From Flavobacteriaceae bacterium (lineage in GTDB: Bacteria > Bacteroidota > Bacteroidia > Flavobacteriales > Flavobacteriaceae): a stretch of 64,000 bases of DNA. Position 1 is the stretch's first letter; the number at the start of each line of letters is the position of its first letter. Positions 1-64,000 of this stretch are shown here, in pieces. The notes beneath the pieces were generated by a model, which was not told where the DNA came from, ran no database searches, and saw nothing but the letters and a program-made list of their open reading frames with translations. The translations under genes and the position numbers were made by a program. Where the stretch lies: assembly GCA_947488595.1 (NCBI GenBank), contig CANKZI010000005.1, forward strand, positions 29,376 through 93,375. The letters are read 5' to 3'.

Positions 1-249
1 TGGTACTTTTGTATTTAACGTTAAAGATTTTTCTGTCAGTACTTTAAAGTCATTTTGTTGAATTAATTTTATAACATCATTACAACCTTCCAACAATTGA
101 TTTTTTAATTCATTGGAAATGAAAAAAGGTGTTTCTGCCATTCGAAATGTAGGCAAGTAATCAAAATCACGGGCTATATTATCCTGAAATTCTTGGTATT
201 TTTGATCGGTAAAACTTTCGTTAAAAAGGGTTCTGTATTTGTCAATCAT
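1..249 (-). CDS. N-terminal part of an unidentified protein, last visible gene of the amidoligase operon (cut by window edge)
   Basis: This gene is not in the ORF track because it runs off the window. On the minus strand an ATG at 249 opens a frame without stops for 83 codons, beginning MIDKYRTLFNESF. It is soluble-looking, with no signal peptide or membrane helix. It lies 80 bp downstream of the glutamine amidotransferase gene and in the same direction, so it is probably the fifth gene of that operon. I do not recognise the family from this N-terminus alone. By context it could be another ligase or a tailoring enzyme, but that is inference. The homogeneous codon use and the co-directional spacing support a real gene. 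Confidence 0.75.
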   Translation of the reverse strand, partial: MIDKYRTLFNESFTDQKYQEFQDNIARDFDYLPTFRMAETPFFISNELKNQLLEGCNDVIKLIQQNDFKVLTEKSLTLNTKVP

Positions 250-329
250 TTTTTTGGAATGGTATTAGGTACAGGCAGGATGTAAATTGTATCCGTACTT
301 TACACAATATTACAAACCACAAGATACAG

Positions 330-1160
330 CTAGTTGGATAGTATTTTTTTAGTTTTCATTAAATCATTAATGGCAATTCTAAGAAAATTGGGAATTAATG
401 TTTCGTTGGTTTTATAGATTTTATCACTGTCCAAAAGGTCTTCGAGCATGTTTCTGAATTTTCTCTTACCTTTCATTTTGCGGATTTTCTCCCTTTTTTC
501 CGCGTTTCGCAGATTGGCAATAAAACTAATAGGATCGGCTTCGGGATGAAATTGAGTACCCACAAGGTAGTCAGAAAATCGAACAGCCATAATTGCTCTT
601 TCATATTGCACATGGTCTCTTATTTTCTCGAGCGAAATAATTTTAGCACCTTTTTGAGCAAAAATTTTAAGATTGGGTTGCACCACTTGATAATCTCTTG
701 AATCGACGGCATAAAATGGATCTGCCAAACCTTCAAAAACGCCATCATTAAGGCCTTCTTTGGTTTTGTGAACAGTCATTACACCGAATGAGGTATCGTT
801 TCTTTTGTTAATTTCAGCAAGTCCAAAATGTTTGCACGCCATTTGAAACGAATGACAAATAAAAAGCATGTGCTTTTTTATTTGATTTTCGTTGTTCCAT
901 GCGGAAACTTCATCAATAAAAGCATAATATTTTTTGTCCCAAATTCCATTACCTTCTAAAGGATTTCCCGGACCACCAGTAGAAATGTAAATATCGTATT
1001 TTTTTACTTCGGGCAATTCAGATTTCCCTCTAACATCAAAAATTTTAAAACTCACAATTTGATTGAAACGATTTATAATGTCAATGAGACATCGCATTCC
1101 TTGATTGGATTCGCCATTGTACATGTCTAGAATCGCAATTTTTATGGTGTGATCTGTCAT
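330..1160 (-). CDS. Class I glutamine amidotransferase (GATase1) domain protein
   Basis: The protein has 276 residues and a class I glutamine amidotransferase fold. Such domains hydrolyse glutamine and pass ammonia to a partner synthase. The nucleophile elbow FICHSFQ places the catalytic Cys at about residue 102, and GTQFHPEAD supplies the His and Glu of the triad at about 205 and 207. A STGGPGNP turn near residue 60 is the usual oxyanion-region glycine motif. A Lys/Arg-rich stretch (about 220-235) and a helical tail follow the core. It is a stand-alone GATase, so the synthase partner is presumably one of the two ligases encoded just upstream (GCS2-type or ATP-grasp). Generic pipelines would probably call it GMP synthase-like, but no ATP-pyrophosphatase domain is present. 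The ammonia acceptor is unknown. Confidence 0.85.
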   Translation of the reverse strand: MTDHTIKIAILDMYNGESNQGMRCLIDIINRFNQIVSFKIFDVRGKSELPEVKKYDIYISTGGPGNPLEGNGIWDKKYYAFIDEVSAWNNENQIKKHMLFICHSFQMACKHFGLAEINKRNDTSFGVMTVHKTKEGLNDGVFEGLADPFYAVDSRDYQVVQPNLKIFAQKGAKIISLEKIRDHVQYERAIMAVRFSDYLVGTQFHPEADPISFIANLRNAEKREKIRKMKGKRKFRNMLEDLLDSDKIYKTNETLIPNFLRIAINDLMKTKKILSN

Positions 1161-1245
1161 ATTTTCTTTGTAATTTTTAAAACAAGATACTAATTTGTAA
1201 ATGTAATCAAATTTAAAATTTAAAAACGATGCAACTAAAATGGTA

Positions 1246-2355
1246 TTAAAGCCCTTTTGTAAATTCGCTTGTAATAAAATCGACTACTTTGGTTAAATCA
1301 TTCGTTTTTTCAAAAACCGCTAATTGTTTATCTGCACCAGTACCTTCTCGCATGATTTGATGCACATAACTGATTTGCTCACGACTGCCTAATTCATCGA
1401 CAACATCTTCGATAAATTCCAGCAATTCACCAATCAGTAATTTGGTTTCTACTTCTCTTTGCAAACCAAAATCAATCATATTTCCTTCGATGCCATAACG
1501 TGCAGCGCGGAATTTATTTTCTTTAATCAAGGCAATCCTATAAATATTAAAGCTGGTATTTTGCATAGTCAACTTGTAAAGTTTTGCCACAACTGCTTGT
1601 ATAATCGCTACGATACACATTGTTTCATCAACGGTCAGACTCATATCGCAAATTCGGAATTCAATAGTATCATAAAAAGGATGTAAACGCAAATCCCACC
1701 ATATTTTTTTGGGATTGTCGATACATTTGGTTTTTACTAACGTATCCAAATAATTGTCGTAGGCCGAAACCGAATCAAAATATTCGGGCAAACCAGTTCG
1801 TGGAAACTTATCAAAAACCTTGGTTCTAAAAGATTTGTAACCAGTTTGTCTGCCTTCCCAAAACGGCGAATTGGTAGAAAGTGCAAAAATATGAGGCAAA
1901 AAATAACACGCTTGGTTCATCAACTGCATCCCGATTTCACGGTTTTCGATTCCCACATGGCAGTGCATTCCGAAAATCAAATTGGAACGCGCGGCATCCT
2001 GCAATTCGTTAACAATCGTGTGGTAGCGCGGATCGTCGGTGATGGGTTGGTCTTGCCATCTCGAAAACGGATGTGTTCCAGCACCACCAACAACAAGTCC
2101 TTGTTGGTCTGCCAATTCAACAATTTTATTGCGTAGGAATTTTATCTCATCCTTGGCTTCGGCTACACTTTTACAAATATTAGTACCAACTTCAACAACC
2201 GATTGGTGCATTTCTGCTTTTACTTGCTCATTTAAAATTATTTTTGCTCCGTCAACAATTTTTGACAAATGCGAACGTAAATCTCGCGTACTCGGATCTA
2301 TAATTTGGTATTCTTCTTCGACACCGAGTGTGAAAACTGGTAATTTTTTTGTCAT
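1246..2355 (-). CDS. Carboxylate-amine ligase, YbdK/GCS2 family (COG2170)
   Basis: The protein has 369 residues, normal for the YbdK branch of the glutamate-cysteine ligase 2 family. These glutamine-synthetase-fold enzymes use ATP to join a carboxylate to an amine; YbdK-type proteins have weak gamma-glutamylcysteine ligase activity. The diagnostic N-terminal GVEEEYQIID is at about residue 11. HMHCHVGIENRE-like metal and substrate residues (seen as GMHCHVGIEN, about 128-138) and RLHPFYDTIEFRICDM (about 222-238) complete the fold signature. It sits between the ATP-grasp gene upstream and the GATase gene downstream, both within 70-85 bp. That context argues against housekeeping glutathione synthesis and for a dedicated amide or peptide product. 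The ligase family call is secure; the substrate is not known. Confidence 0.9.
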   Translation of the reverse strand: MTKKLPVFTLGVEEEYQIIDPSTRDLRSHLSKIVDGAKIILNEQVKAEMHQSVVEVGTNICKSVAEAKDEIKFLRNKIVELADQQGLVVGGAGTHPFSRWQDQPITDDPRYHTIVNELQDAARSNLIFGMHCHVGIENREIGMQLMNQACYFLPHIFALSTNSPFWEGRQTGYKSFRTKVFDKFPRTGLPEYFDSVSAYDNYLDTLVKTKCIDNPKKIWWDLRLHPFYDTIEFRICDMSLTVDETMCIVAIIQAVVAKLYKLTMQNTSFNIYRIALIKENKFRAARYGIEGNMIDFGLQREVETKLLIGELLEFIEDVVDELGSREQISYVHQIMREGTGADKQLAVFEKTNDLTKVVDFITSEFTKGL

Positions 2356-2425
2356 GATTTTAATGTGTCAATTTAAAAATGAGATAATTAGAAAATGAGA
2401 TAATTAGAAAATTTGATAATTTATA

Positions 2426-3367
2426 TTATTTGGCAGCATCTTTAATAAAAGTACCCCATGTCAAATTCATTACACCTGGTTTTTGTTTTTTTGCTGCAGC
2501 AATAGCCATTTTAGCAGATTCTTCGACTACCCATTCAAAATTTTCGGCACCAACTGAAGTTAATTCGGCATCGGGCGCTGGGTTTCCAAAATCAATTGCG
2601 TACGGAATACCATCACGAACTGCAAATTCTACTGTATTAAAATCATAACCTAAACCTTTGCAAAGTTTAATTGTATAATCTTTTACTGTTGCTAGTAATT
2701 TTTTATCAACTGGCGGCCCATTAATCACATAACGCAAATGGTGCGGATTTCGAGGCTCGTACTGCATGATTCTGACTGCTTTTCCGCCAAGGCAATACAC
2801 CCTAAAATATTCGGTAAATACAATCTCTTCTTGCAAAAGCATTACCAATTGTCCAGTTTCTTGGTGTTTTTGCCAAAACTCTTCTTTGTTTTCTATTCGA
2901 TAAACGTTTTTCCATCCGCCACCAGCATAAGGCTTCATATAGGCGGGAAATCCGATATAGTCAAAAATACCTTCCCAATCCATTGGAAAAGTCAAATTTC
3001 GAAATGATTTTGAAGTAGTATCGGTAGGATGTTCAGCCGATGGAAGAATCACGGTGTTAGGCAGCGGAACACCTAAAGTATCGGCCAAAGCGTTGTTGAA
3101 AAACTTGTCGTCGGCACTCCACCAAAACGGATTATTGATGACATTGGTTCCGGTTAAGGCCGCATTTTTTAGATAAGCACGATAAAAAGGAACATCTTGC
3201 GAAATACGGTCGATAATTACGGCATATTCGCCACCTTTATTTTGTACGACTTTATCTATTGATACCGCTTCGGCAATGATTCCTTTTTCATTTTTTGAGT
3301 TCACTCTGTCGATAAAGGCTTTCGGATAAGTATCTTCCATTCCAAATAAGATTCCAATTTTTTTCAT
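2426..3367 (-). CDS. ATP-grasp family ligase
   Basis: The protein has 313 residues and an ATP-grasp layout. There is a pre-ATP-grasp Rossmann-like start (KKIGILFGMEDTYP), then the central lysine segment AYMKPYAGGGWKNVY at about residues 140-155. The strand EYFRVYCLGGKAVRI and the metal-binding end YAIDFGNPAPD (about 265-275) follow. ATP-grasp enzymes make an acyl phosphate and couple it to an amine or thiol. It is the second gene of the operon, 45 bp after the esterase gene and 70 bp before the GCS2-type ligase. Having two different ATP-dependent amide-forming enzymes side by side suggests a two-step ligation, such as a dipeptide or modified amino acid. It is not D-Ala-D-Ala ligase or a recognisable RimK. 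The substrate is unknown. Confidence 0.82.
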   Translation of the reverse strand: MKKIGILFGMEDTYPKAFIDRVNSKNEKGIIAEAVSIDKVVQNKGGEYAVIIDRISQDVPFYRAYLKNAALTGTNVINNPFWWSADDKFFNNALADTLGVPLPNTVILPSAEHPTDTTSKSFRNLTFPMDWEGIFDYIGFPAYMKPYAGGGWKNVYRIENKEEFWQKHQETGQLVMLLQEEIVFTEYFRVYCLGGKAVRIMQYEPRNPHHLRYVINGPPVDKKLLATVKDYTIKLCKGLGYDFNTVEFAVRDGIPYAIDFGNPAPDAELTSVGAENFEWVVEESAKMAIAAAKKQKPGVMNLTWGTFIKDAAK

Positions 3368-3412
3368 AATAATTTGTTGAATAATTTTTAATATTGATAC
3401 GTATTTCTAGTT

Positions 3413-4126
3413 TTAAAAAAATTTAATTCTGGACAAATAATGTGGAAACATTTCTTTCCAAACTGGCCAATCGTGTTCTCTATCTTGTCGAATGTCTAAC
3501 CAATGGTCCACATTTCGGTCATTTAAAACTTTGCTTAATTTAAGATTGGCATCGAAACAAATATCCCAATTAGAAGTTCCAAGAACAATATCCATATTCC
3601 ATAATTCGTGGTCGTTCAATCCAAAAAGATAATCTTCGGGACTGTTGTAAAAAACGTCGTCATTATGAAAACCATCCATAAAACTTTTGATATTGAAAGC
3701 GCCGCCCATCGAAAAAACATGACTAATATAACCAGGATGTCTAAATGCAAAATTGACCGCATGATAACCTCCAAAGCTGCAACCTGCAACAGCAACTTTG
3801 CCAGAACCCGTATTGTTTTTTACGCGCTCGACAATTTCGTGACAAATCATCTTGTCATACCAAACGTGGTTTTTGATGCGATGAACTGGATGGATATTTT
3901 TATTATAAAAACTGTCTTTATCTATACTGTCTGGACAAAAAATCTGAATTAATCCTTGTTCAATGTACCATCGTGCAGATTCGATCAAACCTTGATCACG
4001 ATTTTCATGATAACTGCCCATCGATGTTGGAAAAAGTATTACTGGATAACCAGTATGGCCAAAAACTAGCATTTGAATATCGCGGTTCAAATTGGGGGAG
4101 TACCATTTGAAGTATTCTTCTTTCAT
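3413..4126 (-). CDS. Putative esterase, alpha/beta hydrolase fold (esterase D/PF00756-like)
   Basis: The protein has 237 residues and lacks a signal peptide, so it should be cytoplasmic. The nucleophile elbow AGCSFGGYHA puts the catalytic Ser at about residue 115, matching the GxSxGG of the esterase D family. REHDWPVW near the C-terminus (about 217-224) supplies the expected catalytic His. The opening EEYFKWYSPNLNRDIQML is the beta-sandwich-like start common in these proteins. It is the first gene of the amidoligase operon, with a putative promoter in the 313-bp gap upstream. A hydrolase in such an operon may release or trim the product or remove a protecting ester. Small-molecule esterase, peptidase-like or thioesterase activity are all possible. 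Confidence 0.82.
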   Translation of the reverse strand: MKEEYFKWYSPNLNRDIQMLVFGHTGYPVILFPTSMGSYHENRDQGLIESARWYIEQGLIQIFCPDSIDKDSFYNKNIHPVHRIKNHVWYDKMICHEIVERVKNNTGSGKVAVAGCSFGGYHAVNFAFRHPGYISHVFSMGGAFNIKSFMDGFHNDDVFYNSPEDYLFGLNDHELWNMDIVLGTSNWDICFDANLKLSKVLNDRNVDHWLDIRQDREHDWPVWKEMFPHYLSRIKFF

Positions 4127-4439
4127 GTATTCCTATTTTATTAATAAACAATTATAATAAAAATAAACAAGAATTGGGGGTTTTGGCTGCTTTTTGTTTT
4201 ATAATTATTGTAATGTTTGTATAAATGTATAAACTTTAACAAAATGGTAATAAATCTTGTAAAATTTACATTTGTTTTAAAATTCATCAAAAAAAGACCA
4301 TTTGTATGGAATTCAACTCATAAGAAAAAACAACAGTAAAATTCTTTTTTTTGGAAAGTAGGCGTTTTTATAAAAAATGATGTTGTTAATAAAAAAATAG
4401 GTTGGAGTTTTATAGGTGCCTTTTTATGCTGCAACCAAT
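4127..4439. other. 313-bp intergenic region, AT-rich, no gene
   Basis: No reading frame with coding character is visible. The stretch separates the conserved 132-residue gene from the esterase-led operon, both on the minus strand. It holds one plausible minus-strand promoter (listed separately), several poly-A/T runs and no convincing hairpin terminator. Its length and the promoter suggest the amidoligase operon is transcribed independently of the upstream gene. Confidence 0.6.
4261..4291 (-). promoter_or_regulatory. Putative promoter of the amidoligase operon
   Basis: On the minus strand TTTG (4288-4291) is followed after exactly 19 bp by TAAATTTT (4261-4268). This matches the Bacteroidota -33 TTTG and -7 TAnnTTTG pattern at all but the last base. 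It lies about 135 bp upstream of the esterase start, leaving a long leader. The match is by eye and the base composition is permissive, so confidence is limited. Confidence 0.35.
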
Positions 4440-4838
4440 CTACAATTGCAACTCAAATAACTGAACTTGATTTTTGAGTCGTTCGATAAGCATTGACATC
4501 ATTCTTTTATTGAGGTCAGAAGAGTTTTGAATGTAACGCTCATATTCGTCGATTGTAAACAATCCAAGGATAATTCCTTTTAACGAATTTCTAAATTTGA
4601 TGTCTCTTTGAATACTATTCTCGATAAATTGCAGTTTTTTTTGAAGCGAAAATTTATAAAAATCTGTTTTGCTTTTTGTAATATAATTTTTTAAAACATC
4701 GACAAGCAAATCATTTTGAAGCTTTAAAATAGGTCGCAACGTTTGGTTTTGAAAAAATTCGTCAGCGGTTGATTGCGCGCTAACTGTTCCGAGTATTTCG
4801 CCGCGAAACGATCTTATAAATTGGTCTCTTGTACTCAT
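4440..4838 (-). CDS. Conserved flavobacterial hypothetical protein (132 aa)
   Basis: The protein has 132 residues, is predicted almost entirely helical, and has no signal peptide. It opens MSTRDQFIRSFRGEILG and ends with an amphipathic helix MLIERLKNQVQLFEL. I recall close homologues across flavobacteria, sometimes labelled glyoxalase. I see none of the betaalphabetabetabeta repeats or metal ligands of the glyoxalase fold, so that label looks wrong. The gene stands alone, 79 bp downstream of the convergently unrelated stop of no gene; its upstream neighbour (M1 peptidase) is on the same strand. Its function is unknown. The regular helix pattern suggests a small protein-protein interaction domain, which is only inference. 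Confidence 0.75.
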   Translation of the reverse strand: MSTRDQFIRSFRGEILGTVSAQSTADEFFQNQTLRPILKLQNDLLVDVLKNYITKSKTDFYKFSLQKKLQFIENSIQRDIKFRNSLKGIILGLFTIDEYERYIQNSSDLNKRMMSMLIERLKNQVQLFELQL

Positions 4839-4917
4839 TTTTCTTTTAAAAATACAAAAACACCCAAAGCTAGGAAGGTTATCATTTTGTAGTTATCAAG
4901 AACTTATTAACCGATTG

Positions 4918-6552
4918 TTATTTAATTTCAGTGACAGTAATAAAAAAAGCGTCTTCTAAAACTTCAAAATCTTTCTTTCTTTTGATTTTTTGTTCCAGAA
5001 TTTTCCATTCATTTGTTGGTTGCAACCGCACTTCCTTTTTATTGATGATAGCAATAATTGGCATATTAAAATCAGTCACATCGGTTTGCCAACGGTAGGC
5101 AATTTTTTTATTTTTCCATTTCCATTCCAAAATAGGAATAGCAGTATACCTTAAATATTGATTAAAAATAGGTGTTAAATTGGAACCACTTTCTTTATTA
5201 AAAAATGTAATTACCGTTTCGGTATCTATGATTTGATGGCGGAAAGTAGTGGCGTAATTCAGTAGCAACTGCCACCATTTTTGGTCATCGTTGATGGTGT
5301 GCCGAATCGAATTGAGCATTAGTGCACCTTTATAATACATATCAGAAGAACCTTCATTATTGACTCCGTATTGACCAATAATCGGAATGTCATTGACAAC
5401 ATTTTGATGCAATCCGTTGGTATAAATTTGAGCACTTTTATAACCGTATTGACATTCTAAAAAAACTGATTCTGTATAGCAAGTAAAGCTTTCATGAATC
5501 CACATATCTGCAATATCCGACGAAGTGATGCTGTTGCCAAACCATTCGTGACCACTTTCGTGGATGATGATGAAGTCGAATAATTTTCCAATGTCAGTAC
5601 CAGATAAATCGCGACCAAGGTAACCTTTTTGATATTGGTTTCCGTAAGCAACAGCACTTTGATGTTCCATGCCTAAATAGGGCGTTTCGACCAATTTGTA
5701 ACCATCATTCTTGAAAGGATATTCTCCAAATTTCGACTGAAAACAATCCATCATCGGTTTGACTTCTTCAAATTGTATTCTCGCTTTGGCTTCGTTCTCG
5801 CGCAACACATAATAATCTAAATCGAGTCCTTTGTAATTTTCTCCAAAATGAGCATAATCGCCAATATTTATTGTAATTGCATAGTTATTAATTGGATTTT
5901 TCACTTCCCAATCCCAACGTGTATAGTCGTTTTGAAGTACTTGACTTCCTAAGAACCTTCCGTTCGACACGTTCATTAATCCGTTAGGTACCGCAACGCT
6001 TATGGTTGCACCATCATTGGGTTCATCAGATTGCGAATCTTTGCAAGGCCACCACAAACTCGCACCTGCGCTTTGCACTGCAACACCAATCCAATCTTTT
6101 TTATTGCTGTCTTTTTTAAAAATAAAACCACCATCCCAAGGCGCATTTTTTGCAATCAATGGATTTCCGGAGTAATAAAATTGTAAATTTTGTTCTGTGT
6201 TTTTTTCTAATACAACATCAAAGTTGATAAAAATAGCATTTAATTGTCTGTGGTATTTCAGTATTTTTTTATCCCAAACAATACTGTCGATTGTCATGTT
6301 TTCGTACAAATCCAACTGAATGGTATTAGTATTTTCAATAACTTTAAAACGAATGGTATTGGAACCAACTATTGATTTTTCGGTTGGATTTATTTTGATA
6401 TTCAAATCATAGTGCAGCACATCAAAACATGTTCTTTCAAATCGTAAACCGCCGTGAAGGGAATCTTTTTTGGTAAAAGTTGTTTGCGCAAAAAGATTTT
6501 GAACAAGCAGAAAAGCGATAAAAAAAATATTATTTTTCATTAATTTTTGCAT
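4918..6552 (-). CDS. Secreted M1 family zinc aminopeptidase-like metallopeptidase
   Basis: The protein has 544 residues with an N-terminal signal peptide (FFIAFLLVQNLFAQ), so it is exported to the periplasm or cell surface. The M1 zinc site is intact: IIHESGHEWFG at about residue 330 gives HExxH, and the third ligand Glu is in WIHESFTCYTE about 20 residues later. The exopeptidase loop usually reading GxMEN appears as YLGMEHQSAV, with His in place of Asn, which is common in the short Bacteroidota group. It is much shorter than PepN (about 870 aa) and lacks the large C-terminal helical domain. It follows the S41 peptidase gene by 29 bp, so the two are probably co-transcribed for peptide breakdown. 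Confidence 0.9.
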   Translation of the reverse strand: MQKLMKNNIFFIAFLLVQNLFAQTTFTKKDSLHGGLRFERTCFDVLHYDLNIKINPTEKSIVGSNTIRFKVIENTNTIQLDLYENMTIDSIVWDKKILKYHRQLNAIFINFDVVLEKNTEQNLQFYYSGNPLIAKNAPWDGGFIFKKDSNKKDWIGVAVQSAGASLWWPCKDSQSDEPNDGATISVAVPNGLMNVSNGRFLGSQVLQNDYTRWDWEVKNPINNYAITINIGDYAHFGENYKGLDLDYYVLRENEAKARIQFEEVKPMMDCFQSKFGEYPFKNDGYKLVETPYLGMEHQSAVAYGNQYQKGYLGRDLSGTDIGKLFDFIIIHESGHEWFGNSITSSDIADMWIHESFTCYTESVFLECQYGYKSAQIYTNGLHQNVVNDIPIIGQYGVNNEGSSDMYYKGALMLNSIRHTINDDQKWWQLLLNYATTFRHQIIDTETVITFFNKESGSNLTPIFNQYLRYTAIPILEWKWKNKKIAYRWQTDVTDFNMPIIAIINKKEVRLQPTNEWKILEQKIKRKKDFEVLEDAFFITVTEIK

Positions 6553-6581
6553 TGCAAGTTTTAAAAAAAAGCTTTAGAAAA

Positions 6582-8159
6582 TTAATTATTTGCATTTATA
6601 TCCTTTAAAACCCAATCCAATTCGGGGTCTTTATCATTGATTTTATCTTCAAACGTGGGAACGATTTCTTTATCAGGAAAGATACCACGACCCAAAATAT
6701 CGTTATTATGAAAAGGTTTGATGCACATCAATCCAACACGAACATTAATTTTTGAATTGGGTAATTGAATCAATGGCATTCGACCTGCAACGGTTCCGTT
6801 AAAAGCACCACCCGTTTCTTGACCTACAAAAAAAGCCCTTTTTGATCCTTTCAAGTTGGAAGATAAAATGCAAGAAGCCGAAAAACTACCTCCATTGATC
6901 AATACATATATTTTGCCTTTGAAAGCATTCAGGTCAACGTGCTGTGGTTTAGCATCTTTGGTGGTATAATTGTATTTTCCGTCTTCGGATTTGTGTACTT
7001 TAAAAAAAGTATAACCATAATACAGAGGAGAAAATATCACTTTTAGCGCTTTTGTACTTAAAGAACCTCCTTTAAAATAGTCAGCTTGCAACAGGCTTGT
7101 TTTTGAAACGACTTCTGATTTTTGTGAAAAAACAAAAGTTGAATCGGCCAAATAAGAATACAAATGAGCAATTTCTTGAAGACTACCGCCTGGATTATCT
7201 CTCAAATCGATAATTAAAGTTTTGGATTTAAAGTCTTTGATTTTCTTAAAACTTTGTCGGTAAAATCTATAAGGATTTCCAATCGAAAAACCATTTATTT
7301 TCATAATAGCAATGCTGCTGTCACTTTCGATAAACCTTAAATTGCGATTATAGTTTTTATTAACCTCGTTGTAACCATAGATGCTTTTCTTGGTTTTTTC
7401 GGCTTTTTGTTGCTCTTTTTTGGCTTTTTTTTCATGAACAGTCAAACGCTTTTTAGCTGGTTTATCTTCGGATTTGACCGAATCGACAATTTGTCGTTTT
7501 ATGGTCACTGTTTTTAGCGTATCAAGGAATTTGAATTCATAAACAATGCTGTCTTTGATGCCATTTTCGTTGGAATAATAGGAGGCGAAGTTTTTTGCTA
7601 ATCTCGATTTTTTAAAGGTTTGATTGAAACCATCTGAAGTAAATAGCATATTGTAATTTTGTAGTAATTCTGATGGATTTTGATTGTTAATAGCGACAAT
7701 TTCCGTTCCAGGTTGAATGGCTTTATTGTAGGATTTGTTTTTTAGGACATACAATTTATTATCATTAATTTCAAAATCAAATTGCGAAAATGGTCCAATT
7801 CCTTTTCTGGTCAAAGCCACACCTTCTTTTTTCGTCATCCTTTTCATATTAGGATAAACACTCATGTGCCCTTGTCTGACCGAAGCAATTATTGGACTTA
7901 TCTTTTTATAAAAGTCAAAACTTCGCATCGGTTTGGTAATGGTGGTCTTGAGGCTATCAAATTTATAATCCAAAGCTTCTTTGCTGATGTACCAATACAA
8001 ATTGGGATGCAGTTTTTTTAATTTTTTATAAGCAAAATCAGTATCGGATTTTAATTTTTTTTCAGACAATAATTGTTCTACTTGTTTGTTGTGATTTTTA
8101 ACCGAATTACATTGCGAAAAGAATACTATAATAAACGTGAAAAAAAAGATTTTCTTCAT
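6582..8159 (-). CDS. S41 family peptidase, lipoprotein
   Basis: The protein has 525 residues and starts with a lipoprotein-type signal (IIVFFSQCNS, Cys about 17). A PDZ-like middle region is followed by the S41 core: LIIDLRDNPGGS at about residues 314-325 and GGSFSASCILSS with the Ser nucleophile around 430. The segment that carries the catalytic Lys in CtpA-type enzymes (FGKG) reads ETGGAFNG here, so the Lys is absent. That places it with tricorn-like S41 proteins or makes it weakly active. A Lys/Glu-rich insertion (about 230-262) interrupts the domain between the PDZ-like part and the core. It is the first gene of a pair with the M1 peptidase. Confidence 0.87.
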   Translation of the reverse strand: MKKIFFFTFIIVFFSQCNSVKNHNKQVEQLLSEKKLKSDTDFAYKKLKKLHPNLYWYISKEALDYKFDSLKTTITKPMRSFDFYKKISPIIASVRQGHMSVYPNMKRMTKKEGVALTRKGIGPFSQFDFEINDNKLYVLKNKSYNKAIQPGTEIVAINNQNPSELLQNYNMLFTSDGFNQTFKKSRLAKNFASYYSNENGIKDSIVYEFKFLDTLKTVTIKRQIVDSVKSEDKPAKKRLTVHEKKAKKEQQKAEKTKKSIYGYNEVNKNYNRNLRFIESDSSIAIMKINGFSIGNPYRFYRQSFKKIKDFKSKTLIIDLRDNPGGSLQEIAHLYSYLADSTFVFSQKSEVVSKTSLLQADYFKGGSLSTKALKVIFSPLYYGYTFFKVHKSEDGKYNYTTKDAKPQHVDLNAFKGKIYVLINGGSFSASCILSSNLKGSKRAFFVGQETGGAFNGTVAGRMPLIQLPNSKINVRVGLMCIKPFHNNDILGRGIFPDKEIVPTFEDKINDKDPELDWVLKDINANN

Positions 8160-8205
8160 AAATGGGAATAAAATATAAAAATAATTCTACTTTTTAATTT
8201 AAAAG

Positions 8206-9834
8206 TTAAACCTGAATTACGCCCATATTGAATTGTTTTTCGATAGGTGCATGGTTGGCTGCTTCGATGCCCATCGAAATCCAAGTTCTTGTATCTAAAG
8301 GATCAATAATGGCATCGGTCCACAATCTAGAAGCCGCATAATAAGGCGAAACTTGTGCGTCATAACGCGCTTTGATCGCGTCAAATAGTTCTTTTTCTTT
8401 TTGTTCATCAACGATTTCGCCTTTTGCTTTTAGCGAAGACGCTTCAATTTGCATCAAAACTTTTGCTGCTTGCGTGCCACCCATCACGGCCAATTCGGCA
8501 CTTGGCCAGGCAAAGATCAGTCTAGGATCGTAGGCTTTTCCACACATGGCATAGTTGCCAGCGCCATAGGAATTACCCACAATTACAGTAAATTTGGGTA
8601 CGACCGAGTTGGCAACTGCGTTAACCATTTTGGCGCCATCTTTAATAATACCTCCATGTTCTGATTTGCTTCCTACCATAAAACCGGTAACATCTTGAAC
8701 AAAAACCAATGGAATTTTCTTTTGGTTGCAATTGGCAATAAAACGCGTGGCTTTGTCTGCCGAATCCGAATAAATTACGCCGCCAAATTGCATTTCCCCT
8801 TTTTTAGATTTGACTACTTTTCGTTGGTTGGCAACAATACCAACTGCCCAGCCGTCGATTCGGGCATAACCGGTAATAATGGTTTGACCGTAACCATCTT
8901 TATAGGGTTCAAATTCTGAATTATCAACCAAACGATTGATAATATCCATCATTTCATATTGTTCGTTACGTGCTTTTGGCAAAATGCCGTAGATTTCCTT
9001 TTCGTCTAAAGCAGGTTTTTGTGGTTTTTCGCGATTGAACCCCGCTTTAGTATAATCACCAATTTTAGAAACTATATTTTTTATTTTGTCAAGTGCGTCT
9101 TTGTCGTCTTTGGCTTTATAATCAGTGACACCCGAAATTTCACAATGCGTTGTTGCACCACCAAGTGTTTCGTTATCAATGCTTTCGCCAATAGCAGCTT
9201 TTACAAGGTAACTTCCGGCTAAAAATATACTTCCTGTTTTATCAACAATTAGCGCTTCGTCGCTCATTATAGGGAGATAAGCCCCGCCTGCGACGCAGCT
9301 TCCCATGACTGCCGCAATTTGTGTGATGCCCATACTGCTCATAATAGCGTTGTTGCGAAAGATGCGACCAAAATGTTCTTTGTCGGGGAAAATTTCGTCT
9401 TGCAAAGGCAAATATACACCTGCACTATCAACAAGATAAATGATTGGCAATTTGTTTTCCATGGCCAATTCTTGCGCACGGAGGTTTTTCTTTGCTGTAA
9501 TCGGAAACCAAGCGCCCGCTTTTACTGTGGCATCATTGGCAACCACAATGCATTGTTTGCCTTTGATATAACCTATTTTAATAACAACGCCGCCCGACGG
9601 ACAACCGCCATGTTGTGCATACATACCTTCGCCAACAAAAGCCCCTATTTCGATACTTTTTGCCTTTTCATCTAACAAATAATCAATACGTTCACGTGCA
9701 GTCATTTTGCCCTCGGAATGAAGTTTTTTAATCCGTTTTTCGCCACCACCCAATTTTACTGTAGCAAAACGTTGTTTTAAATCGGATAATAAAAGTTTGT
9801 TGTGGTCTTCGTTTTTGTTGAAGTTAATGTCCAT
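8206..9834 (-). CDS. Acyl-CoA carboxylase beta subunit (carboxyltransferase), methylcrotonyl-CoA carboxylase-like
   Basis: The protein has 542 residues, the usual length for biotin-dependent acyl-CoA carboxyltransferase subunits. Both crotonase-like halves are present. The first has GGCPSGGVV, LVDSAGVYLPLQDEIFPD and GGAYLPIMSDE; the second has FVQDVTGFMVGS and GNSYGAGNYAMCGKAYDPR. The LQDEIFPDKEHFGRIF block resembles methylcrotonyl-CoA carboxylase beta (leucine breakdown) more than propionyl-CoA carboxylase. No biotin carboxylase/BCCP alpha subunit is encoded in this window, so the partner must lie elsewhere. The gene starts about 200 bp from the divergent phosphate transporter operon and has its own promoter region there. 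The family is certain; the exact acyl substrate is an inference. Confidence 0.88.
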   Translation of the reverse strand: MDINFNKNEDHNKLLLSDLKQRFATVKLGGGEKRIKKLHSEGKMTARERIDYLLDEKAKSIEIGAFVGEGMYAQHGGCPSGGVVIKIGYIKGKQCIVVANDATVKAGAWFPITAKKNLRAQELAMENKLPIIYLVDSAGVYLPLQDEIFPDKEHFGRIFRNNAIMSSMGITQIAAVMGSCVAGGAYLPIMSDEALIVDKTGSIFLAGSYLVKAAIGESIDNETLGGATTHCEISGVTDYKAKDDKDALDKIKNIVSKIGDYTKAGFNREKPQKPALDEKEIYGILPKARNEQYEMMDIINRLVDNSEFEPYKDGYGQTIITGYARIDGWAVGIVANQRKVVKSKKGEMQFGGVIYSDSADKATRFIANCNQKKIPLVFVQDVTGFMVGSKSEHGGIIKDGAKMVNAVANSVVPKFTVIVGNSYGAGNYAMCGKAYDPRLIFAWPSAELAVMGGTQAAKVLMQIEASSLKAKGEIVDEQKEKELFDAIKARYDAQVSPYYAASRLWTDAIIDPLDTRTWISMGIEAANHAPIEKQFNMGVIQV

Positions 9835-9980
9835 ATAAATGATTGATGGTTGGGTTTGTTTAAAAAATTGAAGATAAATTATACTTTTACAGCGTGGCTA
9901 AATTACAAAAATCATTATGATTTACAATTTTAGTAGTGGTGATTGTTCGTGTAGATAGGATAATTAGTAATTGATGTTAT

Positions 9981-9999
9981 CTTAACCTTAACTTAACAT
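9981..9999 (+). promoter_or_regulatory. Pho-box-like direct repeat upstream of the PiT operon
   Basis: Two copies of an octamer, CTTAACCT (9981-9988) and CTTAACAT (9992-9999), are separated by TAA, giving an 11-bp period. This is the layout bound by PhoB-family regulators; in cyanobacteria the SphR box is written CTTAACCT-N3-CTTAACCT. The second half-site ends 8 bp before the -7 element, so the box occupies the place of the -33 element, as expected for an activator of phosphate genes. The downstream genes are a phosphate transporter and its DUF47 partner. Confidence 0.65.
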
Positions 10000-10007
10000 A
10001 AATAAAA

Positions 10008-10015
10008 TACATTTG
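10008..10015 (+). promoter_or_regulatory. -7 promoter element of the DUF47-PiT operon
   Basis: TACATTTG is a perfect match to the Bacteroidota -7 consensus TAnnTTTG and is followed by C. It lies 19-26 bp upstream of the DUF47 start codon. No TTTG -33 element is found at the right distance; the Pho-box-like repeat lies there instead. Confidence 0.55.
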
Positions 10016-10033
10016 CACGGTAAATTATAAATT

Positions 10034-10678
10034 ATGAGCATAAATAATTTTTTCCAATTTTTGGTTCCGAAAGATAAAAAATTCTTCCCATTATTTGAAC
10101 AGGCCACAAGTAATTTGATATTGATGGCGACAGCACTTCATGAAGTTGTTAATCTTCCAATCGCTGATAGGAATCTCCTTTTTCAGAAAATTGAAGAATT
10201 GGAACAAATAGGAGAGGACATTACGCGCAAAACCAACATCGAATTGAGTAGTAATTTTATTACGCCTTTTGATAGAGAAGATATTTATTCGTTGATTACC
10301 GCAATTGATAATGTGGCTGGAAATATTCATGGTGCCGCAAGTAGGCTAAAATTATATCATGTTGATAAGATTACAAAATCTATTCGAAAACTAACAGAAA
10401 TCAACTTAGAAGCCTGTCAAAACATTGATATTGCTGTAAAGGAATTACGAAATTTAAAAAAAATCAAAAATATAACCGATGCTTGTGCCCGAATTAATAA
10501 GTTAGAAAACAAATCGGATACCGTTTATGACAAAGCGGTCGCTGATATTTTTGAAAATGAAACCGACGCAAAAACAATCATTAAATACAAAGAGGTTTTA
10601 TCGGTGCTAGAAACGGCAGCAGACAAATGCAAAAGCACCGCTAACGTTTTAGAGTCAATAGCTGTGAAGCATTCTTAA
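10034..10678 (+). CDS. DUF47 (PhoU-like) family protein
   Basis: The protein has 214 residues of all-helical PhoU-like sequence (DUF47, TIGR00153). Characteristic features are the N-terminal FFQFLVPKDKKFFPLFEQ and the metal-binding-type helices with IEELEQIGEDITRKTNIEL and FDREDIYSLITAIDNVAG. DUF47 proteins are almost always encoded next to PiT transporters and are thought to regulate or chaperone them, as PhoU does for PstSCAB. Here the gene is first in the operon, with the transporter starting 30 bp after its stop. A Pho-box-like repeat and a -7 element lie directly upstream, so phosphate starvation probably controls it. There is no signal peptide, and it should act on the cytoplasmic face. 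Confidence 0.92.
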   Translation: MSINNFFQFLVPKDKKFFPLFEQATSNLILMATALHEVVNLPIADRNLLFQKIEELEQIGEDITRKTNIELSSNFITPFDREDIYSLITAIDNVAGNIHGAASRLKLYHVDKITKSIRKLTEINLEACQNIDIAVKELRNLKKIKNITDACARINKLENKSDTVYDKAVADIFENETDAKTIIKYKEVLSVLETAADKCKSTANVLESIAVKHS

Positions 10679-10708
10679 AAATCATCCATTTCATTTAGCA
10701 TTGTATCT

Positions 10709-11986
10709 ATGACGCTACTTATCATTATTATTTTATTGGCCTTAATTTTTGATTACATTAATGGTTTTCACGATGCTGCCAATGCGATTGCTACCGTTGT
10801 TGCCACCAAAGTGCTAACGCCATTTCAAGCGGTAGTTTGGGCAGCTTTTTTTAATTTTTTGGCATATTGGGTTTTTGGATTTGGAGTAGCCGATACTGTT
10901 GCAAAAACCGCCAATACAATGGATATTAATCTTGTTGTAATTCTAGCTGGTGTAATTGCCGCTATCATATGGAATCTGTTCACTTGGTGGCAAGGTATTC
11001 CGTCAAGTTCGTCGCATACTTTAATTGGTGGTTTTGCTGGAGCAGCCATAGCACATGCAGGTTTTAGTGTTGTCAATTGGTACTCCGCTGGGAAAGACGG
11101 TGGCTTGCCTTCTGGAGTTTTGATAATTATTGCTTTTATAGTTCTTGCGCCATTATTGGGTGCTTTGGCTTCTTATTTAATTTCGATTTGGCTCTTGAAT
11201 GCTTCCAGAAAAAGTATTTATCCAAAGATTTTTACTTTATCATTAATGGCATTTACGATTTGGTTTGTTGAAAGCCAGATGGTTTATTACGATGAAATAA
11301 AAAAGCCGCGTTTTGAATCGCAATTTTGGAGTGTTGCTTTTGAATCGCATAACATTAAATGGTTTTTAGTGGCTTTTATAATATTTTCAATCAGCTTATT
11401 TTGTATGGTTTTTAGCAGTCTATCAAACCACAAAGCCGAAACATTGCTTAAAAGAATGCAATTATTGTCTTCTGCCGCTTTCAGTTTAGGACACGGTGGA
11501 AACGATTCGCAAAAAGTTATGGGGATTATTGCTGCTGCGGTTGCGGTTTATATCAATACCAGTGGCGTTTCGCAAGAAAGTATGCCTGATTGGTTGGATG
11601 TAATTTTGCCCAACGGTGATGCCGCAGGTCATATGCCCGAATGGATTCCGTTGGCTTGTTATTCTGCCATCGCTGCAGGAACATTAAGTGGTGGTTGGAA
11701 AATCGTAAAAACCATGGGATCAAAAATCACAAAAGTAACTTCGTTTGAAGGCGTGGCTGCAGAAACAGCAGGTGCTTTGACTTTATATTTAACCGAACAT
11801 CTAAAAATCCCTGTAAGTACAACCCATACTATAACGGGTTCTATTATTGGTGTAGGATTGACCAAACGCGTTTCGGCTGTTCGTTGGGGCGTAACGGTAA
11901 GTTTGGTTTGGGCTTGGGTCTTGACCATTCCAATATCGGCGATATTGGCTGCAATTATATATTTTATATTGAGTTTCTTTATTTGA
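10709..11986 (+). CDS. PiT family inorganic phosphate transporter
   Basis: The protein has 425 residues with about ten or more hydrophobic helices. It shows the inverted-repeat PiT signatures: GFHDAANAIATVVATKVLTP in the first half and SLGHGGNDSQKVMGII in the second. The SSSHTLIGG and STTHTITGSIIGVG loops are the paired ion and phosphate site motifs. PiT proteins are low-affinity symporters bringing phosphate (or metal phosphate) across the inner membrane. It follows the DUF47 gene by 30 bp in the same operon. The segment between the two halves (about residues 180-245, including a charged EIKKPRFESQF loop) is longer than the minimal E. coli type. It ends convergent to the lpxD-like gene with only 50 bp between. 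Confidence 0.93.
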   Translation: MTLLIIIILLALIFDYINGFHDAANAIATVVATKVLTPFQAVVWAAFFNFLAYWVFGFGVADTVAKTANTMDINLVVILAGVIAAIIWNLFTWWQGIPSSSSHTLIGGFAGAAIAHAGFSVVNWYSAGKDGGLPSGVLIIIAFIVLAPLLGALASYLISIWLLNASRKSIYPKIFTLSLMAFTIWFVESQMVYYDEIKKPRFESQFWSVAFESHNIKWFLVAFIIFSISLFCMVFSSLSNHKAETLLKRMQLLSSAAFSLGHGGNDSQKVMGIIAAAVAVYINTSGVSQESMPDWLDVILPNGDAAGHMPEWIPLACYSAIAAGTLSGGWKIVKTMGSKITKVTSFEGVAAETAGALTLYLTEHLKIPVSTTHTITGSIIGVGLTKRVSAVRWGVTVSLVWAWVLTIPISAILAAIIYFILSFFI

Positions 11987-12036
11987 TCAAACTTTTCTAA
12001 TAATGCTGTAAATCTTAATGCAATAACAATTTCATT

Positions 12037-13038
12037 TTAAGACTTATTAGCATCTTTTACCAATCTTTTCAAAATAGCCCATTGTTTCAATGCGTCTCGG
12101 GCTTCTACCGCGGGGTAACCCAACATGGTTTTTCCGGCTTCAATATCTCCCGTAACACCGGAACCAGCACCAACGATTGCCCTATCGCCAATGGTAGTAT
12201 GGTCTTTAATTGAAGCACTACCACCGATAATGACACCATTTCCTAGCGTCACCGATCCTGCTAATCCGCTGTTACCAGCCATAATACAAAATTTACCTAA
12301 TTTACTGTTGTGTCCAATTTGGACCAAATTGTCGATTTTGCATCCGTCACCTAAAACGGTAGCACTGAATTTTCCTCTATCGACACATGTATTAGCTCCA
12401 ATTTCGACACCATTGCCAATGATTACATTTCCAATTTGCGGAATTTTCACCAATCCTCTTTCGGCACATGGACGAAACCCAAAACCATCTGCGCCAATAG
12501 TAGCATTTGGATGTAAAATACAATCATTGCCAATATGACATCGTTCTCTGATTACGGCACCAGACCAAATAATAGTACGCTTTCCTATTGTGCATTCGTC
12601 AAGAATGGTTACGTTAGGATAAATGGTAACACTTTCGGCAATTGTAACATTTGGTCCAATATAACAATTGGCACCAATTCGGCTATTATCGCCTATAATT
12701 GCTGTTGGATCAATAACCGCAGAAGCATGAATATTGGTACGGAATATTGGAGTTGGTGGTGCAAACATTTCGAGTACTTGGGACATGGCCAAATCGGCAT
12801 TTTTTACTTTGATAAAAGCCCTATTTTCGCCGGGAAGAATCGAAATATCTTCGTTAACGACTGCGATTGCTGCTTTTGAAGTTTCCCAAAGCTTTTCGTA
12901 TTTTTTATTTCCAATAAACGAAATCTGACTATCGGTAGCAGTTTCAAGTTGCTCAGGAGCATTGATACTGTTGGTAGTATTGCCAACTATTTCACCCTTT
13001 AATATTGCGTTGATTTCGTGTAAATTGAATTGTTTCAT
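12037..13038 (-). CDS. lpxD: UDP-3-O-acylglucosamine N-acyltransferase, LpxD type
   Basis: The protein has 333 residues, typical of LpxD, which adds the second (N-linked) 3-hydroxyacyl chain in lipid A synthesis. An N-terminal uridine-binding domain (about 1-100, with ISFIGNKKYEKLWETSKAAIAVV) precedes a left-handed beta helix of hexapeptide repeats. The catalytic His lies in LVQIGHNSKLGKFC around residue 245. HPNATIGADGFGFRP is a conserved acyl-pantetheine contact region. Flavobacteria often encode more than one LpxD-like protein, and this one stands alone rather than in an lpxA/lpxC cluster. It could therefore be a paralogue with a different acyl preference. The enzyme family call is strong; role as the only LpxD is uncertain. 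Confidence 0.85.
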   Translation of the reverse strand: MKQFNLHEINAILKGEIVGNTTNSINAPEQLETATDSQISFIGNKKYEKLWETSKAAIAVVNEDISILPGENRAFIKVKNADLAMSQVLEMFAPPTPIFRTNIHASAVIDPTAIIGDNSRIGANCYIGPNVTIAESVTIYPNVTILDECTIGKRTIIWSGAVIRERCHIGNDCILHPNATIGADGFGFRPCAERGLVKIPQIGNVIIGNGVEIGANTCVDRGKFSATVLGDGCKIDNLVQIGHNSKLGKFCIMAGNSGLAGSVTLGNGVIIGGSASIKDHTTIGDRAIVGAGSGVTGDIEAGKTMLGYPAVEARDALKQWAILKRLVKDANKS

Positions 13039-13201
13039 AATAGAAAATAATTAAATAAAGACATTAGAGTAAACCAAATAAACTCTTTTATTGTTGTATT
13101 TCCAAATTTCGAAAGTTTTTTTCGAGGTTATTTCAAAAAATAAAAAAACAAACAACACTGCAATTATCAATTTATTATTTGGTGTTCATCACAAAAAAAT
13201 A

Positions 13202-14035
13202 TTATTTTTTTAATGCATTTGTTACATAAACTGGGAGATGGTCCGACGGATATTTGCAATTTTTGGAATCACTCAGTACCGCATATTTAAGTACTTCGAT
13301 ATTGTTTTTGCTCGTAAAAATATAATCGATTCGTAACGTAACAGGTTTGTGGAATTCAAAATTATTAAACGTTCCAGGCGGTCCAAAAGCTGGTGATTGA
13401 CTGCTGATTTTGGCGTCGTTGTATGAATTCGAGAGTAACAAGTAAGCATTACTGTCGGTTTGACTATTAAAATCGCCCATGAGCACGAATGGAAGTTTTT
13501 CAGAGTTGATTGTTGCTATTTTGTCGATTAGGAGTTTGGCGCTGTTGGTTCGGGCGGTTTCCCCAACGTGGTCAAAATGGGTATTAAAAACATACATTTT
13601 TTGCTTCGTTTTTAGATTTTCAAAAAGGGCGTATGTACAAATTCTTTCCAACATCGCATCCCATCCTTTTGAAACAACATCGGGTGTTTCCGACAGCCAA
13701 AAGGTAGCTTGTTTTACTATTTTGTATTTTTTATCGTTGTAAAACAAAGCGCTATATTCACCGCCGGTTGGCGAACTGTCACGTCCTTTTCCGATGTATT
13801 TGAAATCGGTCAATATACTGTCGAGATATTGTATTTGATGTAATTTTCCTTCTTGAATTCCAAAAATGTCGGGCTCATAAAACTGTATTTGCTCTGCCAA
13901 AAAACTCTTTCGTAAATCCCATTTGTTTTCACCATCCAACGGATTGTCAAAACGGATGTTATAGGAGATCATTTTTAGGTTTTGTGCTTGAACTGATAGC
14001 GAAAAGAGCAGTAGTAGGGTTATGGCTTTTTGCAT
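13202..14035 (-). CDS. Secreted endonuclease/exonuclease/phosphatase family protein
   Basis: The protein has 277 residues with a signal peptide (ITLLLLFSLSVQAQ). The mature part is a complete EEP fold: SYNIRF for the first Mg-binding Asn, FGIQEGKLHQ for the catalytic Glu, VFNTHFDHVG for the His, LMGDFNSQ for the Asp/Asn pair, and YPSDHLPVY for the final Asp-His. All core residues are therefore present. Members of this group in Bacteroidota act as secreted nucleases or sugar/inositol phosphate or sphingomyelin-type phosphodiesterases. The substrate cannot be told from sequence. It is monocistronic, with a prfB terminator hairpin upstream and about 160 bp without a gene downstream. Confidence 0.87.
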   Translation of the reverse strand: MQKAITLLLLFSLSVQAQNLKMISYNIRFDNPLDGENKWDLRKSFLAEQIQFYEPDIFGIQEGKLHQIQYLDSILTDFKYIGKGRDSSPTGGEYSALFYNDKKYKIVKQATFWLSETPDVVSKGWDAMLERICTYALFENLKTKQKMYVFNTHFDHVGETARTNSAKLLIDKIATINSEKLPFVLMGDFNSQTDSNAYLLLSNSYNDAKISSQSPAFGPPGTFNNFEFHKPVTLRIDYIFTSKNNIEVLKYAVLSDSKNCKYPSDHLPVYVTNALKK

Positions 14036-14177
14036 TGTTGGGTGTTTAGCTTTGTCAAAAATAGACTTTTTATTCCAAAAATATTTTTTACCATTGTTAT
14101 TGAAATATTACTTTTTTTGTTTTGCTATCTGACGTTAAAAGGAGATGCTTATCCACTTCATTTACCGTTCTAACAAA

Positions 14178-14207
14178 ATCCCCAAAGCCAATTAAAGCTT
14201 TGGGGAT
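14178..14207 (-). terminator. Rho-independent terminator of prfB
   Basis: An 11-bp perfect stem (ATCCCCAAAGC pairing with GCTTTGGGGAT) encloses an 8-nt loop. Read on the minus strand it is followed by TTTGTT. It lies about 100 bp past the prfB stop and upstream of the EEP-family gene, so it ends the prfB transcript. Confidence 0.65.
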
Positions 14208-14303
14208 GAAATGATAAATATCCATATTCTTTATTATGAAATTTTGGTTAGCACAACAATATTCCAACAATCCAACAATCCGCTAATCCAAAAATTCACA
14301 ATG

Positions 14304-15402
14304 CTATTCCTCACTTTTTTGCCCCATCATCATTAAATAAGCCTTCAAGAAATCGTCAATTTCACCATTCATTACGCCTTCGACATTACTGGTTTCATAT
14401 TGTGTACGTACGTCTTTAACCAATTTGTAGGGATGCATCACATAGTTTCGAATTTGTGATCCCCATTCGATTTTCATTTTACCTGCTTCAATATCAGCGC
14501 GTTGTGCCATTTGTTTTTTGAGTTCTATTTCATACAATTGCGACCGCAGCATTTGCATGGCACGTTGGCGATTGTCCTGTTGCGAACGTGTTTCTGAGCA
14601 TTGCACTTGTATGCCGGTTGGTTTATGAAAAAGCTGTACTTTGGTTTCTACTTTATTTACATTTTGCCCACCAGCACCACTTGAACGCGAGGTGATAATT
14701 TCAATATCTGCCGGATTAATGTCGATTTCAATAGTATCATCGACCAATGGATAGATATAGACCGAAGCAAACGAAGTATGGCGCTTGCCATTGCTATCAA
14801 AAGGAGAAATACGCACCAATCGATGCACACCGTTGTCGCCTTTTAGATAACCAAAAGAATAATCTCCTTCAAATTCAAGCGTTACGGTTTTTATTCCCGC
14901 TACTTCGCCTTCTTGAAAATTGAGTTCTTTTATTTTATAACCACTTTTTTCGCCCCACATCATGTACATACGCATAAGCATGGCCGCCCAATCGCAACTT
15001 TCTGTTCCACCAGCACCTGCAGTAATTTGCAATACTGCACTCATACTATCGCCCTCGTCAGAAAGCATATTTCGAAACTCGATGCTTTCTATTTGTTCAT
15101 TGGTTTGATGGTACAAAGCGTCGAGTTCCTCTTCAGAAAATGCTCCCTCTTTATAAAATTCATACGCCAATTGCAATTCGTCTGCCAATTGAACGCCTTT
15201 GTCATAATCTTCGACCCATTTTTTCTTTGATCTTAGGTTTTTGATATAAACTTCGGCTTCTTTAGCATTGTCCCAAAAATCGGGAGCAAGGGTTTTTTCT
15301 TCTTCGTTTGTGATTTCGATAAGCTTGGCATCAACGTCAAAGATACCTCCTCAACGCACCAAGGCGCTCTACAATACCTTTTATTTGTTCGGTATTTGTC
15401 AT
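14304..15402 (-). CDS. prfB: Peptide chain release factor 2, expressed by programmed +1 frameshift
   Basis: RF2 ends translation at UGA and UAA. The ORF track shows only the larger frame from an internal Met. The true start is the ATG at 15402: 21 codons ([21 protein letters not shown]), then in-frame TGA at 15337-15339. The site reads AGGAGG-TAT-CTT-TGA-C, the canonical RF2 frameshift signal, and slipping +1 at CTT continues as DVDAKLIEI. The joined product is 365 residues, normal for RF2. SPF (codon recognition, in RISPFDSNG) and GGQ (peptide release, in GAGGQNVNK) motifs are present. Expression is thus self-limited by RF2 level. A strong terminator follows. Confidence 0.95.
15337..15351 (-). 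promoter_or_regulatory. prfB: Programmed +1 frameshift site of prfB
   Basis: The minus strand reads AGGAGG (15346-15351), TAT, the slippery codon CTT (15340-15342) and the in-frame stop TGA (15337-15339) followed by C. The three-base spacing from the Shine-Dalgarno-like hexamer to CTT is the same as in E. coli. All elements required in the classical RF2 autoregulation model are intact. Confidence 0.93.
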
Positions 15403-15450
15403 AAATAGTGTAATTTTGTTGCTGCAAAAATAAGACATCCTTTTGATAAT

Positions 15451-16479
15451 ATGGAAATAAATTTGATTAGTGACACCGTAACCAAACCTTCGCAGGAAAT
15501 GTTGCGTTATATGTTTCAGGCCGAAGTAGGCGATGATGTTTATAAACAAGACCCAACGGTCAATGCGCTTGAAGAAAAAGTGGCTGGAATGTTTGGTATG
15601 GAAGCGGCGTTATTTTTTCCGTCGGGTACTATGGCCAATCAAACTGCGATTAAACTTCATACGCAACCTGGCGAACAGTTGATTGCCGATAAATGGGCAC
15701 ATGTTTTTAATTATGAAGGTGGTGGAGTTTCCTTTAACAGCGGGGTATCTTGTTGTTTATTGGATGGTCATCGTGGTATGATTACAGCAGCACAAGTCGC
15801 ATCGGCGGTAAATGACCCAGAATTTTATCACAGTCCGCTCACGAGTTTGGTTTGTGTCGAAAATACAACCAATAAAGGCGGAGGCGCTTGTTATGACGTT
15901 GAAGAATTTAAAAGAATACGACAAGTATGCAATGACAAGCACCTGAAATTGCACCTCGATGGTGCAAGATTGTGGAATGCTTTGGTGGTTACTAAAGAAG
16001 ATCCAAAAACATACGGAAAAATTTTTGATACCATCTCCGTTTGTTTGTCCAAAGGATTGGGTGCACCAATTGGCTCGTTATTGGTTGCTGACAAAGCTAC
16101 GATTCATAGCGCATTGCGAGTCCGAAAAATATTGGGTGGTGGCATGCGGCAAGTGGGATATTTGGCCGCAGCAGGAATATATGCTTTGGATAATAATTTC
16201 GAGAGATTAGCAGAAGACCATCGACGTGCAAAAGAACTCGGAGCTGTGTTAGAACAACTGAGTTGGGTTGAAAAGGTTGAACCTATTGAAACCAATATCT
16301 TGATCTTTTCGGTTCGAAAAGACTTGGACGAAAATTTGTTGATTGCCAAATTAAAAGAACGCAATATTCATATCAGTTCGATGGGTCACGGAAAATTGCG
16401 TATTGTTACGCATTTGGATTATCGTGAGGTCATGCACGGTTATGTTTTAGAAACATTAATGCGAATTGGTTCAAAATAG
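15451..16479 (+). CDS. ltaE: Low-specificity L-threonine aldolase
   Basis: The protein has 342 residues of the PLP-dependent fold type I aldolase family, which splits L-threonine or allo-threonine into glycine and acetaldehyde. The N-terminal INLISDTVTKPSQEML, VGDDVYKQDPTVNALE and FFPSGTMANQ are family hallmarks. HLDGARLWNAL holds the PLP-contacting Asp and Arg, and the Schiff-base Lys is in CLSKGLGAPIGS at about residue 200. The gene is divergent from prfB, with 48 bp between the two starts, so their promoters must overlap the 5' ends. It is convergent with the ybaB gene downstream. It may supply glycine to the cleavage system whose gcvT lies about 6 kb away, though this is only a pathway link. 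Confidence 0.92.
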   Translation: MEINLISDTVTKPSQEMLRYMFQAEVGDDVYKQDPTVNALEEKVAGMFGMEAALFFPSGTMANQTAIKLHTQPGEQLIADKWAHVFNYEGGGVSFNSGVSCCLLDGHRGMITAAQVASAVNDPEFYHSPLTSLVCVENTTNKGGGACYDVEEFKRIRQVCNDKHLKLHLDGARLWNALVVTKEDPKTYGKIFDTISVCLSKGLGAPIGSLLVADKATIHSALRVRKILGGGMRQVGYLAAAGIYALDNNFERLAEDHRRAKELGAVLEQLSWVEKVEPIETNILIFSVRKDLDENLLIAKLKERNIHISSMGHGKLRIVTHLDYREVMHGYVLETLMRIGSK

Positions 16480-16512
16480 ATAATAGTAGCCACCTAGTAT
16501 TTATAAATAAAT

Positions 16513-16839
16513 TTATTTAAACATATCTTCCATACCCGGAAGCATAGGTAGATCAACATTGGCTACAGCATCAAGTTCGGCTTTGTTTTTTGCTGTGGCA
16601 TTTTCGATAGCATTGTTGATAACGAGCAATAAATAATCTTCTAATTGCTCTTTGTCTTCAAGTAGCGTGTCATCGATGGCAATCGATTTCAGCTTGTTAT
16701 TGGCAGTAATTGTTACTTTTAATAAACCATCATTGCTTTGCTCATCTATTAAAATGGTATCCAATTTTATTTTTGTTTCCTCTATTTTTTGTTGAGTTGC
16801 TTTAAGCTTGCCCATCATTCCCATTAAATCTCCAAACAT
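16513..16839 (-). CDS. YbaB/EbfC family nucleoid-associated protein
   Basis: The protein has 108 residues, the standard YbaB/EbfC length. It begins [23 protein letters not shown], the coiled N-terminal helix, and has the [21 protein letters not shown] beta strands of the dimerising core. EbfC-type proteins bind DNA non-specifically and help organise the nucleoid. In many bacteria the gene is next to dnaX or recR, but here it is alone between ltaE and the S9 peptidase gene. The ATG is 59 bp from the divergent peptidase start. Confidence 0.9.
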
Positions 16840-16898
16840 GTTTATAATTTTTAATTTTTGTATGGTGCGAATTTACTAAATTGCATCTTCAAATTACA

Positions 16899-19043
16899 AT
16901 GAATTTTATGAAAAACGTAATCATTATCGGAATGCTTTGTTTTATTTTTGCAACTTCGTGTTCTAAAAAAAACAAATCCAAAATGCCAGAAAATATTCCA
17001 ACTCCAATAGCGAAGATCATTTCTAAAACACTCGAAAAGCACGGTGACCAGCGCACCGATAATTATTATTGGCTTAACGACAGAGAAAACCCCGAAGTTA
17101 TTGCTTATTTGAATCAAGAAAACGACTACTATAATACAATGACTGCCCATACTAAGGCATTTCAAAAGGCTTTGTTCGACGAAATGAAAGCGCGAATTAA
17201 AGAAGATGACGCATCTGTTCCTTATTTTTATAATGGCTATTTTTATATCACCAGAACTGAAAAAGACAAGGATTATCCAATATATTCTCGAAAAAAAGGC
17301 AGCCTTTCCGCCAAAGAAGAAATTTTATTTGATTGTAATGCCATGGCAAAAGGCAAATCCTATTTCCAACTCGGCGGCATGAGCATTAGTCCAAATAACA
17401 AATTGGTCAGTTTTGCTATAGATGTTGTCGGAAGACGCATTTATACTTTACAAATTAAAAATCTAGAAACCAATAAAATACTGAAAGATAAGGTAGAAAA
17501 TATCGACGGTACTTCGGTGTGGGCCAATGATAATAAGACGTTGTTTTATACAACAAAAGACAAAGTGACCTTGCGATCTGATAAGGTTTACAAACACCAA
17601 TTGGGTACAGATGCCAAAAAAGATATTTTGGTTTATTATGAAAAAGACGCCACTTTTGATGTTGATATCAGCAAATCAAAATCTCGAAAGTATTTGGTAA
17701 TCGAATCAGGAAGTACATTAACAACTGAATTCAGAACACTTTTGGCGGATAATCCAGAGGGTGAATTCAAAGTTTTTCAGCCGAGAGTGCGTGGTGTCGA
17801 ATACAGCATTTCACATTATGGTGATAGCTTTTATGTATTGACTAATAAGGACAAAGCAAGTAATTTTAAATTAATGAAAACTCCTGAGAACGCAACATCA
17901 AGCGATAATTGGAAGGATATTATTGCACATCGAGAAGATGTTTTACTTGAAGATATTGAGATTTTTAAAGATTATTTGGTAGTTTCTGAACGCAGTAATG
18001 GTTTGAATAAAATTAGAATTATGCCTTGGACTTCCAGCGGCGATTATTATTTGCCTTTTGGTAGCGAGACTTACACAGCCAACACAACAACCAATGTTGA
18101 TTTTGATACCGATATTTTGCGCTACAGTTACCAATCGCTAGCAACACCTTCGTCGGTAATTGACTTTAATATGAAAACCAAAACCAAAGAAGTCAAAAAA
18201 GAGCAGGAAGTTTTGGGTGGCAAATTTGATAAAAACAATTATATCGAGGAACGAATTTGGGCTACTGCAGCCGACGGAACCAAAGTGCCAATGTCGTTAG
18301 TATATAAAAAAGGTATCAAAAAAGACGGTAAAAATCCATTATTGCTATATGCTTATGGCTCTTATGGCGCTTCAATGGACGCCTATTTTTCTTCGACAAG
18401 ATTGTCGCTTTTGGACCGTGGATTTATTTTTGCCATCGCGCATATTCGTGGTGGTGAAGATTTAGGCAGACAATGGTATGAAGACGGAAAGTTGCTAAAA
18501 AAAATGAATACGTTTACCGATTTTATTGATTGTTCTAAATATTTGATTGCGCAAAAATATACTTCTCCCGAACATTTGTATGCCGAAGGTGGATCTGCCG
18601 GCGGTTTGTTGATGGGTGTAATCGTGAACAAAGCACCCGAATTGTATCGTGGCGTTATTGCACAAGTGCCGTTTGTTGATGTTGTAACAACGATGTTAGA
18701 CGATTCGATTCCTTTAACAACAGGCGAATATGACGAATGGGGAAATCCAAACGAAAAAGTGTCGTATGATTATATGAAATCTTATTCTCCTTATGATAAC
18801 GTCAAGCCGCAGGCTTATCCTAATATGTACATATCGACTGGTTTGCACGATTCGCAGGTACAGTATTGGGAACCAGCCAAGTGGGTAGCCAAATTGCGTG
18901 CTGTAAAAACCGATAAAAATGTATTGTTTTTAGATACGAACATGGATGCGGGTCATGGTGGCGCATCGGGAAGGTTTGAAGCACTCAAAGAATTGTCTAA
19001 AGAATTTAGTTTTTTGTTAGATTTAGAAGGAATAGAAAGATAG
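16899..19043 (+). CDS. S9 family serine peptidase (oligopeptidase B/prolyl oligopeptidase-like), lipoprotein
   Basis: The ORF track opens at 16881, but the ATG at 16899 or the one at 16908 fits better. The latter gives MKNVIIIGMLCFIFATSC, a lipoprotein signal ending in ATSC. A seven-bladed propeller (about residues 70-420) precedes the alpha/beta hydrolase domain. The Ser is in EGGSAGGLLMG (about 560), the Asp in GLHDSQVQ and the His in DAGHGGASG near the C-terminus. The sequence resembles oligopeptidase B (cleavage after basic residues) more than prolyl oligopeptidase. It should be anchored in the envelope and trim peptides there. It ends 80 bp before the CBS-type gene. Confidence 0.9.
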   Translation: MNFMKNVIIIGMLCFIFATSCSKKNKSKMPENIPTPIAKIISKTLEKHGDQRTDNYYWLNDRENPEVIAYLNQENDYYNTMTAHTKAFQKALFDEMKARIKEDDASVPYFYNGYFYITRTEKDKDYPIYSRKKGSLSAKEEILFDCNAMAKGKSYFQLGGMSISPNNKLVSFAIDVVGRRIYTLQIKNLETNKILKDKVENIDGTSVWANDNKTLFYTTKDKVTLRSDKVYKHQLGTDAKKDILVYYEKDATFDVDISKSKSRKYLVIESGSTLTTEFRTLLADNPEGEFKVFQPRVRGVEYSISHYGDSFYVLTNKDKASNFKLMKTPENATSSDNWKDIIAHREDVLLEDIEIFKDYLVVSERSNGLNKIRIMPWTSSGDYYLPFGSETYTANTTTNVDFDTDILRYSYQSLATPSSVIDFNMKTKTKEVKKEQEVLGGKFDKNNYIEERIWATAADGTKVPMSLVYKKGIKKDGKNPLLLYAYGSYGASMDAYFSSTRLSLLDRGFIFAIAHIRGGEDLGRQWYEDGKLLKKMNTFTDFIDCSKYLIAQKYTSPEHLYAEGGSAGGLLMGVIVNKAPELYRGVIAQVPFVDVVTTMLDDSIPLTTGEYDEWGNPNEKVSYDYMKSYSPYDNVKPQAYPNMYISTGLHDSQVQYWEPAKWVAKLRAVKTDKNVLFLDTNMDAGHGGASGRFEALKELSKEFSFLLDLEGIER

Positions 19044-19058
19044 TTTAAAATATTTTAT

Positions 19059-19066
19059 TAAATTTG
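19059..19066 (+). promoter_or_regulatory. -7 element upstream of the CBS-type gene
   Basis: TAAATTTG followed by C is a perfect Bacteroidota -7 match 58 bp before the start codon, just past the stop of the peptidase gene. No convincing TTTG lies at the usual -33 distance, so the promoter assignment is tentative. Confidence 0.35.
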
Positions 19067-19123
19067 CATTGTTTTAAAGTCCGTAATATCGAAGTTTAAA
19101 GCATGCCTTGACTAATTTATTTT

Positions 19124-20164
19124 ATGAAAGAAGATATAAAAGCTTACGATAATGTACTTGGTTTAATAGGAAACACTCCACTAATTAGACTGAACAAAAT
19201 AACCGAATCTTTAAAAGGTAACTTCTATGCAAAAGTAGAAGCTTTTAATCCGGGACATTCTACCAAAGACAGAATTGCTTTATACATTATCGAAGAAGCC
19301 GAAAAGCAAGGCATACTTACTCCAGGAGATACTATTATCGAAACCACTTCTGGGAATACTGGTTTTAGTTTGGCCATGGTCAGTATCATCAAAGGTTACA
19401 GTTGTATTTTGGCTGTGAGTTCAAAATCATCCAAAGATAAAATTGACATGTTACGCAGTTTGGGCGCCAAAGTTTATGTTTGTCCAGCACACGTTTCTGC
19501 AGATGATGAAAGATCGTATTATAATGTTGCCAAACGTTTACACGAAGAAACAAAAGGGTCGGTTTATATCAATCAGTATTTTAATCAATTGAATATTGAT
19601 GCACATTACAAATCAACAGGTCCAGAAATTTGGGAACAAACCAACGGAAAAATCACGCATTTGATTGCTTGTAGTGGTACTGGTGGAACTATTTCTGGTG
19701 CAGCCAAATTTTTAAAAGAAAAAAATCCAAATATTAGAATTTTAGGTGTTGATGCATTTGGTTCGGTATTAAAAAAATACCACGAAACCAAAGAGTTTGA
19801 TGCCAACGAAATTTATCCATACCGCATTGAAGGGTTAGGAAAAAATTTGATTCCAACTGCTACTGATTTTGACATTATTGATCATTTTATGAAAGTGACC
19901 GACGAAGAAAGTGCGCACACTACAAGAGAAATTGTAAAAAAAGAAGGACTGTTTGTAGGCTATACTTCTGGAGCAGTAATGCAGGCTATAAAGCAATATG
20001 CAGAGGAAGGTGAGTTTGACGAAAATAGTAATGTTATTGCCATTTTCCCTGATCATGGCTCTAGGTATATGAGTAAAGTTTTTAGTGATGACTGGATGAA
20101 TGAACAAGGTTTTTTTGACAGCATCAACGCCGAGGAAGTACAAAAAATCGAATTTATAAAATAA
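19124..20164 (+). CDS. PLP-dependent cystathionine beta-synthase/cysteine synthase family protein
   Basis: The protein has 346 residues of fold type II PLP enzyme. [14 protein letters not shown] is the N-terminal signature and the Schiff-base Lys is in [12 protein letters not shown] at about residue 47. [12 protein letters not shown] binds the substrate carboxylate and [11 protein letters not shown] the PLP phosphate. The ending [17 protein letters not shown] matches cystathionine beta-synthase rather than CysK, so it probably condenses serine (or acetylserine) with homocysteine or sulfide. There is no C-terminal CBS regulatory domain. Thr replaces the usual Val before the catalytic Lys. It is monocistronic, with its own -7 element and a strong terminator. 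Confidence 0.87.
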
Positions 20165-20185
20165 ATAATTTTTAATTGATTATTC

Positions 20186-20215
20186 AAAACTCCAGATAAT
20201 GCTGGAGTTTTTTTT
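20186..20215 (+). terminator. Rho-independent terminator of the CBS-type gene
   Basis: AAAACTCCAG pairs perfectly with CTGGAGTTTT around a 6-nt loop, followed by a run of eight T on the plus strand. It starts 22 bp after the stop codon. Confidence 0.85.
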
Positions 20216-20236
20216 ATAATAGCAATTTGAGCTAAC

Positions 20237-20268
20237 AAAAAAACTCCAATATTGCAATTGAAGTTTTA
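20237..20268 (-). terminator. Rho-independent terminator of the yebC gene
   Basis: On the minus strand ACTTCAAT pairs with ATTGGAGT (one G-T wobble) around TGCA, followed by TTTTTT. It lies about 30 bp past the YebC stop, so the convergent pair each has its own terminator. Confidence 0.7.
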
Positions 20269-20299
20269 TGTAAATTTGAGTTTTTCACAGAGGACAAAT

Positions 20300-21010
20300 C
20301 TATTCGACCATTGTATGATATACATTCATCACATCGTCATCTTCTTCAATTTTATCAATAAGCTTTTCTACGTCAGCAATTTGGGCTTCGTTGAGTGCTT
20401 TAGTGATTTGTGGAATCCTTTCAAATCCAGATGATAAAATTTCAAAATTTCGGTTTTCTAATTCCTTTTGAATCGTTCCAAAACTACCAAATGGCGCATA
20501 AATTAAAATTCCGTCTTCGTCTTCAAAAACTTCTTCGGCACCAAAATCAATCAATTCTAGTTCTAATTCTTCTGCGTCTATTTCGCCTTTCGGAATTCTG
20601 AAATTGCAAGTGTGATCAAACATAAACTCAACCGAACCTTGCGTTCCCATTGTACCATTGCATTTATTAAAATAACTTCTGATATTGGCCACCGTACGGT
20701 TATTGTTATCAGTAGCTGTTTCTATCAGTAGTGCAATTCCGTGTGGCGCATAACCTTCAAACAAAACTTCTTTGTAATTGGCTGTATCTTTTTCAGTAGC
20801 TTTTTTAATCGCACGTTCTACATTTTCTTTGGGCATATTGGCTGCTTTGGCATTTTGAATCACAGCGCGCAATCTCGAATTGGCTTCAGGATTCGGACCT
20901 CCTTCTTTAACTGCCATTACAATATCTTTACCTATTCTGGTGAATGCTTTGGCCATTGCAGACCAACGTTTCATTTTTCTTCCTTTTCTAAACTCGAACG
21001 CTCTTCCCAT
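20300..21010 (-). CDS. YebC/PmpR family protein
   Basis: The reading frame opens at 21049, but the conserved family start MGRAFEFRKGRKMKRWSAMAK is at residue 14, giving an ATG at 21010 and 236 residues, the usual length. YebC proteins were described as transcriptional regulators (PmpR) and more recently as translation factors that relieve ribosome stalling. Conserved PKENVERAIKKATEKD and YAPHGIALLIETATDNNNRT blocks are intact. An acidic patch (EDEDG) near residue 170 is typical. It is monocistronic and convergent with the CBS-type gene; both have hairpin terminators between them. Confidence 0.92.
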   Translation of the reverse strand: MGRAFEFRKGRKMKRWSAMAKAFTRIGKDIVMAVKEGGPNPEANSRLRAVIQNAKAANMPKENVERAIKKATEKDTANYKEVLFEGYAPHGIALLIETATDNNNRTVANIRSYFNKCNGTMGTQGSVEFMFDHTCNFRIPKGEIDAEELELELIDFGAEEVFEDEDGILIYAPFGSFGTIQKELENRNFEILSSGFERIPQITKALNEAQIADVEKLIDKIEEDDDVMNVYHTMVE

Positions 21011-21102
21011 AGTTGTCTTTAAATTTTTTAAACTGAAATACATTTGCAAAAATACATTTTATAGTTGTTTTTTCAAATGGTATTTTAGTCAATAAGTACA
21101 TA

Positions 21103-21390
21103 GTTATTTATCAAATAATTGCCCGATTGGTTCCAATTATAAATCGCAATAGAACGCTCTTAATTGAATTTGGTATTCAGCTTATTGTAAACGTCAACTT
21201 CTTTATTAAGTTCGTTTATCAATTTATTGTAAGCGTCGATTTCAATTTTAGTAAGGTCTTTTTGCTATTTTCTTTCCATTATCTTCTTATTTTCAGTCAC
21301 TTTTTGATTCAATATCAAAAAAGAAATTACTTTTGGACCATATTCCAACACTTCTTTTTTTAAAATTCCAACGCTTTTTTTGTTGATTAA
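21103..21390 (-). pseudogene. Decayed 3' fragment of a flavobacterial coiled-coil protein gene
   Basis: Directly continuing the frame of the Prc fragment after its TGA, the minus strand reads LINKKSVGILKKEVLEYGP, then a TAG, QKDLTKIEIDAYNKLINEL, then a TAA and ERSIAIYNWNQSGQLFDK before a final stop. Two in-frame stops break an otherwise coherent frame with normal codon use. The AYNKL, ELNKEV and YNKLN patterns and the NW ending recall the C-terminal part of small helical flavobacterial proteins, but I cannot name the family. There is no start codon, so this is the 3' part of a gene that lost its 5' part. The plus-strand ORF over it is a shadow. Confidence 0.55.
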
Positions 21391-21395
21391 TCAAC
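21382..21395. repeat. 14-bp perfect palindrome at the junction of two gene fragments
   Basis: GTTGATTAATCAAC is identical to its reverse complement. It spans the stop codon of the Prc fragment and the first codons of the second fragment. It could be a deletion or excision scar, or coincidence in AT-rich DNA. Confidence 0.6.
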
Positions 21396-21699
21396 GTTGA
21401 ATCGCAACAAAATCTTTGATAAAATAGCAATCTTTATCAAAAATATAGTTGTCAATCATAAGCCGATGTTGACAAAGATCTTGGTACTCTTTTTTGGTGA
21501 AAATATTCCGATTCGGATCTAATCCGTCCACAAAAGTATCAAAAACATAAACCGACAAGCTGTCGTCAATCGCTTGTGGTTGGTAATGTTGTGCTTGTAA
21601 TAATATATTTATCTTTAAAAGGATTTCGCAGGTTTTCTCGTTATTTTGACCCAATAGCGAAGCGGAGACCAAAAACATTAAAAGTGAAATTTTAGTCAT
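21391..21699 (-). pseudogene. Truncated 5' fragment of a carboxy-terminal processing protease (Prc/Tsp, S41) gene
   Basis: The frame begins with ATG at 21699 (the track uses a TTG at 21708), gives a signal peptide (MTKISLLMFLVSASLLGQ) and about 102 codons, then stops. The mature part, with DDSLSVYVFDTFVDGLDPNR and KEYQDLCQHRLMIDNYI, matches the helical N-terminal domain of Prc/Tsp tail-specific proteases of Bacteroidota. Those are about 700 residues. The PDZ and S41 catalytic parts are missing, so the product cannot be a protease. It starts 10 bp past the gcvT stop, so it may still be transcribed. A 14-bp palindrome sits exactly at the break. Confidence 0.7.
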
Positions 21700-21709
21700 T
21701 AACTGCAAG

Positions 21710-22792
21710 CTATTTTTTATAGAAAGGCAATTTTACGACTTTTGCAGCCACATCATTTTTTCTAATTCGTATAAAAATAGAGCTGTCAACGGCCGAAAAC
21801 GCAGTGGTGACATAACCCAAGCCAATGCCTTTGTTCATCGATGGCGACATGGTTCCCGAAGTCACAATTCCGATTGTATTGCCTTCTGCATCAACAATTT
21901 CATAATCATGACGTGGCACGCCTCTTTCGGTCAATTCGAAGCCCACTAATTTTCGGGTAACGCCTGTTTCTTTTTGCTTTTGTAAATAATCTGAATTGGT
22001 GAATTTTTTATTGAATTTTGTAATCCAACCCAAACCAGCTTCCAAAGGCGAAGTGGTGTCGTTGATGTCGTTTCCATACAAACAAAAACCCATTTCTAAA
22101 CGCAAAGTATCTCTTGCAGCCAACCCTATTGGTTTGATTCCAAATGCTGCACCAGCTTCAAAAACTTTGTTCCAAATGGTTTCCACTTCATCATTTTTGC
22201 AATAAATTTCAAAACCACCAGAACCTGTATAGCCTGTAGCCGAAATAATTACGTTAGAAAATCCAGCAAAATCAGCCACTTCAAAATGATAATAAGCAAT
22301 AGCAGACAAATCAATCGAACTTAATGATTGCATTGCTTCAACTGCTTTCGGACCTTGAATGGCGAGCAACGAATAGCCATTCGAAAGGTTTTGCATGTTA
22401 ACACCCAAATCATTTTGCGCCGAAATCCAATCCCAATCTTTATCAATATTCGAGGCATTTACAACCAATAAATATTGCTCATCTTTTATTTTATAAACAA
22501 TCAAATCATCAACAATCCCGCCAGTCTCATTAGGAAAACACGAATATTGGGCACGGCCGACTGTTAAAACACTAGCGTCATTTGAAGTAACTTTCTGAAT
22601 CAAATCCAATGCATTCGGACCGCTAATCAAAAATTCACCCATGTGCGAAACATCAAAAACACCAACGCCAGTGCGCACCGTTTCGTGTTCTGCATTAACT
22701 CCTTCATACAAAATAGGCATATTGTAGCCTGCAAACGGAAGCATTTTGGCTCCTAAACTTTCATGGATGTGCGTAAGCGCAGTATTTTTCAT
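21710..22792 (-). CDS. gcvT: Aminomethyltransferase, glycine cleavage system T protein
   Basis: The protein has 360 residues, the normal GcvT length. It transfers the aminomethyl carbon from lipoylated H protein to tetrahydrofolate, releasing ammonia. [21 protein letters not shown] is the conserved N-terminus, [11 protein letters not shown] follows, and [18 protein letters not shown] is the folate and catalytic Asp region (about 227-245). GVPRHDYEI carries the conserved Arg near the C-terminus. The gene is monocistronic apart from the degenerate Prc fragment just downstream. GcvP and GcvH are not in the window. A hairpin repeat and a possible promoter lie upstream, divergent from nnrD. Confidence 0.95.
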
Positions 22793-22817
22793 TGTTTTGC
22801 TATAAAATTTAATCTTG

Positions 22818-22848
22818 CTAATTTATTGAATTTTTTACAGTTGTAAAA
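22818..22848 (-). promoter_or_regulatory. Putative gcvT promoter
   Basis: On the minus strand TTTT (22845-22848) is followed after 19 bp by TAAATTAG (22818-22825) and C, close to the Bacteroidota pattern but with TTAG for TTTG. It is 26 bp upstream of the gcvT ATG. The same TAnnTTAGC variant appears before gyrA and pfkA. Confidence 0.33.
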
Positions 22849-22855
22849 GATTTAC

Positions 22856-22941
22856 GGGAGCAATTTCCCGCTTTCCGCTTTATCTTTTGTTCCGTTAAAA
22901 AAACGGCACAAAAGGATGCCGCTGCAATCGGGGCTAAGCTA
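22856..22941 (+). repeat. Dispersed intergenic hairpin repeat, copy A
   Basis: This copy contains the shared blocks TTTCCCGCTTTCCGCTTTATC and ACAAAAGGATGCCGCTGCAATC flanking a stem: CTTTTGTTCCGTT pairs with AACGGCACAAAAG with one mismatch. It lies in the divergent gap between gcvT and nnrD. Copies B (56669-56761) and C (48820-48925) share the flanks but have different inner stems. I recall similar elements scattered through Flavobacterium genomes; their function is not known to me. Confidence 0.7.
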
Positions 22942-23009
22942 CATAAAACAACGAAAATTTGATTTCATAATGATAACTAGAATGCTTAATTTTAAAGAAA
23001 TATATCCAA

Positions 23010-23855
23010 ATGAAATCAGTACAATTAATTTCAAAAAAAACAATCCAAGAAATATACAAACCCGTCCAAAGTTCGGCACACAAAGGAACGTTGGGACATG
23101 CACTAATTATTGGCGGAAGTTATGGCAAAATAGGGTCGGTATGTCTTTCGTCCAAAGCAGCTTTAAAAACCGGTTGTGGCTTGGTGTCTGTTTTTCTTCC
23201 ACAATGTGGTTATCAAATTGCACAAATCGCCACTCCCGAAGTCATGACAATTACCGATAAAGACGAAAAACACATTTCCAATATTGTTTTCGATTGTCAT
23301 CCTAACGCCATCGCAATAGGCCCAGGAATGGGGCAGGAGCGCGCTACAAAAAAAGCATTCTATCAATTTTTAAAATCCAATAAACGGCCTTTGGTGATCG
23401 ATGCCGACGCTTTAAATATATTGGCTAGCAATCAAAAATGGTTATCACTTTTGCAACCAAAAACCATTTTGACGCCACATCTGAAAGAATTAGAACGGCT
23501 CATTGGTACTTGGCAATCAGCATCCGAAAAATTCGAAATGACACAATCATTTGCCAAATTGTACGACGTAATTGTAGTGATAAAAGGCGTTCCGACCTAT
23601 ATCATTGATAGCGATAAAATATACCAAAACACTACAGGAAATGCTGCTTTGGCTACTGCCGGAAGTGGTGATGTTTTGACCGGAATGATAAGCAGCTTTT
23701 TAGCCCAATCGTATGAACCTATAAATGCAGCGATTTTTGGTGTTTATCTTCATGGTCTCACAGCCGATTTGGCGTTGCCAACAAACGGTTCGGAGTCATT
23801 TATTGCTTCTACTATTATTGATTATTTGGGTACCGCTTTTTTGAGTTTGAGATAA
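23010..23855 (+). CDS. nnrD: ADP-dependent (S)-NAD(P)H-hydrate dehydratase
   Basis: The protein has 281 residues containing only the ribokinase-like dehydratase domain; the epimerase domain often fused in front (NnrE) is absent. It repairs hydrated NAD(P)[20 protein letters not shown] binds nucleotide, GPGMGQ is the central glycine motif (about 108), [10 protein letters not shown] and [12 protein letters not shown] are hallmarks, and [10 protein letters not shown] carries the catalytic Asp near residue 222. The epimerase must be elsewhere. The gene is divergent from gcvT across a repeat-bearing gap and convergent with the DUF421 gene. Confidence 0.93.
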
Positions 23856-23888
23856 AAAAAAGCTACAAGTTTTGACAATAAAGCAACA

Positions 23889-24389
23889 TCAAATTTTTTC
23901 CGTTTTAATACGATTAAAATGCGTTTGCTTTAAATCTTTTTCACCCGAAATAATACTAATATTACCATCTATTTCGAGCATCGCCAACTTAACATCTTTA
24001 AAATGTTCAATTCCATGCTCGCGCATTGCTTCTTTTAATTCGGCGTCAGTAATATTCAATTTGCTTAGAATTTTAGTATCCAAACGGCCGTTATGAATTA
24101 ATATTTCTGGCTTTTCTTGAATAAAATCGCTGAATGCTTTGTATTTAAACATCAATTTCTTTAATGTAAAATTGATTGTAAACAAAACCGCTGCAGCGGC
24201 CAATCCGCCTAAAAGCGAAGTATTGTTGCCGACCATTGCATTTTGTACAGAATTGCTAATCAACAAAATCAAAATTACATCAGAAGTATTGAGTTGCGAC
24301 AACTCTTTTTTTCCAAAAATGCGCAAAGCAATCACCATAAAAAGATAAACGGCAGCACTTCTAATAATAATGTCGAGATATGGATTCAT
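23889..24389 (-). CDS. DUF421 (YetF-like) membrane protein
   Basis: The protein has 166 residues. Three hydrophobic helices lie within the first 85 residues, followed by a soluble YetF-type domain. IALRIFGKKELSQLNTSDVIL is the very conserved DUF421 signature between helices 1 and 2. The C-terminal part (ILIHNGRLDTKILSKLNIT and HGIEHFKDVKLAMLEIDGNISI) is a small beta-rich domain found in YetF, YrbG and YdfR proteins. Work on Bacillus links relatives to spore-germination chemistry, but the role in Bacteroidota is unknown. The last residues (KTHFNRIKTEKI) are family-atypical. It follows the rimK-fusion gene by 90 bp on the same strand and may be co-transcribed. Confidence 0.87.
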   Translation of the reverse strand: MNPYLDIIIRSAAVYLFMVIALRIFGKKELSQLNTSDVILILLISNSVQNAMVGNNTSLLGGLAAAAVLFTINFTLKKLMFKYKAFSDFIQEKPEILIHNGRLDTKILSKLNITDAELKEAMREHGIEHFKDVKLAMLEIDGNISIISGEKDLKQTHFNRIKTEKI

Positions 24390-24479
24390 TTAAAGCTAAA
24401 GGTTTTAAAATTTACAAATTGGATTGCAAAACAATTCTTCTCATTTAAAATTCCACAATCCAATAGTCCAACAATCAAT

Positions 24480-25853
24480 CTAAATTTTGCTTTTAAAATT
24501 TTTTTCAATTGCCAAAATCATTTCTCCAGCGATATCTTTATTGGTTGCGCCTTCGATGCCTTCGAGGCCAGGTGATGAATTGACTTCCAACAACAACGGA
24601 CCTTTTGATGACCGAATAATATCAACGCCAGCGACTTTTAAATCCATAGCTTTTGCCGCTTTTATTGCGATGCGTTTTTCTTCAGAAGTTACTTTAATGA
24701 TAGATGCAGTACCGCCTAAATGAATGTTGGCTCTGAATTCGCCAGGTAAGGCTTCACGCTGAATGGCTGCAACTACTTTGCCGTCAATCACGAAACACCG
24801 AATATCTTTTCCGTTGGCTTCTTTAATAAACTCTTGCACCAAAATATTGGCATTTAAACTTTTAAAAGCGTTAATAACACTTTCTGCAGCTTTTTTTGTT
24901 TCGGCCAAAACCACACCTTTTCCTTGCGTTCCTTCCAATAATTTTACGATAAGTGGCGGTCCGCCAACCATTTTTATCAAATCATTGGTGTCTAAAGGAG
25001 AATTAGCAAATCCAGTCGTCGGAATATCAACACCATGATTTAACAGCAATTGCAACGAATACAATTTGTCTCTCGATTGTGTAATAGCTGCTGCCGAATT
25101 CAAGCAAAATACTTTCAAAGCTTCAAATTGACGCGTCAAAGCACAGCCGTAAAATGTGATACTAGGACGTATTCGCGGAATGATAGCATCAAAATTATCA
25201 AGAATTTTTCCGCCACGGTAATGAATTTCAGGCTGGGTAGCATCCAACCTCATGTAGCATTCTTTTATATTCAAAAAGTGCATTTGGTGACCACGCATTT
25301 CTCCTGCTTCCATGATGCGTTTGTTGCTATACAATTCGGGATTGCTCGCCAAAACACCAATACGCAAACCTGTTTTTGCGGTATCAGCACTTTTATAAAT
25401 TTCCTTGAGTTTGTCGGTACTCGGTTGTCCTAATAAGTATCTTTCTTCGGGATCTACCAATACACGACCGCTCATCGCTTCGCGACCCAAAAGCATACGA
25501 AAACCCATTGAATCTCGATTGGTCAAAGTGATTTCAATCGTCCAATGTTTGCCTCCGATTTCGAGTTCTGCGCCAATAACATAGCGTTGTTCTCTAAAAC
25601 CACTGGAGCTTTTTACGATTCTTTTGTCAATCAATTTTGATTCGCAATGTATGATGGTTTTAACATTATTTTGAATCGGATTAATATCAAACTTGACCCA
25701 ATTTTCTTCGTTTTTTATAAAGGGTGCGATATTTATGGCATGCAAAGCTGAGGTTTTTGCGCCGGAATCAACCCGCGCTTTAATTGTCGGAATTCCTAAA
25801 GCTGGAAAAGAGCACCATTCTTCACTTCCGACGACAACTTTTTCTTGTAACAT
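24480..25853 (-). CDS. rimK: RimK-type ATP-grasp ligase with N-terminal retropepsin-like (RimB/PF05618) domain
   Basis: This 457-residue protein is a fusion. Residues about 1-140 form a PF05618-type domain, annotated as ATP-dependent zinc protease but retropepsin-like: the active-site motif is [13 protein letters not shown] (D29-S-G-A) and the closing [10 protein letters not shown] is at about 120. From about 160 a RimK-family ATP-grasp ligase follows, with [48 protein letters not shown] and the metal site [15 protein letters not shown]. RimK adds glutamates to the C-terminus of ribosomal protein S6 in E. coli, and separate RimB proteins are encoded beside rimK in Pseudomonas. Fusion implies ligase and processing activities act together. 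The protein target here is inferred, not shown. Confidence 0.88.
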
Positions 25854-25936
25854 TTTTTTGATTGATTATAGTTCTTTGATAAATCAAAAGTAATATTTGT
25901 TTTTGGAAATAAAAGAAGAAGTTTGCAAAACATTAA

Positions 25937-25963
25937 ACCCGCCAAATATAAAACTTGACGGGT
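25937..25963 (-). terminator. Probable terminator of clpC
   Basis: On the minus strand ACCCGTCAA pairs with TTGGCGGGT (one T-G wobble) around a 9-nt AT-rich loop, followed by TTAATGTTTT. It lies 28 bp past the clpC stop and upstream of the rimK-fusion gene. The T-tract is interrupted, so confidence is moderate. Confidence 0.6.
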
Positions 25964-25990
25964 CTTTTATGTAAATAATATATTATCCTA

Positions 25991-28537
25991 TTAATTAGTT
26001 GGTTCTTCCGCTTTTTGAACTTTCACATTCAATTCTTGAGAATCATCTTCAATGTCCATATAAATTTCGTCGCCAGCACCAATTTTAGAAGTAATGATTT
26101 CTTCTGCCAAAGCATCTTCAACATATTTTTGGATGGCTCTTTTTAAAGGTCTTGCACCAAACTGTTTGTCGAAACCTTTGTCGGCGATAAAAGCTTTTGC
26201 TTTGTCAGAAAGACTCAGTTTGTATCCCAATTCGGCGATACGGACATATAATTTTTTCAATTCAATTTCGATAATCAAATCGATGTCATGTTTTTCTAAT
26301 GCGTTAAAGACAATTACATCGTCAATTCGGTTTAGAAATTCTGGTGCAAACGCTTTTTTAAGGGCATTTTCAATAATACTCTTTGAGTTTTCATCGGCAT
26401 TAGCTACTCTTGTTGCGGTTCCAAAACCAACGCCTTGACCAAAATCTTTGAGTTGTCGTGCGCCAATGTTAGAAGTCATGATAATGATTGTGTTTTTAAA
26501 ATCGATTTTTCGACCCAAACTATCGGTCAAATAACCATCATCTAATACTTGAAGCATCATATTAAAAACATCGGGATGGGCTTTTTCAATTTCGTCCAAA
26601 AGCACTACACAATAAGGTTTTCTTCGCACTTTTTCGGTCAATTGTCCGCCTTCTTCGTAGCCAACATAGCCTGGAGGCGCTCCAACCAATCTCGAAATAG
26701 CAAATTTTTCCATGTATTCGCTCATATCAATGCGAACCAAAGCATCTTCAGAGTCGAATAATTCTTTGGCAAGTACTTTGGCCAATTGCGTTTTTCCGAC
26801 ACCAGTTTGACCCAAGAAAATAAATGAACCAATGGGTCTATTTGGATCTTTAAGACCGGCACGGTTGCGTTGGATAGAACGGGCAATTTTCATTACTGCT
26901 TCGTTTTGCCCAATGACCTTATTTTGAATTAATTCAGGTAATTTAGCTAATTTATTACTTTCAGTTTGAGCAATACGGTTTACTGGAATGCCAGTCATCA
27001 TAGAAACCACATCGGCCACATTGTCTTCGGTCACTAAAATGCGATTGGTTTTAGCATCTTCTTCCCATTGTTCTTGAGCGATAGCCAAATCTTTTTCTAT
27101 CCGTTTTTCATCATCACGCAATTTAGCTGCTTCTTCATATTTTTGTTTTTTGACGACAGTATTTTTTAATTCACGCACTTCTTCCAACTGACGCTCTAAG
27201 TCCAAAATTTGTTTGGGAACATCAATATTGGTAATATGCACACGTGAACCTGCTTCGTCTAAAGCATCAATGGCTTTGTCTGGTAAAAAGCGTTCAGACA
27301 TGTAGCGGTTGGTTAATTTCACACAAGCTTCAATTGCTTCTTGGGTGTAAATCACATTATGGTGGTCTTCGTATTTGTTTTTGATGTTATTAAGAATCGT
27401 AATTGTTTCTTCAACCGAAGTGGGTTCGACAATTACTTTTTGAAAACGACGTTCTAAAGCGCCATCTTTTTCGATATACTGACGGTATTCATCTAATGTT
27501 GTAGCGCCAATACATTGAATTTCGCCACGGGCTAAAGCCGGTTTGAACATATTAGAAGCATCGAGAGAACCCGTAGCACCGCCAGCTCCAACAATAGTGT
27601 GAATTTCGTCAATAAAGAGAATGATATCATCATTTTTCTCGAGTTCATTCATAACGGCTTTCATTCGTTCTTCAAATTGACCACGGTATTTTGTTCCGGC
27701 AACCAAACTCGCTAAATCCAAAGTGACAACTCTTTTATTAAAAAGGATTCGAGAAACTTTTTTCTGAATGATTCTGAGCGCAAGTCCTTCGGCAATTGCA
27801 GATTTTCCAACACCCGGTTCGCCAATCAAAAGTGGATTGTTTTTCTTTCTACGGCTCAAAATTTGAGAAACACGTTCAATTTCTTTTTCGCGTCCCACCA
27901 CGGGATCTAGTTTTCCTTCTTCTGCCATTTCGGTTAAATCGCGACCAAAATTATCCAAAACTGGTGTTTTCGATTTTTTATTGGATTTGTTGGCAGGATT
28001 ATTAAAGTTGCTTTCTTTTAAACTGTCATCTTGTCCTGAATCGTCGTTATAAGATGATTCATTTCGAGGTAAATTTTCTAAAAATTCTTCTTCGTTTGGC
28101 GTCATATTCAGATATTGTTCTTTGGCTATATCATAATCAATTTTTAGTTTATTCAATAGCTTGGTTGTAGGATCGTTTTCGTTTTTTAAAATACATAGCA
28201 ATAAATGTGCAGTACTAATAGAGGTACTTTGAAAAACTTTTGCTTCAAGAAAAGTAGTCTTTAAAGCCCTTTCCGCTTGACGGGTTAGATGTAAATTTTT
28301 CTTTTCATTGGTTATTTCGACCGTTGGACTAGCAGGGCTCAAAATTTCAACCTTGCGGCGAAGATGGTCCAAATCGACGGAAAGATTATTAAGAATATTA
28401 ATTGCTTTGCCATTTCCGTCTCTCAAAATACCTAACATTAAATGCTCAGTTCCGATAAAGTCATGGCCTAAACGCAACGCTTCTTCTTTGCTGTAAGTAA
28501 TAACATCTTTTACTCTTGGTGAAAAATTATCATCCAT
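25991..28537 (-). CDS. clpC: ATP-dependent Clp protease ATP-binding subunit ClpC
   Basis: The protein has 848 residues, the length of ClpC-type HSP100 unfoldases that feed substrates to ClpP. The N domain (1-145) has two Clp-N repeats. AAA domain 1 has Walker [10 protein letters not shown] at about 238 and Walker [11 protein letters not shown]. The middle region includes a UVR-like coiled segment ([20 protein letters not shown]). AAA domain 2 has Walker [10 protein letters not shown] and [18 protein letters not shown] Pro/Ser/Asn-rich linker (about 150-190) separates the N domain from AAA-1. It is monocistronic, divergent from gyrA across about 260 bp. It is probably a general proteostasis and stress factor. 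Confidence 0.95.
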
Positions 28538-28750
28538 AATTATATATAAGTTGTTGCTATAAATTTACTAATTATATCCTGCGAAAGCAAAAATCATTCC
28601 CTGTCACAACTACTGACAGCTAAGTGACAAAAAATATCTAATATTCAAAGTTAAAATTTTGAAAATTTATTAACCTAAATGGGTTGGCATTTTGTTAATA
28701 AATCAACTAAAAATAGTTCAGTTTACAATTAAAAAAAAAATCAAAAACTG

Positions 28751-28758
28751 TATATTAG
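28751..28758 (+). promoter_or_regulatory. Possible -7 element of gyrA
   Basis: TATATTAG followed by C lies 44 bp upstream of the gyrA start. It fits the TAnnTTAGC variant seen before gcvT and pfkA. No good -33 element is seen at the standard distance. Confidence 0.28.
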
Positions 28759-28801
28759 CAAGATTTTTAAACAAACGAATTTTAATTTTTAAGTATATAA
28801 T

Positions 28802-31441
<2,640 letters not shown>

Positions 31442-31521
31442 ATAGTAAATTGGACAAATTTCAAGACTAGGTTGATTGTGAAATTTGTTTTTTAATATAA
31501 ATCAAACTAAACCTATATTTT

Positions 31522-32811
31522 ATGAAAAACAAATATGTAATAATGGCAGCTTCATTGCTTATTTCCATAAGCACTTTTGCTCAAAAAGAACAAATTAAAG
31601 CCGCTGAGAAAGCGCTTAAAAATTCAAATGCTGTCGAAGCCAAAAAAATCTTAACAGATGCCGAACCATTAATAGCTAATGCTACTGAAGAAGAAAAAGC
31701 CCAATTTTATTCGGTTAAAGGTAATGTGTACCTTCAATTGGCAAAATCCAATGTGGATTCAGGTAAAAATTATTCAGAAGCTTTAAAAGCATATCAAGTA
31801 GTTTTTGACACTGAAAAAAAATCAGGGAAATCAAAATACAGTAAGCCTGCAGAAGTTCAAAAATTATTAGTAATCAATGGTTTAAAATCGGCTGCCTATG
31901 AAGATTACAAGAACAAAAATTTTAAAGGGGCAAGTGATAAATATTACGAATTGTACCAATCAGACAATACACAGACAGATTTTTTGTACAATGCGTCTAA
32001 TGCAGCGCTTGGAGCAAAAGAGTACGATTTGGCTTTGACTTATCTTGAGGAATTGAAGCGCATCAATTACTCTGGCGAAACGACCTATTTTATTGCCGTA
32101 AGTAAAGTAAATGGTCGAGAAGATTTTTACAGTACCAAAAAAGAACGCGATGCTGCGGTAAGTTTAGGAACACATGAAAAGCCAACCGATGAACTTGTTC
32201 CTTCAAAAAGAGGTGAAATTTATAGAAATATTGCCTTGATATTAATTCAGAAAGGTCAGATTGAAGAAGCTAAAAAAGCCATACAGGAGGCCAGAATTGC
32301 CAACCCAAACGACGATTCATTGATATTATCGGAGGCTGATTTGTATTTAAAAACCAAAGATATAGATACTTACAAAAAATTAATTACAGAGGTTTTAGAA
32401 AAAAATCCAAATAATTTTGAATTGATTTTTAATCTGGGTGTTGTAAGTTATACTAATAAAGATTTTGTCAATGCCGAAAAATATTACCTGCGCGTGATTG
32501 AATTGAATCCCAACTATGCCAACGCCTATTTTAATATGTCAGCATTAAAAATTGACCAAGCCACCACGATGCTCGACAATATGAATAAATTGAGTACTTC
32601 GGCTGCTGACAATAAGAAGTATGATGCAATGAAAAAAGAGCGTGATGCGTTATTGGTCGTTATTCAAGGCTATTTAGAAAAAACAATTGCACTAGACGAT
32701 AGTAATATTGATGCAAAACAGGCTCTAGTTACGGTTTATAATGCTTTAGAAATGAGTGCTAAAGCCAAAGCTTTAAAAGAAAATATAAAAGCACAAGAAA
32801 GTAAACAATAA
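31522..32811 (+). CDS. Secreted tetratricopeptide repeat protein
   Basis: The protein has 429 residues with a signal peptide (VIMAASLLISISTFAQ). The mature part is a string of TPR-like helix pairs. Recognisable units include YRNIALILIQKGQIEEAKKA (about 232-255), FNLGVVSYTNKDFVNAEKYY and VIELNPNYANAYFNMSALK (about 305-340). TPR arrays bind other proteins. It lies in the periplasm or outer-membrane complex space. It is encoded 80 bp after gyrA, an arrangement I recall from other flavobacteria although the functional link is unknown. A strong terminator follows. No enzymatic domain is present. Confidence 0.88.
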   Translation: MKNKYVIMAASLLISISTFAQKEQIKAAEKALKNSNAVEAKKILTDAEPLIANATEEEKAQFYSVKGNVYLQLAKSNVDSGKNYSEALKAYQVVFDTEKKSGKSKYSKPAEVQKLLVINGLKSAAYEDYKNKNFKGASDKYYELYQSDNTQTDFLYNASNAALGAKEYDLALTYLEELKRINYSGETTYFIAVSKVNGREDFYSTKKERDAAVSLGTHEKPTDELVPSKRGEIYRNIALILIQKGQIEEAKKAIQEARIANPNDDSLILSEADLYLKTKDIDTYKKLITEVLEKNPNNFELIFNLGVVSYTNKDFVNAEKYYLRVIELNPNYANAYFNMSALKIDQATTMLDNMNKLSTSAADNKKYDAMKKERDALLVVIQGYLEKTIALDDSNIDAKQALVTVYNALEMSAKAKALKENIKAQESKQ

Positions 32812-32823
32812 TAGATAATAAAG

Positions 32824-32858
32824 AATCCCGAGTCAATTGTAACTCGGGATTTTTTTTT
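32824..32858 (+). terminator. Rho-independent terminator of the gyrA-TPR unit
   Basis: AATCCCGAGT pairs perfectly with ACTCGGGATT around an 8-nt loop, followed by nine T. Its far end overlaps by a base or two the place where the intact frame of the opposing NlpC/P60 gene would have stopped. Confidence 0.87.
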
Positions 32859-32963
32859 ATACTATCTTTTTTATAACTCTTAATTTGTGGGTGTGTCTGT
32901 TGGTTTCGGCATTATAAATTCCGAGATGGTCCAAACGATCAATGCGAACTTTTCCACTTGCAA
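32857..32963 (-). other. Displaced C-terminal frame of the NlpC/P60 gene (frameshift)
   Basis: After IIH the annotated frame reads CKWKSSH and stops. Deleting one A of the pair at 32962-32963 restores IIHASGKVRIDRLDHLGIYN and onward to a stop at 32857. That tail is the normal ending of this family. The insertion is either a real recent mutation or a sequence error. Confidence 0.75.
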
Positions 32964-33619
32964 TGAATAATATAATTGTCATTCATAATTATGCCTACAT
33001 GAATAATATTGCCTTCTTCATTATCGAAAAAAGCCAAATCTCCAGCCTCACTTTCTTCAATAAAACTTAACGCTTCACCTTGAGTAGCTTGTTGCGAAGC
33101 ATCTCGCAATAAATGATAGCCATTGAGTTTATAAACCATTTGTGTTAACCCAGAACAATCGATTCCGAAAGGCGTTTTTCCACCCCATAAATACGGCGCA
33201 TTCAAATACATAAATGCCGTTTCGATAATCGTTGCTTTTGGTTTAAGGCCGCTAATCTTCATCCCTTCAAAGTTGTAATTTTGTATGTTAATTTCGGGAT
33301 GATTTAAAAAAGAAAGTGACGCGCCAAGGGGTATGGGCATCAAAAAATTATTTGAAGTCGTAATGTATTCAACCAAATCAGAATTTAAAATAATCGCATC
33401 TTTGGACAATTGGTTGTACTCTGATTCGCCAATAACTTGAAACTGTTTGGAATCAATCCAACCTTGATAAGCATCAAAATGCAACTTGACTTTAGACCAC
33501 TGTTTTTGCTGTTCAATGATTTCAAAATGTTCGCCAAACAAAACTTGCGATACGATTTCGCTTTTATCACTGGCGTCCATTCGCAATGGGATGTTGGCTA
33601 AATTACAAATTCCGAACAT
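32939..33619 (-). CDS. NlpC/P60 (C40) peptidase with SH3-like N-terminus, C-terminally frameshifted
   Basis: The protein is 226 residues as read. An SH3-like bacterial domain (about 1-80, with SEIVSQVLFGEHFEII and GWIDSKQFQ) precedes an NlpC/P60 cysteine peptidase domain. GIDCSGLTQMVY carries the nucleophile Cys, NIIHVGIIM the His and YIIH the third polar residue. The family cuts D-Glu-meso-Dap bonds in cell-wall peptides. There is no signal peptide, so it is likely cytosolic and acts on recycled muropeptides. One extra base near 32962 replaces the last 35 or so residues with seven foreign ones. The catalytic triad is retained, so activity may survive. The thiolase gene is 86 bp upstream. Confidence 0.8.
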   Translation of the reverse strand: MFGICNLANIPLRMDASDKSEIVSQVLFGEHFEIIEQQKQWSKVKLHFDAYQGWIDSKQFQVIGESEYNQLSKDAIILNSDLVEYITTSNNFLMPIPLGASLSFLNHPEINIQNYNFEGMKISGLKPKATIIETAFMYLNAPYLWGGKTPFGIDCSGLTQMVYKLNGYHLLRDASQQATQGEALSFIEESEAGDLAFFDNEEGNIIHVGIIMNDNYIIHCKWKSSH

Positions 33620-33705
33620 GAATGTGAATTAAGAATTAAAAAAATTACAAATCAAAAATGCCTAACAAAATTAGTAATTTTTAATTCGTAATTCCTAATT
33701 GTTTT

Positions 33706-34881
33706 TTATGCTCTTTCTATTACAATTGCCGAAGCACCACCACCGCCATTGCAAATTGCAGCAGCACCAATTTTAGCATCATTTTGCGCAAGAACATTAA
33801 TCAAGGTAATAATAATTCTAACGCCAGAGCAACCAAGCGGATGTCCTAATGCCACTGCGCCACCATTGACATTTACTTTGTCGTTGTCAAGTCCAAGTAT
33901 TTTGGAGTTGGCTAAGCCTACAACGGCAAAAGCTTCGTTAAATTCAAAAAAATCAACAGCTGCAATTTCAATTCCTGCTTTGTCTAATGCTTTTGGTAAA
34001 GCTTTTGCTGGGGAAGTGGTAAACCATTTTGGTTCTTGCGCGGCATCTGCATAACCTCTAATATAAGCCAATGGAGTCAATCCTAAAGCTTTTGCTTTGT
34101 CTTCGCTCATTAAGATTACTGCACCAGCACCATCGTTAATTGTCGAAGCATTGGCTGCTGTAACGGTTCCGTCTTTTGTAAATGCGGGATTTAAAGTTGG
34201 TATTTTATCTAATTTCACATTACTAAATTCTTCATCTTTGGTAATCATAATTGGGTCGCCTTTGCGCTGTGGAACTGCTACGGGAACAACTTCATTATCA
34301 AATTTTCCATTTTCCCAAGCTTTGGCTGCACGCTGATAGGATTGAATGGCAAAATCGTCTTGCGCTTCACGCGAAAAATGGTATTCAGTTGCGCACAAAT
34401 CAGCACATACACCCATGGCATTATTGTCGTATGCATCGGTCAATCCATCTTTTTGCATGCCGTCGATCATTGACGCAGGGCCAAATTTGTAACCATTTCT
34501 CAAATGAATATAGTGTGGAATCAAACTCATGTTTTCCATACCACCCGCAATAACAATCTCTGCATCACCAGATAAAATGGCTTGTGCGCCTTGCATTACA
34601 GCTTTCATTCCAGATGCACAAACTTTATTTATTGTAGTGGCGATAACAGTCTTGGGTAAACCTGCCAATAGCGCAGCTTGACGTGCAGGAGCTTGACCAA
34701 CGCCAGCTTGAACGACGTTACCCATGATTACTTCGTCAATCAAATTGGGATTTAAATTAATTTTATCTAAAGCGCCCTTGATGGCAACTGCGCCTAATTG
34801 TGGTGCGGTTACAGTAGACAAACCTCCCATAAAACTTCCGATTGGTGTTCTAGCGGCTGCAACAATTACTACTTTTTTCAT
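33706..34881 (-). CDS. Acetyl-CoA C-acyltransferase (thiolase)
   Basis: The protein has 391 residues, standard for thiolases, which condense two acetyl-CoA or cleave 3-ketoacyl-CoA. The acylated Cys is in INKVCASGMKAVM at about residue 88. The His and second Cys are in NVNGGAVALGHPLGCSG (about 345) and AAICNGGGGASAIVIE (about 378). NEAFAVV is the conserved NEAF box. Length and motifs fit the acetoacetyl-CoA thiolase/AtoB group more than FadA, but substrate chain length is uncertain. No other beta-oxidation genes are nearby. It is transcribed toward the NlpC/P60 gene. Confidence 0.92.
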   Translation of the reverse strand: MKKVVIVAAARTPIGSFMGGLSTVTAPQLGAVAIKGALDKINLNPNLIDEVIMGNVVQAGVGQAPARQAALLAGLPKTVIATTINKVCASGMKAVMQGAQAILSGDAEIVIAGGMENMSLIPHYIHLRNGYKFGPASMIDGMQKDGLTDAYDNNAMGVCADLCATEYHFSREAQDDFAIQSYQRAAKAWENGKFDNEVVPVAVPQRKGDPIMITKDEEFSNVKLDKIPTLNPAFTKDGTVTAANASTINDGAGAVILMSEDKAKALGLTPLAYIRGYADAAQEPKWFTTSPAKALPKALDKAGIEIAAVDFFEFNEAFAVVGLANSKILGLDNDKVNVNGGAVALGHPLGCSGVRIIITLINVLAQNDAKIGAAAICNGGGGASAIVIERA

Positions 34882-35021
34882 AATATGATATTGAATTGTG
34901 GTTTAGATTGCGAAATTAATCAATTTGAATAAATTATATATTGATTTTTTGAGAATATTGCACATTTAACGACTTTAAATTTCAAATGAAATGAATTCCT
35001 AAAAAAAATAAGTAGTATAAA

Positions 35022-35052
35022 AAACAAAAAAACCACTGCTGTCAGTGGTTCT
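35022..35052 (-). terminator. Terminator of the tRNA operon
   Basis: On the minus strand AACCACTG and CAGTGGTT form an 8-bp perfect stem with a 4-nt loop, followed by seven T. It begins 5 bp after the 3' end of tRNA-Arg. Confidence 0.85.
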
Positions 35053-35056
35053 TTTG

Positions 35057-35130
<74 letters not shown>

Positions 35131-35161
35131 ATTTTGATTTTAAAACTTAATGGAAAGTTTG

Positions 35162-35236
35162 TCGGGGTGGCAGGATTCGAACCTGCGGCCTCCTGCTCCC
35201 AAAGCAGGCGCGATAACCGAGCTACGCTACACCCCG
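35162..35236 (-). tRNA. tRNA-Pro (anticodon TGG)
   Basis: A 75-nt cloverleaf has acceptor CGGGGTG pairing with CACCCCG and discriminator A. The anticodon loop TTTGGGA is closed by a CCTGC/GCAGG stem, and the T arm reads GGTTCGAATCC. It lies between the Ser and Arg tRNAs. Confidence 0.95.
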
Positions 35237-35246
35237 AAAATAAAAG

Positions 35247-35333
35247 CGGAGAGTAAGGGATTCGAACCCTTGGTACAGTTCCCCATACGCATGTTTAGCA
35301 AACATGTCCTTTCGGCCTCTCAGGCAACTCTCC
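35247..35333 (-). tRNA. tRNA-Ser (anticodon GCT)
   Basis: An 87-nt tRNA has the long variable arm of class II tRNAs (TATGGGGAACTGTACC region). The acceptor is GGAGAGT pairing with ACTCTCC, and the discriminator is G, as expected for serine. The anticodon loop is TTGCTAA. It is the first gene of the operon, with a clear promoter about 40 bp upstream. Confidence 0.95.
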
Positions 35334-35366
35334 AAACGCAATTTGCGTAATGCTTTTAAGCGGTTG

Positions 35367-35397
35367 CAAATGTAATTGTTCATTCTATATTTCACAA
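35367..35397 (-). promoter_or_regulatory. Promoter of the tRNA-Ser/Pro/Arg operon
   Basis: On the minus strand TTGT (35394-35397) is followed after 19 bp by TACATTTG (35367-35374) and C. The -7 element is a perfect TAnnTTTG. It ends 33 bp before the mature tRNA-Ser. Confidence 0.55.
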
Positions 35398-35855
35398 GTA
35401 AAAACATCGTTTTTTTTAAAGTTTTTTTAATTGCGAACTAAATACATTAACAATCAAACGCATAGCATTACATATACTTACTTTTCGTTTTCAAAAAAGG
35501 TTTTATTAGCATTCGAACTGACGTAGTATTTGCCTCATTTTGGTCCAGTATAATGCAATTTTCTATTATAAGTTTCTGTACTTTAGCAGTACCATTTTTT
35601 ACTTCTGATTTTATTTTAGCAGTTTATTTCTTAAATTTTTTAGTTGCTTTTTTACTTGTTTTTCGGTTTTAGCAGTGTTTCCTGCAACCTTTTTTACCGA
35701 TTTTTCTTACTTATGCAAAAATCCAGAAATTAGAACCCCAGATGCGACAAACAATAATTTTTTTTATAAATAAAAAGATTGTAATGTTTTGATTTTTAAA
35801 ATTAATCAATTTATGAAAACAAATAGATAAATTTGTAAAACAAAAATTAGCACCG
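35398..35855. other. 458-bp intergenic region with a possible decayed Lys-rich frame
   Basis: No intact gene is seen. It separates the tRNA promoter from the VanX-like gene. On the minus strand around 35610-35700 a short frame reads KSVKKVAGNTAKTEKQVKKQ and then LKNLRNKLLK before a stop, similar in flavour to Lys/Ala-rich histone-like tails. It has no start codon and further stops follow, so at most it is a remnant. The rest is AT-rich without clear hairpins. Confidence 0.4.
35828..35835 (+). promoter_or_regulatory. -7 element upstream of the VanX-like gene
   Basis: TAAATTTG matches the Bacteroidota -7 consensus exactly and lies 20 bp before the start codon. The -33 region is poor (TTTA at short spacing). 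Confidence 0.38.
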
Positions 35856-36533
35856 ATGCGAAATACAATTTGTTTTTTAGGGATTTTATTATTGTTTTCT
35901 TGTAAAAATGCCAAAGAAATGGTGTATTCAGAAAAACCATTTACTGATGTTATAATTAAACAAGAAAATACAACTCGAATAACTAATGACACTACTTTTG
36001 TTCGCCTCAGCGATTATAGCAATTCATTCGTATATGATATGAAGTATGCCACCGACGACAACTTTTTGAAAGCAAAAGTTTATGATTGCGCCGAATGTTA
36101 TTTGCGATTAAAAACAGTCAAAGCCCTTATAAATGCTAATAATTCATTTATGAAATTGGGTTATCAAATTAAAATATTTGATTGCTATCGTCCGTTATCA
36201 GTTCAAAAAAAAATGTGGAAAATCGTCAACAATCCTAACTATGTCGCCGATCCTGCAAAAGGTTCTATTCATAATCGTGGTGGCGCTGTTGATTGTTCTT
36301 TAGTTGATAAAAACGGAAAAGTAGTAGATATGGGCACTGATTTTGACTTTTTTGGTATCGAAGCTTCACATAATTACACCAATTTATCTATTGAAGTAAT
36401 CGAAAACCGCAAGCTTTTAAGAAATATAATGCTTCAAAACAATTTCAATATTTTTGCATCCGAATGGTGGCATTACAATCTAAATGGTGCCGAAAACGAT
36501 AAAATATCTAATTTTCAATGGCATTGCGATTGA
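35856..36533 (+). CDS. D-Ala-D-Ala dipeptidase (M15D, VanX/DdpX-like), lipoprotein
   Basis: The protein has 225 residues. The N-terminus (FLGILLLFSCKN) is a lipoprotein signal with Cys at about 16. The M15D zinc site is complete: GSIHNRGGAVDCSL gives HxxGxAxD, with the ligands His and Asp, and SEWWHYNL near the C-terminus gives the catalytic Glu and third ligand His. IFDCYRPLSVQKKMW is the conserved Arg-containing substrate loop. Such enzymes split D-Ala-D-Ala; in non-resistant bacteria they recycle cell-wall dipeptide. No vanH/vanA genes are near, so this is not a vancomycin-resistance cassette. It is convergent with the hypothetical gene 3 bp away. Confidence 0.9.
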   Translation: MRNTICFLGILLLFSCKNAKEMVYSEKPFTDVIIKQENTTRITNDTTFVRLSDYSNSFVYDMKYATDDNFLKAKVYDCAECYLRLKTVKALINANNSFMKLGYQIKIFDCYRPLSVQKKMWKIVNNPNYVADPAKGSIHNRGGAVDCSLVDKNGKVVDMGTDFDFFGIEASHNYTNLSIEVIENRKLLRNIMLQNNFNIFASEWWHYNLNGAENDKISNFQWHCD

Positions 36534-36536
36534 AAT

Positions 36537-37106
36537 TTATTCGATGCACTTTAAATAATTAACAAAATAATTTTCAGGTTCATAAGTCACTTTTGTCAAC
36601 TCTGAAACCAACTCTTTTTTGAAAATATAATCAATAGTCTCGGTAGTGTATTTGATTCGAATTAGCGAAACTGGTGCTTCCTTTAAAGCTTCGATGCTTC
36701 CCTGCATAAACATAAAAGAACCGGAAAGCAATCTTGAATATTTACTTTCTTCGTTTACGGCAATCATAGTTCCGCAACTTTCTTCTTTGTCGTGAATTAG
36801 CGTAACTACTTTTCCGTTGGTGAGTTGTAAATAAATTTTTGAATTGTTATCAAAACAATTCGCTTTAATAAAATCGGCACTTTTTTCTATTTGTTGCAAA
36901 TTCAATAACGGCGTTCCATCTGAATTGACCAACGAGAAAAATATATAACTTGATTTGCCCGCAAAGTTTCTTTCGTGCACCACATATTCTTTTGTGGCTT
37001 TATAACTTCCGATACTATCGACAACATTGGTGCCATATTCGCAAGGTTTTTGTGCATGAAGATTGTATTGTAAAAAGCAAATTATTGCTACTAAAGCATA
37101 TTTCAT
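36537..37106 (-). CDS. Secreted hypothetical protein translationally coupled to the methyltransferase gene
   Basis: The track opens at 37127, but the ATG at 37106 overlaps the upstream stop as TAATG and gives a proper signal peptide (MKYALVAIICFLQYNLHAQ). The result is 189 residues. The mature part has two Cys early (KPCEYG) and more later (ANCFDNN, EESCGTM), suggesting a small beta-rich periplasmic domain. I do not recognise the family. It is last in the operon after the THUMP-like methyltransferase and shares no clear function with it. Start choice is supported by coupling and signal peptide. Confidence 0.75.
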   Translation of the reverse strand: MKYALVAIICFLQYNLHAQKPCEYGTNVVDSIGSYKATKEYVVHERNFAGKSSYIFFSLVNSDGTPLLNLQQIEKSADFIKANCFDNNSKIYLQLTNGKVVTLIHDKEESCGTMIAVNEESKYSRLLSGSFMFMQGSIEALKEAPVSLIRIKYTTETIDYIFKKELVSELTKVTYEPENYFVNYLKCIE

Positions 37107-38290
37107 TAGGATTGAATTTTTGTGCAAATTAAAACTATTTTATTGTTATTTGTATCAGTTGTTAAAAAGCAATATTGATTTCCACCATCTTTAATTTTCC
37201 ATTTTTTCCGAATGTTTTCGACAGTTTCCGGAAAGTTTCGCGTTGTAATATTGTATTGCTTTTTTTCCAGATGAATTTTCATATCATTTTTGGCATAAAT
37301 GAATTGCTGCTGAATTTCGAAAACCCTTCCTGGAAAGGTAATAATGTCGTCGGAAGTATATAGATGTGAATGTTGGTGCAATTTTTTTAAACTAAAAGCA
37401 TTTCCAATCGCATTAAATCCGCCCGATTTCATGATGGCATTATTTGGTTCATATAAATATTTTTGAGGTAATCCTAATTGTGAGTTAACATTTTTTTCGT
37501 TCAAATAAAACTCAAATTTTGCTGTTCTATTTTTATTAATATCAATCGTTTTGATTTCGATTTTGGCAGTAAAATCTTTCGATAGTTCCCATAATAACTC
37601 TTTTACTTCATTATCAACCGCTACAATATGAATTGTTTTTACGTTTTTTAATTCCGATAATCCAGCAGAAATATCCAAAATTGGTGCGGTTTTTATCAAA
37701 ATATGATTTGAATATAAAAAATAAAAATCCAAAAGCTCAGTAACATTGGGCAAGCAATCTTTGAGCATAAAAACTTTTCCTTTGACATCACTTCTTCTTG
37801 ATGGATCGATATAAATCCAGTCGAAATGCAAATCCAGACTTTTCAAAATTGCAGCACTATCGTTTTGGTAACAGCTAATATTTTGAACTGCTAATTGCTT
37901 AAAATTGTGACTTACAATTTCTGATAATTCATCATTAATTTCGCAATGAATGACTTGGTTAAATTTTTTCGAAAAGTAATAATCATCAATACCAAATCCG
38001 CCTGTTAAATCAATTAATTGATTGCCGCTTATTAAGCTCGCTTTGTAGTTTGCGGTAACTTCTGATGAAGTTTGCTCAATATTAATTTTACCTGGATAAA
38101 CAATATTTTCGGTATTAAACCAAGTTGGAAGTTTGCGCTTGGCTTTTGTTTTTGCTGCAATTTGGTTTAAAATGGTCGGCCAGTCTTGATTTGGAAAAGG
38201 ATTTTTTTGCAAAGCCAATTGGGTAACCGGAACACTAATGTTTTGATTAATAAAGTCTTGAATTACTGGATTTAAAAGGTCTAAATTCAA
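37106..38290 (-). CDS. Class I SAM-dependent methyltransferase with THUMP-like domain
   Basis: The protein has 394 residues. An N-terminal helical region of about 95 residues leads into a Rossmann methyltransferase core: LIDLTGGFGIDDYYFSKKF binds SAM, HCEINDELSEIVSHNF is the acidic-loop strand, and FDWIYIDPSRR is motif IV (DPSRR). The C-terminal 100 or so residues match the THUMP-like (PF18096) type, which suggests an RNA, perhaps tRNA or rRNA, substrate. The catalytic target is not known. It starts 2 bp downstream of the AI-2E family gene stop, and its own stop overlaps the next start (TAATG), so it is within the tsaD operon. Context with tsaD and rsmE supports an RNA-modification role. Confidence 0.85.
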   Translation of the reverse strand: MNLDLLNPVIQDFINQNISVPVTQLALQKNPFPNQDWPTILNQIAAKTKAKRKLPTWFNTENIVYPGKINIEQTSSEVTANYKASLISGNQLIDLTGGFGIDDYYFSKKFNQVIHCEINDELSEIVSHNFKQLAVQNISCYQNDSAAILKSLDLHFDWIYIDPSRRSDVKGKVFMLKDCLPNVTELLDFYFLYSNHILIKTAPILDISAGLSELKNVKTIHIVAVDNEVKELLWELSKDFTAKIEIKTIDINKNRTAKFEFYLNEKNVNSQLGLPQKYLYEPNNAIMKSGGFNAIGNAFSLKKLHQHSHLYTSDDIITFPGRVFEIQQQFIYAKNDMKIHLEKKQYNITTRNFPETVENIRKKWKIKDGGNQYCFLTTDTNNNKIVLICTKIQS

Positions 38291-38292
38291 TT

Positions 38293-39384
38293 TTAAATGT
38301 CTTTAGTCAGCATTTGAATGAGTTTATTTTCTGGAAAAAATTCCTTCGCAATAACTTTAATCATCGTATATAAAGGAACAGCGATTATCATTCCTAAAAT
38401 TCCAGATAAAAATCCGGCAATCAAAATCACTAAAAATATTTCTAGCGGGTGCGAATTGGTGCTTTTTGAAAAAATAATGGGTTGTGAAAAATTGTTGTCT
38501 ATGACTTGAACTACCCAAAAACCAATTAAAATATAGATTGTTTTTGGAAGTATTTCAGTTTGAAAATCACCTCCCAAATGACTAATCATCGTTAACAATG
38601 CCGCTAAAACAGAGGCGATTAAAGGACCGATGTACGGAATAATATTTAAAATCGCACATAAAAAGGCAATGATGAAACCATTTTCTATTCCAAAGATCAA
38701 TAACACAATCCAATACAACACAAAAACGATGAATAATTGTAATAACAATCCGATAAAATAACGACTTAACAAATCATTGATTTTATTTAATGAATGTAAT
38801 ATTTTTTCTTCGTGGCTGTCTGGTAATATTTTTCGTATGCCAGCAACAAACATTTTTTTGTCTTTCAAAAAGAAAAAAGTAATAAAGAGGGTAGAACCTA
38901 GCCCCACACCAAAACTGCTGACAAGTTCCAAGATCGAGTTTAAAAAATTGGGTATAAAATTAAAATTAATTTTTGAAGTGATATTGGCCTCTTTTAATAA
39001 ATTGTCTGTATCAATTTGATAGCGAGTAAGATAAGCATTGATTTGATTGATTAGTGTTCGAATATTTTCTTCAATTTCGGATGTTTTTAGAACTGATAAA
39101 TTTTCACTTTGTGCGATAATTAGCGGCACAAACATCATTATAAATCCTGCAATTATGATTACAAAAAATGCGAGTACAAAAACGGTTGCTAACGTATTTG
39201 GAAATTTTAATTTTGTTCTTAAAAATCGTGCAATCGGATTGCCAATTAGCGTTAATATTAAAGAAATAATTAAATAAATGATGACAGTTTGAATCTCAAA
39301 AATAAAAAACAGTAGCAATAATGTGAATACCAAAATAACGATGGCTCTTATAATTCCGTATGCTATTATTTTTGAAGTAATCAT
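38293..39384 (-). CDS. AI-2E family transporter (PerM/TqsA-like)
   Basis: The protein has 363 residues and eight predicted helices in the family pattern: a block of helices at 10-85, a periplasmic segment of about 70 residues, then the conserved core. Motifs include LNIIPYIGPLIASVLAALLT and a C-terminal LSGILGMIIAVPLYTMIKVI. Despite the name, most members are not shown to move autoinducer-2; some act as Na+/H+ antiporters or efflux proteins. It lies 11 bp after the DUF4159 gene and 2 bp before the methyltransferase gene in the tsaD operon. The family is clear; the substrate is unknown. Confidence 0.9.
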   Translation of the reverse strand: MITSKIIAYGIIRAIVILVFTLLLLFFIFEIQTVIIYLIISLILTLIGNPIARFLRTKLKFPNTLATVFVLAFFVIIIAGFIMMFVPLIIAQSENLSVLKTSEIEENIRTLINQINAYLTRYQIDTDNLLKEANITSKINFNFIPNFLNSILELVSSFGVGLGSTLFITFFFLKDKKMFVAGIRKILPDSHEEKILHSLNKINDLLSRYFIGLLLQLFIVFVLYWIVLLIFGIENGFIIAFLCAILNIIPYIGPLIASVLAALLTMISHLGGDFQTEILPKTIYILIGFWVVQVIDNNFSQPIIFSKSTNSHPLEIFLVILIAGFLSGILGMIIAVPLYTMIKVIAKEFFPENKLIQMLTKDI

Positions 39385-39395
39385 CTTATTTTAAA

Positions 39396-40034
39396 TTAGT
39401 TATTAAAAATATAGTTGATAATATTAGCACCCATTTTTAAAGCTTTTTCACGCACTTCTTTAGGGTCATTGTGCACTTCGGGATCTTCCCAACCATCTCC
39501 CAAATCACATTCAGCGGTATATAAAAAGACCAATCTATTGTCGATGAAAATCCCAAATGCTTGTGGTCTTTTGCCATCATGTTCATGTATTTTTGGCAAT
39601 CCTGACGGAAAACTGTTTGGTTTTTGAAAAATGGGATGTGTAGCAGGAATTTCGATTAAAACTTCATTTGGAAATACTTTTTTTATCTCTTTTCGGATGT
39701 ATTGGTCCATGCCATAATTGTCGTCAAAATGAACAAATCCGCCTGAAAGCATATAATTTCTCAAATTCGAAACATCGGCATCGCTAAAAACAACATTGCC
39801 ATGTCCGGTAGCATACACAAAAGGATAGGATAATAAATCGGGACTTGATAATTCGACAGTCGCGGGTTTTGATTTAATTTTTGTACCTATATTTTGATTG
39901 CAAAACCTTATTAAATTGGGTAATGCTGTTGGATTGGCATACCAGTCACCACCACCGTTGTATTTTATTAATGCAATTTCTTGCGAAAAACTTATTGTTG
40001 TTGCTAATAATAAAAGGTAAAATATTTTTTTCAT
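39396..40034 (-). CDS. DUF4159 domain secreted protein
   Basis: The frame opens at 40055 but the ATG at 40034 gives a clean signal peptide (IFYLLLLATTISFSQ) and 212 residues. The mature part is a single DUF4159 domain, with a glutamine-amidotransferase-like flavodoxin layout: LIKYNGGGDWYANPTALPN, FVYATGHGNVVFSDADVSNL and GGFVHFDDNYGMDQYIR. DUF4159 proteins often stand near MoxR/VWA genes, but here the domain is alone in the tsaD operon. No catalytic Cys is visible, so it is more likely a binding protein. The function is unknown. Confidence 0.85.
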   Translation of the reverse strand: MKKIFYLLLLATTISFSQEIALIKYNGGGDWYANPTALPNLIRFCNQNIGTKIKSKPATVELSSPDLLSYPFVYATGHGNVVFSDADVSNLRNYMLSGGFVHFDDNYGMDQYIRKEIKKVFPNEVLIEIPATHPIFQKPNSFPSGLPKIHEHDGKRPQAFGIFIDNRLVFLYTAECDLGDGWEDPEVHNDPKEVREKALKMGANIINYIFNN

Positions 40035-40064
40035 TGTAACTTTTGTTCTTTTCAATTCTGAATT

Positions 40065-40772
40065 TTACGCTTCATTCATCAAAACCACCGTATGACAAGC
40101 CACAATTGCTGCTGTTTCGGTTCTAAGTCTTGTGTTTCCCAAAGATACGGGCAAATATTTATTTTGTAGTGCCAATTCAATTTCTTTTTCCGAAAAATCT
40201 CCTTCGGGACCAATTAATATGGTAATATTTTGATTGATTTTTACTATATCCTTCAAACTACTTTTATTGCTTTCTTCGCAATGAGCGATGAATTTTTGTC
40301 CATCAATATTTTTTGAGATAAAGTCTTTAAAAGGAATTGCTTCGTTCAATTGTGGTAAAAAAAACTGACCTGATTGTTTCATTGCCGAAAGTAATATTTT
40401 ATCAAAACGATCGGTTTTTATTATTTTTCTCTCTGAATGTTCGCATAATATAGGTGTTATTTCGTGAATGCCGATTTCAGTCGCTTTTTCTAAAAACCAT
40501 TCGTAACGTTCGTTCATTTTGGTAGGGGCAACGGCCAAATGCAAACGCACTTTTGATTCTGGCATTTTTTCGTACGAAAGCACTTTTACAGTACATTTGC
40601 TATCAGAAGCCAAAGTGATTATTGTTTTAAAAATAATTCCTAAACCGTTGGTTACGAATAAAATATCAGTATCTTTCTTTCGTAATACTTTAATTATATG
40701 TTTGCTTTCTTCTCTATCAAAAAAAAAGCTTTCTACCGAAGTAGTTATAGTTGCATTGTAAAATAATTGCAT
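40065..40772 (-). CDS. rsmE: 16S rRNA (uracil1498-N3)-methyltransferase
   Basis: The protein has 235 residues, the usual RsmE length. It methylates U1498 of 16S rRNA in the decoding site using SAM. It has a PUA-like N-terminal part (EESKHIIKVLRKKDTDIL), then a SPOUT knot: KMNERYEWFLEKATEIGI, CEHSERKIIK, ILIGPEGDFSEKEIELA and LGNTRLRTETAAIVACH. These last two blocks form the SAM-binding trefoil. Two base pairs separate it from the tsaD stop, so the two are co-translated or at least co-transcribed. Confidence 0.94.
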   Translation of the reverse strand: MQLFYNATITTSVESFFFDREESKHIIKVLRKKDTDILFVTNGLGIIFKTIITLASDSKCTVKVLSYEKMPESKVRLHLAVAPTKMNERYEWFLEKATEIGIHEITPILCEHSERKIIKTDRFDKILLSAMKQSGQFFLPQLNEAIPFKDFISKNIDGQKFIAHCEESNKSSLKDIVKINQNITILIGPEGDFSEKEIELALQNKYLPVSLGNTRLRTETAAIVACHTVVLMNEA

Positions 40773-40774
40773 AA

Positions 40775-41797
40775 TTAAAAAGAAATTCTCGCTTTAGCAA
40801 CGACAGTAGTATCGTTAAATTTTTCGTGTAAATATTTTTGATAACCAACAATACCAATCATTGCAGCATTGTCAGTTGTATATTCAAATTTTGGAATAAA
40901 AGTTTTCCATCCATATTGTGCTTCGGTTGCTTTTAATGCTTTTCGTATTCCCGAATTCGCCGAAACGCCACCACCAATCGCAACTTGTTGTATGCCGGTT
41001 TGAGCAACAGCCAGCTTCAATTTATCCATTAAAATATTAATAATGGTGTGCTGAATAGAAGCGCAAATATCATCTCTATTTTCTGCAATAAAATTAAGAT
41101 TAAATGCTACATTTTTTTGTAAAAAATAAAGTATTTGCGTTTTCAAACCTGAAAAACTAAAATCTAATCCTGCTATTTTAGGCTTTGTAAAAGCAAAAGC
41201 TTTAGGATTTCCCAATTGCGCATATTGATCTACCAATGGACCGCCGGGATAAGGCAATCCTAAAATTTTCGCACTCTTGTCAAAAGCTTCGCCAACAGCA
41301 TCATCGGTCGTTTCACCGATAATTTCCATATCAAAAAAACCATTTACTTTAACAATTTGCGTGTGTCCACCAGAAATGGTCAATGCCAGAAACGGAAAAG
41401 TTGGTTTGTCAAATCCGTCCTCATCTATAAAATGTGCCAAAATATGGGCGTGCATATGATTGACTGCGATTAACGGAATTTTTAAGGCCAATGCCAATGA
41501 TTTTGCAAATGAACTTCCTACCAAAAGTGAGCCCATTAGTCCTGGTCCTTGCGTAAACGCAATCGCGTCAAGTTGGGATTTATCGATATCGGCTTTTTTA
41601 AGCGCAGCTGCTATTACTGGCACTATATTTTGTTGGTGGGCACGCGAAGCCAATTCGGGTACTACACCACCAAATTGCTGATGTACCAATTGATTGGCTA
41701 CGACATTCGACAGTACTTTATCATTTTTGAGTACTGCGGCAGCCGTATCGTCGCAAGAACTTTCGATTGCCAATATAAAAACTGCTTTGGATTGCAT
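40775..41797 (-). CDS. tsaD: tRNA N6-adenosine threonylcarbamoyltransferase
   Basis: The track frame opens at 41890, but the family start MQSKAVFILAIESSCDDTAAAV is the ATG at 41797, giving 340 residues. TsaD transfers the threonylcarbamoyl group to A37 of tRNAs reading ANN codons. The HMHAHIL metal motif (about 110), the ASNH-type ATP loop SGGHTQIV and GGVSANSGIRKAL are intact. TYDDAVGEAFDK-like text appears as TTDDAVGEAFDKSAKIL. It is the first gene of a six-gene operon and is divergent from tamB, a pairing I recall as common in Bacteroidota. Confidence 0.95.
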   Translation of the reverse strand: MQSKAVFILAIESSCDDTAAAVLKNDKVLSNVVANQLVHQQFGGVVPELASRAHQQNIVPVIAAALKKADIDKSQLDAIAFTQGPGLMGSLLVGSSFAKSLALALKIPLIAVNHMHAHILAHFIDEDGFDKPTFPFLALTISGGHTQIVKVNGFFDMEIIGETTDDAVGEAFDKSAKILGLPYPGGPLVDQYAQLGNPKAFAFTKPKIAGLDFSFSGLKTQILYFLQKNVAFNLNFIAENRDDICASIQHTIINILMDKLKLAVAQTGIQQVAIGGGVSANSGIRKALKATEAQYGWKTFIPKFEYTTDNAAMIGIVGYQKYLHEKFNDTTVVAKARISF

Positions 41798-41918
41798 AAA
41801 AGGCACGAATTTTGAATTATATTTGAAACTTAAATAGAAGCGGACACTTTTATTTTGAAGCCAAAAATAAAGATTTTTTATTGAAGGCATTCGCTTTCGT
41901 CAAGCAAAATATATTTTT

Positions 41919-44900
41919 TTGGAAAAAATAGAAAAAATAAGTACTTTAAAAAAAATTAAAACGATAGTAATCCGTACCATTATTGTACTGTTGCTACTTT
42001 TATTGGCACTCGGAATTGCCCTTTCTCTCCCTGTTGTTCAAACCAAAATTGGTGCTTATGTTACGCAGATGATCAATGATGATTACAAAACCAATATCAA
42101 AGTTGAACAAGTAGCCATTTCGATTTTTGGCGGCGTAAAGTTGAAAAATGTAATGATAAGGGACCATCATAACGATACTTTGATTTATGCCAACCGAATT
42201 AAAACCAATATTTTAAGCTTTGAAAACTTATCAAACGGTGATTTAATTTTTGGCGATATCCGCTTATACGGGCTGATTTTTAATCTTAAAACCTACAAGA
42301 AAGAGAAAGAATCCAATATCAATCATTTTATTGCTCTTTTTGAAACGGGTAAACCTGCTACAAAAAAGTTTTTATTAAAAGCAAAGAATATTTACCTCAC
42401 CAACAGTCGTTTTATTCTCATTGACGAAAATCGGAAAATTCCAAAAGATGTCGATTTTACAAAGATTGACGCGTCATTGAGTAATTTTAAAATTTATGGT
42501 CCTGATGTTTCTTCTAAAATTAATAAGATGGGTTTTCATGACCATCGCGGCATTATTATCGAAAATCTACAATCAAAATTTATTTATACAAATTCTAATA
42601 TTTTATTGACCGATTTGGATGTAAAAACCAAATATTCAACATTAAAAGGTGATGTTGGTTTGTATTATGATAAAGATGGTTTTTCTGATTTTAATAATAA
42701 AGTAAAATTTAAAGTTCAAGGTGCTGTTGCAGCTATTTCAAGCAATGACATTCGTTTTTTTTATAAAGAATTGGGAAAGGATAAAATTTTTAATTTAAAT
42801 TCTGATATTTCAGGAACTTTAAACAATCTTTACTTTGATAATTTAAAGCTAGTTGATAACCGAAATTCTCAAATTATTGGTAATGTTATTTTTCAAAATC
42901 TTTTCGGAAAAAAAGGCGAATCTTTTTACATGAAAGCCGATTTTAGGAAACTGAATTCCAATTACGTTGATTTAGCTGGCATTTTACCAAACGTCTTAGG
43001 GAAAAAACTACCTACTTCTTTAAAAAAAATAGGTCAATTTGATATGAATGGTAAATTCGAAATCACGCCACAAACGCTTATTACCGATTTTTATATGACC
43101 ACAAGTATCGGTAATATAAAAGCCGATTTGAACATGAAGCATATCAATAATATTGATAATGCTTCGTATTTCGGAAGTATTGTAATGGATAATTTTAATA
43201 TTGGAAGCTTCATTGAACGCAAAGATTTGGGAATCGTTAGTTTTGATATTAACGTTGAAGGTAGTGGATTTACTACCAAAAACTTACAAACAAAAGTTCA
43301 AGGAACAATTTCAAAACTATATTACAACAAATACAATTACACCAAAATTGATATCGACGGAAGTCTCCAAAGTCCATTTTATAAAGGTAAAGCAATCATC
43401 AATGATCCCAATTTATTTATGGATTTTGATGGTCTTTTGGATTTAAGTGGCAAAGAAAAACACTATAATTTACATGCCAATATTGATTATGCCAATTTAA
43501 GAAAACTCAACTTTACAAAAGATTCTATTGCAGTTTTCAAAGGCGATATCAAAATGGACATTGCCGGAAATTCATTTGATGATTTGCGTGGTGTTGTGAA
43601 TATCAACGAAACATCGTATCAAAATCAAAAGGACAATTACATTTTTGACGATTTTACATTAACCTCTAGTTTTGACGAACAAAACGTTAGAACAATCAGC
43701 ATCAATTCGCCTGATATTATAGAAGGAAAAGTGGTTGGAAAATTCCAGTTCAATCAACTAGAAAATATGTTTCAAAATGCCATTGGAAGTCTTTATAACA
43801 ATTATAAACCCAATAAAATCAATAAGGGACAATTTTTGCGTTTTAACTTTAGCGTTTACAACAAAATCATAGAGGTCTTTTTTCCGGGTATCGAATTGGC
43901 TGCTGATACTTTTATTAAAGGTAATATGAATGCCGATAACGATGAGTTCAAGCTCAATTTTAGTTCGCCAAACATTAAGGCTTACGACAATTATTTTGAT
44001 CAAATCAAAGTCAGTATCGACAACAAAAATCCGCTTTATAATGCTTTTATCGAATTGGACAGCATCAAAACAAAGTACTATAAAGTTTCCGATTTTAGCT
44101 TGATTAATGTGACAATGAAAGATACGATGTATGTGCGTTCTGAATTTAAAGGTGGAAATGAAGCCCAAGATTTTTATAACTTGAATATGTATCATACGAT
44201 TGACAAAGCCAATAATAATGTAATTGGTATTCAAAAATCGGAGCTTAAATTCAAAGATTATCTTTGGTTTTTAAACGAGAATGATACTGAAGACAACAAA
44301 ATTGTTTTTGATAAAAAACTCAAAAATTTCTTGATTGATAACATCAATATGACACACGAAAATCAAAAAATTGCTTTGGTTGGAACGTTGCGCGATTCGA
44401 CTTACAAAGATTTGAATGTCAATTTTGAAAATGTCAATCTGAGCAAAATTATTCCAACAGTTGATAGTCTCAAAGTGTCTGGAAATCTTGATGGAAAAAT
44501 TAATTTCAAGCAAGATAAAAATGTGTACCAACCAACGGCTTCATTGACAATTAAAGATTTGAATATCAATAATATTGCATTAGGGAGTTTATTTGTTGAT
44601 GTTGAAGGCGATAATGCTTTCAGGAAATTCAGCGTCGATGCCGCACTTAAAAATGAAAATGTAGCTTCTTTTTTAGCACAAGGTTCGTTTTCTGTCGCCA
44701 ATAATCAAACTCTTATGGATTTGGATTTGCGCTTTAATGATTTGAATTTGGCTGCATTTAGTCCTTTGGGAGGCAATGTAATTTCTAATATTCGTGGTTT
44801 GGTTTCAGGAAATGCCAATATTGCAGGAACGGTACAAAAGCCAGATATCAATGGTCGCTTGTTTTTAGATGATGCTGGATTGAATATTCCATACTTGAAT

Positions 44901-46445
44901 ACCGATTATAATTTTAATCAAAATTCGATTATTGATTTGTCTGCAGGGCAATTTATTTTTCAAAACGCCACACTTGTTGATACCAAATACAAAACAGAAG
45001 GCAGATTGAACGGTACAATCAAACATAAAAATTTCTCAAATTGGAAATTAAATTTGAAAATTGATAGTGATCGTTTGCTTGCTTTGGATACAAAAGACAG
45101 TGAAGATGCCGCTTATTATGGAACTGCTTTTATTGATGGAATTGCAAACATTGACGGGCCAACGGACAATTTGTTTATTGGCGTGAATGCCAAATCGAGT
45201 AAGGGTACAACCATCAAAATTCCGATCAATAATTCAGAAGCCAGTAGCAGCAAAAATTTCATGCATTATTTAACACCTAAAGAAAAGTACGATAAACTTA
45301 AAGGCATTACTTCTGCAATAAAAAGATATAAAGGACTTGAATTGCAATTTGAACTCGACATCACGCCAGAAGCCGAAATAGAAGTGATTTTGGATAGAGA
45401 AACGGGCCATGGAATGAAAGCCAAAGGCAACGGAACTTTATTGTTGGAAATTAACACACTTGGAAAATTTAAAATGACCGGTGATTATCAAGTGTATTCG
45501 GGTTCCTATAATTTTAAATACCGCGGCATCATTGACAAAAAATTTGAAGTAAAAAAATTCAGTTCCATCTCATGGGAAGGTGATCCAATGCGCGCACGTT
45601 TAAATCTTGAAGCAGTTTATAAAGCCAATGCCAATCCAGCAGTCTTGCTCGATAATCCGTCGGTAAACCGAAAAGTTCCAGTTGAAGTTGGTATTCTAAT
45701 ATCTGGGAATTTAAGCACGCCAGAGCCCGACTTTACCATCAATTTTCCGACCATAAGTTCTGTGCTAAAATCAGAAATCGAAACCAAACTTGGCGATAGC
45801 GATATTCGACAAACCCAAGCTCTGAGTTTATTGGCAACAGGAGGATTTTTGAGCAACGAAGGCGTTACAGTGACCAATAATCTCTTTGAAACAGCAACAG
45901 GATTGTTTGATGATATATTTCAGAATCCCGATGATAAAGTAAAATTTGGTCTTGATATTGTTTCGGCCGAAAGGACACCCGGCAATGAATCAGATGGGTC
46001 TATCGGTTTTAACATTTCAACGCAAATCAACGAACGCATAACGGTTAACGGCAAAGTGGGTGTGCCAATTGGTGGCGTTAACGAATCGGCAATCATTGGC
46101 GATGTCGAAATTCAATACCGCGTTAACGAAGACGGAACCATGAACCTGCGTTTTTTTAATCGTGAAAATGATATCAATTATATTGGAGAAGGTATTGGCT
46201 ATACGCAGGGAATTGGTATTACTTACGAAGTTGACTTTGATACTTTCAAAGAATTTATCAATAAAATTTTTAAGAAAAAAATACTAGGCATAGCCAATGG
46301 TAGTAACGATGTAGTGCCTGATTCAGAACCCGAAACGCCAAATTCCCTAAATTTTCCCTCTCCAGTAGCGACGGATAAAGAAAAGGAAGAAGAAAAAAAC
46401 AAGGCCAAACCTAACAGCGAAGCTATTCCAAGGGAAGATGAATAA
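41919..46445 (+). CDS. tamB: Translocation and assembly module protein TamB (DUF490/AsmA-like)
   Basis: The protein has 1508 residues beginning at a TTG codon (TTG GAA AAA ATA). A single N-terminal anchor helix (TIVIRTIIVLLLLLLALGIAL) is followed by a very long periplasmic beta-rich region, and the C-terminal DUF490 domain. The latter has YLTPKEKYDKLKG, GKFKMTGDYQVYSGSYNF and LSLLATGGFLS near residues 1100-1330. TamB proteins form a hydrophobic groove that shuttles phospholipid to the outer membrane and aid outer-membrane protein assembly. The tail past about 1480 is low-complexity and charged (DKEKEEEKNKAKPN). No TamA-like gene is near. It is divergent from tsaD. Confidence 0.9.
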   Translation: MEKIEKISTLKKIKTIVIRTIIVLLLLLLALGIALSLPVVQTKIGAYVTQMINDDYKTNIKVEQVAISIFGGVKLKNVMIRDHHNDTLIYANRIKTNILSFENLSNGDLIFGDIRLYGLIFNLKTYKKEKESNINHFIALFETGKPATKKFLLKAKNIYLTNSRFILIDENRKIPKDVDFTKIDASLSNFKIYGPDVSSKINKMGFHDHRGIIIENLQSKFIYTNSNILLTDLDVKTKYSTLKGDVGLYYDKDGFSDFNNKVKFKVQGAVAAISSNDIRFFYKELGKDKIFNLNSDISGTLNNLYFDNLKLVDNRNSQIIGNVIFQNLFGKKGESFYMKADFRKLNSNYVDLAGILPNVLGKKLPTSLKKIGQFDMNGKFEITPQTLITDFYMTTSIGNIKADLNMKHINNIDNASYFGSIVMDNFNIGSFIERKDLGIVSFDINVEGSGFTTKNLQTKVQGTISKLYYNKYNYTKIDIDGSLQSPFYKGKAIINDPNLFMDFDGLLDLSGKEKHYNLHANIDYANLRKLNFTKDSIAVFKGDIKMDIAGNSFDDLRGVVNINETSYQNQKDNYIFDDFTLTSSFDEQNVRTISINSPDIIEGKVVGKFQFNQLENMFQNAIGSLYNNYKPNKINKGQFLRFNFSVYNKIIEVFFPGIELAADTFIKGNMNADNDEFKLNFSSPNIKAYDNYFDQIKVSIDNKNPLYNAFIELDSIKTKYYKVSDFSLINVTMKDTMYVRSEFKGGNEAQDFYNLNMYHTIDKANNNVIGIQKSELKFKDYLWFLNENDTEDNKIVFDKKLKNFLIDNINMTHENQKIALVGTLRDSTYKDLNVNFENVNLSKIIPTVDSLKVSGNLDGKINFKQDKNVYQPTASLTIKDLNINNIALGSLFVDVEGDNAFRKFSVDAALKNENVASFLAQGSFSVANNQTLMDLDLRFNDLNLAAFSPLGGNVISNIRGLVSGNANIAGTVQKPDINGRLFLDDAGLNIPYLNTDYNFNQNSIIDLSAGQFIFQNATLVDTKYKTEGRLNGTIKHKNFSNWKLNLKIDSDRLLALDTKDSEDAAYYGTAFIDGIANIDGPTDNLFIGVNAKSSKGTTIKIPINNSEASSSKNFMHYLTPKEKYDKLKGITSAIKRYKGLELQFELDITPEAEIEVILDRETGHGMKAKGNGTLLLEINTLGKFKMTGDYQVYSGSYNFKYRGIIDKKFEVKKFSSISWEGDPMRARLNLEAVYKANANPAVLLDNPSVNRKVPVEVGILISGNLSTPEPDFTINFPTISSVLKSEIETKLGDSDIRQTQALSLLATGGFLSNEGVTVTNNLFETATGLFDDIFQNPDDKVKFGLDIVSAERTPGNESDGSIGFNISTQINERITVNGKVGVPIGGVNESAIIGDVEIQYRVNEDGTMNLRFFNRENDINYIGEGIGYTQGIGITYEVDFDTFKEFINKIFKKKILGIANGSNDVVPDSEPETPNSLNFPSPVATDKEKEEEKNKAKPNSEAIPREDE

Positions 46446-46718
46446 TAAAATTGTTGTTTTTTTTCCAAATTATTTATTTTTATTTTCTTCAACCTTTAGC
46501 AACATATCATAAAATTAAAAAATACCCATAAATGCATTTTATTATCTTAAAAAAAATGCAATTCGTAATTTTAGTCACTTTTTTTTCTTGATAAAGCGGC
46601 TCAAACAGAAAACTTATTAACGAAAACGTTTGAATTTAAATACTATTATTAAATTATCAATATCCCCACGTTGTTAATGGCTTAACTTTGTTAAATTAGC
46701 ATTTTAATATTAAAAAAA
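46446..46718. other. 273-bp intergenic region before pfkA
   Basis: This AT-rich gap has no gene. It holds the putative pfkA promoter near its end. No convincing hairpin terminator for tamB is seen, although poly-T runs follow the stop. Confidence 0.55.
46671..46699 (+). promoter_or_regulatory. Putative pfkA promoter
   Basis: TTG (46671-46673) is followed after 18 bp by TAAATTAG (46692-46699) and C. The start codon is 19 bp further on. The -7 half is the TTAG variant of the TAnnTTTG consensus. Confidence 0.35.
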
Positions 46719-47705
46719 ATGTCAAATCAAATAAAAAAGATAGGCGTTTTGACTTCAGGAGGCGATTCACCCGGAATGAATGCAGCCATTCGATCCGTAG
46801 TCAGAACTTGCGCTTATCATAATATAGAGTGCGTCGGAATTTACAGAGGTTACCAAGGAATGATTGAAGGCGACTTCAAAGAAATGGGACCTCGAAGTGT
46901 GAACAATATAGTGAATAAAGGTGGTACTATTTTAAAATCGGCACGTTCAAAAGAATTCATGACAGTCGAAGGACGTCAAAAAGCCCACGAAAATTTAGTA
47001 CAAGCAGGCGTAAATGCCTTAGTTGTTATCGGTGGTGATGGCAGTTTTACTGGTGCTGAAGTGTTTAATGGTGAATATGATTTTCCAGTTATGGGAATTC
47101 CAGGCACCATTGATAACGATATTTTTGGTACAAGTCATACTTTGGGTTATGATACTGCTCTAAATACGGTTGTCGAAGTAATCGATAAAATTCGGGATAC
47201 TGCCTCCTCGCACAACCGATTGTTTTTTGTAGAAGTAATGGGTCGCGATGCTGGTCATATTGCTTTGAATGCAGGTATTGGAGCAGGGGCCGAAGAGATT
47301 CTGATTCCCGAAGAAGATTTAGGACTCGAAAGACTTTTAGATTCCCTCAAAAAAAGCAAAGCATCTGGAAAATCTTCAAGTATTGTTGTGATCGCCGAAG
47401 GTGACAAAATCGGAAAAAATGTTTTTGAACTCAAAGATTATGTTGAAGAACATTTGCCAGAATACGATGTACGTGTTTCTGTTTTAGGTCACATGCAACG
47501 AGGTGGCGCACCATCTTGCTACGACAGGGTTTTGGCCAGTCGATTGGGCGTCAAAGCCGTTGAATCTTTGTTGGAAGGCAAATCCAATTATATGGTTGGG
47601 ATTATTAATGACAAAGTTGCATTGACTCCTTTGGAACAAGCCATCAAAGGACATACAGAAATTGATAGGGAATTACTTCGCGTTTCCGATATCATGTCAA
47701 CTTAA
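46719..47705 (+). CDS. pfkA: ATP-dependent 6-phosphofructokinase
   Basis: The protein has 328 residues, the bacterial PfkA length. It phosphorylates fructose 6-phosphate to the 1,6-bisphosphate. GVLTSGGDSPGMNAAIRSVV binds ATP, VVIGGDGSFTGAEVF includes the GGDGS ATP/Mg loop at about 105, and GIPGTIDNDIFGT carries the catalytic Asp of the TIDND motif. FFVEVMGRDAGHIALNAGI and LGHMQRGGAPSCYDR bind substrate. The GGDG sequence (Gly rather than Asp at the ATP/PPi-discriminating site) fits ATP use. It is followed 57 bp later by gapA, so two glycolytic steps are co-expressed. Confidence 0.96.
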   Translation: MSNQIKKIGVLTSGGDSPGMNAAIRSVVRTCAYHNIECVGIYRGYQGMIEGDFKEMGPRSVNNIVNKGGTILKSARSKEFMTVEGRQKAHENLVQAGVNALVVIGGDGSFTGAEVFNGEYDFPVMGIPGTIDNDIFGTSHTLGYDTALNTVVEVIDKIRDTASSHNRLFFVEVMGRDAGHIALNAGIGAGAEEILIPEEDLGLERLLDSLKKSKASGKSSSIVVIAEGDKIGKNVFELKDYVEEHLPEYDVRVSVLGHMQRGGAPSCYDRVLASRLGVKAVESLLEGKSNYMVGIINDKVALTPLEQAIKGHTEIDRELLRVSDIMST

Positions 47706-47740
47706 TAACTACAGCAAAATACAAATCAAAAATAAATTAA

Positions 47741-48766
<1,026 letters not shown>

Positions 48767-48776
48767 TTTTATAAAA

Positions 48777-48817
48777 AAATTCCGTTGCTTTATTGTGACG
48801 GGATTTTTATTTTTTTA
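48777..48817 (+). terminator. Terminator of the pfkA-gapA operon
   Basis: AAATTCCGT pairs with ACGGGATTT (one T-G wobble) around a 12-nt loop, followed by TTATTTTTTT. It begins 11 bp after the gapA stop. Confidence 0.7.
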
Positions 48818-48819
48818 GT

Positions 48820-48925
48820 AGCTATTTCCCGCACTCATTCCAATCTTTTTTCCAACTTTTTCGGGTTAGCTACCCTAAAAAAGTTAAAAAAAGGATTTTC
48901 CTTTCGGTCGGGGCTAGGGCAATAG
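48820..48925 (+). repeat. Dispersed intergenic hairpin repeat, copy C
   Basis: It shares the start TAGCTATTTCCCGC and end CGGGGCTA with the family. The inner stem differs from copy A: CAACTTTTT and GGGT pair with ACCC and AAAAAAGTT. It follows the gapA terminator and lies before the BadF-type kinase gene. Confidence 0.6.
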
Positions 48926-49008
48926 CCAATAAAAACGTATTAACGCAACCAACCAATTCAGATTTTAAAATCACACTATAATCTGAATCATAAAAACCAA
49001 AATTATAC

Positions 49009-49860
49009 ATGAAATTATTAGTTGACAGTGGTTCAACAAAAGCCGACTGGATTTCGATTGACGATCAAGGAAAAGTTTTGTTTACTACGCAATCTTTAGG
49101 ATTAAATCCCGAAGTATTGACCAAAGAAGAAGTCGTTGAACGGCTCAACGATAAGTTTGATATTTCGCACAACAAAAAAAATGTCACGCATCTGTTTTTC
49201 TATGGAGCAGGTTGTGGCACGGAGCGAATGAAAAATTTTTTAGCCGATGTTTTTCAGGAGTATTTTCCAAAGGCAATGATATCAGTGCACGAAGATACCT
49301 ATGCTGCAGTATATGCTACTACGCCAAAAAATCAAAAAGCAGTAGTATGTATTTTAGGAACAGGTTCCAATTGCAGCTATTTTGATGGTAATGTACTGCA
49401 TCAAAAAGTGCAATCGCTCGGCTATATTGCTATGGACGATTGCTCTGGAAACCGTTTCGGTCGCCATTTGCTTCGCGGTTATTATTTCAACAAAATGCCC
49501 TTCGGTATGGCAAAAGAGTTTGAAGAAGAATACAACATCGAACCCGATTATGTCAAACACAATTTGTATAAAGAACCCAATCCAAATGCCTACCTGGCGA
49601 CTTTCGCCAAATTTTTAATCAAACACAAAGACACCGATTTTTGCAAAGAATTGATTGAAGCTGAAATGCAAAAATTTGTCGAGTTTTATATTATGCAGTA
49701 CGAAAATGCCAAAGAAGTGCCAATTCATTTTATTGGTTCAATTGCCTTTTATTTAAAAGACGAACTCGAAATAGTACTTAAAAAACACGGACTAAATTTA
49801 GGTAATGTTTTGCGACGACCAATTGATGGTTTGATTCAATACCACGTTTTGAATAAGTAA
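49009..49860 (+). CDS. BadF/BadG/BcrA/BcrD-type ATPase, putative N-acetylglucosamine kinase
   Basis: The protein has 283 residues of the ASKHA sugar-kinase fold. KLLVDSGSTKADWISID is the phosphate-1 loop, CILGTGSNCSYFDG the phosphate-2 loop (about 108), and FIGSIAFYLKDEL the adenosine region. The family includes N-acetylglucosamine and glucosamine kinases. MDDCSGNRFGRHLLRGYY is the expected sugar-contact block. It is probably used for recycled wall amino sugars, in keeping with the NagZ-like, NlpC/P60 and VanX-like genes in this window, but that link is inference. It is monocistronic with a strong terminator. Confidence 0.85.
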   Translation: MKLLVDSGSTKADWISIDDQGKVLFTTQSLGLNPEVLTKEEVVERLNDKFDISHNKKNVTHLFFYGAGCGTERMKNFLADVFQEYFPKAMISVHEDTYAAVYATTPKNQKAVVCILGTGSNCSYFDGNVLHQKVQSLGYIAMDDCSGNRFGRHLLRGYYFNKMPFGMAKEFEEEYNIEPDYVKHNLYKEPNPNAYLATFAKFLIKHKDTDFCKELIEAEMQKFVEFYIMQYENAKEVPIHFIGSIAFYLKDELEIVLKKHGLNLGNVLRRPIDGLIQYHVLNK

Positions 49861-49880
49861 AAGATAAATTTTTAATCACA

Positions 49881-49919
49881 AAAACCTTTGTTAAACCTAA
49901 ATTTAACAAAGGTTTTTTT
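49881..49919 (+). terminator. Terminator of the BadF-type kinase gene
   Basis: AAAACCTTTGTTAAA pairs with TTTAACAAAGGTTTT around a short loop, followed by TTT. The 15-bp stem is symmetric and could serve as a terminator for the opposing ridA gene as well. Confidence 0.85.
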
Positions 49920-49940
49920 ATGGTTAATAAAGCTTAAAAA

Positions 49941-50321
49941 TTACTTAACCGCAATCATACTAATTTCGACATTCACATTTTTGGGCAAACCAGCCACCTG
50001 CACCGTTTCGCGAGAAGGCGCTGTTTTTTCATCAAAATAGCTGCTGTAAATATGATTGACTTTCGAAAAATCATTCATATCCATTATAAAAATTGACGTT
50101 TTAACAACATTTTCAAAAGTCATATCCGCAGCTGCTAGAACCGCTTTTAGATTTTGCATTACTTGTTGCGTTTCTATTTCAATTGTGCCTTGTACCAGTT
50201 CCATTGTTAGAGGGTCCAAAGCAATTTGTCCCGAAGTGTACAAAGTAGAGCCACTCAAAATCGCTTGGCTGTACGGACCAATTGGAGCAGGCGCATTTGG
50301 GGTTTGAATTATTTTTTTCAT
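49941..50321 (-). CDS. ridA: RidA family reactive intermediate/imine deaminase
   Basis: The protein has 126 residues, the standard trimer-forming RidA length. It hydrolyses 2-aminoacrylate and related imines made by PLP enzymes. APAPIGPYSQAILSGSTLYTSG and the invariant Arg in TAPSRETVQVAGLPKNVNVEI (about 105) are present, with Glu near the C-terminus in VEISMIAVK. It follows lptD by 18 bp on the same strand, a pairing I recall from other flavobacteria without known functional reason. Confidence 0.95.
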   Translation of the reverse strand: MKKIIQTPNAPAPIGPYSQAILSGSTLYTSGQIALDPLTMELVQGTIEIETQQVMQNLKAVLAAADMTFENVVKTSIFIMDMNDFSKVNHIYSSYFDEKTAPSRETVQVAGLPKNVNVEISMIAVK

Positions 50322-50339
50322 ATTTTCTTTATATTATCA

Positions 50340-53060
50340 TCAATTACCAATTACCTGATCAGGATTGTTTCGTTTTTCCCATTTGATGTCACTCAACATG
50401 CCCGATTTGATTCCGATGAAAAAGCCCCACGACTTGTTAAATCCAATTGGAACCCAGGTAAAATCCATACGCCAACTCAACAAATCACGTTCAAAACGCA
50501 TTTGGGTATAAGTGACACCATTGTTAACAAAATCATAGCCAGTTGAGGCGCCAACTTTCCATTTTGGAGACAAATCGATATTGCCAGAAATCATGACCGA
50601 ATTGCCGGTAATATCGTTTTGACGGCTCGCATTGCCGTAGGTTAACGAGTAAGCAAAAGTCAAATCCCAAGGCAAAACGCTATTATAAAATTCGGTGGCT
50701 TTTTCTTTTTCTTTATCGTCATCTTGGTCAAACAGACTTTGCCTTCGATCACTTAGATCTGTTCCTTTTCCAAACAAATCGTCACTGCGACCGCCGTTGC
50801 GTTCACCTTGTTCATTGGTTTTTTCATTAGTATTGCCTTTGCTCGATAACGAATAATTGATAGTCATATTCGCACTGGTCATTCTAAAAAGACTACCGCC
50901 GTTGTCTATGTTGAAAGTATTTATTTTTTTTCCAGCATTGTCTATCGCATACGGATCCAAAGTTGCACCAAAATTGACATTCATTTTTTCTTTGAACAAC
51001 AAAGTACTGCCGCTCACGCGCAATGGCGACCAATTTAACGAATCGGCACTGATGTCGTAACTTGTCTGAAAATTCAAACTATTGAGTAACATGATTTTCT
51101 TTAATTCGGTTTTTGTACTGTCTCTGTCAGCAACTTTGGCTTCAAAAGTATTGTTTAAACTAAAGCCCAAGAGATTCGAATAATTCTTGCTCGGCCCACC
51201 ATAAATACCATCTTCAAAACGAGTGTAATCAGTCATCATGTTACCACTAGCATCAGTGGCGTAGGTATCATAATATTTTTTGAAACTTGGCGTATAGCTG
51301 TAGCTCACATTTGGTTTTACGATATGTCGGATGGATTTAATCTTTTTATCTTTTCCAAAATTAAATGTTCCATAAATCGTAGTTCCAATTCCAGAGTTAA
51401 AGGAATACGTACGAAAAGCATCAAAGCCGTTCACATCTTTCGTAATCACTTCGTCTTGTGCAACATCAAAACTTTTATTGACCGTTTTTAAGTACCAAAC
51501 TTCATTGTAATTTAGCGAAAATGGTATACTAAAATATTTAAAAAGCTTGATATTGGTGCTCAACGGAATACTATGTTTTAGTCCGTTCATGGCATTCTTG
51601 AACATTTCGGGTTTAAAAAACAACGAATCGGTTGTTGTAAAACGATTTTCGCCGATGACACTGTACTGAAAATTGATATTTTTTATAAATCCTTTTTTGA
51701 CACCATCTTTGGGCGCAAACGGAAAAATTCTATCAACACTTGCAGTAAATGTTGGTAAAGTCATATTGATTACTTTGGTATTCGTATTTTGCGAATGGGT
51801 AGCTGATAAAGTAAGATTGACCATTGGCACTGTATTGAATGTTTTTGAATAGGAAATCGATGAACTCAAAGTATTGTTCAGTCGTGCGCCATTATTAACT
51901 TGGTTCAATGAATTTTGAAAATACGTGCTACTTCCTAAATTCACAGAAGCCGAAAACCTTGCGTTTGGATTGGATTTTCCGTCTTGTGAATGGCTCCATT
52001 GAATGTTATAAATTCTGGATCTCGAATAATCCGGAAAGCCACGTTCGCTAAAAATTTGGTTTTCAAAACGAATATTAACGTTGCCACGAAAACTATATCT
52101 TTTGGCATAAGAAGATTCAAAACGCAAGGCATAACTTCCGTTAGTGTAATAATCACCCAAAAAAGTAAGGTCATAATTGTCGCTCAAGGCAAAATAATAA
52201 CCGCCATTTTGAAGTGAATAACCCTGTCGGTTGGTGTCCTGAAAAGTTGGAATAATTATACCAGATTGACTTTTTGTAGTTATCGGGAAAAAAGCAAAAG
52301 GCAAACCAATTGGCGTAGGCACTTCGGCTATATACATACTGGTTAATCCAACAACTACTTTTTTGCCAGGAACGAATTTGGCTTTTTGGGCTAAAAAATA
52401 ATATTCAGGATTGTCAATGTCTTCAGACGTTGTGAATTTAGTTCGTGACAAAAAATAAACCGAATCATTTTCTTTTTTAGCGATTTCAGATATAAACTGA
52501 AGTTCACCTTGTTTGGAACGCGAATTCCAAATTAAGACCTTTTTCGTTTTGGTATTGAACCGAATCGAATCTGGCTCGACCACATTGGTTCCTTGCTTAA
52601 ACACGGGTCTTTGCGTGTAATTACCAGCAGAATCTTTGATACGACCAGCATAAACTTCGTTTTTTTCGTAGTTCATTACAATAATTCCAGCCTTTAATTC
52701 GATATCTTGGTAGTAGAGTTCTGCTTCATTAAACAAAGTGAGTTCTTTCTTTTTCTGACTGATGCGTTCATAATCTTTGGCTTTTCTTTTTACGATACCT
52801 TCTAAAAAAGGTTTTTTCGGTTTGATAGAATCACTTTTTGCAGAATCTGAAGGTTTTTTAAAAGCAATTGGGTCAAAATTAATGCTATCAAGTGGTTGCT
52901 GTAAAGGTATCGAATCGTTTTTTTTTGGAAGTTCTTGACCGTATATTTTAGCAGTTCCTAATGTTAAGAAAGTTGCTAATAAAACGATATGAAATAAGTT
53001 TGTGCGCAAAGGTTTAAATACTATTTTTGTAAAAATATGGTCTATTTTTTGAAGTGTCAA
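50340..53060 (-). CDS. lptD: LPS-assembly protein LptD (putative)
   Basis: The protein has 906 residues. A signal/anchor segment at about 22-42 (FHIVLLATFLTLGTAKIYGQ) is followed by an OstA-like periplasmic jellyroll (about 115-245, with IELKAGIIVMNYEKNEVYAG) and a long outer-membrane beta barrel. LPS from LptA is inserted into the outer leaflet by LptD with LptE. A Asp/Lys/Ser-rich linker (about 48-95) and a Lys/Glu/Asp-rich loop near residue 770 are extra to the E. coli protein. The start is only 86 bp from the divergent amidase. The assignment rests on layout and context; barrel sequences are weakly conserved. Confidence 0.85.
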   Translation of the reverse strand: MTLQKIDHIFTKIVFKPLRTNLFHIVLLATFLTLGTAKIYGQELPKKNDSIPLQQPLDSINFDPIAFKKPSDSAKSDSIKPKKPFLEGIVKRKAKDYERISQKKKELTLFNEAELYYQDIELKAGIIVMNYEKNEVYAGRIKDSAGNYTQRPVFKQGTNVVEPDSIRFNTKTKKVLIWNSRSKQGELQFISEIAKKENDSVYFLSRTKFTTSEDIDNPEYYFLAQKAKFVPGKKVVVGLTSMYIAEVPTPIGLPFAFFPITTKSQSGIIIPTFQDTNRQGYSLQNGGYYFALSDNYDLTFLGDYYTNGSYALRFESSYAKRYSFRGNVNIRFENQIFSERGFPDYSRSRIYNIQWSHSQDGKSNPNARFSASVNLGSSTYFQNSLNQVNNGARLNNTLSSSISYSKTFNTVPMVNLTLSATHSQNTNTKVINMTLPTFTASVDRIFPFAPKDGVKKGFIKNINFQYSVIGENRFTTTDSLFFKPEMFKNAMNGLKHSIPLSTNIKLFKYFSIPFSLNYNEVWYLKTVNKSFDVAQDEVITKDVNGFDAFRTYSFNSGIGTTIYGTFNFGKDKKIKSIRHIVKPNVSYSYTPSFKKYYDTYATDASGNMMTDYTRFEDGIYGGPSKNYSNLLGFSLNNTFEAKVADRDSTKTELKKIMLLNSLNFQTSYDISADSLNWSPLRVSGSTLLFKEKMNVNFGATLDPYAIDNAGKKINTFNIDNGGSLFRMTSANMTINYSLSSKGNTNEKTNEQGERNGGRSDDLFGKGTDLSDRRQSLFDQDDDKEKEKATEFYNSVLPWDLTFAYSLTYGNASRQNDITGNSVMISGNIDLSPKWKVGASTGYDFVNNGVTYTQMRFERDLLSWRMDFTWVPIGFNKSWGFFIGIKSGMLSDIKWEKRNNPDQVIGN

Positions 53061-53145
53061 ACTTACATATTATTTTTCAGCAAAATAAGTACTTTTCAAA
53101 ATTATAACGAACAGGTTTTTTATTAAAATTAACTTTTACGACAAT

Positions 53146-54309
53146 ATGAATTTCAAACATAAAAACAAGTCTTTTTTTCTGCTTTTGCTCTCTCTGTTTA
53201 CGATTATCACTTTTGCACAAAATAAAAAATTTAAAGTTGCACTCGATGCTGGTCATGGGGGCAAGGATTTTGGTGCTTCATATCATGGTCATGTTGAAAA
53301 AAACATAGCATTGGCGGTGGTTTTGAAAGTAGGGAAGATTTTAGAAAACAACTCAAATGTTGATGTGATTTTCACCCGTAAAACCGATGTCTTTATTGAC
53401 CTCGTTGAACGTGCCAATATTGCCAATAGAGCTGATGCTAATATTTTTGTTTCGATTCATTGTAACGCCAACAAAAATACTGCTGCCGATGGTACCGAGA
53501 CCTACGTGATGGGTATGTCCAAAAACGCATCCAATCTTGAGGCGGCAAAACGAGAGAATGCCGTGGTTACGATGGAAAAAGATTATAAAGAAAAATATGA
53601 AGGTTTTGACCCCAACTCAGCTGAGTCCATGATTGGAATTACGATTTTGGCCGAAGAATACAACGAGAATAGTATTGCATTAGCGAGTAAAATTCAAAAC
53701 CGATTTATTGATGATTTAGGCAAAAAAAGTCGTGGCGTAAAACAAGCGCCATACATGGTTTTGCATAAAGCCTACATGCCGAGAGTTCTAATTGAAATGG
53801 GATTTATTTCGAATCCTAGAGAAGGGGCAAAATTGGATTCTGAAGAAGGACAGCAAGAAATTGCAAAAGCCATTGCCGATGCAATCATTAGCTATAAAAA
53901 AGAATATTATGGAAGCGGTGCCAATGAAGTGGATGAAAAGCCTTCTGAAAAAATATCCGATGCAGAAAAAATTCCTGCGCCAATTGCAAAGCCAGAAGTA
54001 GTGATCAAAACACCAATTACAAAACCTGAAACGCCAACTGAAACACCCAAATCAGGAATTATTTTTAAAGTACAAATTTCAGCTAGCGGCAAAAAATTAG
54101 AGTTGACCCCCAGCAATTTTAAAGGATTACAAAATATTTCGATGACGACCGATAACGGTACACTTTACAAATACATGTATGGTGAAGCAAATAATTACAA
54201 CGAAGCCAAACTAAATCTTGCAGAAGCTAAAGCAAAAGGTTTTGAATCAGCCTATTTGGTTGCTTTTAAAGATGGGAAAAAAATTAGCATTCAAGATGCT
54301 ATAAAGTAG
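53146..54309 (+). CDS. N-acetylmuramoyl-L-alanine amidase (Amidase_3)
   Basis: The protein has 387 residues with a signal peptide (FLLLLSLFTIITFAQ). The zinc amidase domain covers about 25-245: VALDAGHGGKDFGA supplies the first His, SIHCNAN the second (about 105) and VLIEMGFISNPREG the catalytic Glu near 222. It cuts the lactyl-amide bond of peptidoglycan, normally for daughter-cell separation. A Pro/Lys/Thr-rich linker (about 265-305) leads to a SPOR-like C-terminal domain (FKVQISASGKKLEL... AEAKAKGFESAYLVAF) that could guide it to septal glycans. It is divergent from lptD and begins a long co-directional run. Confidence 0.92.
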   Translation: MNFKHKNKSFFLLLLSLFTIITFAQNKKFKVALDAGHGGKDFGASYHGHVEKNIALAVVLKVGKILENNSNVDVIFTRKTDVFIDLVERANIANRADANIFVSIHCNANKNTAADGTETYVMGMSKNASNLEAAKRENAVVTMEKDYKEKYEGFDPNSAESMIGITILAEEYNENSIALASKIQNRFIDDLGKKSRGVKQAPYMVLHKAYMPRVLIEMGFISNPREGAKLDSEEGQQEIAKAIADAIISYKKEYYGSGANEVDEKPSEKISDAEKIPAPIAKPEVVIKTPITKPETPTETPKSGIIFKVQISASGKKLELTPSNFKGLQNISMTTDNGTLYKYMYGEANNYNEAKLNLAEAKAKGFESAYLVAFKDGKKISIQDAIK

Positions 54310-54356
54310 GGTAGATTCTAATATTTTAGTTTAATTTTGTTAAAAAAATATTTATT

Positions 54357-55322
54357 TTGAAAGTAACCAAAGAAATTAAAACTGCCATACTTGTTATTGC
54401 CTCTATATTGTTATTTATTTGGGGTTACAGTTTTCTAAAAGGGCGCGATTTGTTTAGCAATTATAAAACTTTGTATGTGCAATATGATAATGTTGAAGGC
54501 CTAGCTGCTTCAGCACCTGTTACCATTAACGGATTGATTATTGGTAAAGTAAGCAGTATCAAAATACAAGAAAATTCAGGAAAATTAGTAGTAGAATTGC
54601 AAATAAAGAGCGATTTTCCAATTTCAAAAACGAGCGAAGTTAATATTTATGAGCCAGGATTAATCGGAGGGAAGCAAATTCAAATCATTCCAAATCTACA
54701 GGATAAAAATTTAGTGCAATCTGGCGATTTTCTAAAAGGCCGTATTGTGCCCGGACTTACTGCTTTGGTCGGCGAAAAGTTAACACCATTGCAAGAAAAA
54801 ATCGAAAAAATGGTAGTCAGTGCCGATAGTTTATTGACCAACCTTAATACCATTCTAGACGCCAAAACCAAAGCAAATCTGAAAAGCAGTTTGGCCAATT
54901 TGGATGCCACTTTAGCCGAATTTAAAGTTGCTTCAAAAACAGTCAATGCGATGTTGACTAGCAACGAAAGCAAAATTTCTAATACAATGGCTAATGTTGA
55001 AAAAGCAAGTAATAATTTTTCTAAAATTTCAGATTCTATTGCCAAAGCCAACATCGGTCAAACCGTAAAAAAATTAGAAACTACGCTAGCAAGTGTTGAC
55101 AAGGTAATGGCTGATTTGCAATCAGGAAAAGGTACTATGGGCAAATTATTGAAAGATGAATCCTTGTATAACAACTTCAATAATACTTCAAAAGAACTCG
55201 AATTATTATTGCAAGATCTACGACTCAATCCGACACGTTATGTAAATGTTTCGCTTTTCGGTAAAAAGAATAAACCTTACAAAGCACCATCAATTGTAGA
55301 TAGTACCAGCTTAAAAAAATAA
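54357..55322 (+). CDS. MlaD/MCE family lipid-binding protein
   Basis: The protein has 321 residues starting at a TTG codon (TTG AAA GTA ACC). One N-terminal helix (AILVIASILLFIWGYSFL) anchors it, and a single MCE domain follows at about 35-120 (LYVQYDNVEGLAASAPVTIN, GLIIGKVSSIKI). The rest is a long helical tail that would form a coiled stalk. MCE rings pass phospholipids between the two membranes with MlaE/MlaF. Neither permease nor ATPase is in this window; the neighbours are Fe-S proteins. It ends 4 bp before the Fe-S gene, so they are co-transcribed. It may be MlaD itself or a PqiB-like relative. Confidence 0.88.
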   Translation: MKVTKEIKTAILVIASILLFIWGYSFLKGRDLFSNYKTLYVQYDNVEGLAASAPVTINGLIIGKVSSIKIQENSGKLVVELQIKSDFPISKTSEVNIYEPGLIGGKQIQIIPNLQDKNLVQSGDFLKGRIVPGLTALVGEKLTPLQEKIEKMVVSADSLLTNLNTILDAKTKANLKSSLANLDATLAEFKVASKTVNAMLTSNESKISNTMANVEKASNNFSKISDSIAKANIGQTVKKLETTLASVDKVMADLQSGKGTMGKLLKDESLYNNFNNTSKELELLLQDLRLNPTRYVNVSLFGKKNKPYKAPSIVDSTSLKK

Positions 55323-55326
55323 AGAA

Positions 55327-56655
55327 ATGGCTTATTTAGACAATATTTTATTCGCAATATTACTTGCTTTTGGCATTGGATATTTTACAATCAATATCAA
55401 AAAAATCCTCCGCAATATCAAATTAGGCCAAGATGTAAATCGGTCTGATAACGCCAAGGAACGATGGAGAAATATGGCAATTATTGCACTTGGTCAATCC
55501 AAAATGGTTAGAAAACCAATTGCCGGAATACTTCATGTTATCGTTTATATAGGATTCGTAATCATTAACATAGAAGTTTTAGAAATCATTATTGATGGAC
55601 TATTTGGCACCCATCGGATTTTTGCCTTTTTAGGTGGATTTTATAATGTCTTAATCGCCTCTTTTGAAATTTTAGCTTTCTTGGTCTTGGTAGCCGTAAT
55701 TGTATTTTTAATCCGACGCAACGTCATTAAATTAAAACGTTTTATCCATTCTGATATAAATGGATGGCCTAAGAGCGATGCCAATTATATTCTGTACTTC
55801 GAAATTGTATTAATGTCATTGTTCCTCGTCATGAATGCTTCCGATGCGCGTTTGCAACATTTAGGATATTCCCATTTTACCCAAGCTGGTGCATTTCCAA
55901 TCAGCCAATATATCGAACCCATGTTCGACGGAATGTCAGTCGGAATGGTCGCTTTAATCGAAAGAGCTTCGTGGTGGTTGCATATTGCCGGTATTTTGAT
56001 ATTCTTGAATTATCTATATTTCTCTAAACATTTGCACATTTTATTGGCTTTTCCAAATACTTATTTCGCCGATTTGAACCCAAAAGGACAATTTGATAAT
56101 TTGGCATCCGTAACAAAAGAAGTCAAATTAATGATGGATCCCAATATCGATCCTTTTTCGGCACAACCCATTGATGAAAGTGCTGTACCGAGCAAATTTG
56201 GCGCTAGCGATGTGCAAGATTTAAACTGGGTGCAATTGCTCAATGCCTACACTTGTACCGAATGTGGACGCTGTACTTCAGCTTGTCCTGCCAATCAAAC
56301 TGGAAAGAAGTTATCGCCACGCAAGATCATGATGGATACGCGTGACCGTTTGGTCGAAGTAGGCAACAACATCGATGCCAATAAAGGTGTTTTTATTCCA
56401 GACAACAAAACTTTATTGAACGATTATATCACTGCAGAAGAACTTTGGGCCTGTACTTCTTGCAATGCCTGTGTCGACGAATGCCCGGTAAACATTAGCC
56501 CTTTATCGATAATTATGGACATGCGCCGCTATCTGGTCATGGAGCAAAGTGCGGCACCCATGTCACTCAATGCGATGATGACCAATATCGAAAACAATGG
56601 TGCGCCATGGCAATACAACCAGCAAGACCGTTTGAATTGGAAAAATGAAAATTAA
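55327..56655 (+). CDS. Membrane (Fe-S)-binding protein, HdrC/GlpC-like
   Basis: The protein has 442 residues. The first 240 contain about six helices of a NarI/DsrM-type membrane part, with HVIVYIGFV and WWLHIAGIL possible haem-ligand regions. The C-terminal part carries two [4Fe-4S] motifs: CTECGRCTSACP at about 315 and CTSCNACVDECP at about 376. It is the electron-carrying membrane half of a heterodisulfide-reductase-like oxidoreductase; its CCG-domain partner is the second gene downstream (57317). The electron donor and acceptor are unknown. A repeat copy and the small HAD gene lie between the partners. It begins 4 bp after the mlaD-like gene. Confidence 0.88.
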   Translation: MAYLDNILFAILLAFGIGYFTINIKKILRNIKLGQDVNRSDNAKERWRNMAIIALGQSKMVRKPIAGILHVIVYIGFVIINIEVLEIIIDGLFGTHRIFAFLGGFYNVLIASFEILAFLVLVAVIVFLIRRNVIKLKRFIHSDINGWPKSDANYILYFEIVLMSLFLVMNASDARLQHLGYSHFTQAGAFPISQYIEPMFDGMSVGMVALIERASWWLHIAGILIFLNYLYFSKHLHILLAFPNTYFADLNPKGQFDNLASVTKEVKLMMDPNIDPFSAQPIDESAVPSKFGASDVQDLNWVQLLNAYTCTECGRCTSACPANQTGKKLSPRKIMMDTRDRLVEVGNNIDANKGVFIPDNKTLLNDYITAEELWACTSCNACVDECPVNISPLSIIMDMRRYLVMEQSAAPMSLNAMMTNIENNGAPWQYNQQDRLNWKNEN

Positions 56656-56668
56656 TACAATAATAATT

Positions 56669-56761
56669 TGGGCGTGACCACAAGGGTCGGGCTTTCCGCT
56701 ATATCTTTTGTGGCGATAAGCGCACACAAAAGTATACCGCTGCTATCCCTCACGCACCCAA
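56669..56761 (+). repeat. Dispersed intergenic hairpin repeat, copy B
   Basis: It shares GGGCTTTCCGCTATATC and ACAAAAGTATACCGCTGC with the family. The inner stem is CTTTTGTGGCG pairing with CGCACACAAAAG, and an outer arm GGGCGTGA pairs with TCACGCACCC. It lies between the two Fe-S genes, inside the probable transcript. Confidence 0.7.
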
Positions 56762-56846
56762 AACAACAAAAAAAATTCTCTTATAAAGTGAGGTTAAGGG
56801 TGTTTTTAATCAATTTTTTATAAATTTAATTAGAAACAAAACGAAA

Positions 56847-56908
56847 ATGAAAACAGAAGATTCAGACAAACAACTAGTTGCCAACAACGAAAATGGGCAA
56901 AGAATTAT
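56847..56908 (+). other. Out-of-frame 5' end of the small HAD gene
   Basis: The natural-looking start is the ATG at 56847 (MKTEDSDKQLVANNEN), which meets TGA after 21 codons. Adding one A to the run at 56890-56893 would give NNEKWAKNYLIDIDG, joining the main frame with the N-terminus typical of the family. A one-base loss in the A run is therefore likely, by mutation or sequence error. Confidence 0.65.
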
Positions 56909-57262
56909 TTGATAGATATTGATGGTACCGTTTGCGACGATATTCCAAACGAAGAACCCGAAAGAATGCTTACGGCCGAAGTATATCCTGATGCACTGAT
57001 TACTTTAAACAAATGGTACGACGAAGGACATATTATTTTCTTTTTTACATCGAGAACCGAAGCACATCGAGAATATACTGAGATTTGGTTAAAAAAGTAT
57101 GGCTTCAAATACCACGGTATTCTTTTCGGAAAACCACGTGGAGGGAACTATCACTGGATTGACAACCATTTGGTAAAAGCAACCCGCTACCGAGGACATT
57201 TTACCGATTTAATAGAAAAAGAAGTAACCATAGAAGTTTTTGATGATGGTGAACACGATTAG
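56909..57262 (+). CDS. Small HAD-like protein (BT0820-type), 5' end frameshifted
   Basis: The readable frame gives 117 residues from TTG at 56909. LIDIDGTVCDDIP is HAD motif I with its two Asp, FFFTSRTEAHREY the motif II region, and the WIDNH block near residue 90 acts as motif IV. Structures of relatives (BT0820) show a minimal HAD hydrolase without cap. The substrate is unknown; some pipelines call it phosphoheptose isomerase, which the sequence does not support. Strand one of the fold would begin before the TTG, so translation from there would probably damage it. See the separate entry on the frameshift. It sits between the two Fe-S partner genes. Confidence 0.75.
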   Translation: MIDIDGTVCDDIPNEEPERMLTAEVYPDALITLNKWYDEGHIIFFFTSRTEAHREYTEIWLKKYGFKYHGILFGKPRGGNYHWIDNHLVKATRYRGHFTDLIEKEVTIEVFDDGEHD

Positions 57263-57316
57263 TAGTTGCAACTCACGGGTTGTTTTTAATATAACATATA
57301 AAACTAAAATTATATC

Positions 57317-58108
57317 ATGTTAGAAAATTTAACAGTGCCAACGATGGCCGAAATGCTAGCCACAGGCCAACAACCCGAAGTATTATTTTGGGTAGGTTGC
57401 GCAGGTAGTTTTGACGATAGGGCCAAAAAAATTACCAAAGCTTTTGTGCGTATTCTCAATCGGGCCAATGTGCCATTTGCAGTACTTGGTACCGAAGAAA
57501 GTTGTACTGGAGATCCAGCAAAAAGAGCGGGTAACGAATTTTTATTTCAAATGCAAGCCATGATGAACATCGAGGTTTTGAATGCCTATGAAGCGAAAAA
57601 AATAGTAACTGCTTGCCCACATTGTTTCAATACTTTAAAAAATGAGTATCCCGAATTGGGCGGAAAATATGAAGTGATTCATCATACAGAATTCTTAAAA
57701 TCATTATTGGATACTGGTAGATTGACCATTGAGGGCGGACAATTTAAAGGCAAAAGAATCACTTTTCATGACCCGTGTTATTTGGGTCGTGCCAACAATA
57801 TTTATGAGGCTCCTAGAGATTTAATTCAAAAATTGGATGCCGAATTGGTCGAAATGAAACGTTCCAAAGCCAACGGATTATGCTGTGGTGCTGGTGGTGC
57901 CCAAATGTTTAAAGATGCAGAACCCGGAAACAAAGAAGTCAATATTTTGAGAACCGAAGAGGCGCTAGAAACACAACCACAAATAATTGCAGCAGCTTGT
58001 CCGTTTTGTAACACCATGATGACCGATGGCGTAAAAAATAAAGAAAGAGAAAGTGACATAAAAGTGATGGATATAGCCGAATTAATTGCCAATGCACAGG
58101 ATTTATAA
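57317..58108 (+). CDS. CCG-domain (Fe-S)-binding protein, heterodisulfide reductase-like
   Basis: The protein has 263 residues and no signal peptide. It contains two cysteine-rich CCG modules: WVGCAGSFDDRAKK ... CPHCFNTLKNEYP and HDPCYLGR ... GLCCGAGGAQMF ... CPFCNTMMTDG. In HdrB these modules hold non-cubane [4Fe-4S] clusters that reduce disulfides; in LutA/GlpC-like proteins they pass electrons to quinones. The first CCG is incomplete (one Cys of the pair missing in the TGDPAKRAGNE region), the second is complete. It pairs with the membrane Fe-S protein at 55327. Its stop overlaps the PAP2 start (TAATG), so the genes are translationally coupled. Confidence 0.9.
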   Translation: MLENLTVPTMAEMLATGQQPEVLFWVGCAGSFDDRAKKITKAFVRILNRANVPFAVLGTEESCTGDPAKRAGNEFLFQMQAMMNIEVLNAYEAKKIVTACPHCFNTLKNEYPELGGKYEVIHHTEFLKSLLDTGRLTIEGGQFKGKRITFHDPCYLGRANNIYEAPRDLIQKLDAELVEMKRSKANGLCCGAGGAQMFKDAEPGNKEVNILRTEEALETQPQIIAAACPFCNTMMTDGVKNKERESDIKVMDIAELIANAQDL

Positions 58109-58878
58109 TGTCAAAATTAGCAAAGCCTTGTAGAACGACTTTTATATTTTTATCATTTTTTAGTACTCTTGCTTTTTCACAAAATAATATCGATTCTCTT
58201 GGCATTGTCCCTAATAATCAGTTAAAATTCAATTACAAACAAATAATAATACCGTCCATTTTAATTGGATATGGAGTTATAGGATTAGAAAGTCATCAAT
58301 TGCAAGTTTTAAATTCTGATATCAAAAATGAATTAAAAGAACATATTGATGAAAAAATATCAATAGACGATTTTTCGCAATACCTTCCGGCAGCTTCAAT
58401 TTATGGATTGGATTTTTTAGGAATAAAAGGAAAAAATAATATCAAAGACAAAACAATTATTTTAACAACCTCTTACCTCATAATGGGTTTGACAGTCAAT
58501 ACTTTTAAAATTACCGCTTCTGTTGAAAGACCTGATGGTTCTAGTTTTAATTCTTTTCCGTCAGGACATACTGCAACAGCGTTTATGGGAGCAGAGTTGT
58601 TGTACCAAGAGTACAAAGATATTTCTGTTTGGTATGGCGTGTCTGGATATATTGTAGCTGCTGGAACGGGTGCATTCCGTATTTACAATAATAGGCATTG
58701 GCTAACCGATGTCGCTGCTGGAGCTGGCATCGGTATTTTGAGTGCAAAAGCTGGATATTGGTTGTATCCAACAATTAGTAAATTATTTACAAAAAACAAA
58801 TCATCAAATAGAAAATCAGTTTTTTTGCCTTATTATGACGGAAAAACAACAGGAGTCGGTTTGGTTTCCACATTTTAA
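58108..58878 (+). CDS. PAP2 family membrane phosphatase
   Basis: The protein has 256 residues with a signal-like N-terminal helix (FIFLSFFSTLAFSQ) and several further helices. All three PAP2 motifs are present: KITASVERP (KX6RP), FPSGHTATA (PSGH), and RIYNNRHWLTD (RX5HX3D with the catalytic His). Such enzymes dephosphorylate lipid phosphates, for example undecaprenyl pyrophosphate or phosphatidylglycerol phosphate, or LPS lipid A. Together with the MlaD, amidase and GH3 genes it fits an envelope-lipid role. It starts at a TAATG overlap with the CCG gene. Confidence 0.92.
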   Translation: MSKLAKPCRTTFIFLSFFSTLAFSQNNIDSLGIVPNNQLKFNYKQIIIPSILIGYGVIGLESHQLQVLNSDIKNELKEHIDEKISIDDFSQYLPAASIYGLDFLGIKGKNNIKDKTIILTTSYLIMGLTVNTFKITASVERPDGSSFNSFPSGHTATAFMGAELLYQEYKDISVWYGVSGYIVAAGTGAFRIYNNRHWLTDVAAGAGIGILSAKAGYWLYPTISKLFTKNKSSNRKSVFLPYYDGKTTGVGLVSTF

Positions 58879-58889
58879 AAATAATAATT

Positions 58890-59372
58890 ATGTATGTAGA
58901 TTTTGAAAGTTTACCCGACGAATCAAAAATATGGATTTACCAATCCAATCGAAAATTTTCTGATGCCGAATTTTCTGAAATCGAATCGGCTTTGCAAGTT
59001 TTTATCCAAAATTGGACAGCGCACGGAACCGGATTAGAAGCTTCCTATCAGCTAAAATACAACCGGTTTATCATCATTGCAGTCAACCAAGCAGTGCAAC
59101 AGGCAACAGGTTGTTCTATCGACGCTTCGGTGCAATTCATACAAGATTTAGAAAAAAAATACGAGGTCGATTTATTGGATAAAATGAATGTTACCTTCAA
59201 ATTAGGGGAACATATTGCGCACAAACCACTAATCGAATTCAAAAAAATGGCAAAAGAAAAAGCAGTTTCTGGAAATACTATTGTCTTTAATAATCTCGTT
59301 AATAATATTGCTGAGTACAACGAATCTTGGGAAGTTCCCGCCGAAGACAGTTGGCACAGTCGGTTTTTTTAA
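58890..59372 (+). CDS. Conserved flavobacterial protein of unknown function (160 aa)
   Basis: The protein has 160 residues and no signal or membrane segment. It begins MYVDFESLPDESKIWIYQSN and ends WHSRFF. I recall close homologues in many Bacteroidota, sometimes annotated ABC transporter ATPase. There is no Walker A, Walker B or signature motif, so that name is unsupported. WTAHGTGLEASYQLKYNRFI and QATGCSIDASVQFIQ are conserved-looking blocks with a Cys that could be functional. It lies 11 bp after the PAP2 gene and 10 bp before the GH3 fusion, thus in the middle of the operon. Confidence 0.82.
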   Translation: MYVDFESLPDESKIWIYQSNRKFSDAEFSEIESALQVFIQNWTAHGTGLEASYQLKYNRFIIIAVNQAVQQATGCSIDASVQFIQDLEKKYEVDLLDKMNVTFKLGEHIAHKPLIEFKKMAKEKAVSGNTIVFNNLVNNIAEYNESWEVPAEDSWHSRFF

Positions 59373-59382
59373 AAATTAGTTG

Positions 59383-62300
59383 ATGAAAAATACAATTCTA
59401 AAATTGCTCTTACTTTTTTGTTTTTCTTGCATTGTCGTCAATTGCGGCGTATCAAAAAAAAACATTTCCAATACAAATGCTAAAAGCAATGACACCATTC
59501 ATCCCTTTGACCAAAAAAGTTTAGGCGCATTACCACAATCTCGAAAAGATAAATTTGCATTTTTAAAAGATACTGATGCGCAAAACCATTGGGTTGACAG
59601 TGTTTACAATAAAATGAATTTTGATGAACGCGTCGGACAACTTTTTATGATTGCCGCGTATTCCAACAAAGATTCGGTGCATGTCAACGCGGTCGAAAAA
59701 TTAATTACAGATTACAAAATTGGTGGATTGATTTTTTTTCAAGGCGGACCGCTTCGAGAAGCACAATTAACCAATCGTTTCCAATCCAAATCAAAATTGC
59801 CACTTTTCATCGGAATAGACGCCGAATGGGGTTTGAGTATGCGCTTGGATTCGACTTACCGTTTTCCTTACAATATGACGCTTGGTGCGATAAAAGACAA
59901 ATCACTCATCGAAAAAATAGGGCAACAAATGGGACGCGAAAGCCGACGTTTGGGTGTTCACTTTAATTTTGCACCTGTTTTAGACATCAATACCAATCCG
60001 AAAAATCCAATTATTGGTTTTCGCTCTTTTGGTGAAGATAAAAATAATGTTACTTCGAGCGCGATTGCAATGATGAAAGGCGTTCAAAATCAAGGCGTTT
60101 TTTCTACTGGAAAACATTTTCCAGGTCATGGCGATACTGAAACCGATTCGCATTATGCCTTGCCGGTAGTCAATTTTTCAAAGCAAAGAATTGAAGATGT
60201 CGAACTGTATCCATACAAAAAAATGTTCAACGAAGGTTTGGTTTCGGTAATGGTCGCCCATTTGAACGTGCCGAGTTTAGAATCACGCCAAAATTTTCCA
60301 TCGTCTATTTCGTATAATATTGTAACCAATCTTTTGCAAAAAGACTTGGGCTTCGACGGTTTGATTTTTACTGATGCGTTGAATATGAAAGCGGCTGCAA
60401 ATTATCGAAAACCAGGTGAAATTGATTTGGAAGCATTTTTGGCAGGCAACGATATTTTACTTTTTCCAGAAAATGTTCCTGTTGCTGTTGAAAAGTTATG
60501 CATGGCCTATCAAGACAGTCTGCTTTCGGAAGAGCGATTGGCTTATTCGGTCAAAAAAATTCTAAAATACAAATACAAAGCGGGATTGAATAATTACAAA
60601 CCAATTGCGATTCCTAATTTGTATAATGATATCAATCCAACTCAAAACAATGATTTGCAATACCAGTTACATGAAAACGCCATTACGGTTTTAAAAAAGA
60701 ATGAGGCTATTTTACCCATAAAAGACATTGCGAATAGTAAAATTGCTTACGTTAAATTGGGCGATGATAATAACAGCGCTTTTGTTTCGACATTAAAAAA
60801 ATATACCGAAATTACCGAAGTAACTGCAACTAATATTGATACTTTAAATTTGAAATTGAAAGATTTTAATACGGTAATCATTGGTTTTCATAAATCAGAT
60901 AAAGCATGGAAAAGCCACAACTTTTCGGAAACTGAGTTGATTTGGTTGCAACAAATCGCAAAAAATAATAGAGTGATTTTGGATGTTTTTACCAAACCGT
61001 ACTCACTATTACCAATTGCTGATTTTACGGATATTGAAGGTTTGATTGTATCGTATCAAAATGCCGATATTGCACAAGAGGTTTCGGCTGAGATTATTTT
61101 TGGCGCCATTTCGGCTAAAGGACAATTGCCGGTTTCTATCAATAATAATTTCAAAGTAAACGAAGGGTTAATCACCGAAAAAAGTAATCGATTGGGATTT
61201 ACAACGCCTAAAAATGTTGGAATGGATTCAATGATATTATCCAAAATTGATGCAATTGCTCAAAACGCAGTTGATAAAAAGATGATTCCTGGTGCCCAGA
61301 TTTTAGTAGCTCGAAAAGGCAAAGTCGTTTATCAAAAAGCGTTTGGTTTTCACGATTATGACCAAAAAATAAAAGTAGCAAATTCCGATATTTATGATGT
61401 GGCTTCATTGACAAAAATTTTAGCTACTTTGCCCAATGTCATGCAATTGTATGAGCACAACAAGGTCAATTTGGATACAAAATTGAGTACTATGTTGCCG
61501 ATTTTCGAAAATTCGGACAAAGCGGATATTACATTTAAAGAATTATTGTCGCATTACGGAAGACTGGAAGCATGGATTCCGTTTTACAAAGCAACTTTGG
61601 ACAGCAAGCTTCAACCTTCTGAAAAATATTACCGAAAAACTTTTGAGAACGGATTTTCAAAACGCGTATCAGATAGTCTTTTTATCAGAAATGATTACCA
61701 CGATACCATTATTAAAGCGATTGTAAATAGTAAATTATTGCCAAAAAAAGAATACAAATACAGCGATTTTACTTTCATCATTTTAAAAGAATATTTGGAG
61801 CATACTACGCATCAAACCTTAGATATATTGGCTTTCGATAATTTTTATAAGAAAATCGGTGCCAATAGTACAACTTTTAATCCGTTGCAAAAATTTAGTA
61901 AAAATGCGATTCCGCCAACCGAAATCGATACTTATTTTAGACATGATACAATTCAAGGTTACGTTCATGATATGGCTGCAGCGATGGAAGGTGGCGTGGC
62001 TGGACATGCTGGATTGTTTTCGAATGCGATGGATGTGGCAAAGATGATGCAGCTCTATTTGCAAAAAGGCAATTATGGGGGATATCATTATTTTTCAGAA
62101 AAGACATTTAATGATTTTAATACTTGCTATTTTTGTGCAGAAGGTAACCGCCGTGGACTTGGATTAGATAAGCCACAATTGCCTAATGAAAAAGGACCCA
62201 CCTGCGGATGTGTTGCCATGTCAAGCTTTGGGCATACCGGTTTTACGGGAACTATGGCTTGGGCTGATCCAGAGACGGAAACGGTTTTTGTGTTTTTATC

Positions 62301-62400
62301 AAACAGAACATTTCCAGATTCAAATGCGCCAAATTTGCTTTCAAAAGGAAACGTTAGAGAAGATATTCAGAAAGTGATTCAGGAAGCGATTATAAAATAG
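59383..62400 (+). CDS. GH3 beta-N-acetylglucosaminidase (NagZ-like) fused to beta-lactamase-fold domain, lipoprotein
   Basis: The track opens with TTG at 59380; the adjacent ATG at 59383 is the better start, giving 1005 residues. The lipoprotein signal ends in VVNCG. Residues about 60-380 form a GH3 domain with the NagZ-type KHFPGHGDTETDSH general acid motif and nucleophile Asp in FTDALNMKAA. A GH3 C-terminal-like domain follows (about 410-590). From about 610 there is a serine-hydrolase (beta-lactamase/AmpC-fold) domain with SLTK, YSD and HTG motifs. The pair could strip GlcNAc and trim peptides from wall fragments. The pairing recurs in Bacteroidota. It is the last large gene of the operon. 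Confidence 0.92.
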   Translation: MKNTILKLLLLFCFSCIVVNCGVSKKNISNTNAKSNDTIHPFDQKSLGALPQSRKDKFAFLKDTDAQNHWVDSVYNKMNFDERVGQLFMIAAYSNKDSVHVNAVEKLITDYKIGGLIFFQGGPLREAQLTNRFQSKSKLPLFIGIDAEWGLSMRLDSTYRFPYNMTLGAIKDKSLIEKIGQQMGRESRRLGVHFNFAPVLDINTNPKNPIIGFRSFGEDKNNVTSSAIAMMKGVQNQGVFSTGKHFPGHGDTETDSHYALPVVNFSKQRIEDVELYPYKKMFNEGLVSVMVAHLNVPSLESRQNFPSSISYNIVTNLLQKDLGFDGLIFTDALNMKAAANYRKPGEIDLEAFLAGNDILLFPENVPVAVEKLCMAYQDSLLSEERLAYSVKKILKYKYKAGLNNYKPIAIPNLYNDINPTQNNDLQYQLHENAITVLKKNEAILPIKDIANSKIAYVKLGDDNNSAFVSTLKKYTEITEVTATNIDTLNLKLKDFNTVIIGFHKSDKAWKSHNFSETELIWLQQIAKNNRVILDVFTKPYSLLPIADFTDIEGLIVSYQNADIAQEVSAEIIFGAISAKGQLPVSINNNFKVNEGLITEKSNRLGFTTPKNVGMDSMILSKIDAIAQNAVDKKMIPGAQILVARKGKVVYQKAFGFHDYDQKIKVANSDIYDVASLTKILATLPNVMQLYEHNKVNLDTKLSTMLPIFENSDKADITFKELLSHYGRLEAWIPFYKATLDSKLQPSEKYYRKTFENGFSKRVSDSLFIRNDYHDTIIKAIVNSKLLPKKEYKYSDFTFIILKEYLEHTTHQTLDILAFDNFYKKIGANSTTFNPLQKFSKNAIPPTEIDTYFRHDTIQGYVHDMAAAMEGGVAGHAGLFSNAMDVAKMMQLYLQKGNYGGYHYFSEKTFNDFNTCYFCAEGNRRGLGLDKPQLPNEKGPTCGCVAMSSFGHTGFTGTMAWADPETETVFVFLSNRTFPDSNAPNLLSKGNVREDIQKVIQEAIIK

Positions 62401-62464
62401 TTCAAACTGATATTGCCTAATTAATCCATTTTCATATATTTATCTTAAACAGAACTGATTATCT

Positions 62465-62965
62465 ATGAGAATTTCCATTTTATTATTAATTATTTGTATT
62501 GCATTATCTTGCTCTTCAGATGAAGGCGAAGTTGTCTCCGATTTTGACATAACGCTTAATGGCGTGTCACAGCCAGTCTATGATGCATTCAAGCGTGTAG
62601 AATCTATAAATGACGGAAATGCTATTATAACGACATTGGTAATTGAGATGTCAGGGGTGAGTTGTGGTGGACGCTGCTGGGCCAAGGGGTTTATTGAAAT
62701 CAAGATTATTACTCCAAAAGCACAAGGCATTGTTGGAAATTATGTTTTTACCGAAGATAGTAACAATAATGTGACCGGTTTTTTCAAACTATTTCAAAAT
62801 CCAGACTCTGTTTTTAAATCGGGAAGTTTCACGTTAACAAAATTTGGGGGCAATCACTATAAAATTGTATTTAATAACGTTGTTGGCGAATGGGGTCTTG
62901 GCTATACTATTAATTATCCATCTTTAATTGAAGGTTACTTCGACGGGAATTTTGAAGACTATTAG
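62465..62965 (+). CDS. Putative lipoprotein of unknown function
   Basis: The protein has 166 residues with a lipoprotein signal (LLLIICIALSCSSDE, Cys at 16) followed by an acidic linker, the usual Bacteroidota surface-export context. The mature part is beta-rich, with YDAFKRVESI, a Cys pair in VSCGGRCWAKG and GNYVFTEDSNNN. I do not recognise a family. It starts 64 bp after the GH3 fusion and may be a separate unit. The two Cys near residue 72 could form a small disulfide loop. Confidence 0.72.
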   Translation: MRISILLLIICIALSCSSDEGEVVSDFDITLNGVSQPVYDAFKRVESINDGNAIITTLVIEMSGVSCGGRCWAKGFIEIKIITPKAQGIVGNYVFTEDSNNNVTGFFKLFQNPDSVFKSGSFTLTKFGGNHYKIVFNNVVGEWGLGYTINYPSLIEGYFDGNFEDY

Positions 62966-63400
62966 ACGAAACGATTTCCATTACATTTTAAAGGTTTGAG
63001 TAACTTATAAGATTAAAACTAGTTCATCACAATTTTTGGTCTAATTTCTTTTTTTATTGTTTTTAATAAAAGGAAATCTGCTTATTTTTAATAAGTTCTC
63101 ATTACAACAAATCTGCAATGAAAACACCCATTTTTTATTTTCCAATCTTAGGAGGAAGAGGCATTGTTGATTTTAAATTGGCACTGGAATTAGGCAAGTC
63201 GCGTACACGATATCATTCATATGCTAAAAACATCTATTTCGCGTGACGCTTTTAAAATCCAATTACAATGTCATAAAGGAAACGTTCGTAAATATCAGTT
63301 ATTTCACTAGCAACTTTATGAATTGCCATTGCTAATAGAAGTTTGGCATTCATAATCAATCATTCCTAAAAAAATGAAATTCAATTGTTTTGACTTGATA
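62966..63400. other. 435-bp intergenic region with short unexplained frames
   Basis: No gene longer than 42 codons is seen. On the plus strand 63118-63246 encodes 42 residues beginning MKTPIFYFPILGGRGIVDF, faintly like the N-terminus of a glutathione S-transferase; the rest of such a gene is absent. On the minus strand 63252-63353 could encode 33 residues starting MNAKLLLAMAIHKVASEI. Both may be chance or remnants. No clear terminator is visible between the convergent genes. Confidence 0.4.
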
Positions 63401-63982
63401 TTAATTGTAATAAGGCGAATTCCAAATGGATTCATTGAAGTTTTTACCTTTCCAAAAGCAATAATAAAGTGCTATTGCCACTACCGCTTTAAAAATAAAT
63501 AAAAAGGCAACCAATCTAAAAACGCCTTCACTTGTTTTTCCTAATATGTTAATAGGAATAATGAAAGCCAATACCAAACTAATAAAAGCCATAAGTAGCG
63601 TAAAGTTCCCAATGGTTTTAAAAGGTTTCATCATCCATTTTCGCAAAGGATGGAGGTCATTGCCCCATTTTAAAATCAAATAATAATAACCATTGCCAAT
63701 TGGCGCAAATAAAAGTGGATCATCATAACTCTTGAGATGGAATAATTTTGATGGTGCCATGATTTTAAAACCATTTAATTGCGTTTGGTGCTCTTTTTCG
63801 ATTGTAGCTATTGCCGAAATGGCTTCTTCTGGAAAGCTAGGCTTGAACAAATGGCTGTCTAAAAATCGAAGACGGTAATCAATACAAATGGTTTTTATCT
63901 GGTTGATATGAAAAATACGTTCGGTTGTCAATAATTCAGAATCAAATTCATTAGCGATTGTTGAACTTTGCTGGTTTAACAT
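63401..63982 (-). CDS. Membrane protein of unknown function with two C-terminal helices
   Basis: The protein has 193 residues. A soluble N-terminal half of about 125 residues contains FHINQIKTICIDYRLRFLDS and APIGNGYYYLILKWGNDLHP. Two helices follow, FTLLMAFISLVLAFIIPINI and VFRLVAFLFIFKAVVAIALYY, and the tail is short. I recall similar Flavobacterium proteins without a known role. The start is 18 bp from the window edge, so its upstream neighbours are not visible. The direction is convergent with the lipoprotein gene. Confidence 0.75.
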   Translation of the reverse strand: MLNQQSSTIANEFDSELLTTERIFHINQIKTICIDYRLRFLDSHLFKPSFPEEAISAIATIEKEHQTQLNGFKIMAPSKLFHLKSYDDPLLFAPIGNGYYYLILKWGNDLHPLRKWMMKPFKTIGNFTLLMAFISLVLAFIIPINILGKTSEGVFRLVAFLFIFKAVVAIALYYCFWKGKNFNESIWNSPYYN

Positions 63983-64000
63983 ATCTTTAATTTGATTTCT

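Follow-up and report, generated by a model that had tools for sequence, protein, structure and literature searches.

The locus at the start of the 64,000-nucleotide stretch of Flavobacteriaceae DNA analysed here (the window) raises the question of what a run of five closely spaced genes, several of them resembling amide-bond-forming enzymes, may produce together. The ORF listing places five minus-strand ORFs in the same direction within positions 1 to 4126, which we named, in order of transcription, EST, AGA, GCS2, GAT and AGB. EST (3413 to 4126, 237 aa), the first gene of the operon, encodes an alpha/beta-hydrolase of the PF00756/PF00561 esterase type, AGA (2426 to 3367, 313 aa) a RimK/D-Ala-ligase-like ATP-grasp ligase, and GCS2 (1246 to 2355, 369 aa) a glutamate-cysteine-ligase-2-type carboxylate-amine ligase with a glutamine-synthetase fold. 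GAT (330 to 1160, 276 aa) encodes a stand-alone class I GATase-fold enzyme, predicted to be a gamma-glutamyl peptidase-like hydrolase. AGB is cut by the window edge: positions 1 to 249 hold the first 83 aa of a predicted glutathione-synthetase/GspS-type ATP-grasp ligase, the remainder lying beyond the window, and the complete ORF of 396 aa is present in the assembly (L007:6059-7249).

The gaps between the genes measured 45, 70, 85 and 80 bp in transcription order, in agreement with the original prediction of five same-direction genes separated by 45-86 bp. The promoter candidate that the same prediction had placed upstream fared less well. The AT-rich gap of 313 bp upstream of EST (4127 to 4439, minus strand) is the likely site of the operon promoter, but the strict Bacteroidetes-type promoter motif had no match upstream of EST, and its frequency across the window was at chance level. 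The gene that precedes EST (H132) probably lies outside the operon. It is an unlikely sixth member, being separated from EST by a median of 259 bp, compared with 15-59 bp among the five operon genes, and remaining undetected in the Cyclobacteriaceae loci among the relatives' loci examined.

Relatives of the operon were collected by a pattern scan with one genome per species, which yielded at least 572 AGB relatives; the best 80 of these, mostly from Flavobacterium and Cyclobacteriaceae, were examined. GCS2, GAT and AGB were present in all 80, always in the same order and on the same strand, together with AGA in 77 and EST in 74, and the complete series EST-AGA-GCS2-GAT-AGB stood on one strand in 74 of these best 80 loci. 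Given these counts in a single order and strand, the five-gene arrangement is far beyond chance. Contig ends explain part of the missing genes among the 80 loci; in F. fluvii (L032) and one further locus (L076), EST and AGA are missing inside the cluster.

The three ligases were then counted across the phylum in 393 Bacteroidota genomes, GCS2 being scored when over its cut-off. AGB was found in 118 genomes, GCS2 in 131 and AGA in 138, with all three together in 109 and none in 242. Pairs were seen in 5 (AGB and AGA), 4 (AGB and GCS2) and 9 genomes (GCS2 and AGA), and single ligases in 15 (AGA) and 9 (GCS2); AGB never occurred alone. Fisher p-values for this three-ligase co-occurrence were below 1e-60, a calculation that ignores shared ancestry. 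More telling than these p-values is that the ligases co-occur even where they are unlinked, for example in families f37, f39, f42 and f43. Not every step appears to be obligatory, because partial sets exist: family f19 and one further genome (G269) are without GCS2, and a whole-genome search of G211 revealed no AGA. The expectation that the genes co-occur outside the strain thus held, in the 80 loci as well as in the 109 genomes.

A tree based on the concatenation of four proteins grouped the Flavobacterium operon with that of Cyclobacteriaceae and placed other genera of its own family elsewhere; forcing the family together cost 380 log-likelihood units (AU p 5e-70). The block seems to have moved between Cyclobacteriaceae and Flavobacterium as one piece, and such joint transfer is the behaviour expected of a working unit. 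Among named records, the nearest relatives are Flavobacterium species, which places the host in this genus or near it. AGB has a patchy distribution in the genus to which the window belongs, occurring in about a third of the genomes sampled. Spread of AGB by plasmids was considered and set aside, as AGB had no match in PLSDB.

Two of the three ligases were characterised by family models and conserved residues. GCS2 matched PF04107 (E 4e-61) and exceeded the curated cut-off of the carboxylate-amine ligase model NF010039 (524 bits compared with 371), such generic models being the only ones whose curated cut-offs it exceeded; its solved relatives are YbdK structures (1r8g and 1tt4, E about 1e-48). 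AGA remained below the family cut-off of TIGR00768 (RimK family; E 1e-7, 31.5 bits compared with 143.4), D-Ala ligase and RimK models matched it far below their respective cut-offs, and its profile gave a weak match to D-Ala-D-Ala ligase. It has the RimK-like features of an ATP-grasp enzyme, that is, an ATP-binding Lys, a Gly-rich loop, a hinge Glu and acidic Mg-binding residues, and K145, GGG149-151, E180, R189, E247, D259 and N262 are invariant in 23 members. By sequence, therefore, these ligases did not turn out to be the known glutathione or D-Ala enzymes.

AGB gave nothing above any Pfam or NCBIfam cut-off. Its structure was predicted with AF2 from an alignment of 45 AGB proteins, the modelled copy being the 85%-identical protein of Flavobacterium soli (L023; pLDDT 86.3, pTM 0.88). 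Foldseek comparison of this model with the PDB returned yeast glutathione synthetase (1m0w, E 5.5e-14), the GspS-like protein 3n6x (E 7e-14) and E. coli YgiC (E 3e-12), and when 36 diverse AGB proteins were combined into a profile, YgiC was its sole PDB sequence match (E 0.019). Weak likeness to alkaline phosphatase in a single-sequence PDB search was attributed to chance, profile and structure being decisive. AGB models as an ATP-grasp enzyme of the glutathione-synthetase/glutathionylspermidine-synthetase type by fold and is not assigned to a named enzyme family. Residues D95, E111, Q113, K264, K297, G304 and G306 are invariant in the 36 proteins, and their succession, with Asp95, Glu111 and Gln113 early, followed by Lys264, Lys297 and the Gly-rich loop, corresponds to the circularly permuted ATP-grasp arrangement. 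Judged by its predicted fold, the fifth gene is a third ligase. Of the two unrelated ligases and the unassigned fifth gene described originally, the ligases hence stand and the count does not: the operon is predicted to hold three ligases.

Two positions set AGB apart from proteins of similar fold. In the Mg-ligand pattern D-x(n)-E-x-N, D95 and E111 are present, but position 113 is Gln, not Asn. Furthermore, position 93 is A, Q, V, T or I in all 36 proteins, so that AGB, matched to Cp1B by sequence, lacks an Arg two positions ahead of the Mg-binding Asp; in Cp1B the residue at this place, R139, is an important catalytic Arg (PMC12568646). Gln113 and the missing Arg93 appear to mark AGB as a separate subfamily, and its chemistry may differ because of both.

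The ranking of 3n6x and YgiC beside glutathione synthetase in the fold search, with YgiC as the only sequence-profile match, would suit a peptidyl-polyamine product: GCS2 and AGA would build a short acidic peptide, and AGB would join its carboxylate to a polyamine in the manner of GspS, YgiC and YjfC, the latter two being described as peptide-spermidine ligases in work cited in PMC12568646. The AGB fold is common to YgiC/YjfC and to fungal Cp1B of the E-64 pathway, where an enzyme of this fold forms pseudodipeptides with no NRPS involved (PMC12568646), although the catalytic Arg of Cp1B is not conserved in AGB. The AGB fold alone does not determine the amine, and neither a GspS-type amidase nor a polyamine gene was seen in the cluster; we consider a polyamine conjugate unlikely. 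To our knowledge, the YgiC/YjfC and Cp1B (E-64) pathways include no GCS2 or GAT.

Eukaryotic-type glutathione and homoglutathione synthetases (1m0w, 2hgs, 3kal) are similar to AGB in fold and in the circularly permuted ATP-grasp order, and have the positions of the Mg-binding Asp and Glu and two ATP lysines in common with it. Glutathione synthetase moreover works with a partner of the gamma-glutamyl-ligase type, which here would be GCS2, a member of the glutamate-cysteine ligase 2 family that accompanies AGB in 113 of the 118 AGB genomes. GCS2 and AGB may accordingly be envisaged as a glutathione-like two-step route to a low-molecular-weight thiol, gamma-Glu-Cys-X, with EST, a PF00756 protein, resembling S-formylglutathione hydrolase, and in two loci (L171 and L173) the bacillithiol gene bshA lies directly upstream of GCS2. 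This adjacency was, however, seen only where AGB is absent, and EST is closer to CE1 esterases. Bacillithiol is found in Bacteroidota (PMC6282198). Since bshC is near-universal, scoring above cut-off in 375 of the 393 genomes and being present here, the bacillithiol genes are already in the organism and the thiol reading is weakened; the idea that the operon replaces bacillithiol was rejected on the same count. AGB shares about 14% identity with the glutathione and homoglutathione synthetases and differs from them in the two positions described above, and in the operon it is accompanied by AGA as a third ligase as well as by a hydrolase and an esterase. Ligase activity of YbdK-type GCS2 enzymes is weak only, which also counts against a thiol, as do Pro116 and Leu118 of AGB, which we take, judging without superposition, to lie near the glutathione synthetase serines that contact gamma-Glu-Cys. 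Together, a thiol product appears improbable.

The original prediction had viewed the GATase as a source of ammonia. On this reading, the ammonia would be joined to a ligase-activated carboxylate to give a primary amide as the operon product. In keeping with this, GAT matched PF00117 (E 8e-9), has the class I GATase fold with an intact Cys102-His205-Glu207 triad (invariant in 26 of 26 members), and is encoded adjacent to the ligase genes. Fold comparison of its predicted model (pLDDT 88.8) nevertheless ranked two uncharacterised stand-alone proteins first, followed by Arabidopsis GGP1 and only then by GMP synthase and other ammonia-supplying subunits, so that the nearest characterised fold is that of a peptidase, the plant gamma-glutamyl peptidase GGP1. 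GGP1 is likewise a stand-alone enzyme of the Cys-His-Glu triad type; its identity to GAT is about 15%, and GAT differs in being located in a ligase operon.

The distribution of GAT was evaluated by whole-genome searches of 72 AGB-bearing genomes. GAT was detected in 25 and a subfamily of M29 aminopeptidases in 11, with both in none. The obligatory co-occurrence with the ligases that an ammonia supplier would show was not observed: GAT was undetected in 47 of the 72 genomes, nearly all of which retain GCS2 and AGA, and it is unlinked in family f31. M29 was absent from 61 genomes and about half of the 72 held neither, pointing to another enzyme, or none, at this step there. An M29-family protein lies between GCS2 and AGB, the usual position of GAT, in families f34, f45, f53 and f61, and family f49 has GAT in eight genomes and M29 in two, there exactly between GCS2 and AGB. 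The M29 proteins have conserved Glu, His and Asp as candidate metal ligands; in one genome (G265) the M29 gene is distant from AGB. The probability of zero overlap by chance was 0.006 over the 72 genomes and 2e-7 over 37 genomes of linked-cluster families, both values ignoring shared ancestry and the latter referring to a subset picked post hoc. On the AGB tree, the GAT/M29 state needs three changes, of which well-supported branches force only one. GAT is thus probably a hydrolase rather than an ammonia source, and a primary amide formed from GAT-derived ammonia is doubtful.

EST scored above the cut-offs of both PF00561 and PF00756 in the Pfam search, Ser117 and His218 were conserved in 22 of 23 aligned members and Asp188 in all 23, and a PDB profile search matched CE1/feruloyl-type esterases. 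It had been proposed that the esterase releases or trims the product. EST is lost or degenerate at some loci, and GAT or M29 is the better candidate for the release or trimming step.

A small peptide or amide remains the best reading of the product. We propose, with a probability of about one half, that the locus encodes the synthesis and subsequent trimming of a small non-ribosomal peptide or amide of the gamma-glutamyl type, with three ligases building it and GAT or M29 removing a residue from one end. GCS2 would couple an amine or amino acid to glutamate or a similar carboxylate, probably at the side chain of this acid, AGA would add a further unit, and AGB would condense the free carboxylate of the peptide with another amino acid or amine. 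GAT, as a Cys-His-Glu hydrolase, may then remove the end residue, most simply a gamma-glutamyl group, as a deprotection or turnover step, the M29 aminopeptidase taking the same place in other lineages, and EST may open an ester or thioester bond in either the product or a conjugate.

Addition and removal of a gamma-glutamyl group are combined in the Puu pathway, in which the glutamine-synthetase-fold enzyme PuuA (gamma-glutamylputrescine synthetase) adds the group and the class I GATase-fold enzyme PuuD (gamma-glutamyl-GABA hydrolase) removes it. PuuA is, however, not GCS2, the Puu pathway is without ATP-grasp ligases, and the operon is without oxidoreductases. Iyer and colleagues reportedly predicted in 2009 non-ribosomal amidoligase operons in which several ligases of different folds are grouped with peptidases, and amidoligase operons with peptidases are in this sense an already known predicted kind. 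The literature searched, mostly outside subscription journals, contained neither a description of the present gene set nor a known product. Counted by AGB, about 30% of the sampled Bacteroidota genomes carry the module, whose genes have largely stayed together and which has passed from one family to another. If the proposed reading is true, it would point to a common metabolite of Bacteroidota that has escaped notice, give a function to AGB, a large family below every Pfam and NCBIfam cut-off, and turn the exchange of GAT for M29 into a testable clue to the chemistry, namely that one step removes a terminal residue. More tentatively, this widespread metabolite might be made by the three ligases through a gamma-glutamyl-capped intermediate that is decapped, depending on the lineage, by unrelated hydrolases: a GATase-fold peptidase, M29 or perhaps an amidohydrolase.

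Further enzymes were observed next to operon genes in some lineages. An Amidohydro_3 protein is encoded directly upstream of AGB in families f39 and f42; in f18 such a protein lies near GAT. In family f5 and in one further genome (G282), an M17 aminopeptidase, a further ATP-grasp protein and a second esterase adjoin the operon. At one locus (L204), a C26-type hydrolase adjoins a distant GCS2, which gives an independent case of a GCS2-type ligase paired with a gamma-glutamyl-hydrolase relative.

Upstream of the operon lies a gene for a 132-residue protein (H132; window 4440-4838), which had no family match above the cut-off in Pfam or NCBIfam. H132 was present in 48 of 80 loci examined (the best 80 of at least 572 relatives of AGB, the GSS/GspS-type ATP-grasp ligase) and was undetected in the Cyclobacteriaceae loci among them. 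Within the operon, the gap between the genes for the RimK-like ATP-grasp ligase (AGA) and the carboxylate-amine ligase (GCS2) contains an AT-rich stretch beginning ATTATCTCATTTTCTAATTATCTCATTTT (window 2350-2421). Five further copies of 31-52 bp, with 83-94% identity, were found elsewhere in the genome; this intergenic stretch is thus a small dispersed repeat.

The operon is not conserved in full in all relatives. In two Flavobacterium loci (L032 and L076), both the esterase gene (EST) and AGA are missing between H132 and GCS2, leaving GCS2, GAT (the class I GATase-fold enzyme) and AGB; in genome G211, a whole-genome search did not find AGA anywhere. Locus L151 retains EST within the operon (12061-12789, minus strand), with the catalytic Ser replaced by Gly and the catalytic His by Asn, and its product is predicted from these substitutions to be degenerate or non-catalytic.

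In two genera, the bacillithiol gene bshA (543-545 bits, cut-off 274) is located immediately 5' of GCS2 (L171:5638-6786 and L173:5961-7118). Both genera carry GCS2 and AGA and lack AGB, and in these lineages GCS2 is possibly tied to thiol metabolism.

Additional hydrolase genes adjoin the operon or its parts. Three loci carry a block with a second esterase gene next to the operon, on the operon's strand in family f5 (L134, L135) and on the opposite strand in L133; this block also encodes an M17 leucyl aminopeptidase and an additional ATP-grasp enzyme. An Amidohydro_3 family gene directly precedes AGB in L150, L152, L154 and L157, lineages in which GCS2 is located elsewhere in the genome; in L150 and L152 this gene and AGB overlap by 4 bp.
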